From Paraburkholderia sp. BCC1884 (lineage in GTDB: Bacteria; Pseudomonadota; Gammaproteobacteria; Burkholderiales; Burkholderiaceae): DNA of 64,000 nt. The DNA lies in contig NZ_CAAJGL010000101.1 of NCBI RefSeq assembly GCF_900996225.1, forward strand, positions 496,001 through 560,000, written 5' to 3'. This document shows positions 1 through 64,000 of the stretch, one piece after another (the stretch's first letter is position 1; the number at the start of each line of letters is the position of its first letter). The position numbers and the translations under genes are program-made. The notes under the pieces were generated by a model. That model saw nothing but the letters and a program-made list of their open reading frames with translations. It was not told where the DNA came from and did not search any database.

Positions 1-150
1 GCCATTTGTAATTGGCAGTGGGAAAGTGCAAGTAATTGCAAAAGATGGTGCGGGTCAAACCGCTTTCTGCTTGATGCGAGCCAGTTTTGATTGGTGGTGC
101 GAAGGGATTTTGACCGAGTCGCGCACGCGTCGCGTGCAGGTCATCGACAC

Positions 151-170
151 GGCAGCGCCGTGGCGCTGCC
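151..170 (-). terminator. Possible terminator hairpin of the sigma-54 regulator gene
   Basis: A 9-bp perfect inverted repeat (GGCAGCGCC / GGCGCTGCC, 2-nt spacer) lies 15 bp past the stop codon of the minus-strand regulator gene. No T run follows on that strand, so intrinsic termination is uncertain. Nothing else is recognisable in bases 1-184. Confidence 0.35.
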
Positions 171-184
171 CGCGTTTCACCACG

Positions 185-1240
185 TTATTCGGCTTCTTCT
201 TCCGCGCCTTCGTCGCCGTAAGCGCTCAGGCGGTTGTACAGCGTTTTAAGACTGACGCCGAGGGCTTTCGCGGCACGTCGCTTGTCGCCGCCGCAATATT
301 TGAGCGTGCCGAGAATGATCTGCTTTTGCGCATCGGCCAACGGTGTACCAATCCACACGCTCATCGCGTCGCCCTGAGTCATGGGCTTTTTGACGCGCGA
401 GGCGAGGTGCGGATGCGGCAACTCCACCGTCTTCTCCGCGAGGATGAACGCGCGATAGACCGCGTTCTTCAACTCGCGCACGTTGCCTGGCCACGACCAG
501 GTGCGCAGCGTTTCGAGCGAGCGTTTGCTGAAGCTCTTGCTCGCGCTTTCCTGTTGATTGAGCAGCGCGAGGAAATGCTGTGCGAGCAATTCGCGGTCGC
601 CTTCGCGTTCGCGCAACGGCGGTGCGCGCAACGGAAAAACCGCGAGCCGGTACATCAGGTCCTCACGCAGACCGTTTTCCTTGACCGCCACGGCCGGGTC
701 GCGATTGGTCGCGGCGATCACGCGGACGTTGCCGCTGATCAATTCATTGCCGCCGACCCGGAAGAACGTGCCGGTCTCCAGGGCACGCAGCAGCTTGACC
801 TGACGCACGGGCGCCATTTCGGTGATTTCATCGAGAAACAGCGTGCCGCCGTTGGCGTGTTCGAAGTAGCCGACGCGGCCCTGGACCGCGCCCGTAAAGC
901 TGCCTTTTTCATGCCCAAACAGTTCGGCTTCGATGAGTTCGTCGGGAATCGCCCCGCAGTTTACGGCGACGAACGGAGCGTCCTTGCGGCTGCTTTTATC
1001 GTGAATCGTGCGGGCAATCAGTTCCTTGCCGGTGCCCGATTCGCCGATGATGAGCGCGGTCGCGTCGGTGCCGGCGACGCGTTCGATCTGCTCGTACAGA
1101 TCCAGCATCACCGGCGACGAGCCGTACAGCAGCCCGTACGATTTCAGTCCCGCGATGCCGTCCGCGACGCGCTGCTTCGCCTGTGCCGAGCCATTGCCGC
1201 GGGCGGAGACGGTGGGCGGGTCCAGATCGATTGACGCCAT
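185..1240 (-). CDS. Sigma-54 enhancer-binding protein without receiver domain
   Basis: A 351-residue transcriptional activator of RNA polymerase-sigma54. The AAA+ domain has Walker A GESGTGKE (residues 66-73), the sigma-54 contact loop GSFTGA (113-118, the common Ser variant of GAFTGA) and Walker B GGTLFLDEI (131-139). It ends in a Fis-type helix-turn-helix with helix SLKTLYNRL. There is no N-terminal receiver, GAF or PAS domain, only about 35 unstructured residues, so activity is probably set by an anti-activator or by expression level, as with PspF-like proteins (inference). The start at 1240 was chosen over a longer in-frame start at 1315 because AAA+ homology begins soon after it. It is divergent from the DUF883 gene, whose leader carries a -24/-12 promoter. 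The recognition helix matches that of the second activator at 2529-3929. Confidence 0.93.
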   Translation of the reverse strand: MASIDLDPPTVSARGNGSAQAKQRVADGIAGLKSYGLLYGSSPVMLDLYEQIERVAGTDATALIIGESGTGKELIARTIHDKSSRKDAPFVAVNCGAIPDELIEAELFGHEKGSFTGAVQGRVGYFEHANGGTLFLDEITEMAPVRQVKLLRALETGTFFRVGGNELISGNVRVIAATNRDPAVAVKENGLREDLMYRLAVFPLRAPPLREREGDRELLAQHFLALLNQQESASKSFSKRSLETLRTWSWPGNVRELKNAVYRAFILAEKTVELPHPHLASRVKKPMTQGDAMSVWIGTPLADAQKQIILGTLKYCGGDKRRAAKALGVSLKTLYNRLSAYGDEGAEEEAE

Positions 1241-1551
1241 AAACGGGGAGTCCTGTGCTAATGAGTTCGTTGTTGCGGCGCGCAGGCCTGGAAAGAGATA
1301 CGCATAGCGGCGCATATCTCACAAAGGTCGATTTAACCACTTCGGCGACGTTTCCGGCAATCGCTCTGACGGTTGGCCAAGACATTAACGCACGGTCGGT
1401 CAGAAAGTACCTGAAACAAGGATCTCCAGGTTAAGTGTAGGCAAATTTACCGGGCATGCCGTTTGCACAATTGACCCGACACGCGTGTGCTTTTGTTTGA
1501 CCTGTTTCGACAAAAACGCACGCAACGCCGAACTCAGACCAGGAGCGAACG
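1241..1551. other. Divergent regulatory region (311 bp, no gene)
   Basis: The gap between the minus-strand sigma-54 activator and the plus-strand DUF883 gene. It holds the -24/-12 motif at 1452-1467 and an inverted repeat ACCTG-N13-CAGGT (1409-1431) centred about 32 bp upstream of it. A 10-bp palindrome ACACGCGTGT (1479-1488) lies just downstream of the predicted start site. No convincing small ORF or RNA gene is visible. Confidence 0.6.
1452..1467 (+). promoter_or_regulatory. Sigma-54 (-24/-12) promoter of the DUF883 gene
   Basis: GGGCATGCCGTTTGCA matches the sigma-54 consensus TGGCACG-N4-TTGCW at 10 of 12 defined positions. The GG doublet (1453) and GC doublet (1465) start exactly 12 bases apart. 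The predicted transcript start is near 1478, 74 nt before the ATG at 1552. The neighbouring gene encodes a sigma-54 activator, which strengthens the call. Confidence 0.7.
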
Positions 1552-1869
1552 ATGACTGACACCACGCAACAACTCGCACTCGGCGGCCAGAAGATTGTCG
1601 ACGATCTGCGGGTGCTGATAAAGGACTCGGAGGAAATGCTGCGGCTTGCCGCCAACGTGCCGGGCGAGGGCGTCGACGCCTTGCGTGACAAGCTGGGCAC
1701 GCATGTGGAAACGCTGCAGTCGGCCCTTGGCGACGCGCAGCAGAATGCGCAGCGGCGCTATCGCGCGGCCACGGTCAACACCGAGCGCTACGTGCGCCAT
1801 AACCCGTGGCGCTCGATTGGTATTGCCGCGAGCGTCGGCTTTCTACTCGGCGTGCTGACTGCGCGCTAG
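1552..1869 (+). CDS. DUF883 (YqjD/ElaB-like) membrane-anchored protein
   Basis: A 105-residue protein of the YqjD/ElaB/DUF883 family. It has a long amphipathic, Asp/Glu/Ala-rich helical N-terminal part (about 10-75), then the typical RYVRHNPWRSIG junction and one C-terminal transmembrane helix (about 86-103) ending in an arginine. E. coli members sit in the inner membrane, bind ribosomes and are induced in stationary phase; transfer of that role here is inference. A good ribosome site (AGGAGCG) precedes the ATG. The gene lies behind a sigma-54 motif and is followed 72 bp later by another small membrane protein, probably in the same transcript. Confidence 0.9.
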   Translation: MTDTTQQLALGGQKIVDDLRVLIKDSEEMLRLAANVPGEGVDALRDKLGTHVETLQSALGDAQQNAQRRYRAATVNTERYVRHNPWRSIGIAASVGFLLGVLTAR

Positions 1870-1941
1870 GACGCTACGGCGTCATGGCGCAAAGCCTTGC
1901 AGTTCGACACCTATCCGTTTCAAGACGACAAGGAGTTCACG

Positions 1942-2211
1942 ATGGCACGACCCAAAATCGGCATCTTCGGCGCGCTGATGGCGCTCGGCGGTTTTCTCGC
2001 GGTCCGCTATGTGCAGCGCAGCCGCGCCACCCGCATTCCGGTGGCGCGCGAGCTGAGCCGCTGGGAGAATGAAGGCGGTGCGGTGGCAACGCCGGCGACG
2101 CCGTCTGGCGGCGCTGTCACGGCGGCCAGCGCGAGCCCGGGCGCGCACGGCGCCAACGGTTCGGCTTATACGAATGGCAATGGCGGCGCGTGGCCATTTC
2201 CGCGCAGTTGA
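1942..2211 (+). CDS. Small one-TM hypothetical protein
   Basis: An 89-residue protein of unknown function. A short basic N-terminus leads into one hydrophobic segment (about 6-22, ending FLAVRYVQRSR). A low-complexity Gly/Ala/Ser/Asn-rich tail (about 45-85) follows. The start at 1942 has AAGGAG 6 bases upstream, which beats an in-frame ATG at 1897. It follows the DUF883 gene closely in the same direction, so the two are probably co-transcribed and may share a role at the inner membrane. No family name can be assigned with confidence. Confidence 0.75.
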   Translation: MARPKIGIFGALMALGGFLAVRYVQRSRATRIPVARELSRWENEGGAVATPATPSGGAVTAASASPGAHGANGSAYTNGNGGAWPFPRS

Positions 2212-2528
2212 GCCGGTCTGCGGGGGCCGCGGCTCGTCGTGCGCGGGAGCGCACGCATTGACGGGCGATCCCCCGTCAGGCACGCTAATTCACATCGAGA
2301 TAGCCGTATAATAAGTAAATAAACAACAATACTTCGCGGGATAGGCAGTTTTTTCCGCTCATTGTTGCAATTTTGACCTAAGTCTGCAGTGCTGTGCCGA
2401 TCGGCAAATCAGCGTGCGCCCGCCGCCGGGCGTAGCGCGCTGCCTGCGAGCACGGCGCCGCGGGCGCGCATTTTAAGCATGCGTTCTTGCATGTTTCCCC
2501 ACCCACGCTTGCAGGCTTTCGAGACGCG
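2212..2528. other. Leader of the second sigma-54 activator gene (317 bp, no gene)
   Basis: A GC-rich first half is followed by an AT-rich stretch around 2300-2370. This contains TATAAT (2307-2312), a plausible sigma-70 -10 box, but I find no good -35 box at 16-18 bp. If it is used, the leader of the activator gene would be about 210 nt long. No ORF in this stretch is convincing. Confidence 0.4.
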
Positions 2529-3929
2529 ATGCCACATGTACTGATTGTCGACGACGACGCGAGTACCCGCGAGGCGCTTTCCGCCATCATCGGGGAAGAC
2601 GGCCTGACTACCGCCACCGCAGGCGATCTGCGCGAAGCGCGCATTCAACTGGTCCGGCAGATGCCGGACGTCGTCTTTACGGACCTGAAGCTGCCTGATG
2701 GCAGTGGGGTCGATCTGTTCGAAGATCTCGATCCGCGCTCCGGCGTGGAAGTGATCGTGATTACCGGCCACGCCACGGTCGAGTCGGCCGTCAATGCGCT
2801 GAAGATGGGCGCCACCGACTATCTGGTCAAGCCGATCAACATGCAGCGCGTCAAGGCGATCCTGTCGCGCCTGCCGCGCGCCGGCGACCTGAAGGCGGAA
2901 ATCGGCACTCTGCGCGGCGAGTTGCGCCGCATGGGCCGTTTCGGTTTGATGCTCGGCAATTCGCCGGCGATGCAGGAGGTCTATGACCAGATCGGCCGTG
3001 TCGCGCCGACGGCGGCCTCGGTCATGCTGGTGGGCGAGTCGGGCACCGGCAAGGAAGTCGCCGCGCAGACGCTGCACGAACTCAGCTTGCGTCGCAAGCA
3101 CGCGTTTCTCGCGGTCAACTGCGGCGCGATCTCGCCGAATTTGATCGAATCGGAAATGTTCGGCCACGAGCGCGGTTCGTTCACGGGCGCGGATCGTCAG
3201 CACAAGGGTTATTTCGAACGCGCGAATGGCGGCACGCTGTTCCTCGACGAAATTACCGAGATGCCGATCGAATTGCAGGTGAAGCTGCTGCGCGTGCTGG
3301 AAACCGGCATGTTCATGCGGGTCGGCACGACCAAGGAAATCGAAACCGATGTGCGTCTGATCGCGGCCACGAACCGCGATCCCGAGCAGGCGGTGCTCGA
3401 AGGCAAGCTGCGGCTCGACTTGTACCATCGCCTGAACGTGTTTCCGATCAGCCTGCCGCCGCTGCGCGATCGCGGCAAAGACGTTGAACTGCTCGCTCAG
3501 GCTTTCCTCGACGAACTCAACGAACGCCACAGCACGAAGAAGCATTTTCCCGCCGCCGTGAAGGAAATGCTGATGTCGTATCCGTGGCCGGGCAATGTGC
3601 GCGAGTTGAAGAACTACGTGCAACGCGCGCACATCATGTCGGGAACGGACTCGGACAGCACGGCGACGGTGCCGTTGCAGATCACGCTGTCCAAGCCCGC
3701 CGCCGGTACGGCGATCACGATTCCGTTCGGCACGTCGCTCGCCGAAGCGGACCGTCAGCTGATTCTGGCCACGCTCGAGCAATGCGGCGGGGTGAAGACG
3801 CGGGCGGCCGAGATTCTCGGCATCAGCCTGAAGACGCTCTACAACCGCCTGGTCGAGTACGGCAACGACGCGCGTGAAGACGCCGACGCCGCCGACGAAT
3901 CGCGCGCCTTGGGCGGGGCGGACGCCTAA
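2529..3929 (+). CDS. Sigma-54-dependent response regulator (NtrC family)
   Basis: A 466-residue NtrC-type activator. The receiver domain spans about 1-115, with the acidic triad VDDD near residue 8, phospho-acceptor Asp52 (FTDLKLPDG) and Lys101 (LVKP). The AAA+ domain has Walker A VGESGTGKE (about 168-176) and sigma-54 loop GSFTGA (216-221). A C-terminal Fis-type helix-turn-helix ends in SLKTLYNRLVEYG. ATG 2529 was chosen because MPHVLIVDD is a normal receiver start; the in-frame start at 2487 adds 14 unrelated residues. No histidine kinase lies nearby, so it is an orphan regulator. Its recognition helix is nearly identical to that of the receiver-less activator at 185-1240, so both may read the same operators. 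Confidence 0.95.
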   Translation: MPHVLIVDDDASTREALSAIIGEDGLTTATAGDLREARIQLVRQMPDVVFTDLKLPDGSGVDLFEDLDPRSGVEVIVITGHATVESAVNALKMGATDYLVKPINMQRVKAILSRLPRAGDLKAEIGTLRGELRRMGRFGLMLGNSPAMQEVYDQIGRVAPTAASVMLVGESGTGKEVAAQTLHELSLRRKHAFLAVNCGAISPNLIESEMFGHERGSFTGADRQHKGYFERANGGTLFLDEITEMPIELQVKLLRVLETGMFMRVGTTKEIETDVRLIAATNRDPEQAVLEGKLRLDLYHRLNVFPISLPPLRDRGKDVELLAQAFLDELNERHSTKKHFPAAVKEMLMSYPWPGNVRELKNYVQRAHIMSGTDSDSTATVPLQITLSKPAAGTAITIPFGTSLAEADRQLILATLEQCGGVKTRAAEILGISLKTLYNRLVEYGNDAREDADAADESRALGGADA

Positions 3930-3967
3930 GGCGCACCACTCACGCCCCGAAGGGGGCGGCACCTGAA

Positions 3968-3983
3968 CGGCACACGCCTTGCT
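3968..3983 (+). promoter_or_regulatory. Sigma-54 (-24/-12) promoter of the proline-rich gene
   Basis: CGGCACACGCCTTGCT fits TGGCACG-N4-TTGCW at 10 of 12 defined positions. GG (3969) and GC (3981) start exactly 12 apart. The predicted start is near 3994, which leaves a 24-nt leader containing an AACGAGG ribosome site before the ATG at 4018. It lies 39 bp after the stop codon of a sigma-54 activator gene. Confidence 0.75.
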
Positions 3984-4017
3984 GCGATCGGATAGACCGC
4001 AAACGAGGATAAATAAC

Positions 4018-4254
4018 ATGCCGGACTACGCTGCCGCTCCTACGCTTTCCCCGACCCAGCACCTGCATCGCCCCGAGCCGATCGAGCCGCCTTCGCCGCC
4101 GCCGATCGCGCCGCCGAGTCCCGGCGAGCCCGATACCATTCCGATCCCCAGTCCCGATCCGGGTCCGCAACCGATCGAACCCATCGAGCCGGTTGCGCCG
4201 CCGATCGGCGACCCGCCGCCGCAGCCTACGCAGACGCCACAAGCTAGCCTGTAA
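4018..4254 (+). CDS. Proline-rich small hypothetical protein
   Basis: A 78-residue protein, roughly one-third proline, built from repeats of the type P-I-E-P, P-S-P and P-P-I. There is no signal peptide, cysteine or membrane segment, so it is probably extended (polyproline II) and cytoplasmic. The start at 4018 follows an AACGAGG ribosome site. The direct -24/-12 promoter and the position right behind a sigma-54 response regulator imply it is a target of that regulator. I recognise no family. The codon usage is GC-rich like its neighbours, and the upstream signals argue that it is a genuine gene. Confidence 0.65.
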   Translation: MPDYAAAPTLSPTQHLHRPEPIEPPSPPPIAPPSPGEPDTIPIPSPDPGPQPIEPIEPVAPPIGDPPPQPTQTPQASL

Positions 4255-4445
4255 CTGCCATCGGCGCCTCAGCGGCTGGTGCGCGTGCAACTCTGACACG
4301 TCTTGTGCGCTGCGCCACAGTTTGGGGCAGCCAATTTATGTACTTGTTACAAAGACGACGCATCTTTTACCGGCAATTTGCTGTCGCGACCCCTAGACTG
4401 TATTGATGCCGCGTCCGCGGCGCGCTTCCCACGGAGGCTACGACC

Positions 4446-4658
4446 ATGAGACACCCAGCATTGCGCCGTTCGGCGCGCCACTCGAAGCGCGACTCGCGGC
4501 CAGGCGGCGCGCAGGGCGCTCAACCGGCACCGGTTGACCCGTCCGCGCAGAACCGCGTCGCGCCTGACGCCCCGCCGGACGGCGAGTACAACCAGGGCGG
4601 CGTACGGCCCGAAGGGCTGGACTATCAGCGCGATCTGGGCTCCGAGCAGGACGCCTGA
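4446..4658 (+). CDS. Small basic hypothetical protein
   Basis: A 70-residue hydrophilic protein. An Arg/Ser/His-rich N-terminus (residues 1-20) leads to a Pro/Ala/Gln-rich middle and an acidic C-terminus (GLDYQRDLGSEQDA). No membrane segment or known motif is present, and it is likely disordered. A strong ribosome site (GGAGGC, 7 nt before ATG) supports translation. It sits between the proline-rich gene and otsA and is followed by a UUCG-loop terminator, so it seems to be its own unit. A weak sigma-54-like motif in the leader (near 4294) lacks the GG doublet and is not counted. Confidence 0.65.
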   Translation: MRHPALRRSARHSKRDSRPGGAQGAQPAPVDPSAQNRVAPDAPPDGEYNQGGVRPEGLDYQRDLGSEQDA

Positions 4659-4719
4659 CAGGCTTGGCGGCCAGTAGCGAGATTGCTGGTTTCGTCAGAC
4701 AAAGCAGAAAAAATTTCTT

Positions 4720-4747
4720 CGCGACGCTTCGGCATCGCGCGTTTTTG
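4720..4747 (+). terminator. Rho-independent terminator after the 4446 gene
   Basis: Stem CGCGACGC / GCATCGCG (one mismatch) is closed by a C-UUCG-G tetraloop and followed by CGTTTTTG. It separates the small basic protein gene from the otsA promoter. Confidence 0.65.
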
Positions 4748-4795
4748 CTCGTTCGTCACATTTGCATACATTTTTATTTCCGATATGTCGTAAAA

Positions 4796-4811
4796 AGGCA
4801 CGCGACTTGCA
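4796..4811 (+). promoter_or_regulatory. Sigma-54 (-24/-12) promoter of otsA
   Basis: AGGCACGCGACTTGCA matches the sigma-54 consensus TGGCACG-N4-TTGCW at 11 of 12 defined positions, missing only the first T. GG (4797) and GC (4809) start exactly 12 apart. The predicted start is near 4822 and gives a 47-nt leader with a GGTGGAG ribosome site before otsA. The flanking DNA is AT-rich, as is usual for regulated promoters. Confidence 0.82.
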
Positions 4812-4869
4812 TGCACCTTTTTGGCGAATATCCGTATGCAACGAAACAACTGAACTAGGTGGAGCACCA

Positions 4870-6303
4870 ATGAGCAGACTGATCGTGGTATCGAATCGTG
4901 TCGCACCGACGCAGGAAGGCCGCCCCGCAGCTGGCGGCTTGGCGATCGGCGTACTGGACGCGCTTAAGGAAACCGGCGGGGTCTGGTTCGGCTGGAGCGG
5001 TGAGACGGTGAGCGAGCCGTCCTCGCCGGTGATCGAGAAGCAAGGCAATGTGACGTACGCGACGGTGGGCCTCACCAAGCGCGACTACGACCAGTATTAC
5101 CGCGGTTTTTCCAACGCGACGCTGTGGCCGACGTTCCATTACCGCAACGACCTGTCGCGCTATGACCGTCAGGAATATGCGGGCTATCAGCGCGTCAACG
5201 CGACGCTTGCGAAGCAGCTCAAGGAGTTGCTCAAGCCCGACGACATCATCTGGGTGCACGACTATCACCTGCTGCCGTTTGCGCGTTGCCTGCGCGAACT
5301 CGGCGTGAAGAATCCGATTGGCTTCTTCCTGCATATTCCGTTTCCCGTGCCGGAAGTACTGCGCACGATTCCGCCGCACGAAGAACTGGTCAAGGCGATG
5401 TGCAGCTACGACGTGATCGGCTTCCAGACGGAAGCGGATCGCCAGTCGTTCGTCGACTTCATCGAGCGCGGCCAGCACGGCACGTCGAGCGAAGACGGCA
5501 TGGTGCACGCGTATAACCGCTTCCTGAAAGTGGGCGCCTATCCGATCGGTATCTATCCGGATGCGATTGCCAAGGCTGCCGAACAGTTCACCGATCGCAA
5601 GCCGGTGCGTAGCCTGCGCGACGGAATGCGCGGGCGCAAGCTGATCATGAGCGTCGATCGTCTCGATTATTCGAAGGGGCTGGTGGAGCGCTTCCAGGCG
5701 TTCGAGCGTCTGCTGCTGAATGCGCCGGGTTGGCATGGACGTGTTTCGCTGGTGCAGATCGCGCCGCCGACGCGCGCCGACGTCGCGACCTACCAGCGTA
5801 TTCGTCAAACGCTCGAAGGCGAGGCGGGCCGTATCAACGGTCGTTTCGCGCAACTCGACTGGACGCCGATCCAGTATCTGAACCGCAAGTACGAGCGCAA
5901 TCTGCTGATGGCGCTGTTCCGTCAATCGCAAGTGGGCTATGTGACGCCGTTGCGCGACGGGATGAATCTGGTCGCGAAGGAGTATGTCGCCTCGCAAGAC
6001 CCGGCCGATCCGGGCGTGCTGGTGCTGTCGCAATTCGCGGGCGCCGCCGAGCAGTTGCCGGGCGCGCTGGTGGTCAATCCGTTCGATCTGTCGCAGATGG
6101 CCGAAGCGCTCGAACGTGCCTTGTCGATGCCGCTCGCCGAACGTCAGGCGCGTCACGCTGACATGATGGCGCCGATGCGTGAGAACAACCTTTCGGTGTG
6201 GCGCGACACCTTCCTCGGCGATCTGCGCAATGTCGCGACCGCCTCTTCGGTGACGGCCAAAGCGGTAAAGCTCGCTGACGTGAGGGCATCGTCGTCGCAT
6301 TGA
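4870..6303 (+). CDS. otsA: Trehalose-6-phosphate synthase
   Basis: A 477-residue GT20 glycosyltransferase that joins UDP-glucose and glucose-6-phosphate to trehalose-6-phosphate in the cytosol. It opens with the typical MSRLIVVSNRV. It contains the acceptor-site motif WVHDYHLLPF, the helix GFFLHIPFPVPEV, VDRLDYSKGL, and the nucleotide-sugar site TPLRDGMNLVAKEYVA. ATG 4870 follows GGTGGAGC. Length is normal for OtsA. No otsB phosphatase lies next to it, so that step must be encoded elsewhere. It has its own strong terminator and a near-consensus sigma-54 promoter, which suggests trehalose synthesis is switched by one of the nearby enhancer-binding proteins. Confidence 0.97.
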   Translation: MSRLIVVSNRVAPTQEGRPAAGGLAIGVLDALKETGGVWFGWSGETVSEPSSPVIEKQGNVTYATVGLTKRDYDQYYRGFSNATLWPTFHYRNDLSRYDRQEYAGYQRVNATLAKQLKELLKPDDIIWVHDYHLLPFARCLRELGVKNPIGFFLHIPFPVPEVLRTIPPHEELVKAMCSYDVIGFQTEADRQSFVDFIERGQHGTSSEDGMVHAYNRFLKVGAYPIGIYPDAIAKAAEQFTDRKPVRSLRDGMRGRKLIMSVDRLDYSKGLVERFQAFERLLLNAPGWHGRVSLVQIAPPTRADVATYQRIRQTLEGEAGRINGRFAQLDWTPIQYLNRKYERNLLMALFRQSQVGYVTPLRDGMNLVAKEYVASQDPADPGVLVLSQFAGAAEQLPGALVVNPFDLSQMAEALERALSMPLAERQARHADMMAPMRENNLSVWRDTFLGDLRNVATASSVTAKAVKLADVRASSSH

Positions 6304-6362
6304 TAGCGACGCGGTGCCGATCACGTCGGCACGAAGTGGTATGAGTGGGAGGAGACGAGCAG

Positions 6363-6400
6363 GGCGCGGATCGTATCAGGCGATCCGCGCCTTCTTTTTT
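6363..6400 (+). terminator. Rho-independent terminator of otsA
   Basis: An 11-bp perfect stem GGCGCGGATCG / CGATCCGCGCC with a 7-nt loop, followed by TTCTTTTTT. Confidence 0.9.
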
Positions 6401-6472
6401 GCGGCACGCTAAAGCGCATCGAGCGGCGCCGGACGCTGCGGGATGCCTTCGCGCGACACACCGCCGGGCCCA

Positions 6473-7906
6473 CTACGCCGGTTGCGGATTGGCGCGTTGC
6501 ATCACGCGCATCGTGCTGACCACGGCCGCGACGGCCGAAAAGCCCGCGGCCACATAGAGGGCGACGATCGGTCCGCTTTGCGGCGCAATGCCGAAGATCA
6601 GCGCGACCAGCGCCGCGCCGAGCGTCTGGCCGGTCAGGCGCGCCGTGCCCAGCATGCCGCTCGCGCCGCCACTGCGATTGCGTGGCGCGGCGGACAGCAT
6701 GGTGCGGTTGTTCGGCGACTGGAAAATGCCGAAACCCGCGCCGCACAGCGCCATGCGCCAGGCAATCTGCATCGCGTCCGGGTGCGCGCCGAGCGTGGCG
6801 AGCAGCAGCAGGCCGGCCGTCATGGCCGCGAGCCCGACGCCGCCGAGCCATCCCGAAGACACCTTGTCCGACAGCACACCGGCAATCGGCGCAGCGAGGA
6901 TGATTACGGCCGGCCACGGCGTCATCAGCAAGCCGGTTTCGACCTGCGACAAGCCCAGGTTTTCCTGCAGCATGAACGGCAACGAGACGAACGCCAGCAT
7001 TTGCGCGCAGAACGAGCAGACCGACGTGCCGATCGACAGCGCGAACACTGGAATTCTCAGTAAATCGATCGGCAGCAAGGGCGCCGCCTGGGTCAGCTGG
7101 CGGCGCACGAAGAAATAACCGATCACGATCGCGCCGACGAATTCCATCAAGACGAAGCCGAGGCCTTCGCCGTGGCCGAGGCCGTCGACGGCAAAGATCA
7201 GCAGGCCGAACACGAACGCGTTCATCACCGCGCTCAGGTAGTCGTAGGGCGATTCGTGGCCGGGGTTCATCGGCAAGGCCTTGAAGCCGCCGACGATCGC
7301 CGCGATGCCGATCGGCACATTGATCGCGAAGAGCCACGGCCATGAAGCGACGGCCAGCACGCCGGAGGCGACCGTCGGTCCCACCGCCGACGACACCGCG
7401 ACCACCATCGCGTTGATCGCGACGCCGCGCCCGAGTTGCGCGGGCGGATAGATCATCCGCACGATCGCGGTGTTCACGCTCATGATGCCCGCCGCGCCGA
7501 AGCCCTGCACCACGCGGGCGAGCGCGAGCGTCGGCAGCGAGTCGGACAGCGCGCAACCGAACGACGCCACCGTGAACAGAATCAGGCCGCCCAGATAGAT
7601 GCGCCGGTAGCCGATGCGATCGCCGAGCGAAGCCAGCGGCAGCAGCGAAATGGTGATGGCGAGTTGATACGCGTTGACGACCCAGATCGAGCCGGCCGCG
7701 CTCGCGTGGAGATTGCGCGCGATGGTCGGCAGCGCGACGTTGGCGATCGCGCTGTCGAGCACGGCCAACGTCAGCGCGAGCGCGATCACGAGCATCGCCC
7801 AATAGCGCTGCGGAATTGGCAATCCTTGTTCGGTGTGGTCGGCAAGCGAGGGGTCGGCGACATCGGCGGACGCGGGGCCGTTCTTGCGCGGAGGTTGTGC
7901 GTGCAT
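6473..7906 (-). CDS. MFS transporter, DHA2 (EmrB/QacA) drug-exporter type
   Basis: A major facilitator of about 477 residues with some 14 hydrophobic segments, in the inner membrane. Motif A is present as LGDRIGYRR between helices 2 and 3. The helix 1 region LDSAIANVALPTIARNL and the helix 5 signature AVGPTVASG are typical of proton-driven drug:H+ antiporters of the EmrB/QacA group. The start at 7906 is preferred, but an ATG at 7960 would add 18 Arg-rich residues; neither has a good ribosome site. It follows the PEBP-like gene on the same strand. The substrate is unknown. Confidence 0.9.
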   Translation of the reverse strand: MHAQPPRKNGPASADVADPSLADHTEQGLPIPQRYWAMLVIALALTLAVLDSAIANVALPTIARNLHASAAGSIWVVNAYQLAITISLLPLASLGDRIGYRRIYLGGLILFTVASFGCALSDSLPTLALARVVQGFGAAGIMSVNTAIVRMIYPPAQLGRGVAINAMVVAVSSAVGPTVASGVLAVASWPWLFAINVPIGIAAIVGGFKALPMNPGHESPYDYLSAVMNAFVFGLLIFAVDGLGHGEGLGFVLMEFVGAIVIGYFFVRRQLTQAAPLLPIDLLRIPVFALSIGTSVCSFCAQMLAFVSLPFMLQENLGLSQVETGLLMTPWPAVIILAAPIAGVLSDKVSSGWLGGVGLAAMTAGLLLLATLGAHPDAMQIAWRMALCGAGFGIFQSPNNRTMLSAAPRNRSGGASGMLGTARLTGQTLGAALVALIFGIAPQSGPIVALYVAAGFSAVAAVVSTMRVMQRANPQPA

Positions 7907-8008
7907 CGATTGTTCGAGTTGTCGTGGCAGGGCTCGCCGCTCACGCGACGAACCCTGCATGCTGCTGGTAGAGATGAACCGACTGCAGGCGCGTTTTGCG
8001 TCGCCGGG

Positions 8009-8512
8009 CTACTTCAGTTCGTAAAGCCCGGTATGCGTGGTCGAGTCGAGTTCGTTCAGATGCGTCATGAAGCGCGCCACCGCGTTGGTGGTCTCCGCAT
8101 TGATCGGCAGATGCGCCACCTTCAGCGCATGCAGACGGAAAATGTAGCGGTGCGCCTTGTCGCCGCGCGGCGGCGCGGCGCCACCGAAGCCGACCGTGCC
8201 GTAGTCGTTGCGCACTTGCAGCGCGCCCTGCGGCAGGAGCGCGCCGTCGGCTTTGCCGGCGTTGCGCGGCAAGGAGCGCGCGTCCGCCGAAATGTTCACC
8301 ACGACCCAGTGCCAGAAGCCGCTGCCGGTCGGCGCGTCGGGATCGTGAACGGTGAGGGCGAAGCTTTGAGTGTCGGGCGGCGGCGCTTCCCACTGCAGCG
8401 CGGGAGAAATATTTTCGCCGTCCACGCCGAAAGCCTTGTCGTGATATTCGTGAGCTTTCGGCATGAAGCCGTTGCTGGGAAAGTCGTCCGACCAGAGACG
8501 GAAATCAGCCAT
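8009..8512 (-). CDS. YbhB/YbcL family PEBP-like protein
   Basis: A 167-residue phosphatidylethanolamine-binding-protein fold of the bacterial Raf-kinase-inhibitor-like group. Motifs are SPALQWEAPPPDTQSFAL, the ligand-pocket DPDAPTGSGFWHWVV, the GYGGAAPP-like segment GFGGAAPPRGDKAHRYIF, and a C-terminal GLYELK. It lacks a signal peptide, so it is cytosolic like E. coli YbhB. The biochemical role of the bacterial members is unsettled. ATG 8512 has AGGGAGG upstream. The MFS gene follows on the same strand after a 100-bp gap. Confidence 0.92.
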   Translation of the reverse strand: MADFRLWSDDFPSNGFMPKAHEYHDKAFGVDGENISPALQWEAPPPDTQSFALTVHDPDAPTGSGFWHWVVVNISADARSLPRNAGKADGALLPQGALQVRNDYGTVGFGGAAPPRGDKAHRYIFRLHALKVAHLPINAETTNAVARFMTHLNELDSTTHTGLYELK

Positions 8513-8691
8513 GATGTGCCTCCCTTCTTGAATGGTTCTGGGATGCCCGGATGATGCGATGCAGTGACAACGCAGTGGCAAATTCAACGCGCACACGCGT
8601 GCACAAGATGCTCCGGGTTAGCCAATCGAGTGTATCACCGGCGGCTTTCGGCCTTCGGCTTCGTGCCAGATGGACAGGTGCCGGGTCGATG

Positions 8692-9138
8692 TCAGCCGCG
8701 CTCCTCGAAGCTCGACGCATCGCTCTTCAGCCACCCGACGAGCCGCTGCAACACACCCGCGATATCGCGATTGGCGCCGCGCAAGGCGCATTCCCACACC
8801 ACGGCGACGCGCCAGCCGTTCGCCAGCAGCGCCGCGCGCACCTTGTCGTCGTTACTGCGATTGCGGCCGATCTTGTCGCGCCAGAACTCCGGCCGAGTTT
8901 GCGGCCATTTGAAAAGAGGGCAGTCGTGACCGTGCCAGAAGCAGCCGTGCACCAGCACGACGGCGTGGTAGCGGGGCAGCACGATGTCCGGACGGCCTGG
9001 CAGATCGCGCGCGTCCAGACGGAAGCGAAAGCCCTCTCGATGGAGCAGGCTGCGGATCAGGATTTCCGGCTTGGTGTTGCGGCCGCGGATGCCGGACATC
9101 ATCCGGCTGCGCGTCGCGCTGTCGACGATATCGACCAT
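8692..9138 (-). CDS. vsr: Very short patch repair endonuclease Vsr
   Basis: A 148-residue T:G mismatch endonuclease. Vsr nicks 5' of the T in mismatches that arise when 5-methylcytosine in Dcm-type sites deaminates. The family signatures are plain: SRMMSGIRGRNTKPE at the N-terminus, LPGRPDIVLP with the catalytic Asp, and the zinc and active-site segment VHGCFWHGHDC. It lies 36 bp after the Dcm-type methylase on the same strand, the expected partner. In E. coli the two genes overlap; here they do not. No restriction endonuclease gene is nearby. Confidence 0.96.
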   Translation of the reverse strand: MVDIVDSATRSRMMSGIRGRNTKPEILIRSLLHREGFRFRLDARDLPGRPDIVLPRYHAVVLVHGCFWHGHDCPLFKWPQTRPEFWRDKIGRNRSNDDKVRAALLANGWRVAVVWECALRGANRDIAGVLQRLVGWLKSDASSFEERG

Positions 9139-9174
9139 CTCTAGCGTCGTCCGTCGGTCGTCTTGCCGGACAGT

Positions 9175-10452
9175 TCAGGCGTAAAGCGAGAGCGCTTGCT
9201 TCGAGCCACGAGGCGCCTCCTTGGCGAGCAGGTCTTGCACATGCGGGAGCATGATGCGCGCCACCTCGCGCATGACCGGCATCACCACGCTGTTGCCGAA
9301 CTGCCGGTAGGCCTGGGTGTCGCTGACCGGGATGCGGAAGGTGTCGGGGAAACCCATCAGCCGCGCGCACTCGCGCGGCGTGAGGCGTCGCGGACGCAGC
9401 GCTTCGCCTTGATAGACGAGGATTTCGCTTCCGTCCTTGTGATAGCGCGCCGACAGCGTACGGGTGACGCTATGCGGATACGCCATGCCGAAACCAAAGC
9501 CGTTACCCGCCGCGCGATGCTTTTCCGCGTAGTTCTGCAGGTAGGTCCAGAGGTTCGATGTGAGCGTGTACTTCGGCTGGACGTGACGGGCAGTGTGGTC
9601 GAAGAAGCGATCGTGGTCCCATGCCAGCACCGGCTCGCTGCCGTCGGTGCGATGCAGGATCGAGCCGAGGCGCGGGCCGCTTTCGGGTAACTGCAGATCG
9701 TCCCAGGAAAATCCGGTCTTGCCGCGAAAGCCGACGATGATGATCCGCTCCCGATGCTGCGGCGTGAAATGCTGGCCGTCGACGACCCGGTAATGCACTT
9801 CGTAGCCGAGTTCGTCGCGCAAGGTTTGCAGGATCACGTCGAAGGTGCGGCCTTTATCGTGCGACAGCAGGTTCTTCACGTTCTCCAACAGGAACGCGGC
9901 CGGTCGTTTCGCGGCGATGATCCGCGCGACGTCGAAAAAGAGCGTGCCCTGGGTCGTGCACTCGAAGCCGTGCGGGCGGCCCATTGCGTTCTTCTTGCTG
10001 ACGCCGGCAATCGAAAACGGCTGGCAGGGAAAGCCGCCGAGCAACACGTCATGGCTCGGCACGTCTTCGGCGGGGAAGGAGACGATGTCGCCGATCAGCG
10101 CGTGTTCGCCGCCGCCGGGATAGTTTTCGCGGTAGGTCTTGGTGGAAAAGTCGTTCCACTCGCTGGTAAAGACGCACTCTCCGCCATGCGCCTCGAAACC
10201 CATGCGGATTCCGCCGATGCCGGCGAACAGGTCGACAAAACGGAACTGGGCGTCGTGTCCGGCGCCTTTCGTGCGCGCCGTGTGCTGCAGCAGGTCGCGC
10301 AGCGCGGGCTCGAGCATCGCCGGGCAAGGCGTCTCGCCCTTTTCCCAACGGCGCACCGTCTTGATGTCCTTGCCGACATGCGCGGCGATTTCGCGTTGGG
10401 TGAAGCGGGTGCGCGCCTGCTGGAGCAGTTCAAACGGTGCGGCGAGGGTCAC
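9175..10452 (-). CDS. dcm: DNA (cytosine-5) methyltransferase, Dcm type
   Basis: A 425-residue C5-cytosine methylase using S-adenosylmethionine. An N-terminal helix-turn-helix of about 60 residues ([23 protein letters not shown]), as in E. coli Dcm, precedes motif I ([15 protein letters not shown]). Then come the catalytic Pro-Cys motif IV (GGFPCQPFS), the ENV motif VI (LLENVKNL), motif VIII (QHRERI) and the terminal motif IX/X region ([11 protein letters not shown]). The start is GTG at 10452 with AAGGAC 4 nt upstream. Methylation target is not readable from sequence, but pairing with Vsr suggests a CCWGG-like site. It appears to be an orphan methylase. Confidence 0.95.
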
Positions 10453-10486
10453 AGGCGTCCTTGCTGGGAATTTTTGCGGACATTAT

Positions 10487-10497
10487 GACCTAAGGTC
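10487..10497. promoter_or_regulatory. Palindrome upstream of dcm
   Basis: GACCT-A-AGGTC is a perfect 11-bp inverted repeat 35 bp upstream of the dcm GTG. It abuts a CATAAT that could be the minus-strand -10 box. The position would suit autoregulation by the helix-turn-helix of the methylase, but this is inference. Confidence 0.4.
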
Positions 10498-10675
10498 GTC
10501 CCCATTTCCCTATTTTCGTGTCGTACAGGTAGGAAATTTCCGCAAGTCCAAGCTGGCGGCGGCGAAATGCGGCTGTCATATCGAGACGTGTCCGCTTGTC
10601 GATGTGACGCGAATTCCCCACGTTGCGACGTGTAGGGCGCGCGGCGTCTGCCCGCGACTTTTTTGCGCGCGCAAA

Positions 10676-10707
10676 AACGACCTCGCCGGCTTGTGTAGGC
10701 CGGCGAG
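10676..10707 (-). terminator. Terminator of the 10742-11068 gene
   Basis: A 9-bp perfect stem CTCGCCGGC / GCCGGCGAG with an 8-nt loop (10682-10707). On the minus strand it is followed by GTCGTTTTTG. Apart from this hairpin and the dcm promoter area, 10453-10741 holds nothing recognisable. Confidence 0.75.
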
Positions 10708-10741
10708 TCAGGTAGTCGGTACGGTGCCGGGCGGCTGCCAG

Positions 10742-11068
10742 TTAAAGCGGGAGGGCTGCGCTGGTCGGATAGGGCGGGGGAAACAGTGCGGCGGTCGCCG
10801 GGGCCATGGCATCCCATGCTGGCGGCGGGTCGGCATCGAACTGATCGAGCTGAAGCAGGAGGCTGTCGACCGTGCAAAGCTGGGCGTGGGACAGGTTGGC
10901 GGTGTCGAGCAGATGGTACAGACGCTTGCGCCAGTAGGCCGCCGGCAGGATCGGGCCACCCAGATCGCCGTGTAAAGACGGCCGCATCACGCGCGCAATG
11001 TGCGCAATGTCGCGGTCGGCCAGGGCCGATTGGGATGATCCGGAAAGCGAAACGAGTGTGCGGTCCAT
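10742..11068 (-). CDS. Conserved hypothetical protein
   Basis: A 108-residue soluble protein. It contains a patterned segment (IARVMRPSLHGDLGGPILPAAYWRKRLYHLL) followed by a helix LSHAQLCTVDSLLLQLDQFD, and a Pro/Ala-rich tail. It resembles hypothetical proteins I recall from other Burkholderia genomes, but no function is known to me. The start is secure because ATG 11068 is preceded by GGAGGAG. It stands alone, with its own terminator and divergent from csbD. Confidence 0.8.
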   Translation of the reverse strand: MDRTLVSLSGSSQSALADRDIAHIARVMRPSLHGDLGGPILPAAYWRKRLYHLLDTANLSHAQLCTVDSLLLQLDQFDADPPPAWDAMAPATAALFPPPYPTSAALPL

Positions 11069-11173
11069 AGCTCCTCCTTCGCAGCTTTACGGCAGGCTGG
11101 GGCGAGACTTTAGGCCTTTCGTGAAATATTTTTTCAGTGACGGCTGAGAAGAAAATCGCCTTTGGCAGTGCTC

Positions 11174-11189
11174 GGGCACACCCGTTGCT
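11174..11189 (+). promoter_or_regulatory. Sigma-54 (-24/-12) promoter of csbD-like gene
   Basis: GGGCACACCCGTTGCT fits the sigma-54 consensus at 10 of 12 defined positions. GG (11175) and GC (11187) start exactly 12 apart. The predicted start is near 11200, with a 44-nt leader before the CsbD ATG at 11244. Confidence 0.75.
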
Positions 11190-11243
11190 CGATAAGGATA
11201 CTGGCGTAATGTCGCGCCGGCATTCCAAATAGTGGAGCCGAAC

Positions 11244-11432
11244 ATGAACAAGGACCAGGTAAAGGGTGTGGGCGAGCAAATCAAGGGCAAGGTTAACGAA
11301 GCCGTTGGTAAGGCCACCGACAACCCCGGCAAGGAACTGAAGGGCGATCTGCAGCAGGGCGCGGGCAAGGTGCAGAAGGCCTACGGCGACGCCAAGGAAG
11401 ACGCCAAGGACAATGCAAAGCGCAATCACTAA
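11244..11432 (+). CDS. CsbD family stress-response protein
   Basis: A 62-residue, highly charged protein of the CsbD/YjbJ family. The hallmark repeats of Lys/Gly/Glu helices are evident: QVKGVGEQIKGKVNEAVGK, then GKELKGDLQQGAGKVQKAYGDAK. These small abundant proteins are produced under general stress in many bacteria; the molecular role is unknown. ATG 11244 is chosen (GTGGAG just upstream), although an in-frame GTG at 11232 exists. A sigma-54 motif precedes it and a UUCG terminator follows, so it is monocistronic. Confidence 0.93.
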   Translation: MNKDQVKGVGEQIKGKVNEAVGKATDNPGKELKGDLQQGAGKVQKAYGDAKEDAKDNAKRNH

Positions 11433-11456
11433 GGTGATTTGCGTCGATGTTTGACG

Positions 11457-11487
11457 GAAAGGCGCTTCGGCGCCTTTTCTTTTTTTG
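11457..11487 (+). terminator. Rho-independent terminator of csbD-like gene
   Basis: Stem GAAAGGCGC / GCGCCTTTTC with a C-UUCG-G tetraloop (loop 11466-11469), followed by a run of seven T. Confidence 0.9.
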
Positions 11488-11644
11488 GGCGCGTGTGTTT
11501 GAGAGTAGGCCTGGTTGGCCGATTTTGCCTGGGAGTAACCCGCGTTCGACGCTCCAGGCGTTCCGCGCGCGTGGTGTCGCCTTTAGACTTGGCGCACGCC
11601 CTGAAGGACGTCTCCTTGGGCGATCCAATCCGGAGATAGCGCCA

Positions 11645-11866
11645 ATGACACCCGAAAAGCTGCTTTCGATGTTCGAGCGGCAGTACCTGGAAGGCAAAGC
11701 GCCCGTCGATGTCGAACAGACTTGCGCGAGCTACGCGACGTGGCTTGCGGCGGCATGGGAATTACTCGACGGTGAGCAGAAAACCCTACTTTTGACGGTG
11801 GGCGCCGCATTGTGGCGCGAGGGATATAACGTGCGGGCCGGCACGGCGACCAAGGATTTGTGGTGA
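11645..11866 (+). CDS. Small hypothetical protein
   Basis: A 73-residue, probably all-helical soluble protein. It begins MTPEKLLSMFERQYLEGK and continues with a helix rich in Ala, Trp and Leu (YATWLAAAWELLDGEQK). No known domain is recognised. ATG 11645 has CGGAG about 11 nt upstream. The frame stays open upstream to 11447, but that part crosses the csbD terminator and reads as noise. It lies 118 bp before the GST gene in the same direction. Function unknown. Confidence 0.65.
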   Translation: MTPEKLLSMFERQYLEGKAPVDVEQTCASYATWLAAAWELLDGEQKTLLLTVGAALWREGYNVRAGTATKDLW

Positions 11867-11984
11867 GGTGAAGCGCCAGTGCAATGCTCGCGCACGCGTT
11901 GCGCCGAGTCGGTTTATATTTGGCGGCCCGTTTATCGCAAAATACTCGCACAACTCACCTCACGCACCAAGGCGACACGACCCT

Positions 11985-12692
11985 ATGACCGATCTCTCCG
12001 CTTTCCCGATCACGAAGAAATGGCCTGCCGAGCATGCGGACCGGATCCAGCTTTATTCGCTGCCCACGCCGAACGGCGTGAAAGTGTCGATCATGCTCGA
12101 GGAGACCGGGCTGCCGTACGAACCGCACCTCGTGCGTTTCGACACGAACGATCAGATGTCGCCGGAGTTTCTGTCGCTCAATCCGAACAACAAGATTCCC
12201 GCGATCATCGATCCGAATGGTCCTGACGGTAAGCCGATGCCGCTGTTTGAATCCGGCGCGATTCTGATTTATCTGGCGGACAAGAGCGGCAAGTTCATTC
12301 CGCAGGACGCGACTGGTCGCTATGAGGCGATTCAGTGGGTCATGTTCCAGATGGGCGGTGTTGGGCCGATGTTCGGTCAGCTCGGGTTCTTCAACAAGTT
12401 TGCCGGCAAGGACTACGAGGACAAGCGTCCGCGCGATCGTTATGTGGCTGAAACCAAGCGCTTGCTTGGCGTGTTGAATCAGCGGCTCGACGGGCGCGAG
12501 TGGATTTTGGGCGATGTTTATTCGATCGCGGATATCGCCACGTTTCCGTGGGTGCGGAATCTGGTTGGGTTCTATGAGGCAGGGGATCTGGTCGGGATTC
12601 AGGACTTTCCGAATGTGACGCGCGCGTTGGCGGCGTTTGTGGAGCGGCCGGCGGTGGCGAAGGGCCTGGATATTCCGAAGCGGCCCGCGTGA
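11985..12692 (+). CDS. Glutathione S-transferase, YghU/YfcG (Nu)-like
   Basis: A 235-residue GST. The N-terminal thioredoxin-like domain (about 20-105) contains LYSLPTPNGVKVSIMLEE, with the TPN loop typical of Nu-class enzymes. The cis-proline segment is NNKIPAIID and the glutathione gamma-glutamyl site is FESGAILIYLAD. The helical C-terminal domain follows (WVMFQMGGVGPMFGQ; IADIATFPWVRNL). Nu-class enzymes act as disulfide-bond reductases with glutathione; that activity is inferred. ATG 11985 follows AAGGCG. A perfect terminator follows the stop. Confidence 0.93.
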   Translation: MTDLSAFPITKKWPAEHADRIQLYSLPTPNGVKVSIMLEETGLPYEPHLVRFDTNDQMSPEFLSLNPNNKIPAIIDPNGPDGKPMPLFESGAILIYLADKSGKFIPQDATGRYEAIQWVMFQMGGVGPMFGQLGFFNKFAGKDYEDKRPRDRYVAETKRLLGVLNQRLDGREWILGDVYSIADIATFPWVRNLVGFYEAGDLVGIQDFPNVTRALAAFVERPAVAKGLDIPKRPA

Positions 12693-12698
12693 AATGCA

Positions 12699-12732
12699 AA
12701 AAGCCTCGCAGTGGAAAGCATGCGAGGCTTTT
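12699..12732 (+). terminator. Terminator of the GST gene
   Basis: A 12-bp perfect stem AAAAGCCTCGCA / TGCGAGGCTTTT with a 10-nt loop. A and T runs are built into the stem, so it may also stop minus-strand transcription coming from tRNA-Arg. Confidence 0.85.
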
Positions 12733-12767
12733 ATGAGCAAACCGGAATGACGCTGGGCAGCGTGGGT

Positions 12768-12842
12768 TGGTCCCCCTGACAGGAATCGAACCTGTATCTA
12801 GCGCTTAGGAGGCACTTGTTCTATCCATTGAACTACAGGGAG
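12768..12842 (-). tRNA. tRNA-Arg (anticodon CCT)
   Basis: The minus strand folds into a full cloverleaf. The acceptor CTCCCTG pairs with CAGGGGG; the D stem is GTTC/GAAC. The anticodon stem AGTGC/GCGCT encloses loop CTCCTAA (anticodon CCT, reading AGG). The T arm is ACAGG-TTCGATT-CCTGT, with discriminator A and an encoded CCA. tRNA genes of this type are common integration sites, but no integrase or repeated 3' end is seen here. Confidence 0.93.
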
Positions 12843-13000
12843 AGGACCGAACCGGAATGATCGCTGCAATCCTCGAGCGGAACAAGGTCCACGAGGATCG
12901 GGCGAGTCCAAATTCGCCGGCGAGCGCAGAGTATAGCAAACACGTCTGTACGCGATAAGCACCGGGAGGCAGTCCGCATAACGCGCGTCCTGCAAAGCAA

Positions 13001-13031
13001 ACGGCCCAGCAGACAACGCCTGCTGGGCCGT
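13001..13031 (-). terminator. Terminator of the rubredoxin gene
   Basis: A 12-bp perfect stem ACGGCCCAGCAG / CTGCTGGGCCGT with a 7-nt loop. It lies 61 bp past the rubredoxin stop; on the minus strand TTTGCTTTGC follows. The rest of 12843-13091 shows nothing. Confidence 0.75.
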
Positions 13032-13091
13032 AAGAGCTAGCGAAGATCCGCGCTAAAACGGCGCGCGTCCGCTCAGCTCAATCGAGCCGTC

Positions 13092-13283
13092 TCAAAACTC
13101 AACGACCGCAAACTCCGCCTTACCCACATCGCACAATGGGCAGCGCCAGTCTTCCGGAATCGCGGCGAAGCGCGTGCCCGGCGCCAGGCCTTCTTCTGGC
13201 AGACCGTCTTCCTCGTTGTAGATCCAGCCGCAAATCAGGCAGACCCAGCTCTTATATTCAGTCAGTTCAATTACTTCGCTCAC
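13092..13283 (-). CDS. Rubredoxin
   Basis: A 63-residue single-iron electron carrier. Four cysteines in two knuckles bind Fe: C15-L-I-C18-G and C48-P-L-C51. The usual Tyr/Trp core residues are present (WVCLICGWIYNEEDG, DWRCPLCDVGKAEF). Family members pass electrons to alkane hydroxylases or oxygen-detoxifying enzymes; the partner here is not visible. The start is GTG at 13283, with an AGAAGAG-like purine stretch upstream. Monocistronic with its own terminator. Confidence 0.95.
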   Translation of the reverse strand: MSEVIELTEYKSWVCLICGWIYNEEDGLPEEGLAPGTRFAAIPEDWRCPLCDVGKAEFAVVEF

Positions 13284-13602
13284 GACGTACTCTTCTCTAG
13301 TTCAATGCAAAATCCGCTCAGTCTGCCCCTTTTTTGGGCAGGGCGGCGACCCGCAATATTACCGGAATTTGTCAAATTGACCGCGACTTACCGATGCGGC
13401 GGCGCCGCAACGCGGCTGAGACCTTTCCGAACCCACTCGACGGACCTTCTTACACAGCGTGTATGCTCTGATCCGCAGCTAATAATTTGGACAGGCTCGC
13501 TGGGCGTCTGGCATGGATTGCGACGATCTGCCTCAGGCGACTCGCGCGAACTGCCGTCAGCATGGCCCGCGCAAGACTCTCGTCTCGCAAAAAGGAGAAA
13601 AC
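13284..13602. other. Divergent intergenic region (319 bp, no gene)
   Basis: Lies between rubredoxin (minus) and the DUF4399 gene (plus). It has a TTTTTTGGG stretch near 13330 and AT-rich AATAATTT near 13482-13489. No promoter pair with good spacing, hairpin or ORF can be supported. A TGGCA...TTGC sequence near 13510 has the wrong spacing for sigma-54. Confidence 0.4.
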
Positions 13603-14004
13603 ATGTTCAGGAACAAATGGTTGGCCGGTGCCGCGTTGGCCGGACTGCTGGCCGTATCGGGTGTGGCGCAGGCCGCGAGCGTATCGTTCGTGCAGCCGGC
13701 GGACGGCGCGACCGTCAGCAATCCCGTACACGTGGTGTTTGGCGTCGAAGGGATGAAAATCGCGCCAGCCGGCACGATGACGGAAGGCACGGGCCATCAC
13801 CATCTGCTGATCGACGGGCAGCCGTTGACCAAGGGCGAGGTGATTCCTGCCAACGACAAATCGCTGCACTTCGGCAAGGGCCAGACCGAAACCGATCTGA
13901 CGCTGCCGCCGGGCGACCATACGCTGACGTTGCAATTCGGCGACGGCGCACACCGGTCGTACGGACCGGAAATGAGCAAGACGATCACGGTGCATGTGAA
14001 GTAA
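13603..14004 (+). CDS. Periplasmic DUF4399 protein
   Basis: A 133-residue exported protein. A clear Sec signal peptide (MFRNKWLAGAALAGLLAV, cleavage after AQA at about residue 24) precedes a beta-sandwich domain of the DUF4399 type. Landmarks are FVQPADGATVSNPVHVVFGVEGM, the GTGHHHLLID histidine cluster (which could bind a metal) and LPPGDHTLTLQFGD. Function is unknown; a copper or other metal role for the HHH motif is speculation. AAAGGAG sits 6 nt before the ATG. Stands alone upstream of uup. Confidence 0.88.
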   Translation: MFRNKWLAGAALAGLLAVSGVAQAASVSFVQPADGATVSNPVHVVFGVEGMKIAPAGTMTEGTGHHHLLIDGQPLTKGEVIPANDKSLHFGKGQTETDLTLPPGDHTLTLQFGDGAHRSYGPEMSKTITVHVK

Positions 14005-14183
14005 CCGCTTTTGCACGTCCGGCCGGTGTGCGCACGCGCCATCCGGCCGCCTTCGCTTTACAGCCGGCCTGATCGCGTTTCGCAAGCCGGTCAGTCAGCC
14101 TATCTCTTCCGGCTGACAGGCACCGGCCCGCGCGCCCGGTACAATGAGCAGTTCCGACTCATCGCTGTCTTCTCCAATTCTCC

Positions 14184-16127
14184 ATGTCGCTTTACACCAT
14201 TACCGGGGCCCAACTGGCCTTCGGTCACGTCGCGTTGCTCGATCACGCGGATTTCTCCCTCGAAGCGGGCGAGCGCGTCGGTCTGATCGGCCGTAACGGC
14301 GCAGGCAAGTCGTCGCTGCTGAAGATCGTTGCCGATCTGACCAAGCCTGACGACGGCCTCGTCACGCGTCAGCAGAACCTGACCACGGTCTACGTGCCGC
14401 AGGAGCCGGAGTTCGATACGGACGACACCGTGTTCGACGCGGTCGCGGCCGGCCTCACGCACGCCCGCGCGCTACTCGACGAATTCGACGTGGTCGCCAA
14501 CCAGCTCGCCGACGAGCCGGAAGGCGCGGAGCACGACGCGCTGATGGCGCGCATGAACACGCTGCAATCGGCGCTGGACACCGCGGACGCCTGGAACTGG
14601 AGCACCCGCGTGGCCACCACGCTGCAGCAAATCGGTTTGAACGGCGAAGTACGCGTCGGCTCGCTGTCCGGCGGTATGCAAAAGCGCGTTGCGCTGGCGC
14701 GCGCGCTGGTCGTGCAGCCCGACGTGCTGCTGCTCGATGAGCCGACCAACCACCTCGACTTCGAAGGTATCCGCTGGCTCGAAGACCTGCTGGTCTCGCT
14801 GCGCGCGGGTCTGCTCTTCATCACCCACGACCGCGCGTTTCTGGATCGCGTCGCCACGCGTATCGTCGAACTGGATCGCGGGCGTCTGCTGTCGTATCCG
14901 GGCAATTTCAGCGCCTATCAGACCAGGAAGGCGCAGCAACTAGAAATCGAGCAAGTCGAATCAGCCAAGTTCGACAAGCTGCTCGCGCAAGAAGAGGTCT
15001 GGATCCGCAAAGGCGTCGAAGCACGCCGCACGCGCAGCGTCGGCCGCATCGCGCGGCTGGTGGAAATGCGCAATCAACGCGCGGAACGCCGCAACGTGCA
15101 GGGCAACGTCCGGCTCGACGTCGGGCAGGGTGAAAAGTCCGGCAAGATCGTCGCCGAATTGACGGATGTGACCAAGCGCTACGGTTCGCGCACGGTGGTC
15201 GACAACTTCACGGCTACGGTCATGCGTGGCGACAAGATCGGTTTCGTCGGTCCGAACGGCGCGGGCAAAACCACGCTGCTGAAGATGATCCTCGGCGAAC
15301 TGGCGCCGGACGAAGGCACGGTGCGCGTCGGTACCAACATGCAGGTAGCGTATTTCGATCAGATGCGTGCGCAACTCGATCTGGACAAGAGCCTCGCGGA
15401 CACGATCAGCCCAGGCAGCGAATGGGTCGAAGTGAACGGCCAGAAGAAGCACGTGATGAGTTACCTCGGCGACTTCCTGTTCGCGCCGGAGCGCGCGCGT
15501 TCGCCGGTCAAATCGCTGTCGGGTGGCGAGCGCAACCGTCTGCTGCTCGCGCGTCTGTTCGCGCGGCCGGCTAACGTGCTGGTGCTCGACGAGCCCACCA
15601 ACGACCTCGACATTCCCACGCTCGAGCTGCTCGAAGAACTGCTCACGGAATACGACGGCACGGTGCTGCTGGTCAGCCACGATCGCGCGTTTCTCGATAA
15701 CGTCGCGACGTCGGTAATCGCGTCGGAAGGGGCGGGTAAGTGGCGCGAATACGTCGGTGGCTTTACGGACTGGCAGATTCAGCGCGACCGTTCGCAGCAG
15801 ATGGCGCTCGACGCGCAGAAAGCGGCCAACAAAGATACGGCCAAAGATGCAGCGCCGGCCAAAGACAATGCCGCCGCCCGCAATGCCAACTCGCCGCGTG
15901 CCGCGAAATTGTCGTTCAAGGAGCAACGCGAACTGGAGGCGTTGCCCGAGAAGATCGCCGCACTCGAAACCGAGCAGAAAGCAATCAGCGCGAAGCTCGA
16001 AGAGGGCTCGGTGTTCGCCAAAGATCCGCAGGAAGGCACCCGCCTGACGGAACGCTACGCCACCATCGACGAAGAGTTGCTGGTCGCGCTGGAACGTTGG
16101 GACGAACTGGAAAAGCGTCGCAAGTAA
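14184..16127 (+). CDS. uup: ABC-F family ATPase Uup
   Basis: A 647-residue cytosolic protein with two ABC ATPase domains and no membrane segments. The first has Walker A IGRNGAGKSS, signature LSGGMQKR and DEPTNHLDF. The second has Walker A VGPNGAGKTT, signature LSGGERNR and DEPTNDLDI. An Ala/Lys-rich linker leads to a C-terminal coiled coil (about 570-647), the hallmark of Uup among ABC-F proteins. Members bind the ribosome and influence translation; Uup also limits precise transposon excision in E. coli. TACAAT at 14140-14145 may be its -10 box. Confidence 0.93.
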   Translation: MSLYTITGAQLAFGHVALLDHADFSLEAGERVGLIGRNGAGKSSLLKIVADLTKPDDGLVTRQQNLTTVYVPQEPEFDTDDTVFDAVAAGLTHARALLDEFDVVANQLADEPEGAEHDALMARMNTLQSALDTADAWNWSTRVATTLQQIGLNGEVRVGSLSGGMQKRVALARALVVQPDVLLLDEPTNHLDFEGIRWLEDLLVSLRAGLLFITHDRAFLDRVATRIVELDRGRLLSYPGNFSAYQTRKAQQLEIEQVESAKFDKLLAQEEVWIRKGVEARRTRSVGRIARLVEMRNQRAERRNVQGNVRLDVGQGEKSGKIVAELTDVTKRYGSRTVVDNFTATVMRGDKIGFVGPNGAGKTTLLKMILGELAPDEGTVRVGTNMQVAYFDQMRAQLDLDKSLADTISPGSEWVEVNGQKKHVMSYLGDFLFAPERARSPVKSLSGGERNRLLLARLFARPANVLVLDEPTNDLDIPTLELLEELLTEYDGTVLLVSHDRAFLDNVATSVIASEGAGKWREYVGGFTDWQIQRDRSQQMALDAQKAANKDTAKDAAPAKDNAAARNANSPRAAKLSFKEQRELEALPEKIAALETEQKAISAKLEEGSVFAKDPQEGTRLTERYATIDEELLVALERWDELEKRRK

Positions 16128-16488
16128 CGAACGCGGCAGGACCGGGATGGCGCGCGAGACGCCCATCCCTCGCCACATTTCGAGACGAAGTGCGGTGCCA
16201 ATGTCCACGTTGACCCTTATCCAGATGGCTAATCCCGCGTGCTGTGAATTGCCGCGAGTATCGAAATCAGTAAAATACCTCGCGAACAGGCTTCCGCGGC
16301 GTTCGCACCGGCTTCGACCACCGTCGAGCGTGCCACGGGAAGCCAGCCGACAAACAGCTTGCCCGCATTGCGGGCACCCCACCTAACCTAGTTGTTTCGT
16401 TGCGCTTTTTTTGAAAACTCAACGCATTGTCCACGGACCTGTCCACAGGACCTGTGGACAACGATGAACCGACGCACCCGAGTCAACC
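16128..16488. other. Leader region of the parE-parC operon (361 bp, no gene)
   Basis: Between uup and parE. It holds a plausible sigma-70 promoter TTGCCG-N16-TAAAAT (16249-16276), a small GC hairpin (16361-16375) and a T-rich stretch. Three 9-bp DnaA-box-like sequences lie at 16427-16461, directly before the parE start. No ORF or RNA gene is recognisable. Confidence 0.55.
16427..16461. repeat. Cluster of three DnaA-box-like 9-mers before parE
   Basis: TTGTCCACG (16427), CTGTCCACA (16439) and, on the minus strand, TTGTCCACA (16453-16461) sit within 35 bp. The last two form an 8-bp inverted repeat GTCCACAG / CTGTGGAC with a 3-nt loop. TTGTCCACA is one base away from the E. coli DnaA box TTATCCACA and equals the box preferred in high-GC actinobacteria. 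It could be a DnaA regulatory site or only a hairpin. Confidence 0.5.
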
Positions 16489-18474
16489 ATGTCTACGAAA
16501 AAGCCAAGCGCCGCGTATAGCGAAGCGTCGATCAAGGTGTTGAAGGGCCTCGAGCCGGTCAAGCAACGGCCCGGGATGTACACCCGCACCGAAAATCCGC
16601 TGCACATCATTCAGGAAGTCATCGACAACGCATCGGACGAGGCCCTCGGTGGCCATGGCCGGCAAATCACGGTCACGCTGCACGCGGACCATTCGGTCTC
16701 GGTCGAAGACGACGGCCGCGGTATTCCGTTCGGTCTGCATCCCGAAGAAGGCGTGCCGGTCGTGGAAATCGTTTTCACACGCCTGCATGCGGGCGGTAAG
16801 TTCGATAAAGCCGCGGGCGGTGCCTACACGTTCTCGGGCGGCCTGCACGGCGTCGGGGTGTCGGTCACCAACGCGCTGTCCACGCGCCTCGACGTCACCG
16901 TGTGGCGCGAGGGCAAAGTCGCGGAACTGAGTTTCGCCAATGGCGACGTCGCGAAAGATCTCGAAGTGCGGGCCGCCGCGAAAGGCGACAAGAAGTCCGG
17001 CACCCGCGTCACCGCGTGGGCCAATCCGAAATATTTCGACTCGCCGAACCTGCCGCTCGGCGAACTGCAGCGTCTGCTGCGCTCGAAAGCGGTGTTGCTG
17101 CCGGGCGTCGAAGTCACGCTCGTCAACGAGAAAACCGGCGAGCAGCAAACCTGGAAATACGAAGACGGTCTGCGCGGTTATCTGCTCGAAGGCATGAACG
17201 GCAGCGATCTGCTGATTCCGCTCTTCGAGGGCGAGCGTTACGTCGAAAACTCGCGCGCGAGCGAAGAGACTTTCGCGGAAGGCGAGGGCGCGGCGTGGGT
17301 GGTCGCGTGGAGCGAGGAAGGCACGCTCATGCGCGAATCGTACGTCAACCTGATTCCGACGCCGGCCGGCGGCACGCACGAATCGGGCTTGCGCGACGGT
17401 TTGTTTCAGGCGGTGAAGAGCTTCGTCGAATTGCACAATCTGCAGCCGAAGGGCGTGAAGCTTCTCGCTGAAGACGTGTTCGCGCGCGTGTCGTTCGTGT
17501 TGTCGGCGAAGGTGCTCGATCCGCAATTCCAAGGGCAGATCAAGGAACGTCTGAATAGCCGCGACGCCGTGAAGCTGGTGTCGTCGTTTTCGCGTCCGGC
17601 GCTCGAGTTGTGGCTGAATCAGCACGTCGAACTCGGCAAGAAACTCGCGGACCTCGTCATCAAGCAGGCGCAGGCGCGCACGCGCGCCGGGCAGAAGGTC
17701 GAGAAGCGCAAGAGCTCGGGCGTCGCCGTATTGCCGGGCAAGCTGACCGATTGCGAGTCGACGGAAATCGGCCGCAACGAACTGTTTCTGGTCGAGGGCG
17801 ATTCGGCAGGCGGTTCGGCGAAGATGGGCCGCGACAAAGAATATCAAGCGATCCTGCCGCTGCGCGGCAAGGTGCTCAACACGTGGGAAACCGAGCGCGA
17901 CCGGCTGTTCGCCAACAACGAAGTGCACGACATCTCGGTGGCGATCGGCGTCGATCCGCATAGTCCCGATGACAAGGTCGATCTGTCGAATCTGCGCTAC
18001 GGCAAGATCTGCATTCTCTCGGACGCCGACGTCGACGGCTCGCACATTCAGGTGTTGCTGCTCACGCTGTTCTTCAAGCATTTCCCGCAGCTGATCGAGC
18101 GCGGCCATGTGTGCGTGGCGCGTCCCCCGCTGTTCCGGGTCGACGCCCCGGCACGCGGCAAGAAGCCGGCGCAAAAGCTCTACGCGCTCGACGCGGGCGA
18201 GCTCGAAGCGATCCTCGACAAGCTGCGCAAAGACGGCGTGCGCGACACGCAATGGTCGATCAGCCGCTTTAAAGGCTTGGGCGAAATGAGCGCGGAACAA
18301 CTGTGGGACACCACGATGAACCCCGACACGCGCCGCCTCACGCCGGTCGCGCTGGGCGAACTCGACTACGACGCCACGGTCGCGCGCATGACGATGCTGA
18401 TGGGCAAGGGCGAAGCGGCGTCGCGCCGCAGCTGGCTGGAAGAAAAGGGCAATGAAGTGGAAGCGGATATCTGA
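16489..18474 (+). CDS. parE: DNA topoisomerase IV subunit B
   Basis: A 661-residue ATPase subunit of topoisomerase IV, which decatenates daughter chromosomes together with ParC. The GHKL ATPase domain has the NASDEA motif (EVIDNASDEALGG) and GGLHGVGVSV. The transducer domain follows. The Toprim domain has LVEGDSAGGSAK, PLRGKVLN and the metal-binding DADVDGSHIQ. Length and the lack of the GyrB insert fit ParE rather than GyrB. parC follows after 58 bp in the same operon. The ATG has no strong ribosome site. Confidence 0.97.
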   Translation: MSTKKPSAAYSEASIKVLKGLEPVKQRPGMYTRTENPLHIIQEVIDNASDEALGGHGRQITVTLHADHSVSVEDDGRGIPFGLHPEEGVPVVEIVFTRLHAGGKFDKAAGGAYTFSGGLHGVGVSVTNALSTRLDVTVWREGKVAELSFANGDVAKDLEVRAAAKGDKKSGTRVTAWANPKYFDSPNLPLGELQRLLRSKAVLLPGVEVTLVNEKTGEQQTWKYEDGLRGYLLEGMNGSDLLIPLFEGERYVENSRASEETFAEGEGAAWVVAWSEEGTLMRESYVNLIPTPAGGTHESGLRDGLFQAVKSFVELHNLQPKGVKLLAEDVFARVSFVLSAKVLDPQFQGQIKERLNSRDAVKLVSSFSRPALELWLNQHVELGKKLADLVIKQAQARTRAGQKVEKRKSSGVAVLPGKLTDCESTEIGRNELFLVEGDSAGGSAKMGRDKEYQAILPLRGKVLNTWETERDRLFANNEVHDISVAIGVDPHSPDDKVDLSNLRYGKICILSDADVDGSHIQVLLLTLFFKHFPQLIERGHVCVARPPLFRVDAPARGKKPAQKLYALDAGELEAILDKLRKDGVRDTQWSISRFKGLGEMSAEQLWDTTMNPDTRRLTPVALGELDYDATVARMTMLMGKGEAASRRSWLEEKGNEVEADI

Positions 18475-18532
18475 GCGCGCCGCGCCTCGGAAACGCACCG
18501 CCACTTCAAGCCAACACGGATACGGAATCTAG

Positions 18533-20857
<2,325 letters not shown>

Positions 20858-21111
20858 CAAAGCTTGACGGTGGACCACGGCGAGCGTCTGCTAGCATGCG
20901 GGGCGCTTGTCGTGCGCAGGATTAATTCGGGGGCGGCACTGCTTTTTGCGGGCGTGCTGCAATAACAACCAGAAACAACAAATAGAAAAAACGACGGGAA
21001 AGCCTCAGGCGCCCGGAACTGCGTGCACCGCGCGCGGTCGAATGCGCTCAATAGCCGCCGCAAATATCATTCGTCATAAGCGGTGTGGCGTCGTCGGGAG
21101 AGGAAAACAAC

Positions 21112-21570
21112 ATGAATAAGGCAATCGAACTCGCGCTCTTTCTGCATCTGCTCGCGGTTGCAGTGTGGGTAGGTGGGATGGTGTTCGCGCATTTCTGTCT
21201 GCGCCCGGCAATTGCCGATCTGTCGCCGCAATTACGTCTGCCATTGTGGGAATCGGTGTTTGGCCGCTTCTTCAACTGGGTGGCCGCAGCCGTGCTGGTG
21301 ATCCTGCTTACCGGCGGTTTTCTGCTGATGCAATTCGGCGGCGGTCACGCCACGTGGCCCTTGCATGCGATGGCGGGTCTCGGGATCGTCATGATGCTGA
21401 TCTTCGGCCATATCCGTTTTGCCGTGTTTCCCCGCATTCGCCGCGCCGTGCAGGCGCAAAAGTGGCCCGATGGCGCGCAGGCGGTCGGTACGATCCGGCG
21501 TCTGGTACTGATCAATATCGTGCTGGGCGTGGTGACGATCGGCGTCGCGGTGCTGTCGCGCGGGTTTTAA
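21112..21570 (+). CDS. CopD family membrane protein
   Basis: A 152-residue inner-membrane protein with four predicted helices (about 3-25, 45-72, 80-103, 125-150). The pattern HLLAVAVWVGGMVFAH with conserved His and Trp, and FGHIRFAVFPRIRRAV, is typical of CopD-domain proteins, which include copper-resistance and haem-bearing members. The actual cargo here is unknown. ATG 21112 has GGGAGAGG upstream. It converges on the chromate transporter; the two stop codons are only 24 bp apart. Confidence 0.88.
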   Translation: MNKAIELALFLHLLAVAVWVGGMVFAHFCLRPAIADLSPQLRLPLWESVFGRFFNWVAAAVLVILLTGGFLLMQFGGGHATWPLHAMAGLGIVMMLIFGHIRFAVFPRIRRAVQAQKWPDGAQAVGTIRRLVLINIVLGVVTIGVAVLSRGF

Positions 21571-21594
21571 GCCTCGCGGGTTTCGGGGCCTTTT

Positions 21595-22797
21595 CTAAGC
21601 CCCATAAGCCAGCCACAACCCGCACACTACCGCTACCGTTCCATACACCGCGTAGACCGGCACCTTGAGCTTCGCGAAGCACATGCCGGAAAAAAGCGCG
21701 GTGATCAGATAGGCCGGTTTGAACGGCACGTGTCCGGCAATCCGTAGCACGGCCACCGCGAGAAACGCGGTGGTCACCGCACGCAAGATCCGCATGCCGT
21801 GCTCGAAGCGCGGGTTCGCCTTCAACTGATGTAGATGGCGCTGCGCCAGCACGACGAGACATCCCGATGGCACGAACAACGCGAGCGTGGCTATCAGCGC
21901 ACCCGGCCAGCCATCCACCAGATAGCCGAAGAACGGCACCACATTCAGCAGCGGCCCAGGCGAAAGCGGCGAGAGCGAGAATGCCAACGTGAAGTCGTTG
22001 TCCGAAATGCCGATGGCCGGCGTGACGAACAGCGTCTTGAGCACCGGCAGCGCCGAGAAGCCGCCGCCGAACAGTGTCATGCCGGCTCCGGCAAGGCGCG
22101 GCCACAGCAGCGCCAGTTCATAGCGATGCGGCAAGGGCAGTGCGAACAGCACGAGCAACACACCTAGGCCGGCCACCAGTTGCCAGTCGCCGCGCGCGAA
22201 CGACACCTCCACGCGGGTATTGCGCACCGGACTCACCAGCCAGCCCGCGGCGAATGCGCCGCCGAGCAGAACCACATAGGCGGCAGGGCTGCGCGCATAG
22301 AACAGCGCCACACAGCCGATCGCCGCCGCAGCCCATTCGAGCTTGCCGCGTATCAGCGCGCGCGTCTGCTTGTACCAGGTGATCGCAATCAAGGTCGCCA
22401 GCACGACGCTGAAGTGACTGAGCAGAGTCTCCGAGGCGGCGGCGCGCACGATCGGCGTGCGGTAGAAGATCGCGAACAACGTCATCAGCACGAAGAACGG
22501 CAGCACGCTCGCCGCACCCGCTACCCACGCACCGGCGCGGCCGCGCAGCGCGTGTCCCAGTTGCACGGCGACGTTGCAGCCCACCGGTCCGGGCACCATC
22601 CAGGCGAGGGCGATCAGATCGGAGAAGGCGACGCGCGACAGCCGTCCTTCGCGCTCGACGTAGTGATTTTCAAGCTGCGCCATCAGGGCGAGGCCGCCCC
22701 ATGACAAGGCCGACAGGCCGAACACGACTCGGAACAGCGTCCACAGCGGTTCCCGGTTGCCTCGTCTTGCAGCATCCTGGCTCGTGATTGTCTGCAT
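21595..22797 (-). CDS. chrA: Chromate transporter, ChrA family
   Basis: A 400-residue bidomain CHR protein, predicted to expel chromate across the inner membrane. The N-terminal half has LSWGGLALMAQLENHYVE and the PGPVGCNVAVQLG motif. The C-terminal half repeats the motifs as FGGGFSALPVLKTLFV and LSPLSPGPLLNVVPFFGYL. The PGP motifs are the conserved CHR signature. The start at 22797 is preferred; an in-frame ATG at 22881 would add 28 low-complexity residues, and neither has a clear ribosome site. No chrB regulator lies nearby. Some ChrA homologues may have other substrates. Confidence 0.9.
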   Translation of the reverse strand: MQTITSQDAARRGNREPLWTLFRVVFGLSALSWGGLALMAQLENHYVEREGRLSRVAFSDLIALAWMVPGPVGCNVAVQLGHALRGRAGAWVAGAASVLPFFVLMTLFAIFYRTPIVRAAASETLLSHFSVVLATLIAITWYKQTRALIRGKLEWAAAAIGCVALFYARSPAAYVVLLGGAFAAGWLVSPVRNTRVEVSFARGDWQLVAGLGVLLVLFALPLPHRYELALLWPRLAGAGMTLFGGGFSALPVLKTLFVTPAIGISDNDFTLAFSLSPLSPGPLLNVVPFFGYLVDGWPGALIATLALFVPSGCLVVLAQRHLHQLKANPRFEHGMRILRAVTTAFLAVAVLRIAGHVPFKPAYLITALFSGMCFAKLKVPVYAVYGTVAVVCGLWLAYGA

Positions 22798-22984
22798 GGC
22801 GTATGGACGCCCGGTATGCGGGCGCCCGCTCTTAGGGATCGTCGTTGTATAGGTGTATGTCGAAGCGGCCGCGGCCGGCATCACGCTGTGACGTTGTAGT
22901 GCGTGAATGTAGCCGGTTTTGTGGCAGAGCGGTAATGGACGGAACGCGGTCAATGCGCGGCCAACCCGCCGCGGGCCGCCGCGT

Positions 22985-25345
22985 CTAGCTGTTGGTGCTG
23001 GCGCTCGATACGCCGCTGACACTGTCGGTCGCGTGGGCGGCGCGACGGTTGCCCATGCCGCACACGCCGAAGCGTTCGAGCAGCGCCGGAATCGCCTCGA
23101 CCGGCACCGGACGCGAAAACAAAAAGCCTTGCGCTTCGATATGGCCAAGCGCCGCGAGCCACGCAATCTGCTCTTCCGTCTCGGTGCCTTCGACCACCAC
23201 CGTCAGCCCAAGCGAGCGCGCGAGGTTGACGATCGCAGTGACCATCACGCACACGCTGCGGTCGCCCGGAATGGCCTGGATGAACGAGCGATCCACCTTC
23301 AGCGTGTCCACCGAGAAGCGGTTCAGATACGACAGCGACGAATAGCCCGTACCGAAATCGTCGAGCGCGATGCGTATGCCGAGGCGCTTCAGCGCAAAGA
23401 TTTTTTCGGAGACGAGTTCGGGATATTCCATCATCGCCGTCTCGGTGATTTCGAGTTCGAGGCGGCGCGCAGAGATGCCGCTTTCCTCGATCGCATGCGA
23501 GATGGTTTCGTACAGATCGCCGCGCCAGAACTGCACCGCCGAGATGTTCACCGCGAGCGACAGCGTGTCGTAACCCTGCTGTTGCCACTGCGCGAGTTGA
23601 CGGCAGGCGGTTTCGATCACGAAGTCGCCGATCGGCACGATCAGTCCGGTCGACTCCGCCACCGGGATGAATTCGTTGGCCGGAATCAAACCGTGCTGCG
23701 GATGGTTCCAGCGCACCAACGCCTCGAAGCCGGTGATGCAGCGGCGCGTCAGATCGATCTTCGGCTGATAGGCGAGGAACAGCTGGCCTTCGGCGAGCGC
23801 CACGCGCAACTGCTGTTCCCACTTCATCAAATGATCCGCGCGATGCGACAGTTGCGGGGAATAGAACTGGTAGCAGTTCTTGCCCGCGTCTTTCGCGCTG
23901 TACATGGCGAGGTCGGCCTTTTTCAGCAGGTCGATTTCGTTTTCGTTGGCGACCGAGTAGAGCGCGATGCCGATGCTCGCATGCAGCACGAACGAGCTGC
24001 CGCGCACTTCGAACGGTTTGGCGAACGCTTCCGCGGCGGCTTCGGCGAGCGCCACGGCGCGTTTCTCGACGTCGTCGCCCTTGATTACCACCACGAACTC
24101 GTCGCCGCCGATGCGGCTCAGCGCGCCGTTGTCGCCGACCGCATTGGCGAGGCGCGAGGCGGTCATTTGCAGCACGATGTCGCCGGCATTATGGCCGAGC
24201 GTGTCGTTGACGGTCTTGAAGTTGTCGAGATCGATGAAGAGAATCGCGAGCCGCCCCAGGTTGGCCTGCTGCGCGACATCGTGGCGCAGCGTTTGCAGCG
24301 TTGCATAGCGATTGCGCAGGCCGGTGAGCAGATCGTATTCGACCAGATGGGTCATCTCGCGCTCGCGGCCGAGCAGTTTGCCGATCAGGCCGGTCGCCAC
24401 GGCGAAGAAGCTCAGCATCGCCAATGAGATGAAGCCCGCCATCAACAGATAGACGTTGCGGGTGTGGTTGTAGTCGGCGAATTCTTCGGCTTGGGAAAGA
24501 CCCACCAGCACGCCGAGCGGATAACCGTCGATATGGCGATACGAGACGATGCGCGTGACGTTGTCGATCGAATCGACGTAAGTGCCCGACACGTGTTCGG
24601 AGGTCGGATACGAGCCGCTTGCCGAGAACGCGCGGTTGGCGCTGTCGGAACTGCCGGTGCGCCGGGCGAGCACGGTGCCGTTGTCCGAGATCACGGCGAT
24701 CACGCCTTCGCGACCGATCGCCGCGTTGTTGTAGAAGTCGCTGGTGAAATAGCTCGGATCTTCGGAAACCACCACGACGCCCGCGAACGAGCCGTCCGGG
24801 TGATTCAGGCGACGCGTCATCTGCAGGGTCCAGTGGCCGGACACGCGACCGAGCACCGGCTTGCTGATGTACAACTGGTCGTCGTTCTCGTGCTCGTGGA
24901 CCTTGAAGTGTTCACGGTCGGAGAGATCGATATGTTTCGGATTGAGTTCGGCCGTGTTGGCGATCAGCGTGCCGTGTTCGTCGATCAACGACACCTGCAC
25001 CAGCGTTTCACTTTGCACGACGCCTTTTTCCACCGTGCTCGCCAGATCGAAACGGTTAGGGCTCTTCTCGAACTCGTATTTGACGAAGCGGGTGATCTGA
25101 TCGACCTGGTGAATCGCCTTGACCGTGTGCTGTTCCAGTGCAGCCGAGAGAATCGCGGCGGAGGCCATCGCTTCGCGGTTGGTCGCTTCTTTCTCGACCG
25201 ACAGGCGCGCGAAGATCACGGTCCACAGCAGGATCAATACCAGTACGCCGAGTGCAGGAATAATCAGCAGCGCGCGACGGCGCGACACTGCGGGATCGCG
25301 GCGAGGCCGGGTTTCGCGCTGCTCGGGAAAGCGTGACTTGCTCAT
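22985..25345 (-). CDS. GGDEF-EAL cyclic-di-GMP enzyme with periplasmic sensor
   Basis: A 786-residue inner-membrane protein. Helix 1 (about 24-46) and helix 2 (about 305-325) flank a periplasmic Cache-like sensor of about 250 residues. The GGDEF domain carries an intact RIGGDEF (about 415), so synthase activity is possible, but the RxxD inhibitory site is absent. The EAL domain has EALVRW (about 540), NIS, ELEITE, DDFGTGYSSLSYL, KVDRSFI and QGFLFSRP, so phosphodiesterase residues look complete. Which activity dominates cannot be read. A short Ser-rich tail ends the protein. It stands alone between chrA and a long gap. Confidence 0.95.
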   Translation of the reverse strand: MSKSRFPEQRETRPRRDPAVSRRRALLIIPALGVLVLILLWTVIFARLSVEKEATNREAMASAAILSAALEQHTVKAIHQVDQITRFVKYEFEKSPNRFDLASTVEKGVVQSETLVQVSLIDEHGTLIANTAELNPKHIDLSDREHFKVHEHENDDQLYISKPVLGRVSGHWTLQMTRRLNHPDGSFAGVVVVSEDPSYFTSDFYNNAAIGREGVIAVISDNGTVLARRTGSSDSANRAFSASGSYPTSEHVSGTYVDSIDNVTRIVSYRHIDGYPLGVLVGLSQAEEFADYNHTRNVYLLMAGFISLAMLSFFAVATGLIGKLLGREREMTHLVEYDLLTGLRNRYATLQTLRHDVAQQANLGRLAILFIDLDNFKTVNDTLGHNAGDIVLQMTASRLANAVGDNGALSRIGGDEFVVVIKGDDVEKRAVALAEAAAEAFAKPFEVRGSSFVLHASIGIALYSVANENEIDLLKKADLAMYSAKDAGKNCYQFYSPQLSHRADHLMKWEQQLRVALAEGQLFLAYQPKIDLTRRCITGFEALVRWNHPQHGLIPANEFIPVAESTGLIVPIGDFVIETACRQLAQWQQQGYDTLSLAVNISAVQFWRGDLYETISHAIEESGISARRLELEITETAMMEYPELVSEKIFALKRLGIRIALDDFGTGYSSLSYLNRFSVDTLKVDRSFIQAIPGDRSVCVMVTAIVNLARSLGLTVVVEGTETEEQIAWLAALGHIEAQGFLFSRPVPVEAIPALLERFGVCGMGNRRAAHATDSVSGVSSASTNS

Positions 25346-25767
25346 CGGCCGGCCCGTGTCTGGCTGCCGGCCGGATGGACGCGCGCGAGTATCGACTGCG
25401 CTGATTTCATGGGTGGCTGCATGGTGACCAAGGTGCCGGAGCTACTGCGCAAAGGAAGGGGCGTTGCGTCGTGCCTGACCGTCCGTGGGTCATCGGGTAC
25501 GTGTCGATATTACTGAATGCCACTGGATTAAGGAAGCGTCCGGGCATCGGGTATACGCGGGCGCTGCAAACCCCGGTCTTGCGCTGCATGCGTAATGGGT
25601 GGGGTCTGCCGTGGCGCGGCGGCCTGGGGGTTGTCATCGAGTGTTTCATCGGGATTGACGATTCGGCGGCCAGCATTCAGGTGTGCCAGGGTCCGTCAGG
25701 TGGGTGACGAGCGTCTCGTTATGCGGCGGGCATTGGCGTGCAACCAGTATGGCGCACGGCGCGCCGC
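25346..25767. other. Intergenic region (422 bp, no gene seen)
   Basis: Lies between the 5' end of the GGDEF-EAL gene and the 3' end of the PhzF-type gene, both on the minus strand. It must hold the promoter of the former, but I find no clear -35/-10 pair. Open frames here have no ribosome site and an odd composition. No hairpin with a T run is visible. Confidence 0.4.
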
Positions 25768-26670
25768 TCACGGCAGCCGGAAGCTGCCGTCGACGATGGT
25801 CACCGAGGGGCCACCAATCCACGTCTTGTTGCTTGCGTCGTCGTAGTGCACGGACACCTGACCGGCACGGCCCAGCGCAGTGCCCTGGCGTACCGTGTAG
25901 TGCGAGCCCGGACGCAGTTGCTGGGCGCTCAGCAAGCCGGCGAGCGCGGCGTTTGCGCTGCCGGTCACCGGGTCTTCACCGAAGCCGAAGCCGCCGCCGG
26001 CCATCAAACAGCGCACCTCGAAGGTTGCCGGGCCGTCGGCCTCGTGCGGACCGTAGACGGCGAGGCCGTGCGTGCCTACCGAATGCGCGATCTCGGCGAG
26101 CGCGGCGGCATCGGGTTCGAGTGCGAGACAGGCGCGCGCTGAATTGACGCGTACCACGAGCCACGGTGCGCCGTTGTCGACGGCGCAAGGGGCCGCGCTG
26201 AAGTCGATCGCATCACTACGTAAAGCCGTGGACAACGCCGCGTATCGATCTTCGGCGAGCGGGGTGACGCGCGCGGGCGGTGCGGCGAAAGCCCATCGTG
26301 GCTGGCTCGCGCCGGTCGTTTCAGGCAATGCCTTCAGTTCGACCAATCCCACGCCGCATTGCTGCACGAGCTTGCCGGCCTGCCTGGGCTGATAGCCGCT
26401 TTCGAGCAACGCATGCGCGGTGCCCAACGTGGGATGGCCCGCGAACGGCAACTCGCCTTCGGTCGTGAAGATCCGCACGTGATAGTCGGCCGCTGGATCG
26501 GTCGGCTTCACCAGAAAGGTTGTTTCCGACAGGTTGGTCCAGTGCGCGATAGCCTGCATCTGATGCGCATCGAGTGAGTCGGCGTCGAACACGACGGCCA
26601 GCGGATTGCCTTTGAACGGCACCGACGTAAACACGTCGACTTGTTTGAAGCGAACGATAGGTGCAGGCAT
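25768..26670 (-). CDS. PhzF family isomerase
   Basis: A 300-residue protein of the PhzF / diaminopimelate-epimerase fold. The start MPAPIVRFKQVDVFT and the following FKGNPLAVVFDAD, the catalytic-Glu segment NLSETTF (about residue 47), FTTEGELPFAGHPTLGTAHAL and, in the second half, GEDPVTGSANAAL are the family signatures. PhzF of phenazine synthesis isomerises dihydro-3-hydroxyanthranilate, but no other phz genes are present. This is one of the many PhzF-like proteins with an unknown substrate. It lies downstream of the RidA gene on the same strand. Confidence 0.93.
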   Translation of the reverse strand: MPAPIVRFKQVDVFTSVPFKGNPLAVVFDADSLDAHQMQAIAHWTNLSETTFLVKPTDPAADYHVRIFTTEGELPFAGHPTLGTAHALLESGYQPRQAGKLVQQCGVGLVELKALPETTGASQPRWAFAAPPARVTPLAEDRYAALSTALRSDAIDFSAAPCAVDNGAPWLVVRVNSARACLALEPDAAALAEIAHSVGTHGLAVYGPHEADGPATFEVRCLMAGGGFGFGEDPVTGSANAALAGLLSAQQLRPGSHYTVRQGTALGRAGQVSVHYDDASNKTWIGGPSVTIVDGSFRLP

Positions 26671-26839
26671 CTGGCGCGGTCCGGGCGAATCAAACGTTTG
26701 ATGGGTTCGCGGATTCTATCCGCTGACGCGGTAACGATCCACCTTGCCGCCAATGCAAAACGCGCCGCGGGTGACTAACACCTCGCGACGCGTTCTGTTC
26801 GATGTGCTGCGGCGACGCAGCTTATCGGATCGACGACTC

Positions 26840-27304
26840 TTATTCGACTTCCGCGATCATCTCGATCTCGACGCAGGCGCCGAGCGGAATCTGCGCGACG
26901 CCGAATGCCGAGCGCGCATGTTTGCCGCGCTCGCCGAACACATCGGCCACCAGTTCGGACGCGCCGTTGGTGACCAGATGCTGTTCGGTGAATTCGGGCG
27001 TCGAGTTGACGAGGCTCATCAGCTTGACGATGCGCGTGACGCGGTTCAGATCGCCCACGTGCGCATGCAGCGTGGCGAACAGGTCGATGGCGATCGAGCG
27101 CGCCGCGACCTTGCCTTCCTCGGTGGTGAGCGTGGCGCCGAGCTTGCCGGTCCACACCTTGCCGTCTTTCCTGGCGATGTGACCGGACAGGTACACGGTG
27201 TTGCCGCTTTGCGCGCTCATCACATACGCGGCTGCCGGCGCGCCTGCTGTCGGCAGTTCGATGCCCAGTTCCTTGAGCTTGTCGTACACATTCGTTTGAG
27301 CCAT
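26840..27304 (-). CDS. RidA family protein
   Basis: A 154-residue protein of the YjgF/YER057c/UK114 (RidA) superfamily. It carries LSGHIARKDGK, the helix IDLFATLHAHVGDLNRVTRIVKL, and HARSAFGVAQIPLGACVEIE, which includes the conserved arginine and the Ala/Pro-rich trimer interface. RidA proteins hydrolyse reactive enamines or imines released by PLP enzymes. A PLP aminotransferase gene lies directly upstream (69-bp gap), so the pairing makes functional sense. A ribosome site CAGGA precedes ATG 27304. It is longer than classic RidA (about 130). Confidence 0.93.
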   Translation of the reverse strand: MAQTNVYDKLKELGIELPTAGAPAAAYVMSAQSGNTVYLSGHIARKDGKVWTGKLGATLTTEEGKVAARSIAIDLFATLHAHVGDLNRVTRIVKLMSLVNSTPEFTEQHLVTNGASELVADVFGERGKHARSAFGVAQIPLGACVEIEMIAEVE

Positions 27305-27373
27305 GTTAAATCCTGGTCAGTAGAGGAATGGGGTGGTCGACGAGGTTCGCGCCGGCTTCGCGCGAACCCGCGT

Positions 27374-28570
27374 TCAGACCTTCGCGCGGATCAGAGCGGC
27401 GAGACGCGACACGCCTTCGTCGATCTTCGCAGGCGGCACCGTGACGAACGACAGGCGCAGCGTGTTGTGCTGGGCTTCATCGGCGAAGAACGGACCACCC
27501 GGCACGAACGCGACATTCTGCGCGACGGCCTCTTCGAGCAGCTTCATGCTGTCGATTTGCGCGGGCAGATTCACCCAGATGAACATGCCGCCTTCCGGAC
27601 GGTTCCAGCTCACGCCTTCGGGCATATAACGCTCGAGCGAAGCCAGCATGGCTGTGCATTGATCGCGATACAGCTCGCGGATGGTCGGCACGTGCGTGTC
27701 GAGGAAACCGTCCTTGATGACTTCGTAGACGATGCGTTGCGTGAAGCTCGGCGTGTGCAGATCGGTGGCTTGCTTGGCCTGCACGAGCTTGAAGATCAAC
27801 TCTTCGGGCGCGATGATGTAGCCGACCCGCAGGCCCGGCGCCAGCACTTTCGAGAACGAGCCGAGATGGACGATGTGATCCGGCGCCATCGACAGCATGG
27901 TGGGCAGCGGTTCGCCCGCGTAGTCGAGCGCGCCGTACGGGTCGTCTTCGATCACCGGGAACGGCGCGGTCTTGGCGAACTCGGCGAGCACGCGACGGCG
28001 TTCGAGCGGCAAGCGGCGGCCGGTCGGGTTCTGGAAGTTCGGTTGCGCGTACAACAGGCGTGCGCCGGCCGTCAGTTCGGGTGTCAGGCCTTCGGGAACC
28101 AGACCTTGTTCGTCGGTCGGTACCTGCACGTAACGCGGCTCGTACATCGAGAACGATTGCAGCGCGCCGAGGTAGGTCGGCGTTTCGACCAGCACGGGGC
28201 TGTCCGGGCACACCAGTACTTTGCCGAGCAGGTCGAGAGCCTGTTGCGAACCCGTGGTGATCAGCACCTGGCTCGGACGGATCTGGGCGCCGTTCACCGA
28301 GTAGCGCTTCGCGACCCATTCGCGCAGCGGCGCAAAACCTTCGGTCGCGCTGTATTGCAGTGCTGCGGCGGGCTCGTCGCGCAGAATGCGGTCGGCGGCC
28401 GCGCGCATGCGTTCAGCCGGGAAGGTGGCCGGCGAGGGCAGGCCGCCCGCGAACGAAATGACTTCGGGCCGTTCCGTGACCTTAAGAATCTCGCGAATCG
28501 CCGAGCTCGTGAGCTTGCGTGCGCGTTCGGACAATTGCCACATGGGGGCTTTCAGGTCGCTTTGGTCCAT
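27374..28570 (-). CDS. PLP-dependent aminotransferase, 2-aminoadipate (LysN/AruI-like) type
   Basis: A 398-residue fold-type I aminotransferase. It opens with FAGGLPSPATFP, has ITTGSQQALDLLGKVL (PLP phosphate site), the Asn of YAQPNFQNPTGR, the Asp of IEDDPYGALDY, and Schiff-base lysine in GSFSKVLAPGLRVGY. The C-terminal arginine is in NTLRLSFV. Relatives act on 2-aminoadipate, branched-chain or aromatic amino acids; the substrate is unknown. ATG 28570 has GAGGAGACC upstream. It forms a likely operon with RidA, and a MocR regulator with a related aminotransferase-like domain lies divergently nearby. Confidence 0.92.
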   Translation of the reverse strand: MDQSDLKAPMWQLSERARKLTSSAIREILKVTERPEVISFAGGLPSPATFPAERMRAAADRILRDEPAAALQYSATEGFAPLREWVAKRYSVNGAQIRPSQVLITTGSQQALDLLGKVLVCPDSPVLVETPTYLGALQSFSMYEPRYVQVPTDEQGLVPEGLTPELTAGARLLYAQPNFQNPTGRRLPLERRRVLAEFAKTAPFPVIEDDPYGALDYAGEPLPTMLSMAPDHIVHLGSFSKVLAPGLRVGYIIAPEELIFKLVQAKQATDLHTPSFTQRIVYEVIKDGFLDTHVPTIRELYRDQCTAMLASLERYMPEGVSWNRPEGGMFIWVNLPAQIDSMKLLEEAVAQNVAFVPGGPFFADEAQHNTLRLSFVTVPPAKIDEGVSRLAALIRAKV

Positions 28571-28643
28571 GGTCTCCTCTGCTGGTACTGGAACCGGTCA
28601 AAACTTCGATTATCGCCCGAGTCGACGACCCGCGCGCGCTGCT

Positions 28644-29345
28644 TTATTTAAGGGTCCGTAGACCCTCGGGTGTTTCGAACTCCGCGACGAGCGTCGCGGC
28701 GCCCTGCGCGGACTGCAATTCGATCAGATGCGCCGCGCCCAGCCACTGCAATTGCGCCGCTACGATGTCGGCTTGCGGGTGAGTCGCTTTCAATGCTTTC
28801 AGCGAAATGCCGCTTTCCGGCAGGACCGTCGACGGATGGTGTGGCGAGTCCCATTGAATCAGCGAGGGCAGGACACCGTCGCCGACGCCTTGCCATGCGG
28901 GCCATGCGCCGTCGTCGGGCACCGACAGGCCCCAGGTGAAATCGCCCCGCGTCATCGGCACGATCGGCGCGATTCGCTGTGGGTATTGGGCTTGCCACGT
29001 AGGCAAATGCTTCGGTCGTTCGACCCGCGCGACCCAGTGCGACAGATACGGGCCGCTTTCGAGCCTTGCTTGCGTGGCCGGGTCGTCCAGTGCGAACAGG
29101 CGGGCGCGCGCGGTGCCGCCCTCGGCGGGTGCGTCGATTGAAGGCGTTGCGTGCGGATCGATCGCGATCACTTCCAGATAGACGCCGCCCCACAGATTCA
29201 ACAACCGGTTGTGCGTGCGCATCAGCGGATGGGCCCCGCCGCCGGCCGGTGCGACGCCAAGCGTGTCGGCGACGTACTGCGTACCCTCGTCGAGGGTGCG
29301 GGCGGAAATCACGAGGTGATCGAGACGGAGCGAATGAGCTGTCAT
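28644..29345 (-). CDS. VOC family (glyoxalase-like) protein
   Basis: A 233-residue protein with a vicinal-oxygen-chelate fold of the Glyoxalase_3 type. The start RLDHLVISARTLDEGTQYVADTLG gives the first beta-alpha-beta module with a metal-ligand His. HPLMRTHNRLLNLWGGVYLEVIAI provides further candidate ligands. The second half (IQWDSPHHPSTVLPESGI) repeats the module. ATG 29345 is chosen; longer frames start in Arg-rich noise. It is upstream of the aminotransferase gene on the same strand (73-bp gap) and divergent from the MocR regulator, so it is a candidate target. Substrate unknown. Confidence 0.88.
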   Translation of the reverse strand: MTAHSLRLDHLVISARTLDEGTQYVADTLGVAPAGGGAHPLMRTHNRLLNLWGGVYLEVIAIDPHATPSIDAPAEGGTARARLFALDDPATQARLESGPYLSHWVARVERPKHLPTWQAQYPQRIAPIVPMTRGDFTWGLSVPDDGAWPAWQGVGDGVLPSLIQWDSPHHPSTVLPESGISLKALKATHPQADIVAAQLQWLGAAHLIELQSAQGAATLVAEFETPEGLRTLK

Positions 29346-29494
29346 GACGGATCGGCAAAAAAACGGTTTTCTGCGGTGGCCCGCAGCGGGCCGGGTAGGG
29401 CGGTCGCGCTGCCGGGGCCGTAAGCATAACCGTTTGCCGGATCGACGGGCCATGCGGAGGGTTTGTGTCTCAAAATGTAACGGCCTCGACCGGC

Positions 29495-29534
29495 ACAGTA
29501 ACGGTACAATCGATTCGATACTGTTCGGTACAGT
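29495..29534 (+). promoter_or_regulatory. Putative operator and promoter of the MocR gene
   Basis: CGGTACA occurs twice (29502-29508 and 29526-29532), 24 bp apart. The second copy lies inside the palindrome ACTGT-TCGGT-ACAGT (29520-29534). TACAAT (29505-29510) could be the -10 box. Direct repeats of this kind are usual for MocR/GabR-type autoregulation, and the site is shared with the divergent VOC gene. Confidence 0.6.
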
Positions 29535-29546
29535 TGGAGCCCTGTT

Positions 29547-31001
29547 ATGTCCTCACCGCTTGCCCAGATTCCCGCCCCGCACGACACCGCCTCCATGACG
29601 CTGGTCGAACAACTCGTCCAATGGGCGCGTCGTCGTATCGAGGAACGGGTGTTCCGTCCCGGCATGCGCATGCCGTCGATCCGCAAACTGGCGCTCGACA
29701 AAGGCGTGTCGCGCTTCACGGTGGTCGAGGCGTATGAACGGCTGGTGGCGCAAGGCTTTCTGGAGTCGCGCCGCGGTTCGGGTTTTTACGTGCGCGAGCG
29801 GCTCGCCGGCGCGGCCGTCGCCGAGTTGCATCCGCCACGCGAAGCGCCGCCCGCACCGGCCACCATCGACGTGGTCTGGCTGCTGCGCAACATGCTGCAC
29901 ACGGGCGCGCGGCCCGAGCGCAGTCCGGGCCTCGGGTATCTGCCCGCGCGCTGGCTCGATGGCGACCTGATCTCCAACGCGCTGCGCACGCTGGGCCGGC
30001 AAAGCGGCGCGCAAATGCTCGGCATCGGCACGCCGCAAGGGTTTTTGCCGCTGCGTCAGCAATTGCAGACGCGGCTCGAGGAGCTGGAAATCGGCGCGTC
30101 GCCGGAACAGATCGTGATGGTGTCCGGCATTACTCAGGCCATCGACCTGATTTCGCGCATTTACGTCAAGCCGGGCGATGCAGTGATCGTCGGCGATCCG
30201 GCGTGGTTTCAGATGTTCGGCCGGTTCGCCTCGCAAGGCGCGCGGCTGGTGGGCATGCCCTACACGCCGGACGGCCCGGACCTCGACGCGCTCGAGTCGC
30301 TGCTGCAGACGTGGCGCCCCAAGATGCTGGTGATCAACTCGGTGCTGCAGAACCCGACCGGCACGTCGCTCACGGCGGCCCAGGCGTTTCGCATCCTGCG
30401 GCTGGCCGAGGAGTACGACTTCATCGTCGTCGAAGACGACATCTACGGCGATCTCTGCCCGCCGAGCTATCCCGGCACGCGGCTCGCGAGCCTCGACCAG
30501 TTGAAGCGCGTGATCTACCTGGGCAGTTTTTCGAAGACGCTCGCGCCGAATCTGCGGGTAGGTTTTATCGCCTGCGCGCCGGAGGTGGCCACTGCGGTCG
30601 CCGATCAGAAAATGCTGGTCGGCATGACGAGCCCCGAACTGAACGAACGCGTGCTCTACAAGATTCTGACCGAGGGCCATTACCGGCGGCATGTGGAACG
30701 GCTGCGCGTGCGGCTCGACGGGGTGCGCGAAAAGTCCGTACGGATGCTGGAGAAGACCGGCCTGAAGCTGTTCCTGACGCCCGCCGCCGGCATGTTCCTT
30801 TGGGCCGACACCGGCGTCGACGCCTCGGCGTTGGCCGCCGCCGGCCACGAGGCCGGTTTTCTGCTGACTCCCGGCAGCCTGTTTTCGCCGCAGCAGTCGC
30901 CCACCACCTGGATGCGTTTCAACATCGCCAACTGCGGCGATCCGGAACTGGCGACGTTTCTATGCCGCTATCTCGACGGCGTAGCGCGCCGGGCCTCTTG
31001 A
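29547..31001 (+). CDS. MocR-type GntR regulator with aminotransferase domain
   Basis: A 484-residue regulator. The N-terminal GntR winged helix (about 18-88) has GMRMPSIRKLALDKGVSRFTVVEAYERLVAQGFLESRRGSG. The C-terminal fold-type I aminotransferase-like domain (about 115-480) keeps the PLP lysine in GSFSKTLAPNLRVGF, plus NSVLQNPTG and EDDIYGDL, so it can probably bind PLP as a ligand sensor. MocR proteins usually control PLP synthesis or amino-acid genes next to them. The divergent VOC-aminotransferase-RidA cluster is the natural target (inference). The ribosome site TTGGAG lies 8 nt before the ATG. Confidence 0.95.
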   Translation: MSSPLAQIPAPHDTASMTLVEQLVQWARRRIEERVFRPGMRMPSIRKLALDKGVSRFTVVEAYERLVAQGFLESRRGSGFYVRERLAGAAVAELHPPREAPPAPATIDVVWLLRNMLHTGARPERSPGLGYLPARWLDGDLISNALRTLGRQSGAQMLGIGTPQGFLPLRQQLQTRLEELEIGASPEQIVMVSGITQAIDLISRIYVKPGDAVIVGDPAWFQMFGRFASQGARLVGMPYTPDGPDLDALESLLQTWRPKMLVINSVLQNPTGTSLTAAQAFRILRLAEEYDFIVVEDDIYGDLCPPSYPGTRLASLDQLKRVIYLGSFSKTLAPNLRVGFIACAPEVATAVADQKMLVGMTSPELNERVLYKILTEGHYRRHVERLRVRLDGVREKSVRMLEKTGLKLFLTPAAGMFLWADTGVDASALAAAGHEAGFLLTPGSLFSPQQSPTTWMRFNIANCGDPELATFLCRYLDGVARRAS

Positions 31002-31025
31002 AACCGCGCTGGCTTGCCCCCATTT
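30997..31025 (+). promoter_or_regulatory. Sigma-32 heat-shock promoter of htpG
   Basis: CTTGAAA (30997-31003) and CCCCATTT (31018-31025) match the sigma-32 consensus CTTGAAA / CCCCATNT in every position, with a 14-bp spacer. The -35 element overlaps the stop codon of the MocR gene. Transcription would start about 45-50 bp before the htpG ATG. Confidence 0.92.
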
Positions 31026-31081
31026 AACCGGACAATCCAGCAGCCCTGAACCCCCATTCGCAACAGAGAGGAAGTCCGACC

Positions 31082-32974
31082 ATGGCACAAGAAACCATGA
31101 GCTTTCAGGCAGAAGTAAAACAACTTCTGCACCTGATGATTCATTCGCTGTACAGCAACAAGGAAATTTTCCTGCGCGAGCTGATTTCGAACGCGTCCGA
31201 CGCGTCCGACAAGCTGCGCTTCGAAGCCATCGAAAACAGCGCCTTGTACGAGAACGATCCGAATCTGCGGATTCGCGTGTCGTACGACAAGGCCGCGCGC
31301 ACCGTCACCATTGAAGACAATGGTATCGGCATGAGCCGCGAGGAAGCGATCGCCAACCTCGGCACGATCGCGCGCTCGGGCACCAAGGAATTCTTCGGCA
31401 AGCTCTCCGGCGACCAGCAGAAAGACGCGGCGCTGATCGGCCAGTTCGGCGTGGGCTTCTATTCGGGCTTCATCGTCGCCGACAAGATCACCGTCGAAAC
31501 GCGCCGCGCCGGCTTGCCGGCGTCGGAAGGCGTGCGCTGGGAAAGCGCGGGCGAGGGCGAATTCGAGGTCGAACAGATCGAGCGCGCCGCGCGCGGCACG
31601 ACCATCACGCTGCATCTGCGTGCGGAAGAAGACGAACTGCTGTCGTCGCATCGTCTGAAGTCGATCATTCAGAAGTACTCCGACCACGTCGCGCTGCCGA
31701 TCCTGATGCAAAAGGAAGAGTGGGACGCGGAAAAAAGCGAGATGGTCACGAAGGACGAAGACGAGACGGTCAACCAGGCGAGCGCGCTGTGGACCCGTTC
31801 GAAGAACGAGATCACCGACGAACAGTACAAGCAGTTCTATCAGCACCTCGCGCACGACCACCAGGACCCGCTCACGTGGACGCATAACCGTGTGGAAGGT
31901 CGCAGCGAGTACACGCAACTGCTGTACGTGCCGACCCACGCGCCGTTCGACATGTTCAACCGCGACCATCGCGGCGGCCTGAAGCTGTATGTGAAGCGCG
32001 TGTTCATCATGGACGACGCCGAGCAGCTGTTGCCCGCGTATCTGCGTTTCGTGAAGGGCGTGGTCGATTCGGCCGATCTGCCGCTGAACGTGTCGCGCGA
32101 AATCCTGCAGGAAAGCCGCGATGTGAAGGCGATCCGCGAAGGCGTGACCAAGCGTTCGCTGTCGATGCTCGAAGAACTGGCCAACTCGGATAACGAGACG
32201 GACAAGGAAAAGTACGCCGGCTTCTGGAAGGAATTCGGCCAGGTGCTGAAGGAAGGCATCGGCGAGGACTTCGCCAATCGCGAGCGCATCGCGAAGCTGG
32301 TGCGCTTTGCGTCGACGCATACGGAGTCGCCGGAGCAGACCGTGTCGCTCGCCGATTACGTCGCGCGTATGAAGCCCGAGCAAACGAAGATCTATTACGT
32401 GACCGCCGATACCTGGCAGGCCGCGACCCACAGCCCGCATCTGGAAGTGTTCCGCAAGAAGGGCGTGGAAGTGCTGCTGCTGACCGATCGCGTGGATGAG
32501 TGGATGCTCTCGTTCCTGAACGAATTCGACGGCAAGCCGCTGCTGAGCGTGGCGCGCGGCGACCTCGATCTGGGCGCGTTGAACGACGAAGAAAAGCAGG
32601 CGCAGGAAAAGGTCGGTGAGGAGTTCAAGCCGCTCGTCGAGAAGATGAAAGAAGCGCTGAAGGACAAGGCCAAGGACGTGCGCCTGACGTTCCGCCTGAC
32701 CGATTCGCCGTCTTGCCTCGTTGCCGACGACGGTGAAATGAGCGGCTACCTGCAGCGCATGTTGAAGGCCGCGGGTCAGCAAGCGCCGTCGTTCCACCCG
32801 ATCCTCGAAGTGAATCCGGAACACGCGCTGGTGAAGGGCCTGCATGCCGACACCGCGAACTTCGACGACTGGTGCCACTTGCTGTTCGATCAGGCCTTGC
32901 TCGCTGAAGGCGGCGCGCTGGAAGATCCGGCGAGTTTCGTCAAGCGTACTAACGCGCTGCTGCTGGCGCGCTAA
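31082..32974 (+). CDS. htpG: Chaperone HtpG (Hsp90)
   Basis: A 630-residue cytosolic Hsp90. The N-terminal GHKL ATPase domain has [27 protein letters not shown], and [11 protein letters not shown]. The middle domain contains the catalytic-loop region [20 protein letters not shown]. The C-terminal dimerisation domain follows. Length is normal for beta-proteobacteria, and there is no eukaryote-type MEEVD tail. GAGAGGAAG lies upstream of the ATG. A consensus sigma-32 promoter and a strong terminator define a single-gene heat-shock unit. Confidence 0.98.
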
Positions 32975-33016
32975 TTGAACGTGCGTTGTAGTGACGTGAT
33001 AGCTGTTTGATGTCTG

Positions 33017-33048
33017 AAAATGCGCTGCCTCGGCAGCGCATTTTTTTT
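33017..33048 (+). terminator. Rho-independent terminator of htpG
   Basis: A 13-bp perfect stem AAAATGCGCTGCC / GGCAGCGCATTTT followed by a run of eight T in total. Confidence 0.93.
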
Positions 33049-33103
33049 GCCCGCTGCGGATTAAAGTTCGCGCCGGCCGTTCTGAATCAATCGGAATTGG
33101 CGC

Positions 33104-33373
33104 TCAATTCGCGGGCGCGCTTCCCTGTAAATGGCGCACTTGCGATAGCACACAGCCGGCCAGTTCCTTGGCCTCGTGGCACGCGGCACGACTGCCGAGC
33201 ACCTTGGCCGCAAGGCTGCCGATGGCCTGACTGGTCTGTTTCGTCGTGTGATGCTGCGCGAGCGCCGAACCCGCCAATTCCTTTTCCTGATGCGCCGCGC
33301 CCGCACGCCGTAAAACTACTGCGGCCAGGTGGGCGATGCGGTCGGACGTTTCCTTCGAATTTGATGTATTCAA
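33104..33373 (-). CDS. Small hypothetical protein with an internal duplication
   Basis: An 89-residue soluble helical protein made of two similar halves. AHLAAVVLRRAGAAHQEKELAG then SALAQ (about 14-40) aligns with GSLAAKVLGSRAACHEAKELAG then CVLSQ (about 52-78). The shared core is LAA-VL-----A-HE-KELAG--L-Q. The start is TTG at 33373; CGGAG lies 7 nt upstream and no ATG is available, so it is probably genuine. No known family is recognised. Its leader (33374-33628) is the most AT-rich stretch nearby, and it faces away from the TPR gene. Confidence 0.65.
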   Translation of the reverse strand: MNTSNSKETSDRIAHLAAVVLRRAGAAHQEKELAGSALAQHHTTKQTSQAIGSLAAKVLGSRAACHEAKELAGCVLSQVRHLQGSAPAN

Positions 33374-33628
33374 AACGTGACTCCGTGGTGAGTATTGTCG
33401 AATTAATCGACTGTTGGAGGAAGGCTCCTTGGTCGATGGAAAATAATTATGGGTAACTAACTAAAACTAATCAACGACCATAAATTGAGATTGGTTTATG
33501 AGACGTCAAAACGGGATTTTCTCTTATGCTTGCGCGCATCAAATGCGTAGGCTTAAGGGAATAGGTGTGCTCTTTAAGCCGTTCGTGTATTCAATCTTAT
33601 TTTTGTGATTACGTTTTTCTGTTCTGCG
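33374..33628. other. AT-rich divergent intergenic region
   Basis: This 255-bp gap between the TTG-start gene and the TPR gene is clearly richer in A+T than its surroundings, especially 33440-33630, and contains tandem ACTAA-like steps near 33458-33470. It may hold promoters for both genes or an H-NS-type binding site. I find no defined box or ORF in it. Confidence 0.4.
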
Positions 33629-35503
33629 ATGACTCTTTCTAATCCGTTGGCCGATTCCGTTCGTCTTTTGTGGTCGCTGTTACGTGAGCAAGGTTTCGAC
33701 ACTGCCGCGCGCCGCGCGCTCGAACTTGCCGAGTCAGGCGTCACGCTGCAATTGCACGCGGATCTGTGTGCGAGTGCAGGGCGTTTTGAAGAGGCGTATC
33801 ACAGCGCATCTCGCGGTGCATCTCAGGCATGGGAAGGCGCGCATGCAAACGTAGATGCCCACGCCCACGCCAACGCCCACGCCGTCCGCTACGCTCGCCT
33901 CGCCCTGTTCGCCGATGCACTCGGCCATGCCGACGCCGCGCAGCGTCACAGCGAACGGGCGCTGGCTGCGCAACCGCCAGCGGCAGCGCTGGCGTGGATC
34001 GCCTGGCTGATCGACGACTGCGGCGCATTATCAGCGGCCGCGCATATGCTGCGCGCCTACTCACATCACGCACCGCAGGACGCACGTGCCCCATGGTGGC
34101 TGGCGATTGCGCTGACGGCGTCGACGCAGCCGTGCGCCCGGACCGAGCGTCGCACGGCGTTGCTCCGCGCGTATGAACTCGATCCCACGCTCGATCCCGC
34201 CTTGCCGTTACAACTCGTGCTGGCGCTACGCGAGATTCGCGACTGGCCGACTGTCGAGCGCATCTGCCGGCAAATGCTGGCGCGTCGTCCCGCCGATGCG
34301 GAAATGGCCTGGCAACTGAGTCACGCGCAATGGCAATGCAACGACGCGGCGGCGGCCGTCGCCACCATGCGCGCCGTGGATGCCGTCGCGCCCGGCAATG
34401 TCAACGTGCGGGCCGCCATCGGCATGTATCTGGGCGAACAGGCGCGTTATGCGGAAAGCGAAGCGGTCTTGCACGAAGCGCTCGCGCTCGATCCAACCGC
34501 GATTCAGCCGGCGCTCGATCTGGCCGACCTCGAATTGCGACGCGGCGCATGGACCGACGCGTGGCCGCGCTTCGAAACGCGTCTCGCGCGCGACGATCGC
34601 GAAACCAGCAATGTCATCCCGGTGATGACGCGTCTGTGTCCGCGCTGGCAGGGCGAGGCGCTTGCCGGCAAGACGCTCGTGGTCCACAGCGAACAGGGCA
34701 GCGGCGACGACATCCAGATGGTTCGCTACGTGCCGCAACTCGCCGCGCGCGTGAGCGACGAAGGCGGCCGGCTCGTGCTCGCCGTGCGTCGCGCCTTGCA
34801 GCCGCTGTTCGCGCGGTTTTACGCGCAGTGCGTGTCGATCGAAGCGGGTCCGCTCGGCACACCGCACTACAGTCTGCCGATGATGAGCCTGCCGCTCGTG
34901 CTCGGTCTTCGGCCTGAGCAGGTGCGCGGCGCCGCCTATCTGCAGGCCGAGCCGAACAGACTGGCCGTTTGGCGCGAGCGCGTGCAGGCGTGCGCGCCAG
35001 GTGCCAAACGGCACGTGGGGCTCGTCTGGTCAGGCAGTCCGAGTCATCGACGGGACGCCAGGCGCTCGATCCCGCTGTCGGCGCTGACGCCGCTACTGGC
35101 ATTGCCCGATGCGGTATTTCATCCGCTCACGCCCGGCCGGCAGGCGGACGTCGCCGCCTTGTGCGCACAAGGCCACGCCGTGTGCGACCTGACGCAAGCC
35201 TATGAAGCCGGCTTCGACGACGTGGCGGCTCATCTCAGCGCGCTCGACGCGCTGGTGACGATCGACAGCGCGCCGCTGCATCTGGGCGGCGCGCTAGGCC
35301 AACCGGTTTTCGCGATGCTCGATCACGTGTCGCACTGGTCGTGGGGCAATGAAGAGTCGCAAGCCTGGTACGACTCGGTCGAGATGTTCCGGCAACCCGA
35401 GCCGGGCGCATGGGCGCCCGTGGTCGAGCGGGTGGTGGCGCGGTTGCAAGGGCTCGGCGCGCCTTCGCAGTCAGGCTGGTCGCCAGAGCCCGGCGCGCGC
35501 TGA
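33629..35503 (+). CDS. TPR protein with a C-terminal glycosyltransferase-like domain
   Basis: A 624-residue protein. TPR-type helical repeats fill about 10-330 (for example ARYAESEAVLHEALALDPTAIQPALDLADL). A GT-B-like C-terminal domain (about 340-600) has LVVHSEQGSGDDIQMVRYVPQL, HVGLVWSGSPSHRRDARRSI and VTIDSAPLHLGGALGQPVFAMLD, resembling ADP-heptose-type transferases. Relatives occur near flagellar or surface-glycan genes, but none are here. An odd Ala/His-rich stretch (NVDAHAHANAHA) near residue 77 comes from a short DNA repeat. ATG 33629 is used; no ribosome site is evident. Activity is unproven. Confidence 0.85.
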   Translation: MTLSNPLADSVRLLWSLLREQGFDTAARRALELAESGVTLQLHADLCASAGRFEEAYHSASRGASQAWEGAHANVDAHAHANAHAVRYARLALFADALGHADAAQRHSERALAAQPPAAALAWIAWLIDDCGALSAAAHMLRAYSHHAPQDARAPWWLAIALTASTQPCARTERRTALLRAYELDPTLDPALPLQLVLALREIRDWPTVERICRQMLARRPADAEMAWQLSHAQWQCNDAAAAVATMRAVDAVAPGNVNVRAAIGMYLGEQARYAESEAVLHEALALDPTAIQPALDLADLELRRGAWTDAWPRFETRLARDDRETSNVIPVMTRLCPRWQGEALAGKTLVVHSEQGSGDDIQMVRYVPQLAARVSDEGGRLVLAVRRALQPLFARFYAQCVSIEAGPLGTPHYSLPMMSLPLVLGLRPEQVRGAAYLQAEPNRLAVWRERVQACAPGAKRHVGLVWSGSPSHRRDARRSIPLSALTPLLALPDAVFHPLTPGRQADVAALCAQGHAVCDLTQAYEAGFDDVAAHLSALDALVTIDSAPLHLGGALGQPVFAMLDHVSHWSWGNEESQAWYDSVEMFRQPEPGAWAPVVERVVARLQGLGAPSQSGWSPEPGAR

Positions 35504-35515
35504 CTCGGCTAGCGC

Positions 35516-36022
35516 TTAGTTCTTACCCATCAGCGTCTCCATCGTTTCGCCGCGTACGACGATCTCGGTGCGACGGTTCAGGGCGCGTCCTTCGGGCGTA
35601 TCGTTACTCGCCACCGGGTCGTTATACGCATGCCCCTTCGTGCGGATCCGATCCATCTCGATACCACGCGCCACCAGCGCGTAGCCGACCGCCGTCGCCC
35701 GCGATTCGGACAACTGCTGGTTGTACTCGAGCGTGCCGACATTGTCGGTGTAGCCCTCGACGAGAATCGGCTTCCGGCTGCGCTTGAGCAGAATCGCCGA
35801 ACGATTGAGCACCGTTATCGCATCGGCGCGAATCTCGGATTGATTGAAGTCGAACAGCGCCGATTCCGGCAGCCTGACTGCGACGCCGTTAGCCACCGGC
35901 GTCACCTCGATACCGACTGCATGGTTCAGCGAGGTTTCCGTGTCGCGATTCAACGGGGCCGTGCAGCCGGCCACCAGCAGAATCGTTGTCGTGCACATCG
36001 TTGCAGTGAGCCAATTTTTCAT
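35516..36022 (-). CDS. OmpA family outer-membrane lipoprotein
   Basis: A 168-residue lipoprotein. The signal peptide ends in lipobox LVAGC (Cys20). The OmpA C-terminal domain (about 55-160) binds peptidoglycan: LFDFNQSEIRADAITVLNRSAILL, VEGYTDNVGTLEYNQQLSESRATAVGYAL and NRRTEIVV, with the Asp and Arg that hold diaminopimelate. It probably ties the outer membrane to the wall. It converges on the TPR gene; only 12 bp separate the stop codons. Promoter elements in 36023-36266 are not clear. Confidence 0.93.
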   Translation of the reverse strand: MKNWLTATMCTTTILLVAGCTAPLNRDTETSLNHAVGIEVTPVANGVAVRLPESALFDFNQSEIRADAITVLNRSAILLKRSRKPILVEGYTDNVGTLEYNQQLSESRATAVGYALVARGIEMDRIRTKGHAYNDPVASNDTPEGRALNRRTEIVVRGETMETLMGKN

Positions 36023-36252
36023 CGTTCTTTCCCCTACGTCCTGATTCGATCACAAGGCGTGTCCATCGATCGTGGACGAGCCGCCCGCCTGGCAAAACCC
36101 GGAGGTTTTATCGTGCATCGCGGGCGGGGGAGAATCGGAACACTCTGAAATTGCCGCTCTGCTTGAGACGCGTCGGCATTCGAGTGACCTGTGCTGGCGT
36201 GTCCTGACAGAAGGGGATGCCGCACTGAGTCATCGTCCGATAGTTGCGCCGC

Positions 36253-36258
36253 TATAAT
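36253..36258 (+). promoter_or_regulatory. -10 box very close to the ubiC start
   Basis: A perfect TATAAT lies 8 bp before the ubiC ATG at 36267. A normal start 6-8 nt downstream would put the first base of the mRNA at or next to the ATG, giving a leaderless or nearly leaderless transcript. No good -35 box is visible at 16-18 bp. Confidence 0.45.
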
Positions 36259-36266
36259 CCGACACC

Positions 36267-36962
36267 ATGCTTATCCGTTTCGATGCTGCCGACGCCCACT
36301 GGCGCGTCGCCCCCTTGCCCGGCTTCAGCGCCGCGCAGAAAGACTGGCTGACCCGCGGCGGTTCACTGACCGCTCATCTGCGCGCGCTCGGCGCGGTCGC
36401 GGTGCGCGTCACGCGCGAGCGCGTCGCGCTGCCGTGGGCCGATGAAGCCGCCGCGCTCGGCCTCGCTGACCGGGCGCCGGTGTGGGTCCGCGAAGTGGTG
36501 TTGTCGGTCGACGGTGTGCCGTTCGTCGCCGCGCACAGCATCGCGCCGCTCGCGGCGAGCGTCGGCGTCTGGCAGGCCATGCGGCGCTTGCGTACGCGAC
36601 CGCTGGCGGAGCTGCTATATAGCGACAGCAGCGTGGCGCGTTCGTCGCTGGTGAGCCGGCGCGTGAGTGCGCGGCATCCTTTGTACCGTTTGTCGGCGCC
36701 GCGGATCGCGACGCCGCTGCCGCATGCGCTGGTCGCACGCCGCTCGGTGTTCGAACGCCACGGCGAGCCGCTGATGGTGACCGAATGCATGCTGCCGGCG
36801 CTGTGGATGCATTTAGCGGCGGTGTCCGCAGCAGGCCAGCCGGAGGCAGGCGATGCGCAGCATGCCGCCCATCCGCGCTTACGCGAGCATGGCCGTCCGC
36901 TCGACCACACGGCGTCGCGCGCGCATCCCGCGACGCGCGCGTCCGGCGAACGGAGCGACTGA
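36267..36962 (+). CDS. ubiC: Chorismate lyase
   Basis: A 231-residue enzyme that splits chorismate into 4-hydroxybenzoate and pyruvate, the first step of ubiquinone synthesis. Family marks are [16 protein letters not shown], the substrate arginine region [30 protein letters not shown] and [18 protein letters not shown], with the acidic active-site residue near its end. The protein runs about 50 residues past the normal end with a His/Arg/Ala-rich tail. It overlaps the next gene by one base (TGATG). No ubiA follows here. Confidence 0.93.
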
Positions 36963-37438
36963 TGCTGCGTGGTTTCCCGCCCGTCGTCGCTGCGGACACG
37001 CACACGCTGATTCTCGGCAGCTTTCCCGGCGAGGCGTCGCTCATCGCGACGCAGTATTACGCGCATCCGCGTAACCAGTTCTGGCGTCTGCTCGGTGCCG
37101 TGCTCGACGAACCGGAACTCGCCGGACTGACCTACGAAGCGCGTCTGCGCCGGGTGCTGGCGCACGGCATCGGCGTCTGGGACGTGCTGGCCGCCTGCGA
37201 GCGCGAAGGCAGCCTCGACGCGGCGATCCGCAACGCCAGCCCGAACGATTTCGCTTCATTGCGCGCACATGCGCCGAAGCTCGCCAAAGTCTGCTTCAAC
37301 GGCAAGACGGCAGGCCGCTTTGCGCCGGTGATCGGCGCCGCCGGCTACACCACCCTCGTATTGCCTTCGTCGAGTCCGGCGAATGCTATGCTCTCGTTCG
37401 ACCAAAAATTGTGCCTCTGGCGCGACATCCTTACATGA
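36962..37438 (+). CDS. Hypoxanthine-DNA glycosylase (UDG family 6)
   Basis: A 158-residue DNA repair glycosylase of the uracil-DNA glycosylase superfamily. Motif 1 is LILGSFPGEASL, then YYAHPRNQFWRLLG. GIGVWDVLAACEREGSLDAAI follows, and motif 2 is VLPSSSPAN. This arrangement is that of family 6 enzymes, which remove deaminated adenine (hypoxanthine). ATG 36962 shares an A with the ubiC stop; its own stop overlaps the next start (ATGA). The three genes are thus translationally coupled. Confidence 0.88.
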   Translation: MLRGFPPVVAADTHTLILGSFPGEASLIATQYYAHPRNQFWRLLGAVLDEPELAGLTYEARLRRVLAHGIGVWDVLAACEREGSLDAAIRNASPNDFASLRAHAPKLAKVCFNGKTAGRFAPVIGAAGYTTLVLPSSSPANAMLSFDQKLCLWRDILT

Positions 37439-38379
37439 CGAAACTGATCAAACGCGCTTCGGCCGAGGCCCGTGCCTTCCGCAACAAAGACGTTGACGCC
37501 GCCGGCGGCAAACACAGGGACAAGCATAAGGGCAAGCACAAGGACAAGGCGTCGCGCAAAGCGAAACACGCTTCCCGTGACGACGACCTGCACGACGCGC
37601 CGCAAATCGAAGCGCCGCGCAAGCCGCGATTCGCCCCGGTGACGTTCTCGGAAGAAGGCGGCGTGCGCTTCCTGCATTTCGGCACGGAGTGGGTGCAAGG
37701 CGCGATGCGTCTGCGCAAGCCGGATCACATCGAACTCGAATACGCGCAGCAGATGATGGCCTGGCTGCTCTTCATCGAAACGCCCAGGCGCATCGTCCAG
37801 CTCGGCCTGGGCGCGGCGGCGCTGACCAAGTTCGCGCACCGCTTTCTGAAGCGCGCGAAGGTCGAGGCGGTGGAAGTGAACCCGGCGGTCGTCATCGCGG
37901 CCCGCACGATGTTCGAACTGCCGCACGACGACGCCCGTTTGACCGTGCACGAAACCGACGCCTGGGACTTCGTCAACGACGGCGCCAACCACGGCACGAT
38001 CGGCGCGCTGCAAATCGACGTGTATGACGCCACCGCGCGCGGCCCGGTGCTCGACAGCGTGGGCTTCTATCGTGCGGCGCGTGCCTGTCTGACCGACGCG
38101 GGTGTCGTGACGGTGAATCTGTTTGGCGATCATCCGAGCTTCGTGCGCAACATGAAGCGCCTGAACGAAGCCTTCGACGGCCGCGTCGTCGCGCTGCCGG
38201 AAGTGCACGACGGCAATCGCATCGCCATCGCGTTTTCAGGCCCGGCGCTCGACGTGCCGTTCACGGCGTTGCAAACCCGCGCCAAGCTGATCGAAGCGGA
38301 ACTCGGCTTGCCGGCGCGCAAGTGGATCAAGGGTCTGCAGGAATCGACCGGCCAAAGCGGCGCGTCGTTCTCAATCTGA
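37435..38379 (+). CDS. Spermidine synthase-like protein
   Basis: A 314-residue Rossmann-fold protein related to polyamine aminopropyltransferases. After an unusual Lys/His-rich N-terminus (KHRDKHKGKHKDKASRKAKH, about 25-45), a beta sheet and a nucleotide site IVQLGLGAAALTKFAHRFL lead to VEAVEVNPAVVIAARTMFELP and the acidic segment LTVHETDAWDFV. The substrate-binding DSVGFYRAARACLTDAGVVTVN follows. The canonical active-site Asp-x-x-Asp motif of SpeE is not obvious, so the substrate may differ. The start overlaps the glycosylase stop (ATGA). Confidence 0.82.
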   Translation: MTKLIKRASAEARAFRNKDVDAAGGKHRDKHKGKHKDKASRKAKHASRDDDLHDAPQIEAPRKPRFAPVTFSEEGGVRFLHFGTEWVQGAMRLRKPDHIELEYAQQMMAWLLFIETPRRIVQLGLGAAALTKFAHRFLKRAKVEAVEVNPAVVIAARTMFELPHDDARLTVHETDAWDFVNDGANHGTIGALQIDVYDATARGPVLDSVGFYRAARACLTDAGVVTVNLFGDHPSFVRNMKRLNEAFDGRVVALPEVHDGNRIAIAFSGPALDVPFTALQTRAKLIEAELGLPARKWIKGLQESTGQSGASFSI

Positions 38380-38723
38380 TTCCGATGCAAGCCGGGTCGG
38401 CCCGATCGTAAGCGGTCCGACCCATATCGGTGCACGGGACGTGTGAGCCGCGCGCGGGACCAACCCGACGCGCACGCGCCCCGGTCGCACTTCTATCGTT
38501 GTGCCCACGCGACGCTTCTTGCCGTCGTCTTCCCTCAGCCTCCAAAGCGAACCTGAACTGGCCGTGAAAGCGCGCCACGCCTCGGGTCCACCCTGCTTGA
38601 CCGCGCCTTCGCGGCTCCTATACTCTTTCGAAGCTTTCGGGGCGCCCGTGGCCATCCGCGACGGGTTCACCACCCGTCAAACACGGGCCAACAACATTTC
38701 AATAATAGGGAAGAGGAGACGTC
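38380..38723. other. Leader region of the symporter operon (344 bp, no gene)
   Basis: An imperfect GGGTCGG...CCGACCC hairpin (38394-38423) may end the preceding operon. The sigma-70 promoter at 38597-38624 starts the next one. Open frames here lack ribosome sites. No other element is seen. Confidence 0.5.
38597..38624 (+). promoter_or_regulatory. Sigma-70 promoter of the DUF3311-symporter operon
   Basis: TTGACC (38597-38602) and TATACT (38619-38624) with a 16-bp spacer. The start would be near 38631, about 93 nt before the DUF3311 ATG. Confidence 0.7.
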
Positions 38724-38963
38724 ATGGCTCACGACGCCGACGCGAACAAGGCCAGCAAGCACTGGCTCTGGTTGCTGCTGTTGCCCTGGATCGCGATGAT
38801 CTGGGTGCCGTCATACAACAAGATCGAACCGCAGCTATTCGATTTTCCGTTCTTCTACTGGTATCAGCTCCTCTGGGTGCTGATCAGCGCGGTCATCACG
38901 GCGCTCGTGTACTTCAAGACCAAGAGCCGCTCCAAGGGCCGTCCGCAAGGGGGCGCACGATAA
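38724..38963 (+). CDS. DUF3311 small membrane protein
   Basis: A 79-residue inner-membrane protein with two helices (about 13-30 and 45-65) and a basic C-terminus. The pattern WLLLLPWIAMIWVPSYNKIEPQLFDFPFFYWYQLLWVL is the DUF3311 signature. These proteins nearly always precede a sodium:solute symporter gene and probably act as a small partner subunit. AGAGGAGAC lies upstream of the ATG, and the stop overlaps the symporter start (TAATG), so the two are translated together. Confidence 0.93.
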   Translation: MAHDADANKASKHWLWLLLLPWIAMIWVPSYNKIEPQLFDFPFFYWYQLLWVLISAVITALVYFKTKSRSKGRPQGGAR

Positions 38964-40513
38964 TGAACGCCACCGCAACTTTCGTCTTCGTCCTGTTTTT
39001 CATCGGCGTCACGATTCTCGGCTTTGTCGCGGCCCATTGGCGGCGCGGCGATCTCGCCCATCTGGAAGAGTGGGGCCTGGGCGGCCGGCGCTTCGGTACC
39101 ATCGTCACGTGGTTCCTGCTGGGTGGCGACCTGTACACCGCATACACCTTCATCGCCGTGCCGGCGCTGGTGTTCGGTGCGGGCGCAACCGGTTTCTTCG
39201 CGCTGCCGTACACGATCCTGATCTATCCGTTCGCGTTCATGGTGTTCCCGAAACTGTGGAGCATCGCCAAGCGTCAGGGCTACGTGACATCGGCGGACTT
39301 CGTGTCGGCACGCTATGGCAGCCGGATGCTCGCGCTGGCGATCGCCGTAACCGGTATCGTCGCCACCATGCCGTATATCGCGCTGCAACTGGTCGGTATC
39401 GAAGTGGTGATCGGCGCGCTCGGTTTCGACACCAAGGGCTTCGTGGGCGACCTGCCGCTGATCATCGCGTTCGCGATTCTCGCGGCCTACACGTACACGT
39501 CGGGCCTGCGTGCGCCGGCCATGATCGCGGTGGTGAAGGACATCCTGATCTACATCGTGATCTTCGCCGCGATCATCGTGATTCCGCCGCAACTGGGTGG
39601 TTTCGGGCACATCTTCAGCGTCGTGCCGCCGGCCAAGCTGTTGCTGAAGGCACCGGACGTCTCCAGCCTGAACGGCTACAGCGCGTACGCGACACTGGCG
39701 GTGGGCTCGGCGCTCGCGCTGTTCCTGTATCCGCACTCGATCACGGCGGTGTTGTCGTCGAAGTCGGGTAACACGATCCGCCGCAACATGGCGATGCTGC
39801 CGGCCTACTCGCTGGTGCTCGGCCTGCTCGCGCTGCTCGGCTTCATGGCGCTGGCCTCGGGCGTGAAGGACATGCCGGAATTCGCGCCGTACTTCAAGGC
39901 GTTCGGCCCGAACTTCGCGGTGCCGGCGCTGTTCCTGCACTTCTTCCCGTCGTGGTTCGTCGGCGTGGCGTTCGCGGCGATCGGCATCGGCGCGCTGGTG
40001 CCGGCGGCGATCATGTCGATCGCGGCTGCCAACCTGTACACGCGCAACATCCACAAGGAGTTCGTCAACCGCAACATGACCAATGAGCAGGAGACCAATG
40101 TTGCCAAGCTGGTCTCGCTGATCGTCAAGGTCGGCGCGGTGGCGTTCATTCTCGGGCTGCCGCTCACGTACGCGATCCAGCTGCAACTGCTGGGCGGCAT
40201 CTGGATCATCCAGACCTTGCCGGCCATCGTGCTGGGTCTGTACACGCGCGTGCTCGACTACCGCGGCCTGCTGGCCGGCTGGGCAGTCGGTATCGCCACC
40301 GGCACGTGGATGGCGATTTCGTTGAAGCTGGCCGGCTCGATCTTCACGATCCATCTGTTCGGCATGGCGATTCCGGGCTACGCGGCGGTGTGGTCGCTGA
40401 TCGTGAATCTGGTGGTGTCGGTGGCGGTGAGCCTGCTGGTGCGCGCAGCCGGCATGCAACGCGCCGAAGACCGCACGCGTCCGGAAGACTACCTGGACGT
40501 GGTCGAAAGCTAA
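38963..40513 (+). CDS. Sodium:solute symporter (SSS family, monocarboxylate-type)
   Basis: A 516-residue inner-membrane permease with about 13 helices. LEEWGLGGRRFGTIVTWFLLGGDLYTAYTF is the typical SSS start. ATMPYIALQLVGIEVV, the sodium-site region and the conserved helix GALVPAAIMSIAAANLYTRNI follow. It resembles MctP-like monocarboxylate transporters (lactate, pyruvate, short acids), but the substrate is inferred from memory of the DUF3311 pairing only. The start overlaps the DUF3311 stop. A terminator follows. Confidence 0.92.
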   Translation: MNATATFVFVLFFIGVTILGFVAAHWRRGDLAHLEEWGLGGRRFGTIVTWFLLGGDLYTAYTFIAVPALVFGAGATGFFALPYTILIYPFAFMVFPKLWSIAKRQGYVTSADFVSARYGSRMLALAIAVTGIVATMPYIALQLVGIEVVIGALGFDTKGFVGDLPLIIAFAILAAYTYTSGLRAPAMIAVVKDILIYIVIFAAIIVIPPQLGGFGHIFSVVPPAKLLLKAPDVSSLNGYSAYATLAVGSALALFLYPHSITAVLSSKSGNTIRRNMAMLPAYSLVLGLLALLGFMALASGVKDMPEFAPYFKAFGPNFAVPALFLHFFPSWFVGVAFAAIGIGALVPAAIMSIAAANLYTRNIHKEFVNRNMTNEQETNVAKLVSLIVKVGAVAFILGLPLTYAIQLQLLGGIWIIQTLPAIVLGLYTRVLDYRGLLAGWAVGIATGTWMAISLKLAGSIFTIHLFGMAIPGYAAVWSLIVNLVVSVAVSLLVRAAGMQRAEDRTRPEDYLDVVES

Positions 40514-40556
40514 GGCGAACGCTTTACTGCCTTCGATTCGAAGCGCCAGACCGCAC

Positions 40557-40592
40557 AACGCCCGCAGACGAAAGTTTGCGGGCGTTTGTCTT
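40557..40592 (+). terminator. Rho-independent terminator of the symporter operon
   Basis: A 10-bp stem AACGCCCGCA / TGCGGGCGTT around an approximately 10-nt loop, followed by TGTCTTT. Confidence 0.82.
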
Positions 40593-40650
40593 TACGGAGC
40601 AGTCAGGGCAGGATAGCGGAACCGTCCTTCGACGCCCTCGACGCGCTGCC

Positions 40651-41775
40651 ATGGCAACAGCCGATTCCCGCACTGTGATTCCACGCCGTTCGGCGCTCAG
40701 CCGGATGGTGCGCGCGATTACGTCGCCTTATTACCGATACCGGCACGCGAAGATGCTGCACAGTTTGCGCGTGGGCTTCGCGATGCTGTTCTCGATTCTC
40801 GCGACCACGGGTATCGACATTCCGCATGGCATCTGGTCGTCGGTGACGCTGCTGGTGGTGATCGGCGGTTTGCAGCATCACGGCAACATCCGCAAGAAGG
40901 CGGCCGAGCGGGCGGCGGGCACGCTGCTCGGCGCGACCATCGGTCTTGCGCTGATCCTGCTGCAGAATCTGACCGGCTCGCTGCCGCTTACCTATGTGCT
41001 GATGTCGATCGTCGCGGGTATCTGCGCATGGTTCGCGATCGGCTCGTCGGGCTATATCGGTCTCCTGACGGCGATCACCATGTGTATCGTCGCGGGTCAC
41101 GGCGACAATCTGATCGACGTCGGCTTGTGGCGCACGCTGAACGTGCTGATCGGCATTGTGATCGCGCTGGCGTTTTCATTCGCCTTGCCGCTGCACGCGA
41201 CGTATTCGTGGCGCTACGGCATTGCGGCCAACCTGCGCGCCTGCGCGCGGATTTATGCCCGCCTGCTCGACGGCGAGGCGATCAACGAGGAAGAGCAGAT
41301 CAAGCACTTTCTGGCGATCAACAAGCGGCTGGTGCAATTGCGATCGTTGATGCCTTCGGTGGCGAAAGAGATCGATGTGCCGCAGTCGAAGCTCGAAGAG
41401 ATCCAGCGCTTGCATCGCTCGATACTCAGTTCGCTTGAACTGCTCGCCATCGGACCGCTGATGCAGGCGGGCGCGGCGGCACGCGTGGCCTATGCGGAAC
41501 AGTGCGGCGTGGAAGTGCGGGCCGTGCGCGCGGTCCTGCTGGCTATGGCGCGTGGCTTGCGATTTGGCCGCGCGACGCAGTTCGGTATTCCGGACGGTAC
41601 GACCTTCGCGCAGGCGCTTTGCGAAGTGTCGCCCAACCTGTCGCCGGACTTGCAGGGGCCGTATTGGCTCGGTCAGCGCCTGGCCGAACAGGTGGAGCGG
41701 CTGCGCGCGTTATTGCTGGAAACCGAGCCGAACTGGAATATCGAGCGCGCCTCGCGGAACCTGTTGAACGTCTAG
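40651..41775 (+). CDS. FUSC family membrane protein
   Basis: A 374-residue inner-membrane protein with about six hydrophobic helices clustered between residues 35 and 175, followed by a long cytosolic helical domain. HSLRVGFAMLFSILATTGIDIPHGIWSSVTLLVV and AAERAAGTLLGATIGLALILL are the fusaric-acid-resistance-like (FUSC) motif, as in YccS and AaeB-type exporters. Partners such as a membrane-fusion protein are absent, so the substrate and the direction are unknown. Start ATG 40651 has no strong ribosome site. Confidence 0.87.
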   Translation: MATADSRTVIPRRSALSRMVRAITSPYYRYRHAKMLHSLRVGFAMLFSILATTGIDIPHGIWSSVTLLVVIGGLQHHGNIRKKAAERAAGTLLGATIGLALILLQNLTGSLPLTYVLMSIVAGICAWFAIGSSGYIGLLTAITMCIVAGHGDNLIDVGLWRTLNVLIGIVIALAFSFALPLHATYSWRYGIAANLRACARIYARLLDGEAINEEEQIKHFLAINKRLVQLRSLMPSVAKEIDVPQSKLEEIQRLHRSILSSLELLAIGPLMQAGAAARVAYAEQCGVEVRAVRAVLLAMARGLRFGRATQFGIPDGTTFAQALCEVSPNLSPDLQGPYWLGQRLAEQVERLRALLLETEPNWNIERASRNLLNV

Positions 41776-41805
41776 CGATTCGCGCAGGGCGCGGCTTCGA
41801 CGCGC

Positions 41806-42219
41806 TCAGGCTTCCGGCAGCGTCACCATCCACAGCAGACCGAAGCGGTCTGTCACCATCCCGAAACCCTTGCTCCAGAAGGTGGGCTGAAATGGCAGCA
41901 TTACCTGTCCACCGTCGGCGAGCGCAGCGAAGTATTTTTCCGCGGCGGCCGGATCGTCGGCGGTCAGCGACAGGCTGAAACCGTCCATCCTGGCCGAGGG
42001 ATCGCAATGGCCGTCGGACGCCATCCAGATGGATGAACCCATCTTGACGGCCGCGTGCATGATCTTCTCCTCGAGACCCGGACGGGGCTGATTCTGCGGG
42101 TCCGGTGGCGCTTCCTTGTAGCGCATCTTGAAGGTCACTTCGGCGCCGAGGTGGGCGCAGTAATACTCGAGCGCTTCTTCGCAACGGCCGTTGAAAAAGA
42201 GGTAAGGCTGAACGTACAT
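41806..42219 (-). CDS. VOC family protein (PhnB-like)
   Basis: A 137-residue protein with the PhnB-like VOC fold: MYVQPYLFFNGRCEEALEYYCAHLGAEV, then MHAAVKMGSSIWMASDG, FSLSLTADDPAAAEKYFAAL, and the end FGMVTDRFGLLWMVTLPE. The family includes many proteins named after 3-demethylubiquinone methyltransferase or PhnB without a proven activity. ATG 42219 has CAGGAG upstream; the longer frame from 42255 is not needed. It converges with the FUSC gene. Function unknown. Confidence 0.9.
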   Translation of the reverse strand: MYVQPYLFFNGRCEEALEYYCAHLGAEVTFKMRYKEAPPDPQNQPRPGLEEKIMHAAVKMGSSIWMASDGHCDPSARMDGFSLSLTADDPAAAEKYFAALADGGQVMLPFQPTFWSKGFGMVTDRFGLLWMVTLPEA

Positions 42220-42399
42220 GATCGTCTCCTGCAAGAGGGGCGGCCGCACCGTCAATCCTCGCGTGCGTCGGGGAGAAGAGCGGGCGTGCAGACGATTGTA
42301 GTCGTGCGATGCGGGCGCATCGTGACTTAATGTCTAGGGTGAGGGTTGCGGATTCGCACGCTCTGATTGCCGACCGTAAATGCCGAACGTAAACGGCGA

Positions 42400-42429
42400 G
42401 CGGCCCTGAACCATGTGATTCAGGGCCGC
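42400..42429 (-). terminator. Terminator hairpin after transaldolase
   Basis: An 11-bp perfect stem GCGGCCCTGAA / TTCAGGGCCGC with an 8-nt loop, 55 bp past the transaldolase stop. The T run on the minus strand is weak. Confidence 0.6.
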
Positions 42430-42483
42430 TTGCGCAGCGCCGCACTCAGGCGGCTGCTGCGAGGCGAAACGCGCCTGACCGGC

Positions 42484-43437
42484 TTAGCGCAGCGCTTCGA
42501 TCAGCTTTTCCAGCTTCACGGCGTCCGCGGCAAACGCGCGGATACCTTCGGCAAGCTTCTCCGTCGCCATCGCTTCATCGTTGACGAGGAAGCGGAATGA
42601 CGATTCGTCGACCGGCACGCGTTCGATGTCCGCGTCTTTCGAAAGATCCGCCGACAGCTTACGCTCGACTTTCTCGGTGCTCTCCTGCAGCTTTTGCAGC
42701 AGATCCGGGCTGATGGTCAGCAGATCGCAGCCCGCCAGTTCCAGAACCTGACCGGGCGTGCGGAAGCTCGCGCCCATCACCTCAGTCTTGTAGCCGAACT
42801 TCTTGTAGTACGCGTAAATGCGGCGCACCGATTTGACGCCCGGATCGTTGGCGCCGCCGTCTTTCGCTTCGTCCCACGCGCTGCCGGCGTTCTTCTTGTA
42901 CCAGTCGTAAATGCGGCCGACGAACGGCGAAATCAGCTGCGCGCCCGCTTCGGCACAGGCGGCGGCTTGCGCCAGCGAGAACAGCAGCGTCATGTTGCAG
43001 TGGATGCCTTCCTTCTGCAGCACTTCGGCCGCGCGGATGCCTTCCCACGTGGAAGCCAGCTTGATCAGCACGCGTTCGCGGCCGATGCCATGTTCCTTGT
43101 ACAACGCGATCAGTTCGCGGCCCTTGGCGATCGACGCTTCGGTGTCGAACGACAGGCGCGCGTCCACTTCGGTCGAGACGCGGCCCGGGATGATCTTGAG
43201 GATCTCGGTGCCGAATGCGATCAGCAACTGGTCGATGATCTCGCCGACCGGCTTCGACGCGTGCGCCTTCACGGTCTTTTCGAGCAACGGCTTGTAGTCG
43301 TCCTTCTGCACCGCCTTCAGGATCAGCGACGGATTGGTGGTCGCGTCCTGCGGCTTGTACTGGGCAAGCTGCTGGAAGTCGCCGGTATCGGCCACGACGG
43401 TGGTGTATTGCTTGAGTTGGTCGAGTGCGGTTGTCAT
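42484..43437 (-). CDS. tal: Transaldolase
   Basis: A 317-residue TIM-barrel enzyme of the non-oxidative pentose phosphate pathway (sedoheptulose-7-phosphate plus glyceraldehyde-3-phosphate to erythrose-4-phosphate plus fructose-6-phosphate). It begins [17 protein letters not shown] and has [12 protein letters not shown]. The Schiff-base lysine is in [14 protein letters not shown], with [24 protein letters not shown] and [21 protein letters not shown] following. Length and motifs fit the TalA/TalB group. It is a single gene with a hairpin behind it. Confidence 0.97.
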
Positions 43438-43671
43438 GTTCGAGCCTTCAGGGCGCGCGTGCGCCGTGGTTCAGGAGAATGAGATCGCCGCCGCGCTGGT
43501 GGGACGCACCAGTGCAGGCGGCCGCGGGTCACGCTGCTGCGTTGTCCGCCATCATGCCGGGGAATTTTGACGGAAAACGCTGCGGGATGCTTCTATTCTA
43601 TGGCGGATCGCCTGATGCAGTATTGACACTTGCCCGCGGCGATCCGTTCAAACGAATTTGGGGCGGCGCCT

Positions 43672-44892
43672 TCAGGCGCGCCGCGCGTTCAACACGACTT
43701 GCGTCACCACGCCCGCCACCAGTCCCCAGAATGCGGAGCCGATGGACAGCAGGGTCAGGCCGGACGCGGTCACCATGAACGTGACGAGCGCCGCCTCGCG
43801 TTGTTTCACGTCCTGCATGGCGTTGGCCAGACCGCTCATGATCGAGCCGAACAGCGCCAGCGCCGCGACCGACACCACCAGCGCCTTCGGCAGCGCCGCG
43901 AACAGCGCGGCGATGGTCGCGCCGAAAATCCCCGCGATCAGATAGAAAATGCCGCACCAGACCGCTGCTGTGTAACGCTTGTCGCGGTTTTCGTGCGCTT
44001 CCGGGCCGGTGCAGATCGCCGCTGTAATTGCCGCAAGATTGATGCCGTGGGAGCCGAACGGCGCGAGCAGCAGCGAGGCGATGCCGGTCGTCGAAATCAG
44101 CGGGGCCGAGGGCGTGGTGTAACCGTCCGCGCGCAATACCGCGATGCCGGGTACGTTTTGCGACGCCATCGCGACGACGAACAGGGGAATCCCGATGCTG
44201 ATGCCGGCAGCCACCGAGAACACCGGCAGGGTGAACACCGGATGCGCCAGCGCGATATGAAAGTGGCTGAAGTCGAGCAGCCCGAGCGTGCCCGCCGCCG
44301 CTGTGCCGACGATCAGCGTCGTCACGATCGCATAGCGCGGGGCCAGACGTTTGACGATCAGATAGGTGAAAAACATCGTCAGCACGAGCGCGGTCTGAAA
44401 TTGCGCGGCGCGGAAAATCTCGATGCCGATCTCGAACAGAATCCCCGCCAGCAAGGCCGAGGCGATGCCGGCCGGGATCTTCTTCATGAGTGTGTCGAAC
44501 CAGCCCGTCAGGCCGACCACGGTCAGCAGCAGCGCGCAGACGATAAACGCGCCGATCGCCTCGGCATACGCCACATGCGGCAGCGACGACACCAGCAGTG
44601 CCGCGCCCGGCGTCGACCAGGCGATCACGATCGGCGCGCGAAAGCGCAGCGACAGGCCGATCGTGCACAACGCCATGCCGATCGACAGTGCCCAGATCCA
44701 CGAAGAAATCTGCGCGTCGCTCAGATGGGCGGCCTGGCCGGCCTGGAACATCAGGACGAGCGAGCTGGTGTAGCCGGTCATCATCGCGACGAAACCCGCG
44801 ACGATGGCGGACAGCGAGGTGTCGGCAAAGGGATTGAGACGCCCGCGCGGCGCGCCGGCAGGGGACAAATCGGAGGATGAAGACGGGTTCAT
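43672..44892 (-). CDS. benE: Benzoate/H+ symporter, BenE family
   Basis: A 406-residue inner-membrane transporter with about 12 helices. The BenE signature PIVIAWSTPGAALL follows ALSIGMALCTIGLSLRFRA. Other marks are GILFEIGIEIFRAAQ, the MASQNVPGIAVLRADGY segment and FGSHGINLAAITAAICTGPEAH. BenE imports benzoate with protons, but the ben catabolic genes are absent here and the family also takes related aromatics. It is 39 bp downstream of the VWA gene on the same strand. Confidence 0.93.
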   Translation of the reverse strand: MNPSSSSDLSPAGAPRGRLNPFADTSLSAIVAGFVAMMTGYTSSLVLMFQAGQAAHLSDAQISSWIWALSIGMALCTIGLSLRFRAPIVIAWSTPGAALLVSSLPHVAYAEAIGAFIVCALLLTVVGLTGWFDTLMKKIPAGIASALLAGILFEIGIEIFRAAQFQTALVLTMFFTYLIVKRLAPRYAIVTTLIVGTAAAGTLGLLDFSHFHIALAHPVFTLPVFSVAAGISIGIPLFVVAMASQNVPGIAVLRADGYTTPSAPLISTTGIASLLLAPFGSHGINLAAITAAICTGPEAHENRDKRYTAAVWCGIFYLIAGIFGATIAALFAALPKALVVSVAALALFGSIMSGLANAMQDVKQREAALVTFMVTASGLTLLSIGSAFWGLVAGVVTQVVLNARRA

Positions 44893-44931
44893 GCAGAAGC
44901 TTTCTTATAGTTGGAGATCAAGCGAAACAGA

Positions 44932-46107
44932 CTATTTGCTCAACGTACGCATGGCGGTCTCCAGCCCGGCGAGCGTGAGCGGATACATGCGCTGGCCGAG
45001 CACTTCGCGGATCGCGCTGACCGACTGCCGGTAAGCCCACAGGCCTTCCGGCTCGGGATTGAGCCAGGCGTGATGCGGAAAATGATCGGCCAGACGCCGC
45101 AGCCAGACAGCGCCGGCTTCGGCGTTGTTGTATTCCACCGAGCCGCCCGGCTGCAGCACTTCGTACGGACTCATGGTGGCGTCGCCGACGAAGATCAGTT
45201 TGTAGTCGGACGTGAATTTGTGCAGCACGTCCCACGTCGGCATGCGCTCGGCGTGGCGGCGGCGGTTGTGCTTCCACAGGAAGTCGTACACGCAATTGTG
45301 GAAGTAGTAGAACTCGAGGTGCTTGAATTCGGCCTTGGCGGCGGAAAAAAGCTCTTCAGTGCGCTTGATGTGGTCGTCCATCGAGCCGCCCACGTCGAGC
45401 AGCATCAGCACTTTCACCTTGTTGTGCCGCTCCGGCACCATCTTCAGGTCGAGCCAGCCGGCGTTGGCGGCGGTGCTGCGGATCGTGTCGGGCAGATCGA
45501 GCTCTTCGGCGGCGCCTTCGCGGGCGAAACGGCGCAGGCGGCGCAGGGCGACCTTGATATTGCGCGTGCCGATTTCGACCTGGTCGTCGTAATCGCGGTA
45601 AGCGCGGGCTTCCCAGACCTTGACGGCCGTGCGGTTGCCCGCGGCGGCGTCGCCGATGCGCACGCCTTCCGGGTTATAGCCGCCGTTGCCGAAGGGCGAG
45701 GTGCCGCCCGTGCCGATCCACCGGTTGCCGCCTTCGTGGCGCTCTTTCTGCTCGTCGAACAGTTCTTTCAGGCGCTCCATCAGCTTGTCGAGGCCGCCCA
45801 TCGCTTCGATCTGCGCTTTTTCTTCCGGCGACAGATCGCGTTGCAGCTTCTTCTTCAGCCAGTCGAGCGGAATGTCGAAGGCCAGCTCCGAGGCTTGCGC
45901 CACGCCTTTGAAATACGCGCCGAACGCCTGGTCGAACTTGTCGAAATACTGTTCGTCCTTGACCAGCGTGATGCGGGCGAGATAGTAGAAGTCGTCGAGC
46001 GACGGGGCGATCACGTTGGCCTTGAGCGCCTCGAGCAGCGTCAGATATTCCTTCACCGACACCGGCAGCCTGGCGTCGCGCAGCGAGTAGAAGAAATCGA
46101 TCAGCAT
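44932..46107 (-). CDS. VWA domain-containing CoxE-like protein
   Basis: A 391-residue soluble protein. An N-terminal helical region (about 1-120, LIDFFYSLRDARLPVSVKEYLTLLEAL) and a Gly-rich linker precede a VWA domain (about 215-360) as in CoxE. The metal site reads LLDVGGSMDDH, so the usual DxSxS is DxGxS; the later Thr and Asp ligands may be in VGDATMSPYE. These proteins act with MoxR ATPases in assembling or activating enzyme complexes. The MoxR gene is directly upstream on the same strand. GAGGAA lies before ATG 46107. Confidence 0.92.
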   Translation of the reverse strand: MLIDFFYSLRDARLPVSVKEYLTLLEALKANVIAPSLDDFYYLARITLVKDEQYFDKFDQAFGAYFKGVAQASELAFDIPLDWLKKKLQRDLSPEEKAQIEAMGGLDKLMERLKELFDEQKERHEGGNRWIGTGGTSPFGNGGYNPEGVRIGDAAAGNRTAVKVWEARAYRDYDDQVEIGTRNIKVALRRLRRFAREGAAEELDLPDTIRSTAANAGWLDLKMVPERHNKVKVLMLLDVGGSMDDHIKRTEELFSAAKAEFKHLEFYYFHNCVYDFLWKHNRRRHAERMPTWDVLHKFTSDYKLIFVGDATMSPYEVLQPGGSVEYNNAEAGAVWLRRLADHFPHHAWLNPEPEGLWAYRQSVSAIREVLGQRMYPLTLAGLETAMRTLSK

Positions 46108-46163
46108 GCGGGTTCCTCTGCGGCGGGTGGTTCGTGTGGCGTGCCGGGCAATGGCAGGTCAAT

Positions 46164-46215
46164 GCGGGCTGAGCGGGCTAAGCGGGCTAAGCGGCTAAGC
46201 GGCTAAGCGGGCGCC
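46164..46215. repeat. Tandem GCGG(G)CTAA repeat
   Basis: Six consecutive units: GCGGGCTGA, GCGGGCTAA twice, GCGGCTAA twice and GCGGGCGCC. It is a 52-bp minisatellite in the gap between the VWA and MoxR genes. It may vary in copy number between strains. No promoter or ORF is seen in the rest of 46108-46281. Confidence 0.8.
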
Positions 46216-46281
46216 GCTGGCTACGGCGTGGCTCGGTGGTTCGGTGACCGGTCAGCGGTCGCCGGCCCCCGCCGCCGCCGC

Positions 46282-47124
46282 TCAGCGGTTATTGCGGTTC
46301 ATGAAAATCAGGCGCTCGAACAGGCTCACGTCCTGCTCGTTCTTCAGCAGAGCGCCATGCAGCGGCGGAATGATCTGCTTCTGGTCGGTCGAGCGCAGCG
46401 CTTCGGGCGGAATGTCTTCGGCGAGCAGCAGCTTGAGCCAGTCGAGCAGTTCCGACGTCGACGGTTTCTTCTTCAGCCCGGCGACGTTGCGCAGCTCGAA
46501 AAAGCTCTGCATGGCGGCCGCCAGCAGTTCCTTCTTGATACCGGGGTAATGGACCTCGACGATCTGCTGCATCGTGACCGGATCGGGAAACTTGATGTAG
46601 TGGAAGAAGCAGCGGCGCAGGAACGCGTCGGGCAATTCCTTCTCGTTGTTCGAGGTGATGATCACCAGCGGCCGTTGCTTCGCGCGGATCAGCTCATGCG
46701 TCTCGTAGACGTAGAACTCCATGCGGTCGAGTTCGCGCAGCAGGTCGTTCGGGAATTCGATGTCGGCCTTGTCGATCTCGTCGATCAGCAGCACGACTTG
46801 CTCGTCCGCCTCGAAGGCCTGCCACAGCACGCCCTTGACGATGTAATTGCGGATGTCCTTGACGCGCTCGTCGCCGAGCTGCGAATCGCGCAGACGCGAC
46901 ACCGCGTCGTACTCGTAGAGACCTTGCTGGGCCTTGGTGGTGGACTTGATGTGCCACTGCAGCAGCGGCATGCCGAGCGCGGCGGCGACCTCTTCGGCGA
47001 GCATGGTCTTGCCCGTGCCGGGTTCGCCCTTGATGAGCAGCGGGCGCTTCAGCGTCATCGCGGCGTTGACCGCGAGCTTGAGGTCGTCGGTGGCGACGTA
47101 TTGCGATGAGCCTTCGAAACGCAT
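46282..47124 (-). CDS. MoxR family AAA+ ATPase
   Basis: A 280-residue ATPase. Walker A is GEPGTGKTMLAEEVA (about 33-47), Walker B is VVLLIDEIDKAD, sensor 1 is LVIITSNNEKELPDAFLRRC with the arginine finger. The C-terminal lid contains the helix PSTSELLDWLKLLL. MoxR enzymes with a VWA partner act as chaperones that insert metals or load cofactors in target enzymes. The partner gene follows at 46107. The target enzyme is not encoded nearby. Confidence 0.94.
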   Translation of the reverse strand: MRFEGSSQYVATDDLKLAVNAAMTLKRPLLIKGEPGTGKTMLAEEVAAALGMPLLQWHIKSTTKAQQGLYEYDAVSRLRDSQLGDERVKDIRNYIVKGVLWQAFEADEQVVLLIDEIDKADIEFPNDLLRELDRMEFYVYETHELIRAKQRPLVIITSNNEKELPDAFLRRCFFHYIKFPDPVTMQQIVEVHYPGIKKELLAAAMQSFFELRNVAGLKKKPSTSELLDWLKLLLAEDIPPEALRSTDQKQIIPPLHGALLKNEQDVSLFERLIFMNRNNR

Positions 47125-47378
47125 AACGAGACGCTCTTTTCTGGGAAAAAACCCAGTATAAGTCAGAAGGCCTGTTGCCCTGAAACCGGCTCGCGTATGG
47201 TGTCAGCCGTGGCTTTGTGGCCCCCAGCTGGACCGCGGGGCCGCCCGATGGACGTGCGGCTCGGCGTCGCGGTACAATTAGCCCGATTTTTTTGGCCTGC
47301 GTGGCTACCCTATAAGAAGAACGGCGCGGGCCGTTGCCTTTTCGGGCGCCCGTCTCCCCTCAAGCCAGGTTACATGCT

Positions 47379-47747
47379 ATGAATAAATTCGTTGGCAAAC
47401 ACGTCTTGATCGCAGCGTTGTCGGTGCTGGCGGGCTATACGGCCAGTGCGCAGGCAGCGGATGTCGTCGGCAACGCAAAGGCGGGCCAAGGCAAGGTCGC
47501 AATGTGTATCGGCTGCCACGGCATCCCCGAATACCGCACGGCCTACCCCGAGGTCTACCGCGTCCCGATGCTCGGCGGCCAGAATCAGGCATACCTGGAA
47601 AACGCTCTGCATGGCTACAAGAAGGGCGATCGCCATTTCGAAACCATGCATGCGGTCACCGCGTCGCTGTCGGACCAGGACATCGCCGACATCGCGGCTT
47701 ATTACGCAGCGCAAAATTCCTCTTCGAAAAGCAATCCCGACAAGTGA
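47379..47747 (+). CDS. Periplasmic cytochrome c (class I)
   Basis: A 122-residue exported haem protein. The signal peptide is MNKFVGKHVLIAALSVLAGY, cut after AQA at about 26. The haem motif is CIGCH (about 48-52). The distal Met ligand may be in VPMLGGQNQAYLENAL. The C-terminal helix is LSDQDIADIAAYYAAQ. It resembles the c553/c4-like small cytochromes. A second cytochrome gene follows in the same operon. TACAAT at 47273-47278 could be the -10 box. Confidence 0.93.
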   Translation: MNKFVGKHVLIAALSVLAGYTASAQAADVVGNAKAGQGKVAMCIGCHGIPEYRTAYPEVYRVPMLGGQNQAYLENALHGYKKGDRHFETMHAVTASLSDQDIADIAAYYAAQNSSSKSNPDK

Positions 47748-47805
47748 TCGGCCGCGGTTAACCGTCCAGTCACCCGGCAAATAAATTCGCGGGATAGGAG
47801 AATTC

Positions 47806-48189
47806 ATGAATAAGCCCCAACAGGCACTCCACACAGTGTTCAAGGCTGCATGCGCGTCGGCGGCAGTGATCGGTCTGGCTGCAGCGAACCTCGCGCACGC
47901 GGCCGACGCTGGCAACGGCAAGGTCCTCGCCGACAGCCACAATTGCGCGGCATGTCACGGTGTCAATCTGAACAAGCCGGTGAGCCCGGAATATCCGAAA
48001 CTCGCGGGCCAGCATTCCGATTACGTCTACTGGGCGCTGCGTCAGTACCAGATGGGCAACGGCAACCCGCACCTCGGTCGCAACAACGCGATCATGCAGG
48101 CGCAGGTGCAAAGCCTCTCGCCGAGCGATATGAAAGACCTCGCGGCTTACATCGAATCGCTGGACGGCGATCTCGTGCAGAAGAAGTGA
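47806..48189 (+). CDS. Periplasmic cytochrome c (class I), second copy
   Basis: A 127-residue exported cytochrome. The signal peptide ends about residue 32 (NLAHA). The haem motif is CAACHG. YPKLAGQHSDYVYWALRQYQ and LSPSDMKDLAAYIESL form the remaining helices; the Met ligand is probably in NAIMQAQV. It pairs with the preceding gene at 58 bp distance, suggesting that the two act in series or as a di-haem partner set. GGATAGGAG is upstream of the ATG. A strong terminator follows. Confidence 0.93.
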   Translation: MNKPQQALHTVFKAACASAAVIGLAAANLAHAADAGNGKVLADSHNCAACHGVNLNKPVSPEYPKLAGQHSDYVYWALRQYQMGNGNPHLGRNNAIMQAQVQSLSPSDMKDLAAYIESLDGDLVQKK

Positions 48190-48226
48190 GCGCGGCCGGC
48201 CGCTTTTAAAGCGGCCTTCGCCCATG

Positions 48227-48259
48227 ACAACACCCCGCTTCGGCGGGGTGTTGTGCTTT
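48227..48259 (+). terminator. Rho-independent terminator of the cytochrome operon
   Basis: A 12-bp perfect stem ACAACACCCCGC / GCGGGGTGTTGT with a C-UUCG-G tetraloop, followed by GCTTTT. Confidence 0.92.
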
Positions 48260-48327
48260 TGGGGCTAGGTTTTGTCGCTGTGTCGTCCGGCGGGACGTCG
48301 GCCTGGCTTGCGGGCTCAGCAGCGGCT

Positions 48328-48762
48328 TCAGTCGCGCGTGGCGCGCCGCTCGATACGCTGCAGATAGGCGTCCGTGTCCGGCGGCGTGCCGGTGCGCTGC
48401 GCTTCCCAGATGGTTTCGCCGAGGCAATCCATGATCGCGTGCTGCGCGTCGTGGGTCGAGCCGAGGCGCGCGGCGAGCCGCTCGTGCGCGGCGCGGATGC
48501 CGGGCGGCTGGTCGATCGACAGCTGTTCGGTGATCGCCAGATGCATCGACAGATGCAGGAAGGGGTTGGTCTGGCCGCGCTCCGGCGAATAGTCCTGCGC
48601 CTGGGCGGCGCCGCCATCGGCCAGGTCGGCGTGGTATTCGGGGTGTTCGACGATCCAGTCGGCCGCGATCGCCTCGAGCGGCGTCAGAATCTCGCCTTGA
48701 CGCTGCTTGCGCCAGGTGTCGGTGAAAAAGAGGCGGACTTCATCGCGGCTGGGATTGAACAT
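48328..48762 (-). CDS. DUF1841 family protein
   Basis: A 144-residue soluble protein of the DUF1841 family of beta- and gamma-proteobacteria. It begins MFNPSRDEVRLFFTDTWRK and has WIVEHPEYHADL, NPFLHLSMHLAITEQLSIDQPPGIR and HAIMDCLGETIWEAQRTG. The His residues and the acidic pattern could bind a metal, but no function is known. It is separate from its neighbours: about 200 bp of empty sequence (48763-48967) lies between it and nth. Confidence 0.93.
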   Translation of the reverse strand: MFNPSRDEVRLFFTDTWRKQRQGEILTPLEAIAADWIVEHPEYHADLADGGAAQAQDYSPERGQTNPFLHLSMHLAITEQLSIDQPPGIRAAHERLAARLGSTHDAQHAIMDCLGETIWEAQRTGTPPDTDAYLQRIERRATRD

Positions 48763-48967
48763 CGTGGGGATCGGGGTGTTGTGGGGGCTTGGGCTCCGAA
48801 GTTTGGTCCGGACGCGCTGGTCAGCATTTTACGCCGGGGCGGCAGAGCATGCTGACGAGGCAGTGCGCCACGCCGGAGCCGCACAGCCGGGGCACCGCGC
48901 TGCGCTGAATGGCGCTGCACCTGCTCCGCACCGAAACGGCACCACACCGTACGACCCCACGACGCGC

Positions 48968-49612
48968 TCAAAGATCCGGTGGCGGCGTCTTCGGCCGGAA
49001 TTCGCACAGCGGCTCGATCACGCAATGCCAGCACTCGGGCCGACGCGCCTTGCACACGTAGCGTCCATGCAGGATCAGCCAATGGTGCGCATCCTGCTTG
49101 AACTCGGCGGGCGTGAATTTCTCCAGCGCCGCTTCGACCGCGCGCACGTCCTTGCCGGGCGCGAGTCCAGTTCGATTGGCAACCCGAAAGATATGCGTGT
49201 CCACGGCGATAGTCGGATGACCGAACGCGGTATTCAAAATCACATTCGCCGTTTTACGGCCGACGCCCGGTAGACTTTCCAGCGCTTCGCGATCCTCGGG
49301 CACTTCGCCGCCGTACTGGTCGAGCAGAATGCGGCAGGTCGCCATGACGTTCTTCGCCTTGGTCCGATACAGGCCGATCGTCTTGATGTAGCCGGTCACG
49401 CCTTCTTCACCCAGATCGAAAACCTTCTGCGGCGTGTTGGCAACCGGGAACATCTTGCGCATGGCCTTGTTGACCGAGACGTCGGTCGCCTGTGCCGACA
49501 ACAGCACGGCAATCAGCAGTTCGAACGGTGTGGTGTACTCGAGTTCGGTGGTCGGATGCGGGTTGAGACTCTGAAGCGTCTCGTAGATGGCGCGGCGTTT
49601 GTTCGCGTTCAT
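48968..49612 (-). CDS. nth: Endonuclease III
   Basis: A 214-residue DNA glycosylase and AP-lyase that removes oxidised pyrimidines. The helix-hairpin-helix LPGVGRKTANV carries the catalytic Lys120, and VDTHIFRV holds Asp138, at exactly the E. coli numbers. The C-terminal iron-sulfur loop is C-x6-C-x2-C-x5-C (CKARRPECWHCVIEPLC). It starts 17 bp after the RsxB stop codon, so the two genes form an operon, echoing the rsx-nth order of E. coli. Confidence 0.97.
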   Translation of the reverse strand: MNANKRRAIYETLQSLNPHPTTELEYTTPFELLIAVLLSAQATDVSVNKAMRKMFPVANTPQKVFDLGEEGVTGYIKTIGLYRTKAKNVMATCRILLDQYGGEVPEDREALESLPGVGRKTANVILNTAFGHPTIAVDTHIFRVANRTGLAPGKDVRAVEAALEKFTPAEFKQDAHHWLILHGRYVCKARRPECWHCVIEPLCEFRPKTPPPDL

Positions 49613-49629
49613 GCGGGTGGCAGATACGG

Positions 49630-50493
49630 TTAGCGCTTGTTGACGGGCGTGTCGGCGTCGTCGTCGGCGAGTCCGAGACGGCGACGACGCGCTTCTGCCG
49701 CATCGATCTGAGCCTGCACATCGGCGCTCACGCGCTCGGTGTTCTGCGGGCCTTGACCCTTGGCGGAGAGCTCGGCTTTCTTCTGGCGGGCGCGTTCGAG
49801 CGCCGCCTGGATGATCGCGCGTTTCTTCGCGTCGGCGTCGTCGGGAGCGGGCGTAGGGGCGGGGGCCTCAGACGTGGACGCAACATCGGAGTGCTCAATC
49901 TGCGCATCGGTTCGAGCCACCGCCTGAACCGCGCTCGCCGCGCCACCGGCTCGCCGCGCCGCAGCACGTGCTTCGGCAGCTTCGCGCTCCCGGGCGAGGC
50001 GTGCTTCGCGCAGGTCATGGCGCTCGCGCGCCGCGTCGGCCTGGGCCTGGCTCCATGCGTGCCAACCGGTTGCCTCACCGGTGACGGTCGGCATGGCAAT
50101 GCAATCGACCGGGCAAGGCGGCACACACAGATCGCAACCGGTGCAAAGCTCGGCGATCACCGTATGCATCTGTTTCGGGGCGCCAACTATTGCATCCACG
50201 GGGCAAGCCTGCATGCACAACGTGCAGCCGATGCAAACCTGTTCGTCGATAACCGCCAGCGCGCGCGGCCTTTCGACGCCGTTGGCGGAATTAAGCGGAA
50301 TCAGCGGTTTGCCGAGCAGGGCGGCAAGGCGAGCAATGCCCTCGGCGCCGCCGGGCGGGCACTGGTTGTAATTGGCTTCGCCGCTTGCGACGGCCTCGGC
50401 ATAGGGACGGCATGCGGGAAATCCGCACTTCGTGCATTGCGTCTGGGGGAGCAGATCTTCGATGCGACCTGCGAGTGTTTCGATGTCTGTCAC
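49630..50493 (-). CDS. rsxB: RnfB/RsxB-type ferredoxin subunit, soluble form
   Basis: A 287-residue iron-sulfur protein. The N-terminal cluster domain has [19 protein letters not shown] and NQCPPGG. Two ferredoxin motifs follow ([28 protein letters not shown]). A long Arg/Ala/Glu-rich charged tail ends the protein. It lacks the membrane helix of true RnfB if translation starts at the GTG (50493) used here, just before [15 protein letters not shown] longer frame with ATG at 50574 or 50637 is possible but reads as noise. No rnfA, C, D, G or E is present. Confidence 0.9.
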
Positions 50494-50567
50494 GGTCACG
50501 ACGTTGGGGCTTAGGCTTGCGGCCGCACAGCTTGAACTAAATAGCACATTATCGCCGATTTCCCCGA

Positions 50568-50595
50568 TTGCCATCCGCAATCCATGTGCCATAAT
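50568..50595 (+). promoter_or_regulatory. Sigma-70 promoter of the TetR gene
   Basis: TTGCCA (50568-50573) and CATAAT (50590-50595) with a 16-bp spacer. Just downstream lies the palindrome TTTCGAAA (50606-50613), which may be an operator. The leader to the ATG is about 120 nt. Confidence 0.55.
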
Positions 50596-50724
50596 CGAAG
50601 CGCTTTTTCGAAAGACCGCAGAAGGGTATTCCCCCAACCAGCCCGTTCAGTGCTGTCGGTGCAAGGCCCGAGGAGAGGCCGGCGGCGCGATCCGGATAAC
50701 GCGGCTCACGAAGACGATGCCACC

Positions 50725-51357
50725 ATGAATCAGCCGAAAATCAAAAGAGATCCTGAAGGCACGCGGCGCCGCATTCTGCTTGCGGCGGCCGAAGAGTTTG
50801 CTAATGGTGGGCTATTCGGCGCGCGCGTCGATCAGATCGCCCGCCGCGCGGAAACGAATGAGCGAATGCTCTACTACTACTTCGGTAGCAAGGAGCAGCT
50901 TTTCACGGCGGTACTCGAGCACGCATTCAGCGCGCTCAACGAAGCGGAACGTACACTCGAACTGAACGGGGTTGCCCCCGTCGAGGCCGTCACACGTCTC
51001 GCGCATTTTGTTTGGGATTACTACCGCGATCATCCCGAGTTGCTGCGGCTCATCAACAACGAGAATCTGCACGAGGCGCGCTATATGCAGAAGTCCACGC
51101 GCATTCGTGAAATGATCTCGCCGATCGTCGCTACGCTTGGCGGCATTCTGGAGCGCGGTCAGCGCGCGGGCCTGTTCCGTACCAACATCGACCCTTTGCG
51201 CTTTTACGTGACGCTCTCGGGCATGGGCTACTACATCGTGTCGAACCGCTTCACACTCGAAGCGACACTCGGCCGTGATTTCAGCAGCGCCGGCGAACGC
51301 AGTGAAGTGATCCAGATGAACACCGAGTTGCTGCTCGCGTTCCTGCTGCGAAAGTAA
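50725..51357 (+). CDS. TetR/AcrR family regulator
   Basis: A 210-residue one-component repressor. The N-terminal helix-turn-helix (about 10-58) reads TRRRILLAAAEEFANGGLFGARVDQIARRAETNERMLYYYFGSKEQLF. The helical ligand domain follows, with LAHFVWDYYRDHPELLRLINNEN. Such proteins commonly repress themselves and an adjacent gene; here the divergent rsxB or the following phaZ are possible targets, but neither is certain. The longer upstream frame is not supported. ATG 50725 has only a weak site. Confidence 0.93.
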   Translation: MNQPKIKRDPEGTRRRILLAAAEEFANGGLFGARVDQIARRAETNERMLYYYFGSKEQLFTAVLEHAFSALNEAERTLELNGVAPVEAVTRLAHFVWDYYRDHPELLRLINNENLHEARYMQKSTRIREMISPIVATLGGILERGQRAGLFRTNIDPLRFYVTLSGMGYYIVSNRFTLEATLGRDFSSAGERSEVIQMNTELLLAFLLRK

Positions 51358-51402
51358 GGGGCCTTTAGCCGCGCACCTCGCAAAACGCGTTTCTGAAACG
51401 AC

Positions 51403-51433
51403 AACGGCCTCCGCACTGGAGGCCGTTATCTTT
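51403..51433. terminator. Bidirectional terminator between tetR and phaZ
   Basis: A 10-bp perfect stem AACGGCCTCC / GGAGGCCGTT with a 5-nt loop, followed by ATCTTTT on the plus strand. It lies between convergent genes. Confidence 0.85.
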
Positions 51434-51448
51434 TGTGGCGTCGCGCGC

Positions 51449-52726
51449 TCAGGCTTCGACTTTCTCTTTCGCTACCTTCGGCGCCTTGTTGTGCTCGAGG
51501 ATGAACTCGCGCAACTGCGGATAGATGATGGTGCGCCAGCGGCGTCCCGAGAAAATGCCGTAGTGGCCGCATTTTTCCGCGGTGAAATGACGCTTGTCTT
51601 TGGCCGGAATGCCGGTGCACAGGTCATGTGCGGCATAAGTCTGGCCGTCGCCGGAGATATCGTCCAACTCGCCTTCGATCGTGAAGAGCGCGGTCTTCGT
51701 GATGTCCTGCGGCTTCACCCGTTCGCCGGCGACGTCCCACGTGCCTTCGGCGAGGCAGAATTCCTGGAACACCACGCGGATCGTGTCGAGATAGTAATCG
51801 GCGTCCATATCGAGCACGGCGTTGTACTCGTCGTAGAAGCGGCGATGCGCTTCCGCATCGTCTTCGTCGCCGGCCAGCAGGCTCTGGTAGTAGTCCCAGT
51901 GCGACGCCGCGTGACGCTCCGGATTCATCGCGACAAAACCGGTGTGCTGCAGGAAGCCCGGGTAAACCTTACGACCCACGCCCGGATAGTTCGCCGGCAC
52001 GTTGAAGATCACGTTGTTCTCGAACCATTCGTACGAGTGCTGCGTGGCGAGCGAGTTGACCGAGGTCGGGCTCTTACGCGCGTCGATCGGGCCGCCCATC
52101 ATCGTCATGGTGCGCGGTGTTTCTTCGCCGCGGCTCGCCATCAGCGAAATGGCGGCGAGTACCGGCACGGTCGGCTGGCACACGGAAATCACGTGCAGAT
52201 TCTTCGCGCCGATGTGGCGGATGAATTCCTGAATGTAGGCAACGTAGTCGTCAAGACGGAACTCGCCGGCTTCGAGCGGCACCATGCGGGCGTCGATCCA
52301 GTCGGTGAGATACACCTTGTGGTCTTGCAGCAACGTGCGCACGGTGTCGCGCAGCAACGTGGCGTGGTGGCCCGACAACGGTGCGCACACGAGCACGACC
52401 GGCTCGTCTTTCAATTGGATGACAGCGTCGCTGTCGTCGGCGAAACGCTTGAAGCGCATCAGGCGGCAAAACGGCTTCTCGATGATCGTTTGTTCGATGA
52501 TCGGAATGTTGTGGCCGTCTTTGACAATCTGATGGAGGTTGAACTCGGGCTTTTCGTAATCTTTGCCGAGCCGGTAAAGCAGTTCATAACCGGCCGAAAG
52601 GCGCGTGGCGCCTGGTACGTAGGCGAGGGGACTGGCGGGATTCGCGAAGGATTTCGACGCCGCCTGGGCCCAGGCTGTAAGGGGGCTCAACAGCGCCCGC
52701 TGGAATTCGTGCAGTTGGTAGAGCAT
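51449..52726 (-). CDS. phaZ: Intracellular polyhydroxyalkanoate depolymerase
   Basis: A 425-residue intracellular PHB depolymerase of the PhaZa1 type. It starts MLYQLHEFQRALLSPLTAWA. The nucleophile is a Cys in VISVCQPTVP (about Cys183), where a serine would be in a lipase box; this is known for these enzymes. Downstream are MTMMGGPID, the Asp region and the catalytic His in KCGHYGIFSGRRW. It mobilises stored PHB granules in carbon starvation. It stands alone and converges on the TetR gene. Confidence 0.96.
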   Translation of the reverse strand: MLYQLHEFQRALLSPLTAWAQAASKSFANPASPLAYVPGATRLSAGYELLYRLGKDYEKPEFNLHQIVKDGHNIPIIEQTIIEKPFCRLMRFKRFADDSDAVIQLKDEPVVLVCAPLSGHHATLLRDTVRTLLQDHKVYLTDWIDARMVPLEAGEFRLDDYVAYIQEFIRHIGAKNLHVISVCQPTVPVLAAISLMASRGEETPRTMTMMGGPIDARKSPTSVNSLATQHSYEWFENNVIFNVPANYPGVGRKVYPGFLQHTGFVAMNPERHAASHWDYYQSLLAGDEDDAEAHRRFYDEYNAVLDMDADYYLDTIRVVFQEFCLAEGTWDVAGERVKPQDITKTALFTIEGELDDISGDGQTYAAHDLCTGIPAKDKRHFTAEKCGHYGIFSGRRWRTIIYPQLREFILEHNKAPKVAKEKVEA

Positions 52727-52906
52727 GGGTGCTCCGTTTTAAGCGGTTCGCATGAGGCTTCGCAAACACGCGTGTGGCGTTGCGGCAGGCCAATTTGGTT
52801 GTGGGCACATTGATTTTCGGCCGACATTCCGATCGATCATATCGAACAAAGCGTACTTGTGCAATGCAGCAATTTGCGTGCGCCTCGCACGCAAACTGTC
52901 ATTAAA

Positions 52907-54787
52907 TCATGCTACTGGCGATGTTGCTGCGCCGCTATCGGGGCTTGCCACAGCCTTCAGTTCTGCTTCCTCGTTGCCGATATGAGGCGGCTGACCGGTG
53001 GCCTGCGCCATCTCCTGTTCGTGCTTCATGAGGTTCAGTCCGGTGTGCACCAGCGCCACGTGCGAGAACGCCTGCGGGAAATTGCCGACGAGACGTTTGG
53101 CCGCCGGATCGTATTCCTCGGCGAGCAGACCGACGTCGTTGCACAGCGCGAGCAATCGCTCGTACATCGCCGTGGCTTCGTCGAAGCGGCCCTGCATGGC
53201 GAGGTTGTCGACCATCCAGAACGAGCACGCAAGGAAAGTGCCTTCGCCGGGCGGCAGGCCGTCGTCGAATTCGGTGGTGCGATAGCGCATCACGAAGCCG
53301 TCGTGCATCAGGTCGCGTTCGATCGCCGCCACCGTGCCGATGACGCGCGGGTCGTCCGGCGGCAGGAAGCCGACCATCGGCAGCAGCAGGATGCTGGCGT
53401 CGAGCTGGTCGCTGCCGTACGACTGCGCGAACGCGTTAAGCGTCGGATTCCACGCTTTCTCGCAGACTTCCGCGTGGATCGTGTCGCGGGTCGCGCGCCA
53501 TTGGTCGAGCGGCCCTTCGAGCTTGAACATTTTAGCCGAGCGGATCGCGCGGTCGTAGGCGACCCAGGCCATCACCTTGGAAAACGTGAAATGCTGGCGG
53601 CCGCCGCGCGTTTCCCAGATGCCTTCGTCGGGCTCGTTCCAGATCGTGTCGAGGTGAGTCAGCAGCGCGCGTTGCACGTTCCAGGCGGTGTCGTCCGCTT
53701 GCAGGCCGCCGACGCGCGCGAGATGCAGTGCGTTCATCACTTCGCCGTACACGTCGAGCTGACGCTGGCCGACCGCGTTGTTGCCGATCCGCACCGGCTT
53801 CGCGCCCTGGTAGCCCGGCAACCAGTCGATCTCGAACTCGGGCAGACGGCGCTCGCCGGCGAGCCCGTACATGATCTGCAATTGCTCCGGCGCGCCGGCC
53901 ATCACGCGACCGAGCCAGCTGCGCCAGGCGCGCGCTTCGTCGAAGTAGCCGCCGCGCATCATCGCGAGCAGCGTGATGGTGGCGTCGCGCAACCAGCAAT
54001 AGCGGTAATCCCAGTTGCGCGTCCCGCCGATTTGTTCCGGCAGCGAAGTGGTAGGCGCCGCGACGATGCCGCCGGTCGGCTCATACGCCAGCGCCTTCAG
54101 CGTAATCAGCGAGCGCTGGATCGCACCCGCCCAGCGCCCTTCGACGGTGCTGCGCGCGGACCATTCGAGCCAATGATTTTCGGTGCGTGCGAGCGACGTA
54201 TGCGGATCGCGCGCGGGCGGAATCCGCAGATGCGAAGGCGCGTAAGCCAACGAAAACGGTACGCGCTCGCCCTCGCTCACGGTGAATTCAGCGACGGTTT
54301 TCATGTCTTCGCCGCGCAACTCGACCGGCGTGCGCAGCACGGCGTTGTCGGGGCCGGCAATCGCCTTGATGCCGCTGTCGTGCTTCAGCCGATCCACCCA
54401 CGGAATCGAGAAGCCGTAATCGAAACGCAGCACCAGTTCCATCTTCATGCGCACGGTGCCGCGTTTGCCGACGACGATCCGCACCATCTCCGACCAGCCG
54501 TTGCCCGGCGGCATGAAATCGATCAGTGTGACGGCGCCTTCCGGCATGTCGAAATCGGTCTCCAGCACGAGGGTTTCGCCGCGATACCGGCGCGTGATGG
54601 TGGGGGCGGTGTCGGACACTGGCGAGATCAGCCAGCGGCCATGTTCCGGCGTGCCGAGCAGGGCGGCGAAGCAGGCGCCGGAGTCGAAACGCGGCCAGCA
54701 GAGCCAGTCGACGGAACCTTCTCGGGAGACGAGCGCGGCCGTGTGGCCGTCGCCGATGAGCGCATAGTCTTCGATGAGTGCGGGCAT
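52907..54787 (-). CDS. Glycoside hydrolase family 15 protein
   Basis: A 626-residue GH15-type enzyme. It begins MPALIEDYALIGDGHTAALVSREGSVDWLCWPRFD, the N-terminal beta-sandwich typical of bacterial GH15 proteins. The (alpha/alpha)6 barrel has IGGTRNWDYRYCWLRDATIT, with the general acid region, and the catalytic base in PGEGTFLACSFWMVDNL. Activities in the group include glucoamylase, glucodextranase and trehalase. Given otsA earlier in the window, a trehalase role is possible but unproven. There is no signal peptide, so it acts in the cytosol. The C-terminus is Ala/Ser-rich. Confidence 0.93.
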   Translation of the reverse strand: MPALIEDYALIGDGHTAALVSREGSVDWLCWPRFDSGACFAALLGTPEHGRWLISPVSDTAPTITRRYRGETLVLETDFDMPEGAVTLIDFMPPGNGWSEMVRIVVGKRGTVRMKMELVLRFDYGFSIPWVDRLKHDSGIKAIAGPDNAVLRTPVELRGEDMKTVAEFTVSEGERVPFSLAYAPSHLRIPPARDPHTSLARTENHWLEWSARSTVEGRWAGAIQRSLITLKALAYEPTGGIVAAPTTSLPEQIGGTRNWDYRYCWLRDATITLLAMMRGGYFDEARAWRSWLGRVMAGAPEQLQIMYGLAGERRLPEFEIDWLPGYQGAKPVRIGNNAVGQRQLDVYGEVMNALHLARVGGLQADDTAWNVQRALLTHLDTIWNEPDEGIWETRGGRQHFTFSKVMAWVAYDRAIRSAKMFKLEGPLDQWRATRDTIHAEVCEKAWNPTLNAFAQSYGSDQLDASILLLPMVGFLPPDDPRVIGTVAAIERDLMHDGFVMRYRTTEFDDGLPPGEGTFLACSFWMVDNLAMQGRFDEATAMYERLLALCNDVGLLAEEYDPAAKRLVGNFPQAFSHVALVHTGLNLMKHEQEMAQATGQPPHIGNEEAELKAVASPDSGAATSPVA

Positions 54788-55007
54788 GGGGGAGCGTGTC
54801 AGTGTGAAGCGCGGCGCGGGCCGCGGCGTTGGAGGTTGTGTCTATTACCGGACCCGTGCGCTGCGCTTTGGTTCATCGCGCCATACGGTAAAACCGGGTT
54901 GGTAATCTGCCGAACCACTGCCTACAATCGGATTTCATGCCGATGCCCGGATGATCCATCGGCCTCGCCCCTGGTGGTTGCAGACGCCGTCTCCGAGGAC
55001 ACAAGCC

Positions 55008-55253
55008 ATGCTGAACCCGTCGAAGTCCGATTGCATCAAGATTCTCTCGGCCGCCAGCGAACTGACCGACGATTCGATGTTGCCGCTCGATCATGGCCGG
55101 CTCGGCCTGAGCCGCAACACCATGTTGGCCGCAGCGGCCTTTCTGATCGAAAGGGCGTGTTTCCGGGCTCACCAGCAAGGTGACGGCCATTATGCCGTCG
55201 GTGCGTTGTCGCTGCAGGGGCGGTTGCGTCTCGATCAGCTTTCGAACGGCTGA
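55008..55253 (+). CDS. Small hypothetical protein
   Basis: An 81-residue soluble protein with alternating helices: KSDCIKILSAASELTDD, GLSRNTMLAAAAFLIERACF and ALSLQGRLRLDQL. No known family is recognised. ATG 55008 has CCGAGGAC about 9 nt upstream; the longer frame from 54951 begins in noise. It lies between the GH15 gene (divergent) and the DUF3096 gene (convergent). Function unknown. Confidence 0.65.
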   Translation: MLNPSKSDCIKILSAASELTDDSMLPLDHGRLGLSRNTMLAAAAFLIERACFRAHQQGDGHYAVGALSLQGRLRLDQLSNG

Positions 55254-55385
55254 CACGATCAGCTGACACGGTCGACTGACAAGACGGGTTGAAACGGGCG
55301 GCGCCAGCCGCTCGCCGCCAGCCTTCAGTTCGCCTTCGCGGTGGCCAGGCGGGACGCGGCCACCGCGCATCGTCACGCGCGTTAC

Positions 55386-55538
55386 TCAGAAGTGCGACGA
55401 CCCCACACCAAAGATGCCGATGATGCCGATGATGATCAGATAGAGCGCGACGATGTAGTTCAACAGACGCGGCATGACCAGGATCAGAATGCCGGCGATC
55501 AACGAAACGAGCGGGCCCAGGCTGAGTGTGACGTTCAT
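55386..55538 (-). CDS. DUF3096 small membrane protein
   Basis: A 50-residue inner-membrane protein with two hydrophobic helices (LVSLIAGILILVMPRLL and YIVALYLIIIGIIGIFG) joined by NY, the DUF3096 pattern. Members are found widely in proteobacteria and have no known function; they often sit near stress genes. A ribosome site CGGAG precedes ATG 55538. The longer frame upstream is not needed. Confidence 0.85.
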   Translation of the reverse strand: MNVTLSLGPLVSLIAGILILVMPRLLNYIVALYLIIIGIIGIFGVGSSHF

Positions 55539-55779
55539 GAAGACTCCGTAGTGTGTGACGCGTAAGACGCGATTAAAAAAACGCCCCGCGACGCGGGACG
55601 AGGACCACTCATGCAGCGATGTGCCGGCTTGAGCCGAGGCCGTCGCCGGATTCGCTGCATGATCCGGCACAACGCTTTTATACTTGCTTCGATAAGAACA
55701 ACGCTCGACCGATCGCGCGGCAGACCAGAGACACCATTAGAACCGATTCGACTAAATAACCGATGTCCAGGAGGTCTCC

Positions 55780-57075
55780 ATGCTTCGTCTTCACCGGGCC
55801 GCCGTGCGTGCCGCCACCGATTCCCGCCCGACTTCTGCTGCCGGCTCGACCTCACTGCGCGCGGGGCGGCCCGCTCCGATGCGCTCCGCCCGTTCGATCA
55901 TAAAAGGTTTCGCGCTCATGGTCTCGATTGTTGCTTCGCACGCGTTTGCGCAAGATTCCGGCCCGGCTCCCGCCGACGGTGTCTACGACATGCTGGTCGG
56001 TACCTACACCGGTGGCAGGAGCGAAGGTCTGTACGTGTACCGCTTCGATACGAAGACGGGTGAAGCCACGCGCGTCTCGGTCGCGCAGACCGTCAACCCA
56101 TCTTACCTGGTCGTGAGCCGCGACCGCCGGTTCGTGTACGCGGTCAACGAATTACCGGGCGATAACGGACCGGCCTCGCAGCGCGGCGGCATCAGCGCAT
56201 TTCGCTTCGACGCCGCGAGCGGTCAACTGACTTTCCTCAACAAGGTCTCCTCGGACGGCAACGATCCGTGCTATCTGAGCCTGTCGCCGGACGGCAAATA
56301 TCTGCTCACTGCCAACTACTCGGTGGCCGCCGATCCGGGCGGCAGCTTCGCGGTGTTCCCCTTGCAGGGCGATGGCCAGGTGGGCGCGTCGGTGTTGACC
56401 GTGCATCATGAAGGCGGCGGTCCGGTGAAGGGGCGGCAGGACAACTCGCATGTGCATTCCACGGTGTTCTCGCCGGATGGCCACTATCTGTTCGCGCAGG
56501 ATCTCGGCGCCGACAAGCTGTACTCGTATCGCTACACACCCGATGGTAGTCGCGGCCTGCTCGGGCCGACCGACTGGCGCTACACCCAGGAGAAGGCGGG
56601 CACGGGTCCGCGTCATCTGGTGTTCGGCGCGGACGGCAAGCATGCGTATCTGACGAGCGAACTGGCCGGCACGGTCACGACCTTCAATTACGACGACGGC
56701 CGGCTCACGCAGGTACAAGTACTCTCGCTGACGGAGCCTGGCTTCAAGGGCGCAGTAGGTGGGTCGGCGATCCATCTGTCGCCGGATGGACGCTTCCTGT
56801 ACGCGTCCAATCGCGGCGACGCGAACGACATCGTGATCTTCTCGGTCGATCCGACCAACGGGCATCTGAAGAAGATCGGGCATCAGTCGAGCCTCGGCAA
56901 ATCGCCGCGCGAATTCGCGATCGATCCGACGGGCAACTGGCTGATCGTCGGCAATCAGAACAGCGATACCGTGTACGTGTTCAAGCGCGATCAGCAGAGC
57001 GGCTTGCTCGAAGCGAATCCGAAGCGCTATGAGATCGGTTCGCCGGTGGACTTCAAGCTAGTGTCGCCGTCGTGA
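55780..57075 (+). CDS. Lactonase family beta-propeller protein
   Basis: A 431-residue protein of the YbhE/6-phosphogluconolactonase-like seven-bladed propeller family. The repeats SRDRRFVYAVNEL, SPDGKYLLTANYS, SPDGHYLFAQDLG, GADGKHAYLTSEL, SPDGRFLYASNRG and DPTGNWLIVGNQN mark the blades. The start at 55780 has an excellent AGGAGG site. It puts 33 extra residues before a hydrophobic signal-like segment (KGFALMVSIVASHAFAQD), so it is probably exported. An internal ATG at 55879 would give a shorter signal. The natural lactone substrate is unknown. A 14-bp terminator follows. Confidence 0.9.
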   Translation: MLRLHRAAVRAATDSRPTSAAGSTSLRAGRPAPMRSARSIIKGFALMVSIVASHAFAQDSGPAPADGVYDMLVGTYTGGRSEGLYVYRFDTKTGEATRVSVAQTVNPSYLVVSRDRRFVYAVNELPGDNGPASQRGGISAFRFDAASGQLTFLNKVSSDGNDPCYLSLSPDGKYLLTANYSVAADPGGSFAVFPLQGDGQVGASVLTVHHEGGGPVKGRQDNSHVHSTVFSPDGHYLFAQDLGADKLYSYRYTPDGSRGLLGPTDWRYTQEKAGTGPRHLVFGADGKHAYLTSELAGTVTTFNYDDGRLTQVQVLSLTEPGFKGAVGGSAIHLSPDGRFLYASNRGDANDIVIFSVDPTNGHLKKIGHQSSLGKSPREFAIDPTGNWLIVGNQNSDTVYVFKRDQQSGLLEANPKRYEIGSPVDFKLVSPS

Positions 57076-57093
57076 GATTGCACGACCGATGAA

Positions 57094-57132
57094 AAAACGG
57101 GCCGCTCGAATGAGCGGCCCGTTTTGTTTTTT
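57094..57132. terminator. Bidirectional terminator between lactonase and ftsK
   Basis: A 14-bp perfect stem AAAACGGGCCGCTC / GAGCGGCCCGTTTT with GAAT loop. T runs lie on both sides (GTTTTTT on the plus strand), so it serves both convergent genes. Confidence 0.95.
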
Positions 57133-57176
57133 CGGCTAGCTAGCCAGCCAGCCGGGCGGTCGGTGGTCGATCGCGA

Positions 57177-60100
57177 CTATTCCGCCGGACCAGGCGCGAG
57201 CACTTCGCGGCTGCCGTTGATGCCCATCGCCGACACCAGGCCCGCCGTTTCCATCTGTTCGACCAGGCGCGCCGCGCGGTTATAACCGATGCGCAATTGC
57301 CGTTGCACCGACGAGATCGACGCGCGACGCGTACGCACCACGAAGGCAACGGCTTCGTCGTAGAGCGGATCGGCTTCCGCCTCCGGCGATTCGCCGAACA
57401 GGTCTTGCGCTGCACCGCCGTCGGTAACGGGGCCGTCGAGAATGCCTTCCTCGTACTGCGGTTCACCGAACTGCTTCAGGTACTCGACGATCCGATGCAC
57501 TTCTTCGTCGGCGACGAACGCGCCGTGCACCCGTTGCGGATAACCCGTGCCCGGCGGCAGGAACAGCATGTCGCCCTGGCCGAGCAGCGACTCCGCGCCC
57601 ATCTGATCGAGAATCGTGCGCGAGTCGATTTTCGACGACACCTGGAAGGCGACGCGCGTCGGAATGTTCGCCTTGATGAGGCCGGTGATCACATCGACCG
57701 AAGGACGCTGCGTCGCCAGAATCAGATGGATGCCGGCGGCGCGTGCTTTCTGCGCGAGCCGCGCGATCAGCTCTTCGATCTTCTTGCCCGCGACCATCAT
57801 CAGGTCGGCGAGCTCGTCGATCACCACCACGATGAGGGGCAGCGGGGCGAGCGGTTCGGGTGCTTCCGGCGTCAGCGAGAACGGATTGCCGAGCTTCTTG
57901 CCCTTGGCTTCGGTGTCGCGGATTTTCTGGTTGAAGCCGGGCAGGTTGCGTACGCCGACCGCCGACATCAGGCGATAGCGTTTTTCCATTTCGCCGACGC
58001 ACCAGTTGAGCGCGTTGGCCGCGAGCTTCATGTCGGTCACGACCGGCGCGAGCAGATGCGGAATGCCTTCGTAGACGGAGAGCTCCAGCATCTTCGGGTC
58101 GATCATGATGAGGCGCACTTCTTCGGGCGTCGCCTTGAAGAGCAGCGAGCAGATCATGGCGTTGATCGCCACCGATTTGCCCGAACCCGTCGTACCTGCG
58201 ACCAGCATGTGCGGCGCCTTCGCGAGATCGGCGACCACCGGGTGGCCGGTGATGTCCTTACCCATGGCGAGCGTCAACTGCGAATGCGAGTTCTGATAGA
58301 CGCTCGCTTCGAGAATTTCGGAGAGGCGGATCGTCTGACGCTTGGCGTTCGGCAGTTCGAGACCCATGCAGGTCTTGCCGGGAATCGTCTCGACTACGCG
58401 GATCGAAGTGAGGCCGAGGCCGCGCGACAGATCCTTCATCAAGCCGACGATCTGACTGCCGCGCACGCCGAGCGCCGGCTCGACTTCGAAGCGCGTGATG
58501 ACCGGACCGGCCGATGCGCCGACCACCGTGACCGGCACCTTGAATTCCTGCAGGCGCTGTTCGATCAGCAAGCCGGTTTCGATGAGCTTTTCCTCGGAGA
58601 CCGGTTCGATGTCGGTGTCGGCGGGAGCGAGCAGATCGAGCGTAGGCAGTTCGACCATCGATGCCGCCGGAGCGCGGAACTCGAAGCCGTTGGCGGGGCT
58701 GTGACCACGCATCGGCGGACGCGGGGCGGCCGTTTCCGCTGCGGGCGGTTCCGTGGCAGCAGCGGGTGCGACTGCGGTGACCGTAGAGGGCGCGATTGAG
58801 GCGGCAGGCGGCTCGCTCGTGACTGGCTCTACCGGCACAGCGGCTGCGGTGGACGCGGTGATCGTGACGGGTTCAGCAGCCTGAGCCGCGATAACAGGAA
58901 AGCGGACTACATTGGACGCTTGCGGCGCGACGTTTTGCGGCTCGGGCGATGCGGCGGGGTTCGCGGGCTCGCCGACTACTGGAGAGGTCGAGGCATCGGG
59001 CGCGGGCGGTGTGGCTGGCGCGTGTGAAGTGTTCGGTAGGGCAGGGGAGTTTGCCGGTTCGGTTTTGGCTTCGGCTTCGGCTTCGGCTTCGGTTTCGGTT
59101 TCGGTGTCGAGCGCGAGCTCGTCGATCCCGTCCTCCCAAGGCACAAGCGGTTTGCCGATGACGACTTCGGCAAACGGCTGCGTTGCGATTACCACCCGCT
59201 GCGGTTCGATGAGCGGGGCGGTCGCTTCGACGTGGGCGGCGGCGGGCGCCATGAAGGGCTCGATAACCTCCGGCACGACCTCTCGCACGACGTCCTCGGC
59301 GAGGCTCGCGGGTTGCGCGGACGTGTCGCTTTGGATCGGCTCGATCGGCTGGCTGTCTTCACCCGACGCGGATTGCTCTCGCGGTTCGCTTGTTTGCAAC
59401 TGGGCTGCGAATATCTGGAACGGCGTCGGTGTGGCGACTGGCGGAATGTGCTCAGGTGCTGGCGCTGGTGCTGGTGCTGGTGCAGGCGCAGTTGCTGGTG
59501 CAGTTGCAAACACGGGCGTCGATGCAGGCGTAGGCGCGGCCGTGAGCGGCGGGTGAATAATCGCCGGTTCGATAGGCCACTGGATCACCGGTTCGGCTTC
59601 AGGTTCGATGGGCGCTTTGGTTGTGATTTCCCCCCCACGCGGCGCTTCGGCAGTGATTTCCTCCGCATGCGTCGCTTCTTCGGCACCGATTGCCATGTGT
59701 GGCGGTTCAAACGCCTTTTCCGGAATTGCGCGCTCAGCGGCCGCATGCTCTCCCCCTGCAATCGCGGCGTCTGCAACGCGCGGCTCGCTCACGACGAACG
59801 CAGTCTCAACCGAACTCGTCGGCGACGTTGTCTCCATGGCGTCGGCATGCTGCGCTTTCACATCAGCTTGCTCGGCTACTTCAGAAGACGGCGCGTCATC
59901 CGCCGCCGTCCCAAGCTTGATGCCTTCCGCGCCGCTGCTGCGCGCGAGGCTCACGCCCGCCATATCGGTCCAGCGCGCAGTGTTTTCCGCGATGCTGCGC
60001 AGCGTCTCCTGGACGCTGGCGGGCGGGGTAACTGCTTGGGTGGTCGCCATCGGCCTCGTGTAGCTCGGTGCCGATCGGCGCACGGGCTGCGTCGCCGCGG

Positions 60101-61151
60101 AGTCGCTTACCTGCGGAGTCGGCGAGGGAGACGGGCGGGGCGCCGTGGCGCGTTGCGCCGATGTGGCCGCGCTAGCCGGATGGGGGCTCATCGACGGCCG
60201 GCTGTTGCTGCCGGCACCCTGCGCCATCGGCCGTTGCTCGCCAGCCGAACGTCGACCAACCTGCAATGCGCTGTTATCGCGCGTCGCGTCGCCACTTGCG
60301 CGCGCCACCGAACCCGCCACTGCTCCGCCCGCCGCACCCATCGAAGCCGCCGCAACGCCCGCACGCGGCGCCGACTCGCGCAGCCAGCCAGCCGGCGCGA
60401 CCGGCTCAGCGGGCAGCCAGCCAGGCTTGTCCGAGTTCATCGAAGGGTTCGTCTGCACTGGCGCATGCCGTGGCGGCATTGCCTGCCCCGTGCGCAGCAC
60501 CGGCTCTGCTTGCGCAGTCTGGTTGCGCGGCGCCGCGCTACCCGTGCGCCAGCTGGCCGAAGTACCACGCGTCGCCGCATCCTTTCCGGTCGCGCCGGCG
60601 CCCGCGCCGGAACCTGTCCCGCGCGGACTCGCCGGCGGACGCCAGACGGTCGGGCGCGCATACCGGCCATTGCTTTTCGGCGCCATCGTATTGGTCGCCG
60701 CCGAACTATGCGACGGCAAACCGTCGTCGACGCTGCGATGACGGCGTGCCTCATCGTCGCGTTTGGCGAGCCCGCGCGACAGACCGAGTCCGAACGCGCC
60801 ATCGGCCCAGGCGGCAAAGTCGCGCCAGCGGAAATCGATTAGCCACGGCAGGCTGATGAGGAACAGCGCAAGCGCCGCGAGCGGCGTGCCGATATGTCCG
60901 AGCAGATGATCGAAGCCCGCCGCCAGCGCATGGCCGAAACCGTTCACGCCGACCACGCCGATCAGCGACGCCTCGAGTGTGCAACTCGCCACCAGCACGC
61001 AGACGAAGCCGAGCCATAGACGGATCGTGCCGGGGCCGCGCAAGCCTGCGCCGCCCGGCAGCGCCGACTTCACGAGACGCCACAAAAGAGGAATGAACCA
61101 GACGGCTGACCCGCCGAACCAGCCGAAAACTACCGTGTGCATACTAGACAT
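57177..61151 (-). CDS. ftsK: DNA translocase FtsK, long form
   Basis: A 1324-residue septal DNA pump. Only three hydrophobic segments (about 4-26, 44-68 and 88-108) stand at the N-terminus, where canonical FtsK has four helices. A very long, low-complexity Pro/Ala/Glu/Thr linker (about 130-850) follows. The RecA-like motor has Walker [14 protein letters not shown] (about 985-997) and Walker [12 protein letters not shown]. The final gamma domain (about 1262-1324, [28 protein letters not shown]) reads KOPS sites and activates XerCD. Two ATGs (61151, 61142) lie next to a TTG at 61154. There is no ribosome site. Confidence 0.93.
59072..59105. repeat. Short tandem repeat inside ftsK linker
   Basis: GGCTTC/GGTTTC units (6 bp) occur about six times and encode alternating Glu/Thr/Ala residues ([16 protein letters not shown]) of the FtsK linker. 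Being a multiple of three, changes in number would keep the frame. Confidence 0.7.
59456..59505. repeat. Second tandem repeat inside ftsK linker
   Basis: GCTGGT/GCAGGC-type 6-bp units encode an (Ala-Pro)n stretch ([12 protein letters not shown]) of the linker. As before, variation would not break the reading frame. Confidence 0.65.
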
Positions 61152-61288
61152 CAAGAATGACGGACGCGCAAAAACGCAATCCGTCGAGTTTAACCGGCGA
61201 AGCCCGATGCTTCGACAGCCGACGCAAGTATGCTTGCGTCAAATAAAAAATCGGACCGGCGCGGTCGCTGCACCTGTCCGGGTTCCGC

Positions 61289-61828
61289 TCACTTGACGCT
61301 GCGATCGAAGGTCAGCGTATCGCCGTTGTCCAACACCAGTTGCATCTGCTGCGGCGCGCGCATCTGCACGCCGGTGCGCTCGATGTGCGACAGCGCGTCC
61401 AGATACGAGCCTTCGATCTGTCCACCCGGCGTCGCGCACGCCATGCGCGTGCCGCCGAGCGTGCCGAAGCTGAGCTTGCCGTCTTTCAGCGAATACGAAC
61501 CCATGTAGCGGTTGCAGCCGGAAAACCCGCTCGCGTGACGCTGGCCCGTGCTGGTGGAGAGCGTGAGCGTGAGCGGCGCGCCCTGATCGGCGGACGGAAT
61601 CGCCCGCGCGGTGCCATCGGCCTGTTTCCAGCCGCTCAGCACCCAACTGGTGTCGTCGAGCAACTGGGTGGCGGCGGGATTGAACGGATCGGGCGCCGGG
61701 GCTTGCGCGTCGGTGTGTTTCGGCATTGCGCAGGCGCTCAACAGCGCGGCGATGCTCAGCGCGGCGAAGGCCGAGCGCGCATAAGGGGTGAAGCGCGCAA
61801 GACGTCGCGCGCAGGCGCTTTGCAGCAT
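61289..61828 (-). CDS. META domain (HslJ-like) lipoprotein
   Basis: A 179-residue lipoprotein. The signal peptide ends in lipobox LLSAC (about Cys33). The META/HslJ domain (about 58-175) has LDDTSWVLSGWKQADGTARAIP, GFSGCNRYMGSYSLKDGKLSFG, GGTRMACATP and LVLDNGDTLTFDRS. E. coli HslJ is heat-inducible and affects novobiocin resistance; here the role is unknown. A ribosome site GAGGAATG precedes ATG 61828; the upstream frame to 61924 is not needed. It lies between ftsK and purT, which it faces divergently. Confidence 0.92.
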   Translation of the reverse strand: MLQSACARRLARFTPYARSAFAALSIAALLSACAMPKHTDAQAPAPDPFNPAATQLLDDTSWVLSGWKQADGTARAIPSADQGAPLTLTLSTSTGQRHASGFSGCNRYMGSYSLKDGKLSFGTLGGTRMACATPGGQIEGSYLDALSHIERTGVQMRAPQQMQLVLDNGDTLTFDRSVK

Positions 61829-61972
61829 GGCGTCATTCCTCTTCAAACTGGCGAAGGCGTAAGGGTAACGCACTACGCTCGCCACACGCGAGCGCAACGG
61901 TGCGAGGGGCCCGCATGTTAACATCGTGTTCTACCCAATCCCACTCTCATCCGACTTTTATCTGGAGCCCCC

Positions 61973-63187
61973 ATGCAGATCGGCCAACGGATCGGCACGC
62001 CCCTTTCTGACTCCGCCACGCGCGTCATGCTGCTCGGCGCCGGCGAACTCGGCAAGGAAGTGATCATCGCGCTGCAACGGCTGGGCGTCGAAGTGATCGC
62101 CGTCGACCGTTATCCGAATGCGCCGGGCCATCAGGTCGCGCATCGTTCCCACGTGATCGACATGACCGACCACGCCGCGTTGCGCGCGCTGGTCGAGCTG
62201 GAACGCCCGCATCTGATCGTCCCCGAGATCGAAGCGATCGCGACCGACGCGCTCGCCGCCATCGAAACCGACGGTCTCGCCGAAGTCATCCCGACCGCTC
62301 GCGCCACCCAGCTCACGATGAACCGCGAAGGCATCCGCCGGTTGGCCGCCGAGGAACTCGGCCTGCCGACCTCGCCCTACGCCTTCGCCGATTCGCTCGA
62401 CGAACTGCGCGCGGGCATCGCCAAAGTCGGCTACCCGTGCGTGGTGAAGCCGGTGATGTCGTCCTCTGGCAAGGGGCAGTCGGTGCTGCGCAGCGACGCC
62501 GACGTCGAACCCGCCTGGCAATACGCGCTGGCGGGCGGCCGCGTGAATCACGGGCGCGTGATCGTGGAGGGTTTCATCGACTTCGAATACGAGATCACGC
62601 AACTCACCGTGCGTGCCATCGACCCGGCGAGCGGCGAAGTCAGCACCTATTTCTGCGACCCGATCGGCCACGTGCAAGTGGTGGGCGACTACGTCGAATC
62701 GTGGCAGCCGCAGCCGATGAGCCCGCTTGCGCTCGAACGCTCGCGCGACGTGGCGCACAAGGTCACGGCGGCGCTCGGCGGCCGGGGGTTGTTCGGCGTC
62801 GAACTGTTCGTGCGCGGCGACGAAGTGTGGTTCTCGGAAGTCAGCCCGCGTCCGCATGACACCGGTCTCGTCACGCTGTGCTCGCAGCGCTTTTCGGAGT
62901 TCGAGTTGCACGCGCGCGCGATCCTCGGTCTGCCGGTGGATACGTCGTTGAGTGCGCCGGGTGCATCGGCGGTGATTTATGGTGGTCTGGACGAAGCGGG
63001 TATCGCGTTCGAAGGCGTCGCGGCGGCACTGGCGGTGCCGAATGCCGATCTGCGCCTGTTCGGCAAGCCGGAGAGCTTCGTCAAGCGCCGCATGGGCGTG
63101 GCACTGGCCACTGGCGACACTATCGAAGAAGCACGCGCGCGGGCGAAGCAAGCTGCGGCGGCAGTCCGTCCTATCTCGGGTAAATGA
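61973..63187 (+). CDS. purT: Formate-dependent phosphoribosylglycinamide formyltransferase
   Basis: A 404-residue ATP-grasp enzyme of purine synthesis (GAR plus formate plus ATP to FGAR). The N-terminal domain has [29 protein letters not shown]. The GAR-binding region has [12 protein letters not shown]. The ATP-grasp core includes [32 protein letters not shown] and [28 protein letters not shown]. Length is normal. A clear site TGGAGC is upstream. It can bypass the folate-dependent PurN step when formate is present. Confidence 0.97.
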
Positions 63188-63311
63188 TGTAACGCAACGG
63201 AATGGACGCGAAGGCGAACCGATGCGCGGTGTGCGTGTCTACTCTGCAATAGCGTCCGCCGCGCGCGTCGTTTTGCCTGCGGCACCTGCATTCTGGAAGT
63301 AAGAGGTACGT

Positions 63312-63524
63312 ATGGCGCAAGAATCCAGCAGTAATACGCGGCGTGGGTGGATTGGCCGGTTGGGCGCACTGGGCGTGCTGCTCGCGTTGTGCGCCGGGAT
63401 GACAGGGTGCGGCCTTGCCGCCGCGCCGTGCCGGATCGCTTCGGCGGGGCTGAAGATCGTGCCGGTGGTCGGGCACGTCGCCGCTGCGCCGACCGACGCA
63501 TGCGCCGACGTGATCGATCCGTAA
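63312..63524 (+). CDS. Small lipoprotein (DUF6726-like)
   Basis: A 70-residue lipoprotein. A signal peptide with lipobox MTGC (Cys33) follows a basic N-terminus (NTRRGWIGRLGALGVLLALC). The rest is short: LAAAPCRIASAGLKIVPVVGHVAAAPTDACADVIDP, with two further Cys that could form a disulfide. I remember similar Burkholderia proteins under a DUF6726-type name, but the assignment is uncertain. AAGAGG lies before the ATG. Function unknown. Confidence 0.78.
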   Translation: MAQESSSNTRRGWIGRLGALGVLLALCAGMTGCGLAAAPCRIASAGLKIVPVVGHVAAAPTDACADVIDP

Positions 63525-63601
63525 GCGGCAGTGTCGTTCATTGCGGTCCGCGGAGCGCTGTGCTGTCCATGTTCGATGAGCGACAACCAACGAGGCGTCT
63601 C

Positions 63602-63970
63602 ATGAGGAAATGGCTTGTTGCAGTCACTGCCGCGGCGGGTCTCGCGGCGCTGCTCGGCAATGCATGGGCCGCGCCCTTGCAACTCGCCGGGATTCAAACC
63701 AAAAATCGTCAGACGCACAAATACACCTGCGCGACCGGCAAGATTCTCCAGGTCACCTACTGGAACACCGCCAACGGCCAGAGCTTCGCGCTCGTGCCGG
63801 TGAAGGGCCAGCAACTGCTGTTCGTCAATACCCTGTCCGGCTCGGGCGCGAAATACCAGGCCGGCAGCTATACGTGGTGGACCAAGGGGCCGCGCGCCGA
63901 CCTGTACGACGCGATGGACGGCGAAAACGCGCCGCCCATGCTGTCCGACTGCGTCACCATCAATCGTTAG
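63602..63970 (+). CDS. MliC-family lysozyme-inhibitor-like protein
   Basis: A 122-residue exported protein. The signal peptide (MRKWLVAVTAAAGLAALLG, cut after AWA at about residue 23) has no lipobox, unlike MliC itself, so it is periplasmic. The C-type-lysozyme-inhibitor fold is seen in YTCATGKILQVTYWNTANGQSFALVPVKGQQLLFV and SGSGAKYQAGSYTWWTKGPRADLYDA. Two Cys (one near the start, one in SDCV) can form the disulfide. It probably protects the wall against host lysozyme (inference). GAGG precedes the ATG. It is the last gene of the window. Confidence 0.9.
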   Translation: MRKWLVAVTAAAGLAALLGNAWAAPLQLAGIQTKNRQTHKYTCATGKILQVTYWNTANGQSFALVPVKGQQLLFVNTLSGSGAKYQAGSYTWWTKGPRADLYDAMDGENAPPMLSDCVTINR

Positions 63971-64000
63971 GCGCGATGCGGCGTGCGCCTCCCATCTCGC

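Follow-up and report, generated by a model that had tools for sequence, protein, structure and literature searches.

The stretch of DNA analyzed here (64 kb, referred to as the window) is part of a 7.5 Mb genome and carries, at 4870–6303 on the plus strand, a gene for trehalose-6-phosphate synthase, otsA. Its product matches PF00982 and scores 604.7 bits against TIGR02400, above the cut-off of 564.85, which places it in the OtsA family; its closest named relatives, 96–98% identical, belong to Paraburkholderia. Upstream of otsA lie two genes for enhancer-binding proteins, EBP1 at 185–1240 on the minus strand and EBP2 at 2529–3929 on the plus strand. Both proteins contain a AAA+ sigma-54 activation domain and a Fis-type helix-turn-helix (PF00158, PF25601 and PF02954), together with Walker A (GESGTGKE), GSFTGA and Walker B (LFLDE) motifs, and are thus members of the enhancer-binding protein class. 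That the gene is otsA and that two such activator genes precede it had been proposed in an original prediction from the sequence, and the profile searches bear out both calls. EBP2 begins with a receiver domain (PF00072, E = 5.5e-25) and is an NtrC-type response regulator; Pfam finds no domain ahead of the AAA+ module of EBP1, which therefore has neither an NtrC-type receiver nor any other recognized input domain. Neither protein reaches an NCBIfam equivalog cut-off (NtrC, AtoC, NifA, PEP-CTERM regulator and others) among the 25 matches listed for each, out of 28 and 108 matched families in all, and no gene next to the pair in the window was recognized as encoding a kinase.

Facing away from EBP1 is a DUF883 gene (1552–1869, plus strand; PF05957 and PF19029). 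Differences across loci fall mostly at its third codon positions (1117, 643 and 2970 at the first, second and third, respectively), as expected of a real gene. The best NCBIfam match of its product is ElaB, at 43.5 bits and below the cut-off of 139. Downstream of it is the small open reading frame (ORF) p1942 (1942–2211, plus strand), which has a homologue in 104 of 112 loci and possibly belongs to the same operon. Between EBP2 and otsA are the small proline-rich ORF p4018 (4018–4254, plus strand; homologue in 36 of 112 loci), for which Pfam and NCBIfam profile searches gave no match, and p4446 (4446–4658, plus strand), a small conserved ORF directly upstream of otsA with a homologue in 110 of 112 loci. 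Codon positions in p4018 follow the same trend as in the DUF883 gene (38, 14 and 100 differences), from only four ungapped comparisons. The gene order EBP1 (divergent), DUF883, p1942, EBP2, p4018, p4446, otsA is syntenic across Paraburkholderia and Caballeronia loci, with the DUF883 gene and p4018 undetected in some of them. Elsewhere in the window, at 8692–10452, translations reveal adjacent ORFs resembling a Vsr-type mismatch endonuclease and a DNA cytosine methyltransferase.

A conserved −24/−12 element precedes otsA

The otsA leader contains a −24/−12 sigma-54 promoter element, AGGCACGCGACTTGCA, at 4796–4811 on the plus strand. It consists of GGCACG, a CGAC spacer and TTGC with an A on either side, and agrees with 11 of the 12 defined positions of TGGCACGNNNNTTGCW, the canonical consensus being TGGCACG-N4-TTGCW. 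The GG (4797–4798) and the GC (4809–4810) are 12 bases apart, the spacing of sigma-54 promoters, and our re-scan returned the same match and spacing as first reported. The genome encodes RpoN twice (G000:C90:715840-716307 and G000:C68:1587241-1587711). Matches of this quality are no more frequent than chance: allowing one mismatch, 1 was observed in the window versus 0.90 expected, and exact core matches in the whole genome number 38 versus 30 with a reversed-pattern control. Because the motif occurs at chance level, the sequence match alone cannot settle the promoter call, and we rejected motif counting as evidence for the element. When the 211 bases preceding otsA were shuffled 2000 times, an equally good core match turned up in 0.15% of the shuffles.

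What places the otsA element far above chance, and confirms it as real, is its conservation. Alignment of otsA leaders across Paraburkholderia had been suggested as a check in the original prediction, and in 103 distinct leaders located next to EBP2 the eight core bases prove invariant at fixed spacing: the only invariant columns are GGCA (4797–4800) and TTGC (4807–4810), with variation both in the four-base spacer and on either side of the element. The otsA start codon is present in all 103 leaders and was left out of this count because it is misaligned in some rows. Omitted from the set are three duplicate leaders (L005, L009 and L052) and seven loci with no EBP2 match in the fetched stretch (L178, L259, L264, L265, L266, L010 and L012). 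GGCA-N6-TTGC lies within 150 bases of the otsA start codon in 103/103 leaders, compared with at most 2/103 for any other spacing of the two words from 2 to 10 and at most 1 for the reversed words, which points to selection on the spacing. In a draw of 97 genomes from the genus, 96 have a close otsA (G019 has none), and all 96, the window's genome among them, carry GGYA-N6-TTGC. Across the 112 loci the element was detected in 108, versus 5 for a reversed-sequence control; the four misses are L265, L266, L010 and L012, in all of which EBP1 and EBP2 went undetected.

Other otsA genes provide a control. Five genomes searched for all copies have three otsA paralogues each, only one of which carries the element, a restriction that the original prediction had missed: it is present in the EBP-linked copy in 5/5 cases and absent from the remaining paralogues in 10/10. 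The single otsB of these genomes adjoins a different otsA paralogue and not the EBP-linked copy. Among 69 named loci with an otsA below 75% identity, there is one core match of 10 or better, at L020, and this match is itself without TTGC.

The element accompanies the activator pair

A draw of 200 genomes from the family yielded 89 that could be scored and have an otsA of the kind found at this locus; EBP2 near otsA is 83–99% identical in this draw. Genomes with the EBP pair have the otsA element in 65 of 66 cases and those without the pair in 3 of 23, an association with a Fisher P of 9e-16 when shared ancestry is ignored. G256, with a truncated leader, was left out of the comparison, as were family genomes with a best otsA match of 60–67%, except G104 (66%), which is counted. 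Absence of the pair in genera g12 (probably Burkholderia) and g9 was taken from the absence of pair matches and from EBP2 matches of at most 61%. The invariant core in 103 leaders, and an element that follows the EBP pair across genera, support the sigma-54 promoter reading of the original prediction.

The departures from this pattern are few. In G102, which has the pair, an element lies farther than 200 bases from otsA, about 320 bases upstream and ahead of a p4018-like ORF. In G174, G220 and G266 (loci L264, L288 and L289; probable Burkholderia), an element matching 10 or 11 of 12 positions precedes otsA although searches detected no EBP pair, and in these genomes it may depend on a different activator. 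In G254, a fragmented draft genome of the Caballeronia genus, EBP1 is present, EBP2 was not found, and the GG of the element is AA. As a separate observation, the G102 locus has two −24/−12-like elements about 60 bases apart and pointing apart (L313:423, minus strand, and 499, plus strand), one of them before the p4018-like ORF and otsA.

Further elements in the same locus

Motif scanning detected two more −24/−12 elements on the plus strand, each matching 10 of 12 positions: CGGCACACGCCTTGCT at 3968–3983, before p4018, and GGGCATGCCGTTTGCA at 1452–1467, before the DUF883 gene; the original prediction had overlooked both. The first is kept in 36/36 loci with p4018 (reversed-sequence control 1; P = 0.0025 in shuffles). 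The second is found in 57 of 63 loci, a set that leaves out DUF883 loci below 60% identity or aligned late (8/71), with a reversed-sequence control of 3; it is conserved column by column across 37 aligned sequences and has a P of 0.019 in shuffles. Three of the six gaps in the window hold a match of 10/12 or better, an outcome seen in 0/2000 shuffles. Of the other gaps, that before p4446 has the motif in 1/110 loci versus 6 in the control, that before p1942 in 11/103 versus 7, which is background level, and that before EBP2 in 8/105 versus 1, which is slightly raised and still near background. We considered sigma-54 promoters belonging to p4446 and p1942 themselves and rejected them, the motif there being near background.

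The top palindrome in the 37-sequence alignment is a perfect dyad, GAGATA-N14-TATCTC, at 1295–1320 between the divergent EBP1 and DUF883 genes. It may be an activator or autoregulation site, and is a weak candidate: with up to 2 mismatches it occurs near EBP1 only 11 times over 105 loci, and within the same limit it was never found in otsA leaders. Profile comparison between the promoters of otsA and the DUF883 gene yielded no more than a half match resembling TATCTCA, immediately upstream of the otsA −24. Neither this comparison nor the dyad scan detected a shared site, and we do not claim a common activator site for the two promoters.

Discussion

Trehalose synthesis is a textbook stress output of sigma-S, and otsBA of Escherichia coli is an RpoS (sigma-S) target. 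The otsA described here encodes the same enzyme, presumably with the same stress role, but is preceded by a sigma-54 element and has no otsB beside it. Promoter and activators alike belong to known kinds. In sequence, spacing and nearby enhancer-binding protein genes the element resembles canonical −24/−12 promoters; it differs from them in having trehalose synthesis as its target, and the start and RpoN dependence given for it here are predicted. The DUF883 product shares its domains with the ElaB/YqjD stress proteins and has ElaB as its best match, but the score is below the ElaB cut-off and a sigma-54 element precedes the gene here. EBP2 has the layout of NtrC-family response regulators, and both EBPs keep the sigma-54 contact motif, like NtrC-family and input-less activators. 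As described in PMC5552954, the exopolysaccharide regulator BerB of Burkholderia cenocepacia likewise has no recognized input domain, and EBP1 is likened to it by description only. Where EBP1 and EBP2 depart from BerB and the NtrC family is in forming a conserved divergent pair that flanks its own putative targets.

What the computations show directly is that there are three elements, that these are conserved, that the gene order is kept and that the otsA element co-occurs with the EBP pair; RpoN dependence, the acting EBP, a stress or host signal and all of the biochemistry are our inference. Dependence of otsA on sigma-54 is very strongly indicated, and it is reasonably likely that the local EBPs are the activators. 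The reading that we favor, and hold with good confidence, is that 4796–4811 is the otsA sigma-54 promoter, opened by EBP2 and/or EBP1 within a local sigma-54 stress module. RpoN polymerase would bind the element as a closed complex, with a predicted transcription start near 4822 that would leave some 48 bases of 5′ leader on the otsA transcript. EBP2 and/or EBP1, acting as a hexamer, would then open the complex by ATP hydrolysis, with signalling through the EBP2 receiver or by abundance. The same activators would most likely drive the DUF883 gene (from 1452–1467) and p4018 (from 3968–3983). OtsA, the ElaB-like protein and p4018 would be made together, and the locus would amount to one small sigma-54 stress module with trehalose synthesis as an output.

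The strongest alternative, which we nonetheless consider unlikely, is that otsA is transcribed mainly from a promoter of the housekeeping or RpoS type, the sigma-54 element contributing only a conditional and minor input. The precedent of E. coli otsBA points this way, as does a conserved T-rich block in the otsA leader alignment at about 4750–4778. In Burkholderia insecticola, moreover, trehalose genes are expressed more highly in stationary than in exponential phase, as an RpoS gene would be, according to the text of PMC10100943. However, no sigma-70-like promoter match was found in 4640–4900, a scan that RpoS −10 elements, being weaker, could escape, and outside the sigma-54 core only the start codon is invariant among the leaders.

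Somewhat less probable again is that otsA depends on sigma-54 with its activator encoded elsewhere, such as NtrC or a stress-specific EBP, the neighboring EBPs serving only the DUF883 gene and p4018. Other activators do exist in the genome, given its 16 strong PF00158 matches (172 bits or more), and three genomes have the element without the pair (G174, G220 and G266); nor was a common upstream site for the promoters found. Against this, the element is present in 65 of the 66 genomes that have the pair and missing from 20 of the 23 that do not, the synteny of EBP2 and otsA is kept, and in G254, albeit one fragmented draft genome, the element has lost its GG where EBP2 was not found. A chance resemblance or another kind of element such as a hairpin is very improbable, for although the motif frequency is near chance in window and genome and a terminator-like hairpin overlaps the element on the minus strand, it is exactly the sigma-54 core that is invariant across 103 leaders, the hairpin needs bases of the spacer and flanks, which vary, the listed upstream genes that end toward otsA are all on the plus strand, and the locus has two sister elements. 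A terminator reading was accordingly rejected, the hairpin matching the minus strand only.

If the favored reading of 4796–4811 as an activator-opened sigma-54 promoter is right, it may bear on an insect symbiosis. Burkholderia insecticola is now placed in Caballeronia. In three genomes of probably the same genus (G172, G269 and G204), the copy with the element is the first otsA on the chromosome and the otsB-linked copy the third. The text of PMC10100943 describes three otsA genes in B. insecticola, of which BRPE64_ACDS08420 is induced 12-fold in the insect host; the otsA deletion strain is reported to tolerate osmotic stress poorly and to compete less well early in infection. BRPE64_ACDS08420 is the first of three chromosomal otsA genes and the third adjoins otsB, an order shared with the three genomes. 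Because the map order matches, the host-induced gene is probably the orthologue of the sigma-54 otsA, an identity by map order only, and PMC10100943 names no promoter or sigma-54 in the text available. The element would thus give a simple and testable explanation for the 12-fold induction of one of the three otsA paralogues in the insect (PMC10100943).

The original prediction had regarded sigma-54 control of trehalose synthesis as unusual, and in the main texts of the literature examined we found no report of sigma-54 control of otsA; such a report could stand unremarked in a supplementary RpoN-regulon table. Papers on Myxococcus, Rhizobium etli and Pseudomonas syringae that cover both topics describe no sigma-54 control of otsA in their main text, and the main text of the RpoN study of P. 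phymatum (PMC5979394) has 0 occurrences of trehalose or otsA. Across an entire clade of bacteria associated with soil, plants and insects, one otsA copy appears to be under sigma-54. Given a strictly conserved sigma-54 promoter and two adjacent sigma-54 activator genes, activation of otsA in soil and symbiotic Paraburkholderia and their relatives probably follows another route than that established for E. coli; sigma-54 needs a dedicated activator and therefore a defined signal. Two uncharacterized activators and two further candidate target genes can now be named alongside otsA.

More tentatively, and with the balance somewhat against so broad a proposal, a dedicated sigma-54 stress module may be ancestral in much of the family. 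In this scheme the two members of a conserved activator pair, one bearing a phosphorylatable receiver and the other without an input domain, might form a mixed oligomer and would turn on trehalose synthesis together with an ElaB-like protein and a proline-rich small product; most Burkholderia proper would have lost the module as a whole, and symbionts would use it when entering a host. If true, sigma-54 would here control functions that in enterics fall to sigma-S.

In genera g3, g24 and g18, relatives of EBP1 and EBP2 that are 57–72% identical stand head to head, unaccompanied by this otsA. At one g18 locus (L318), rpoN (1772–3403, minus strand) adjoins the EBP pair and has a 10/12 sigma-54 element just before it, at 3415 on the minus strand; also present are a PAS histidine kinase gene (6853–8034), a proline-rich ORF and a gene for a BON-domain protein that has an element of its own (9051). 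The arrangement at this single g18 locus fits a small sigma-54 module that is older than its link to otsA.
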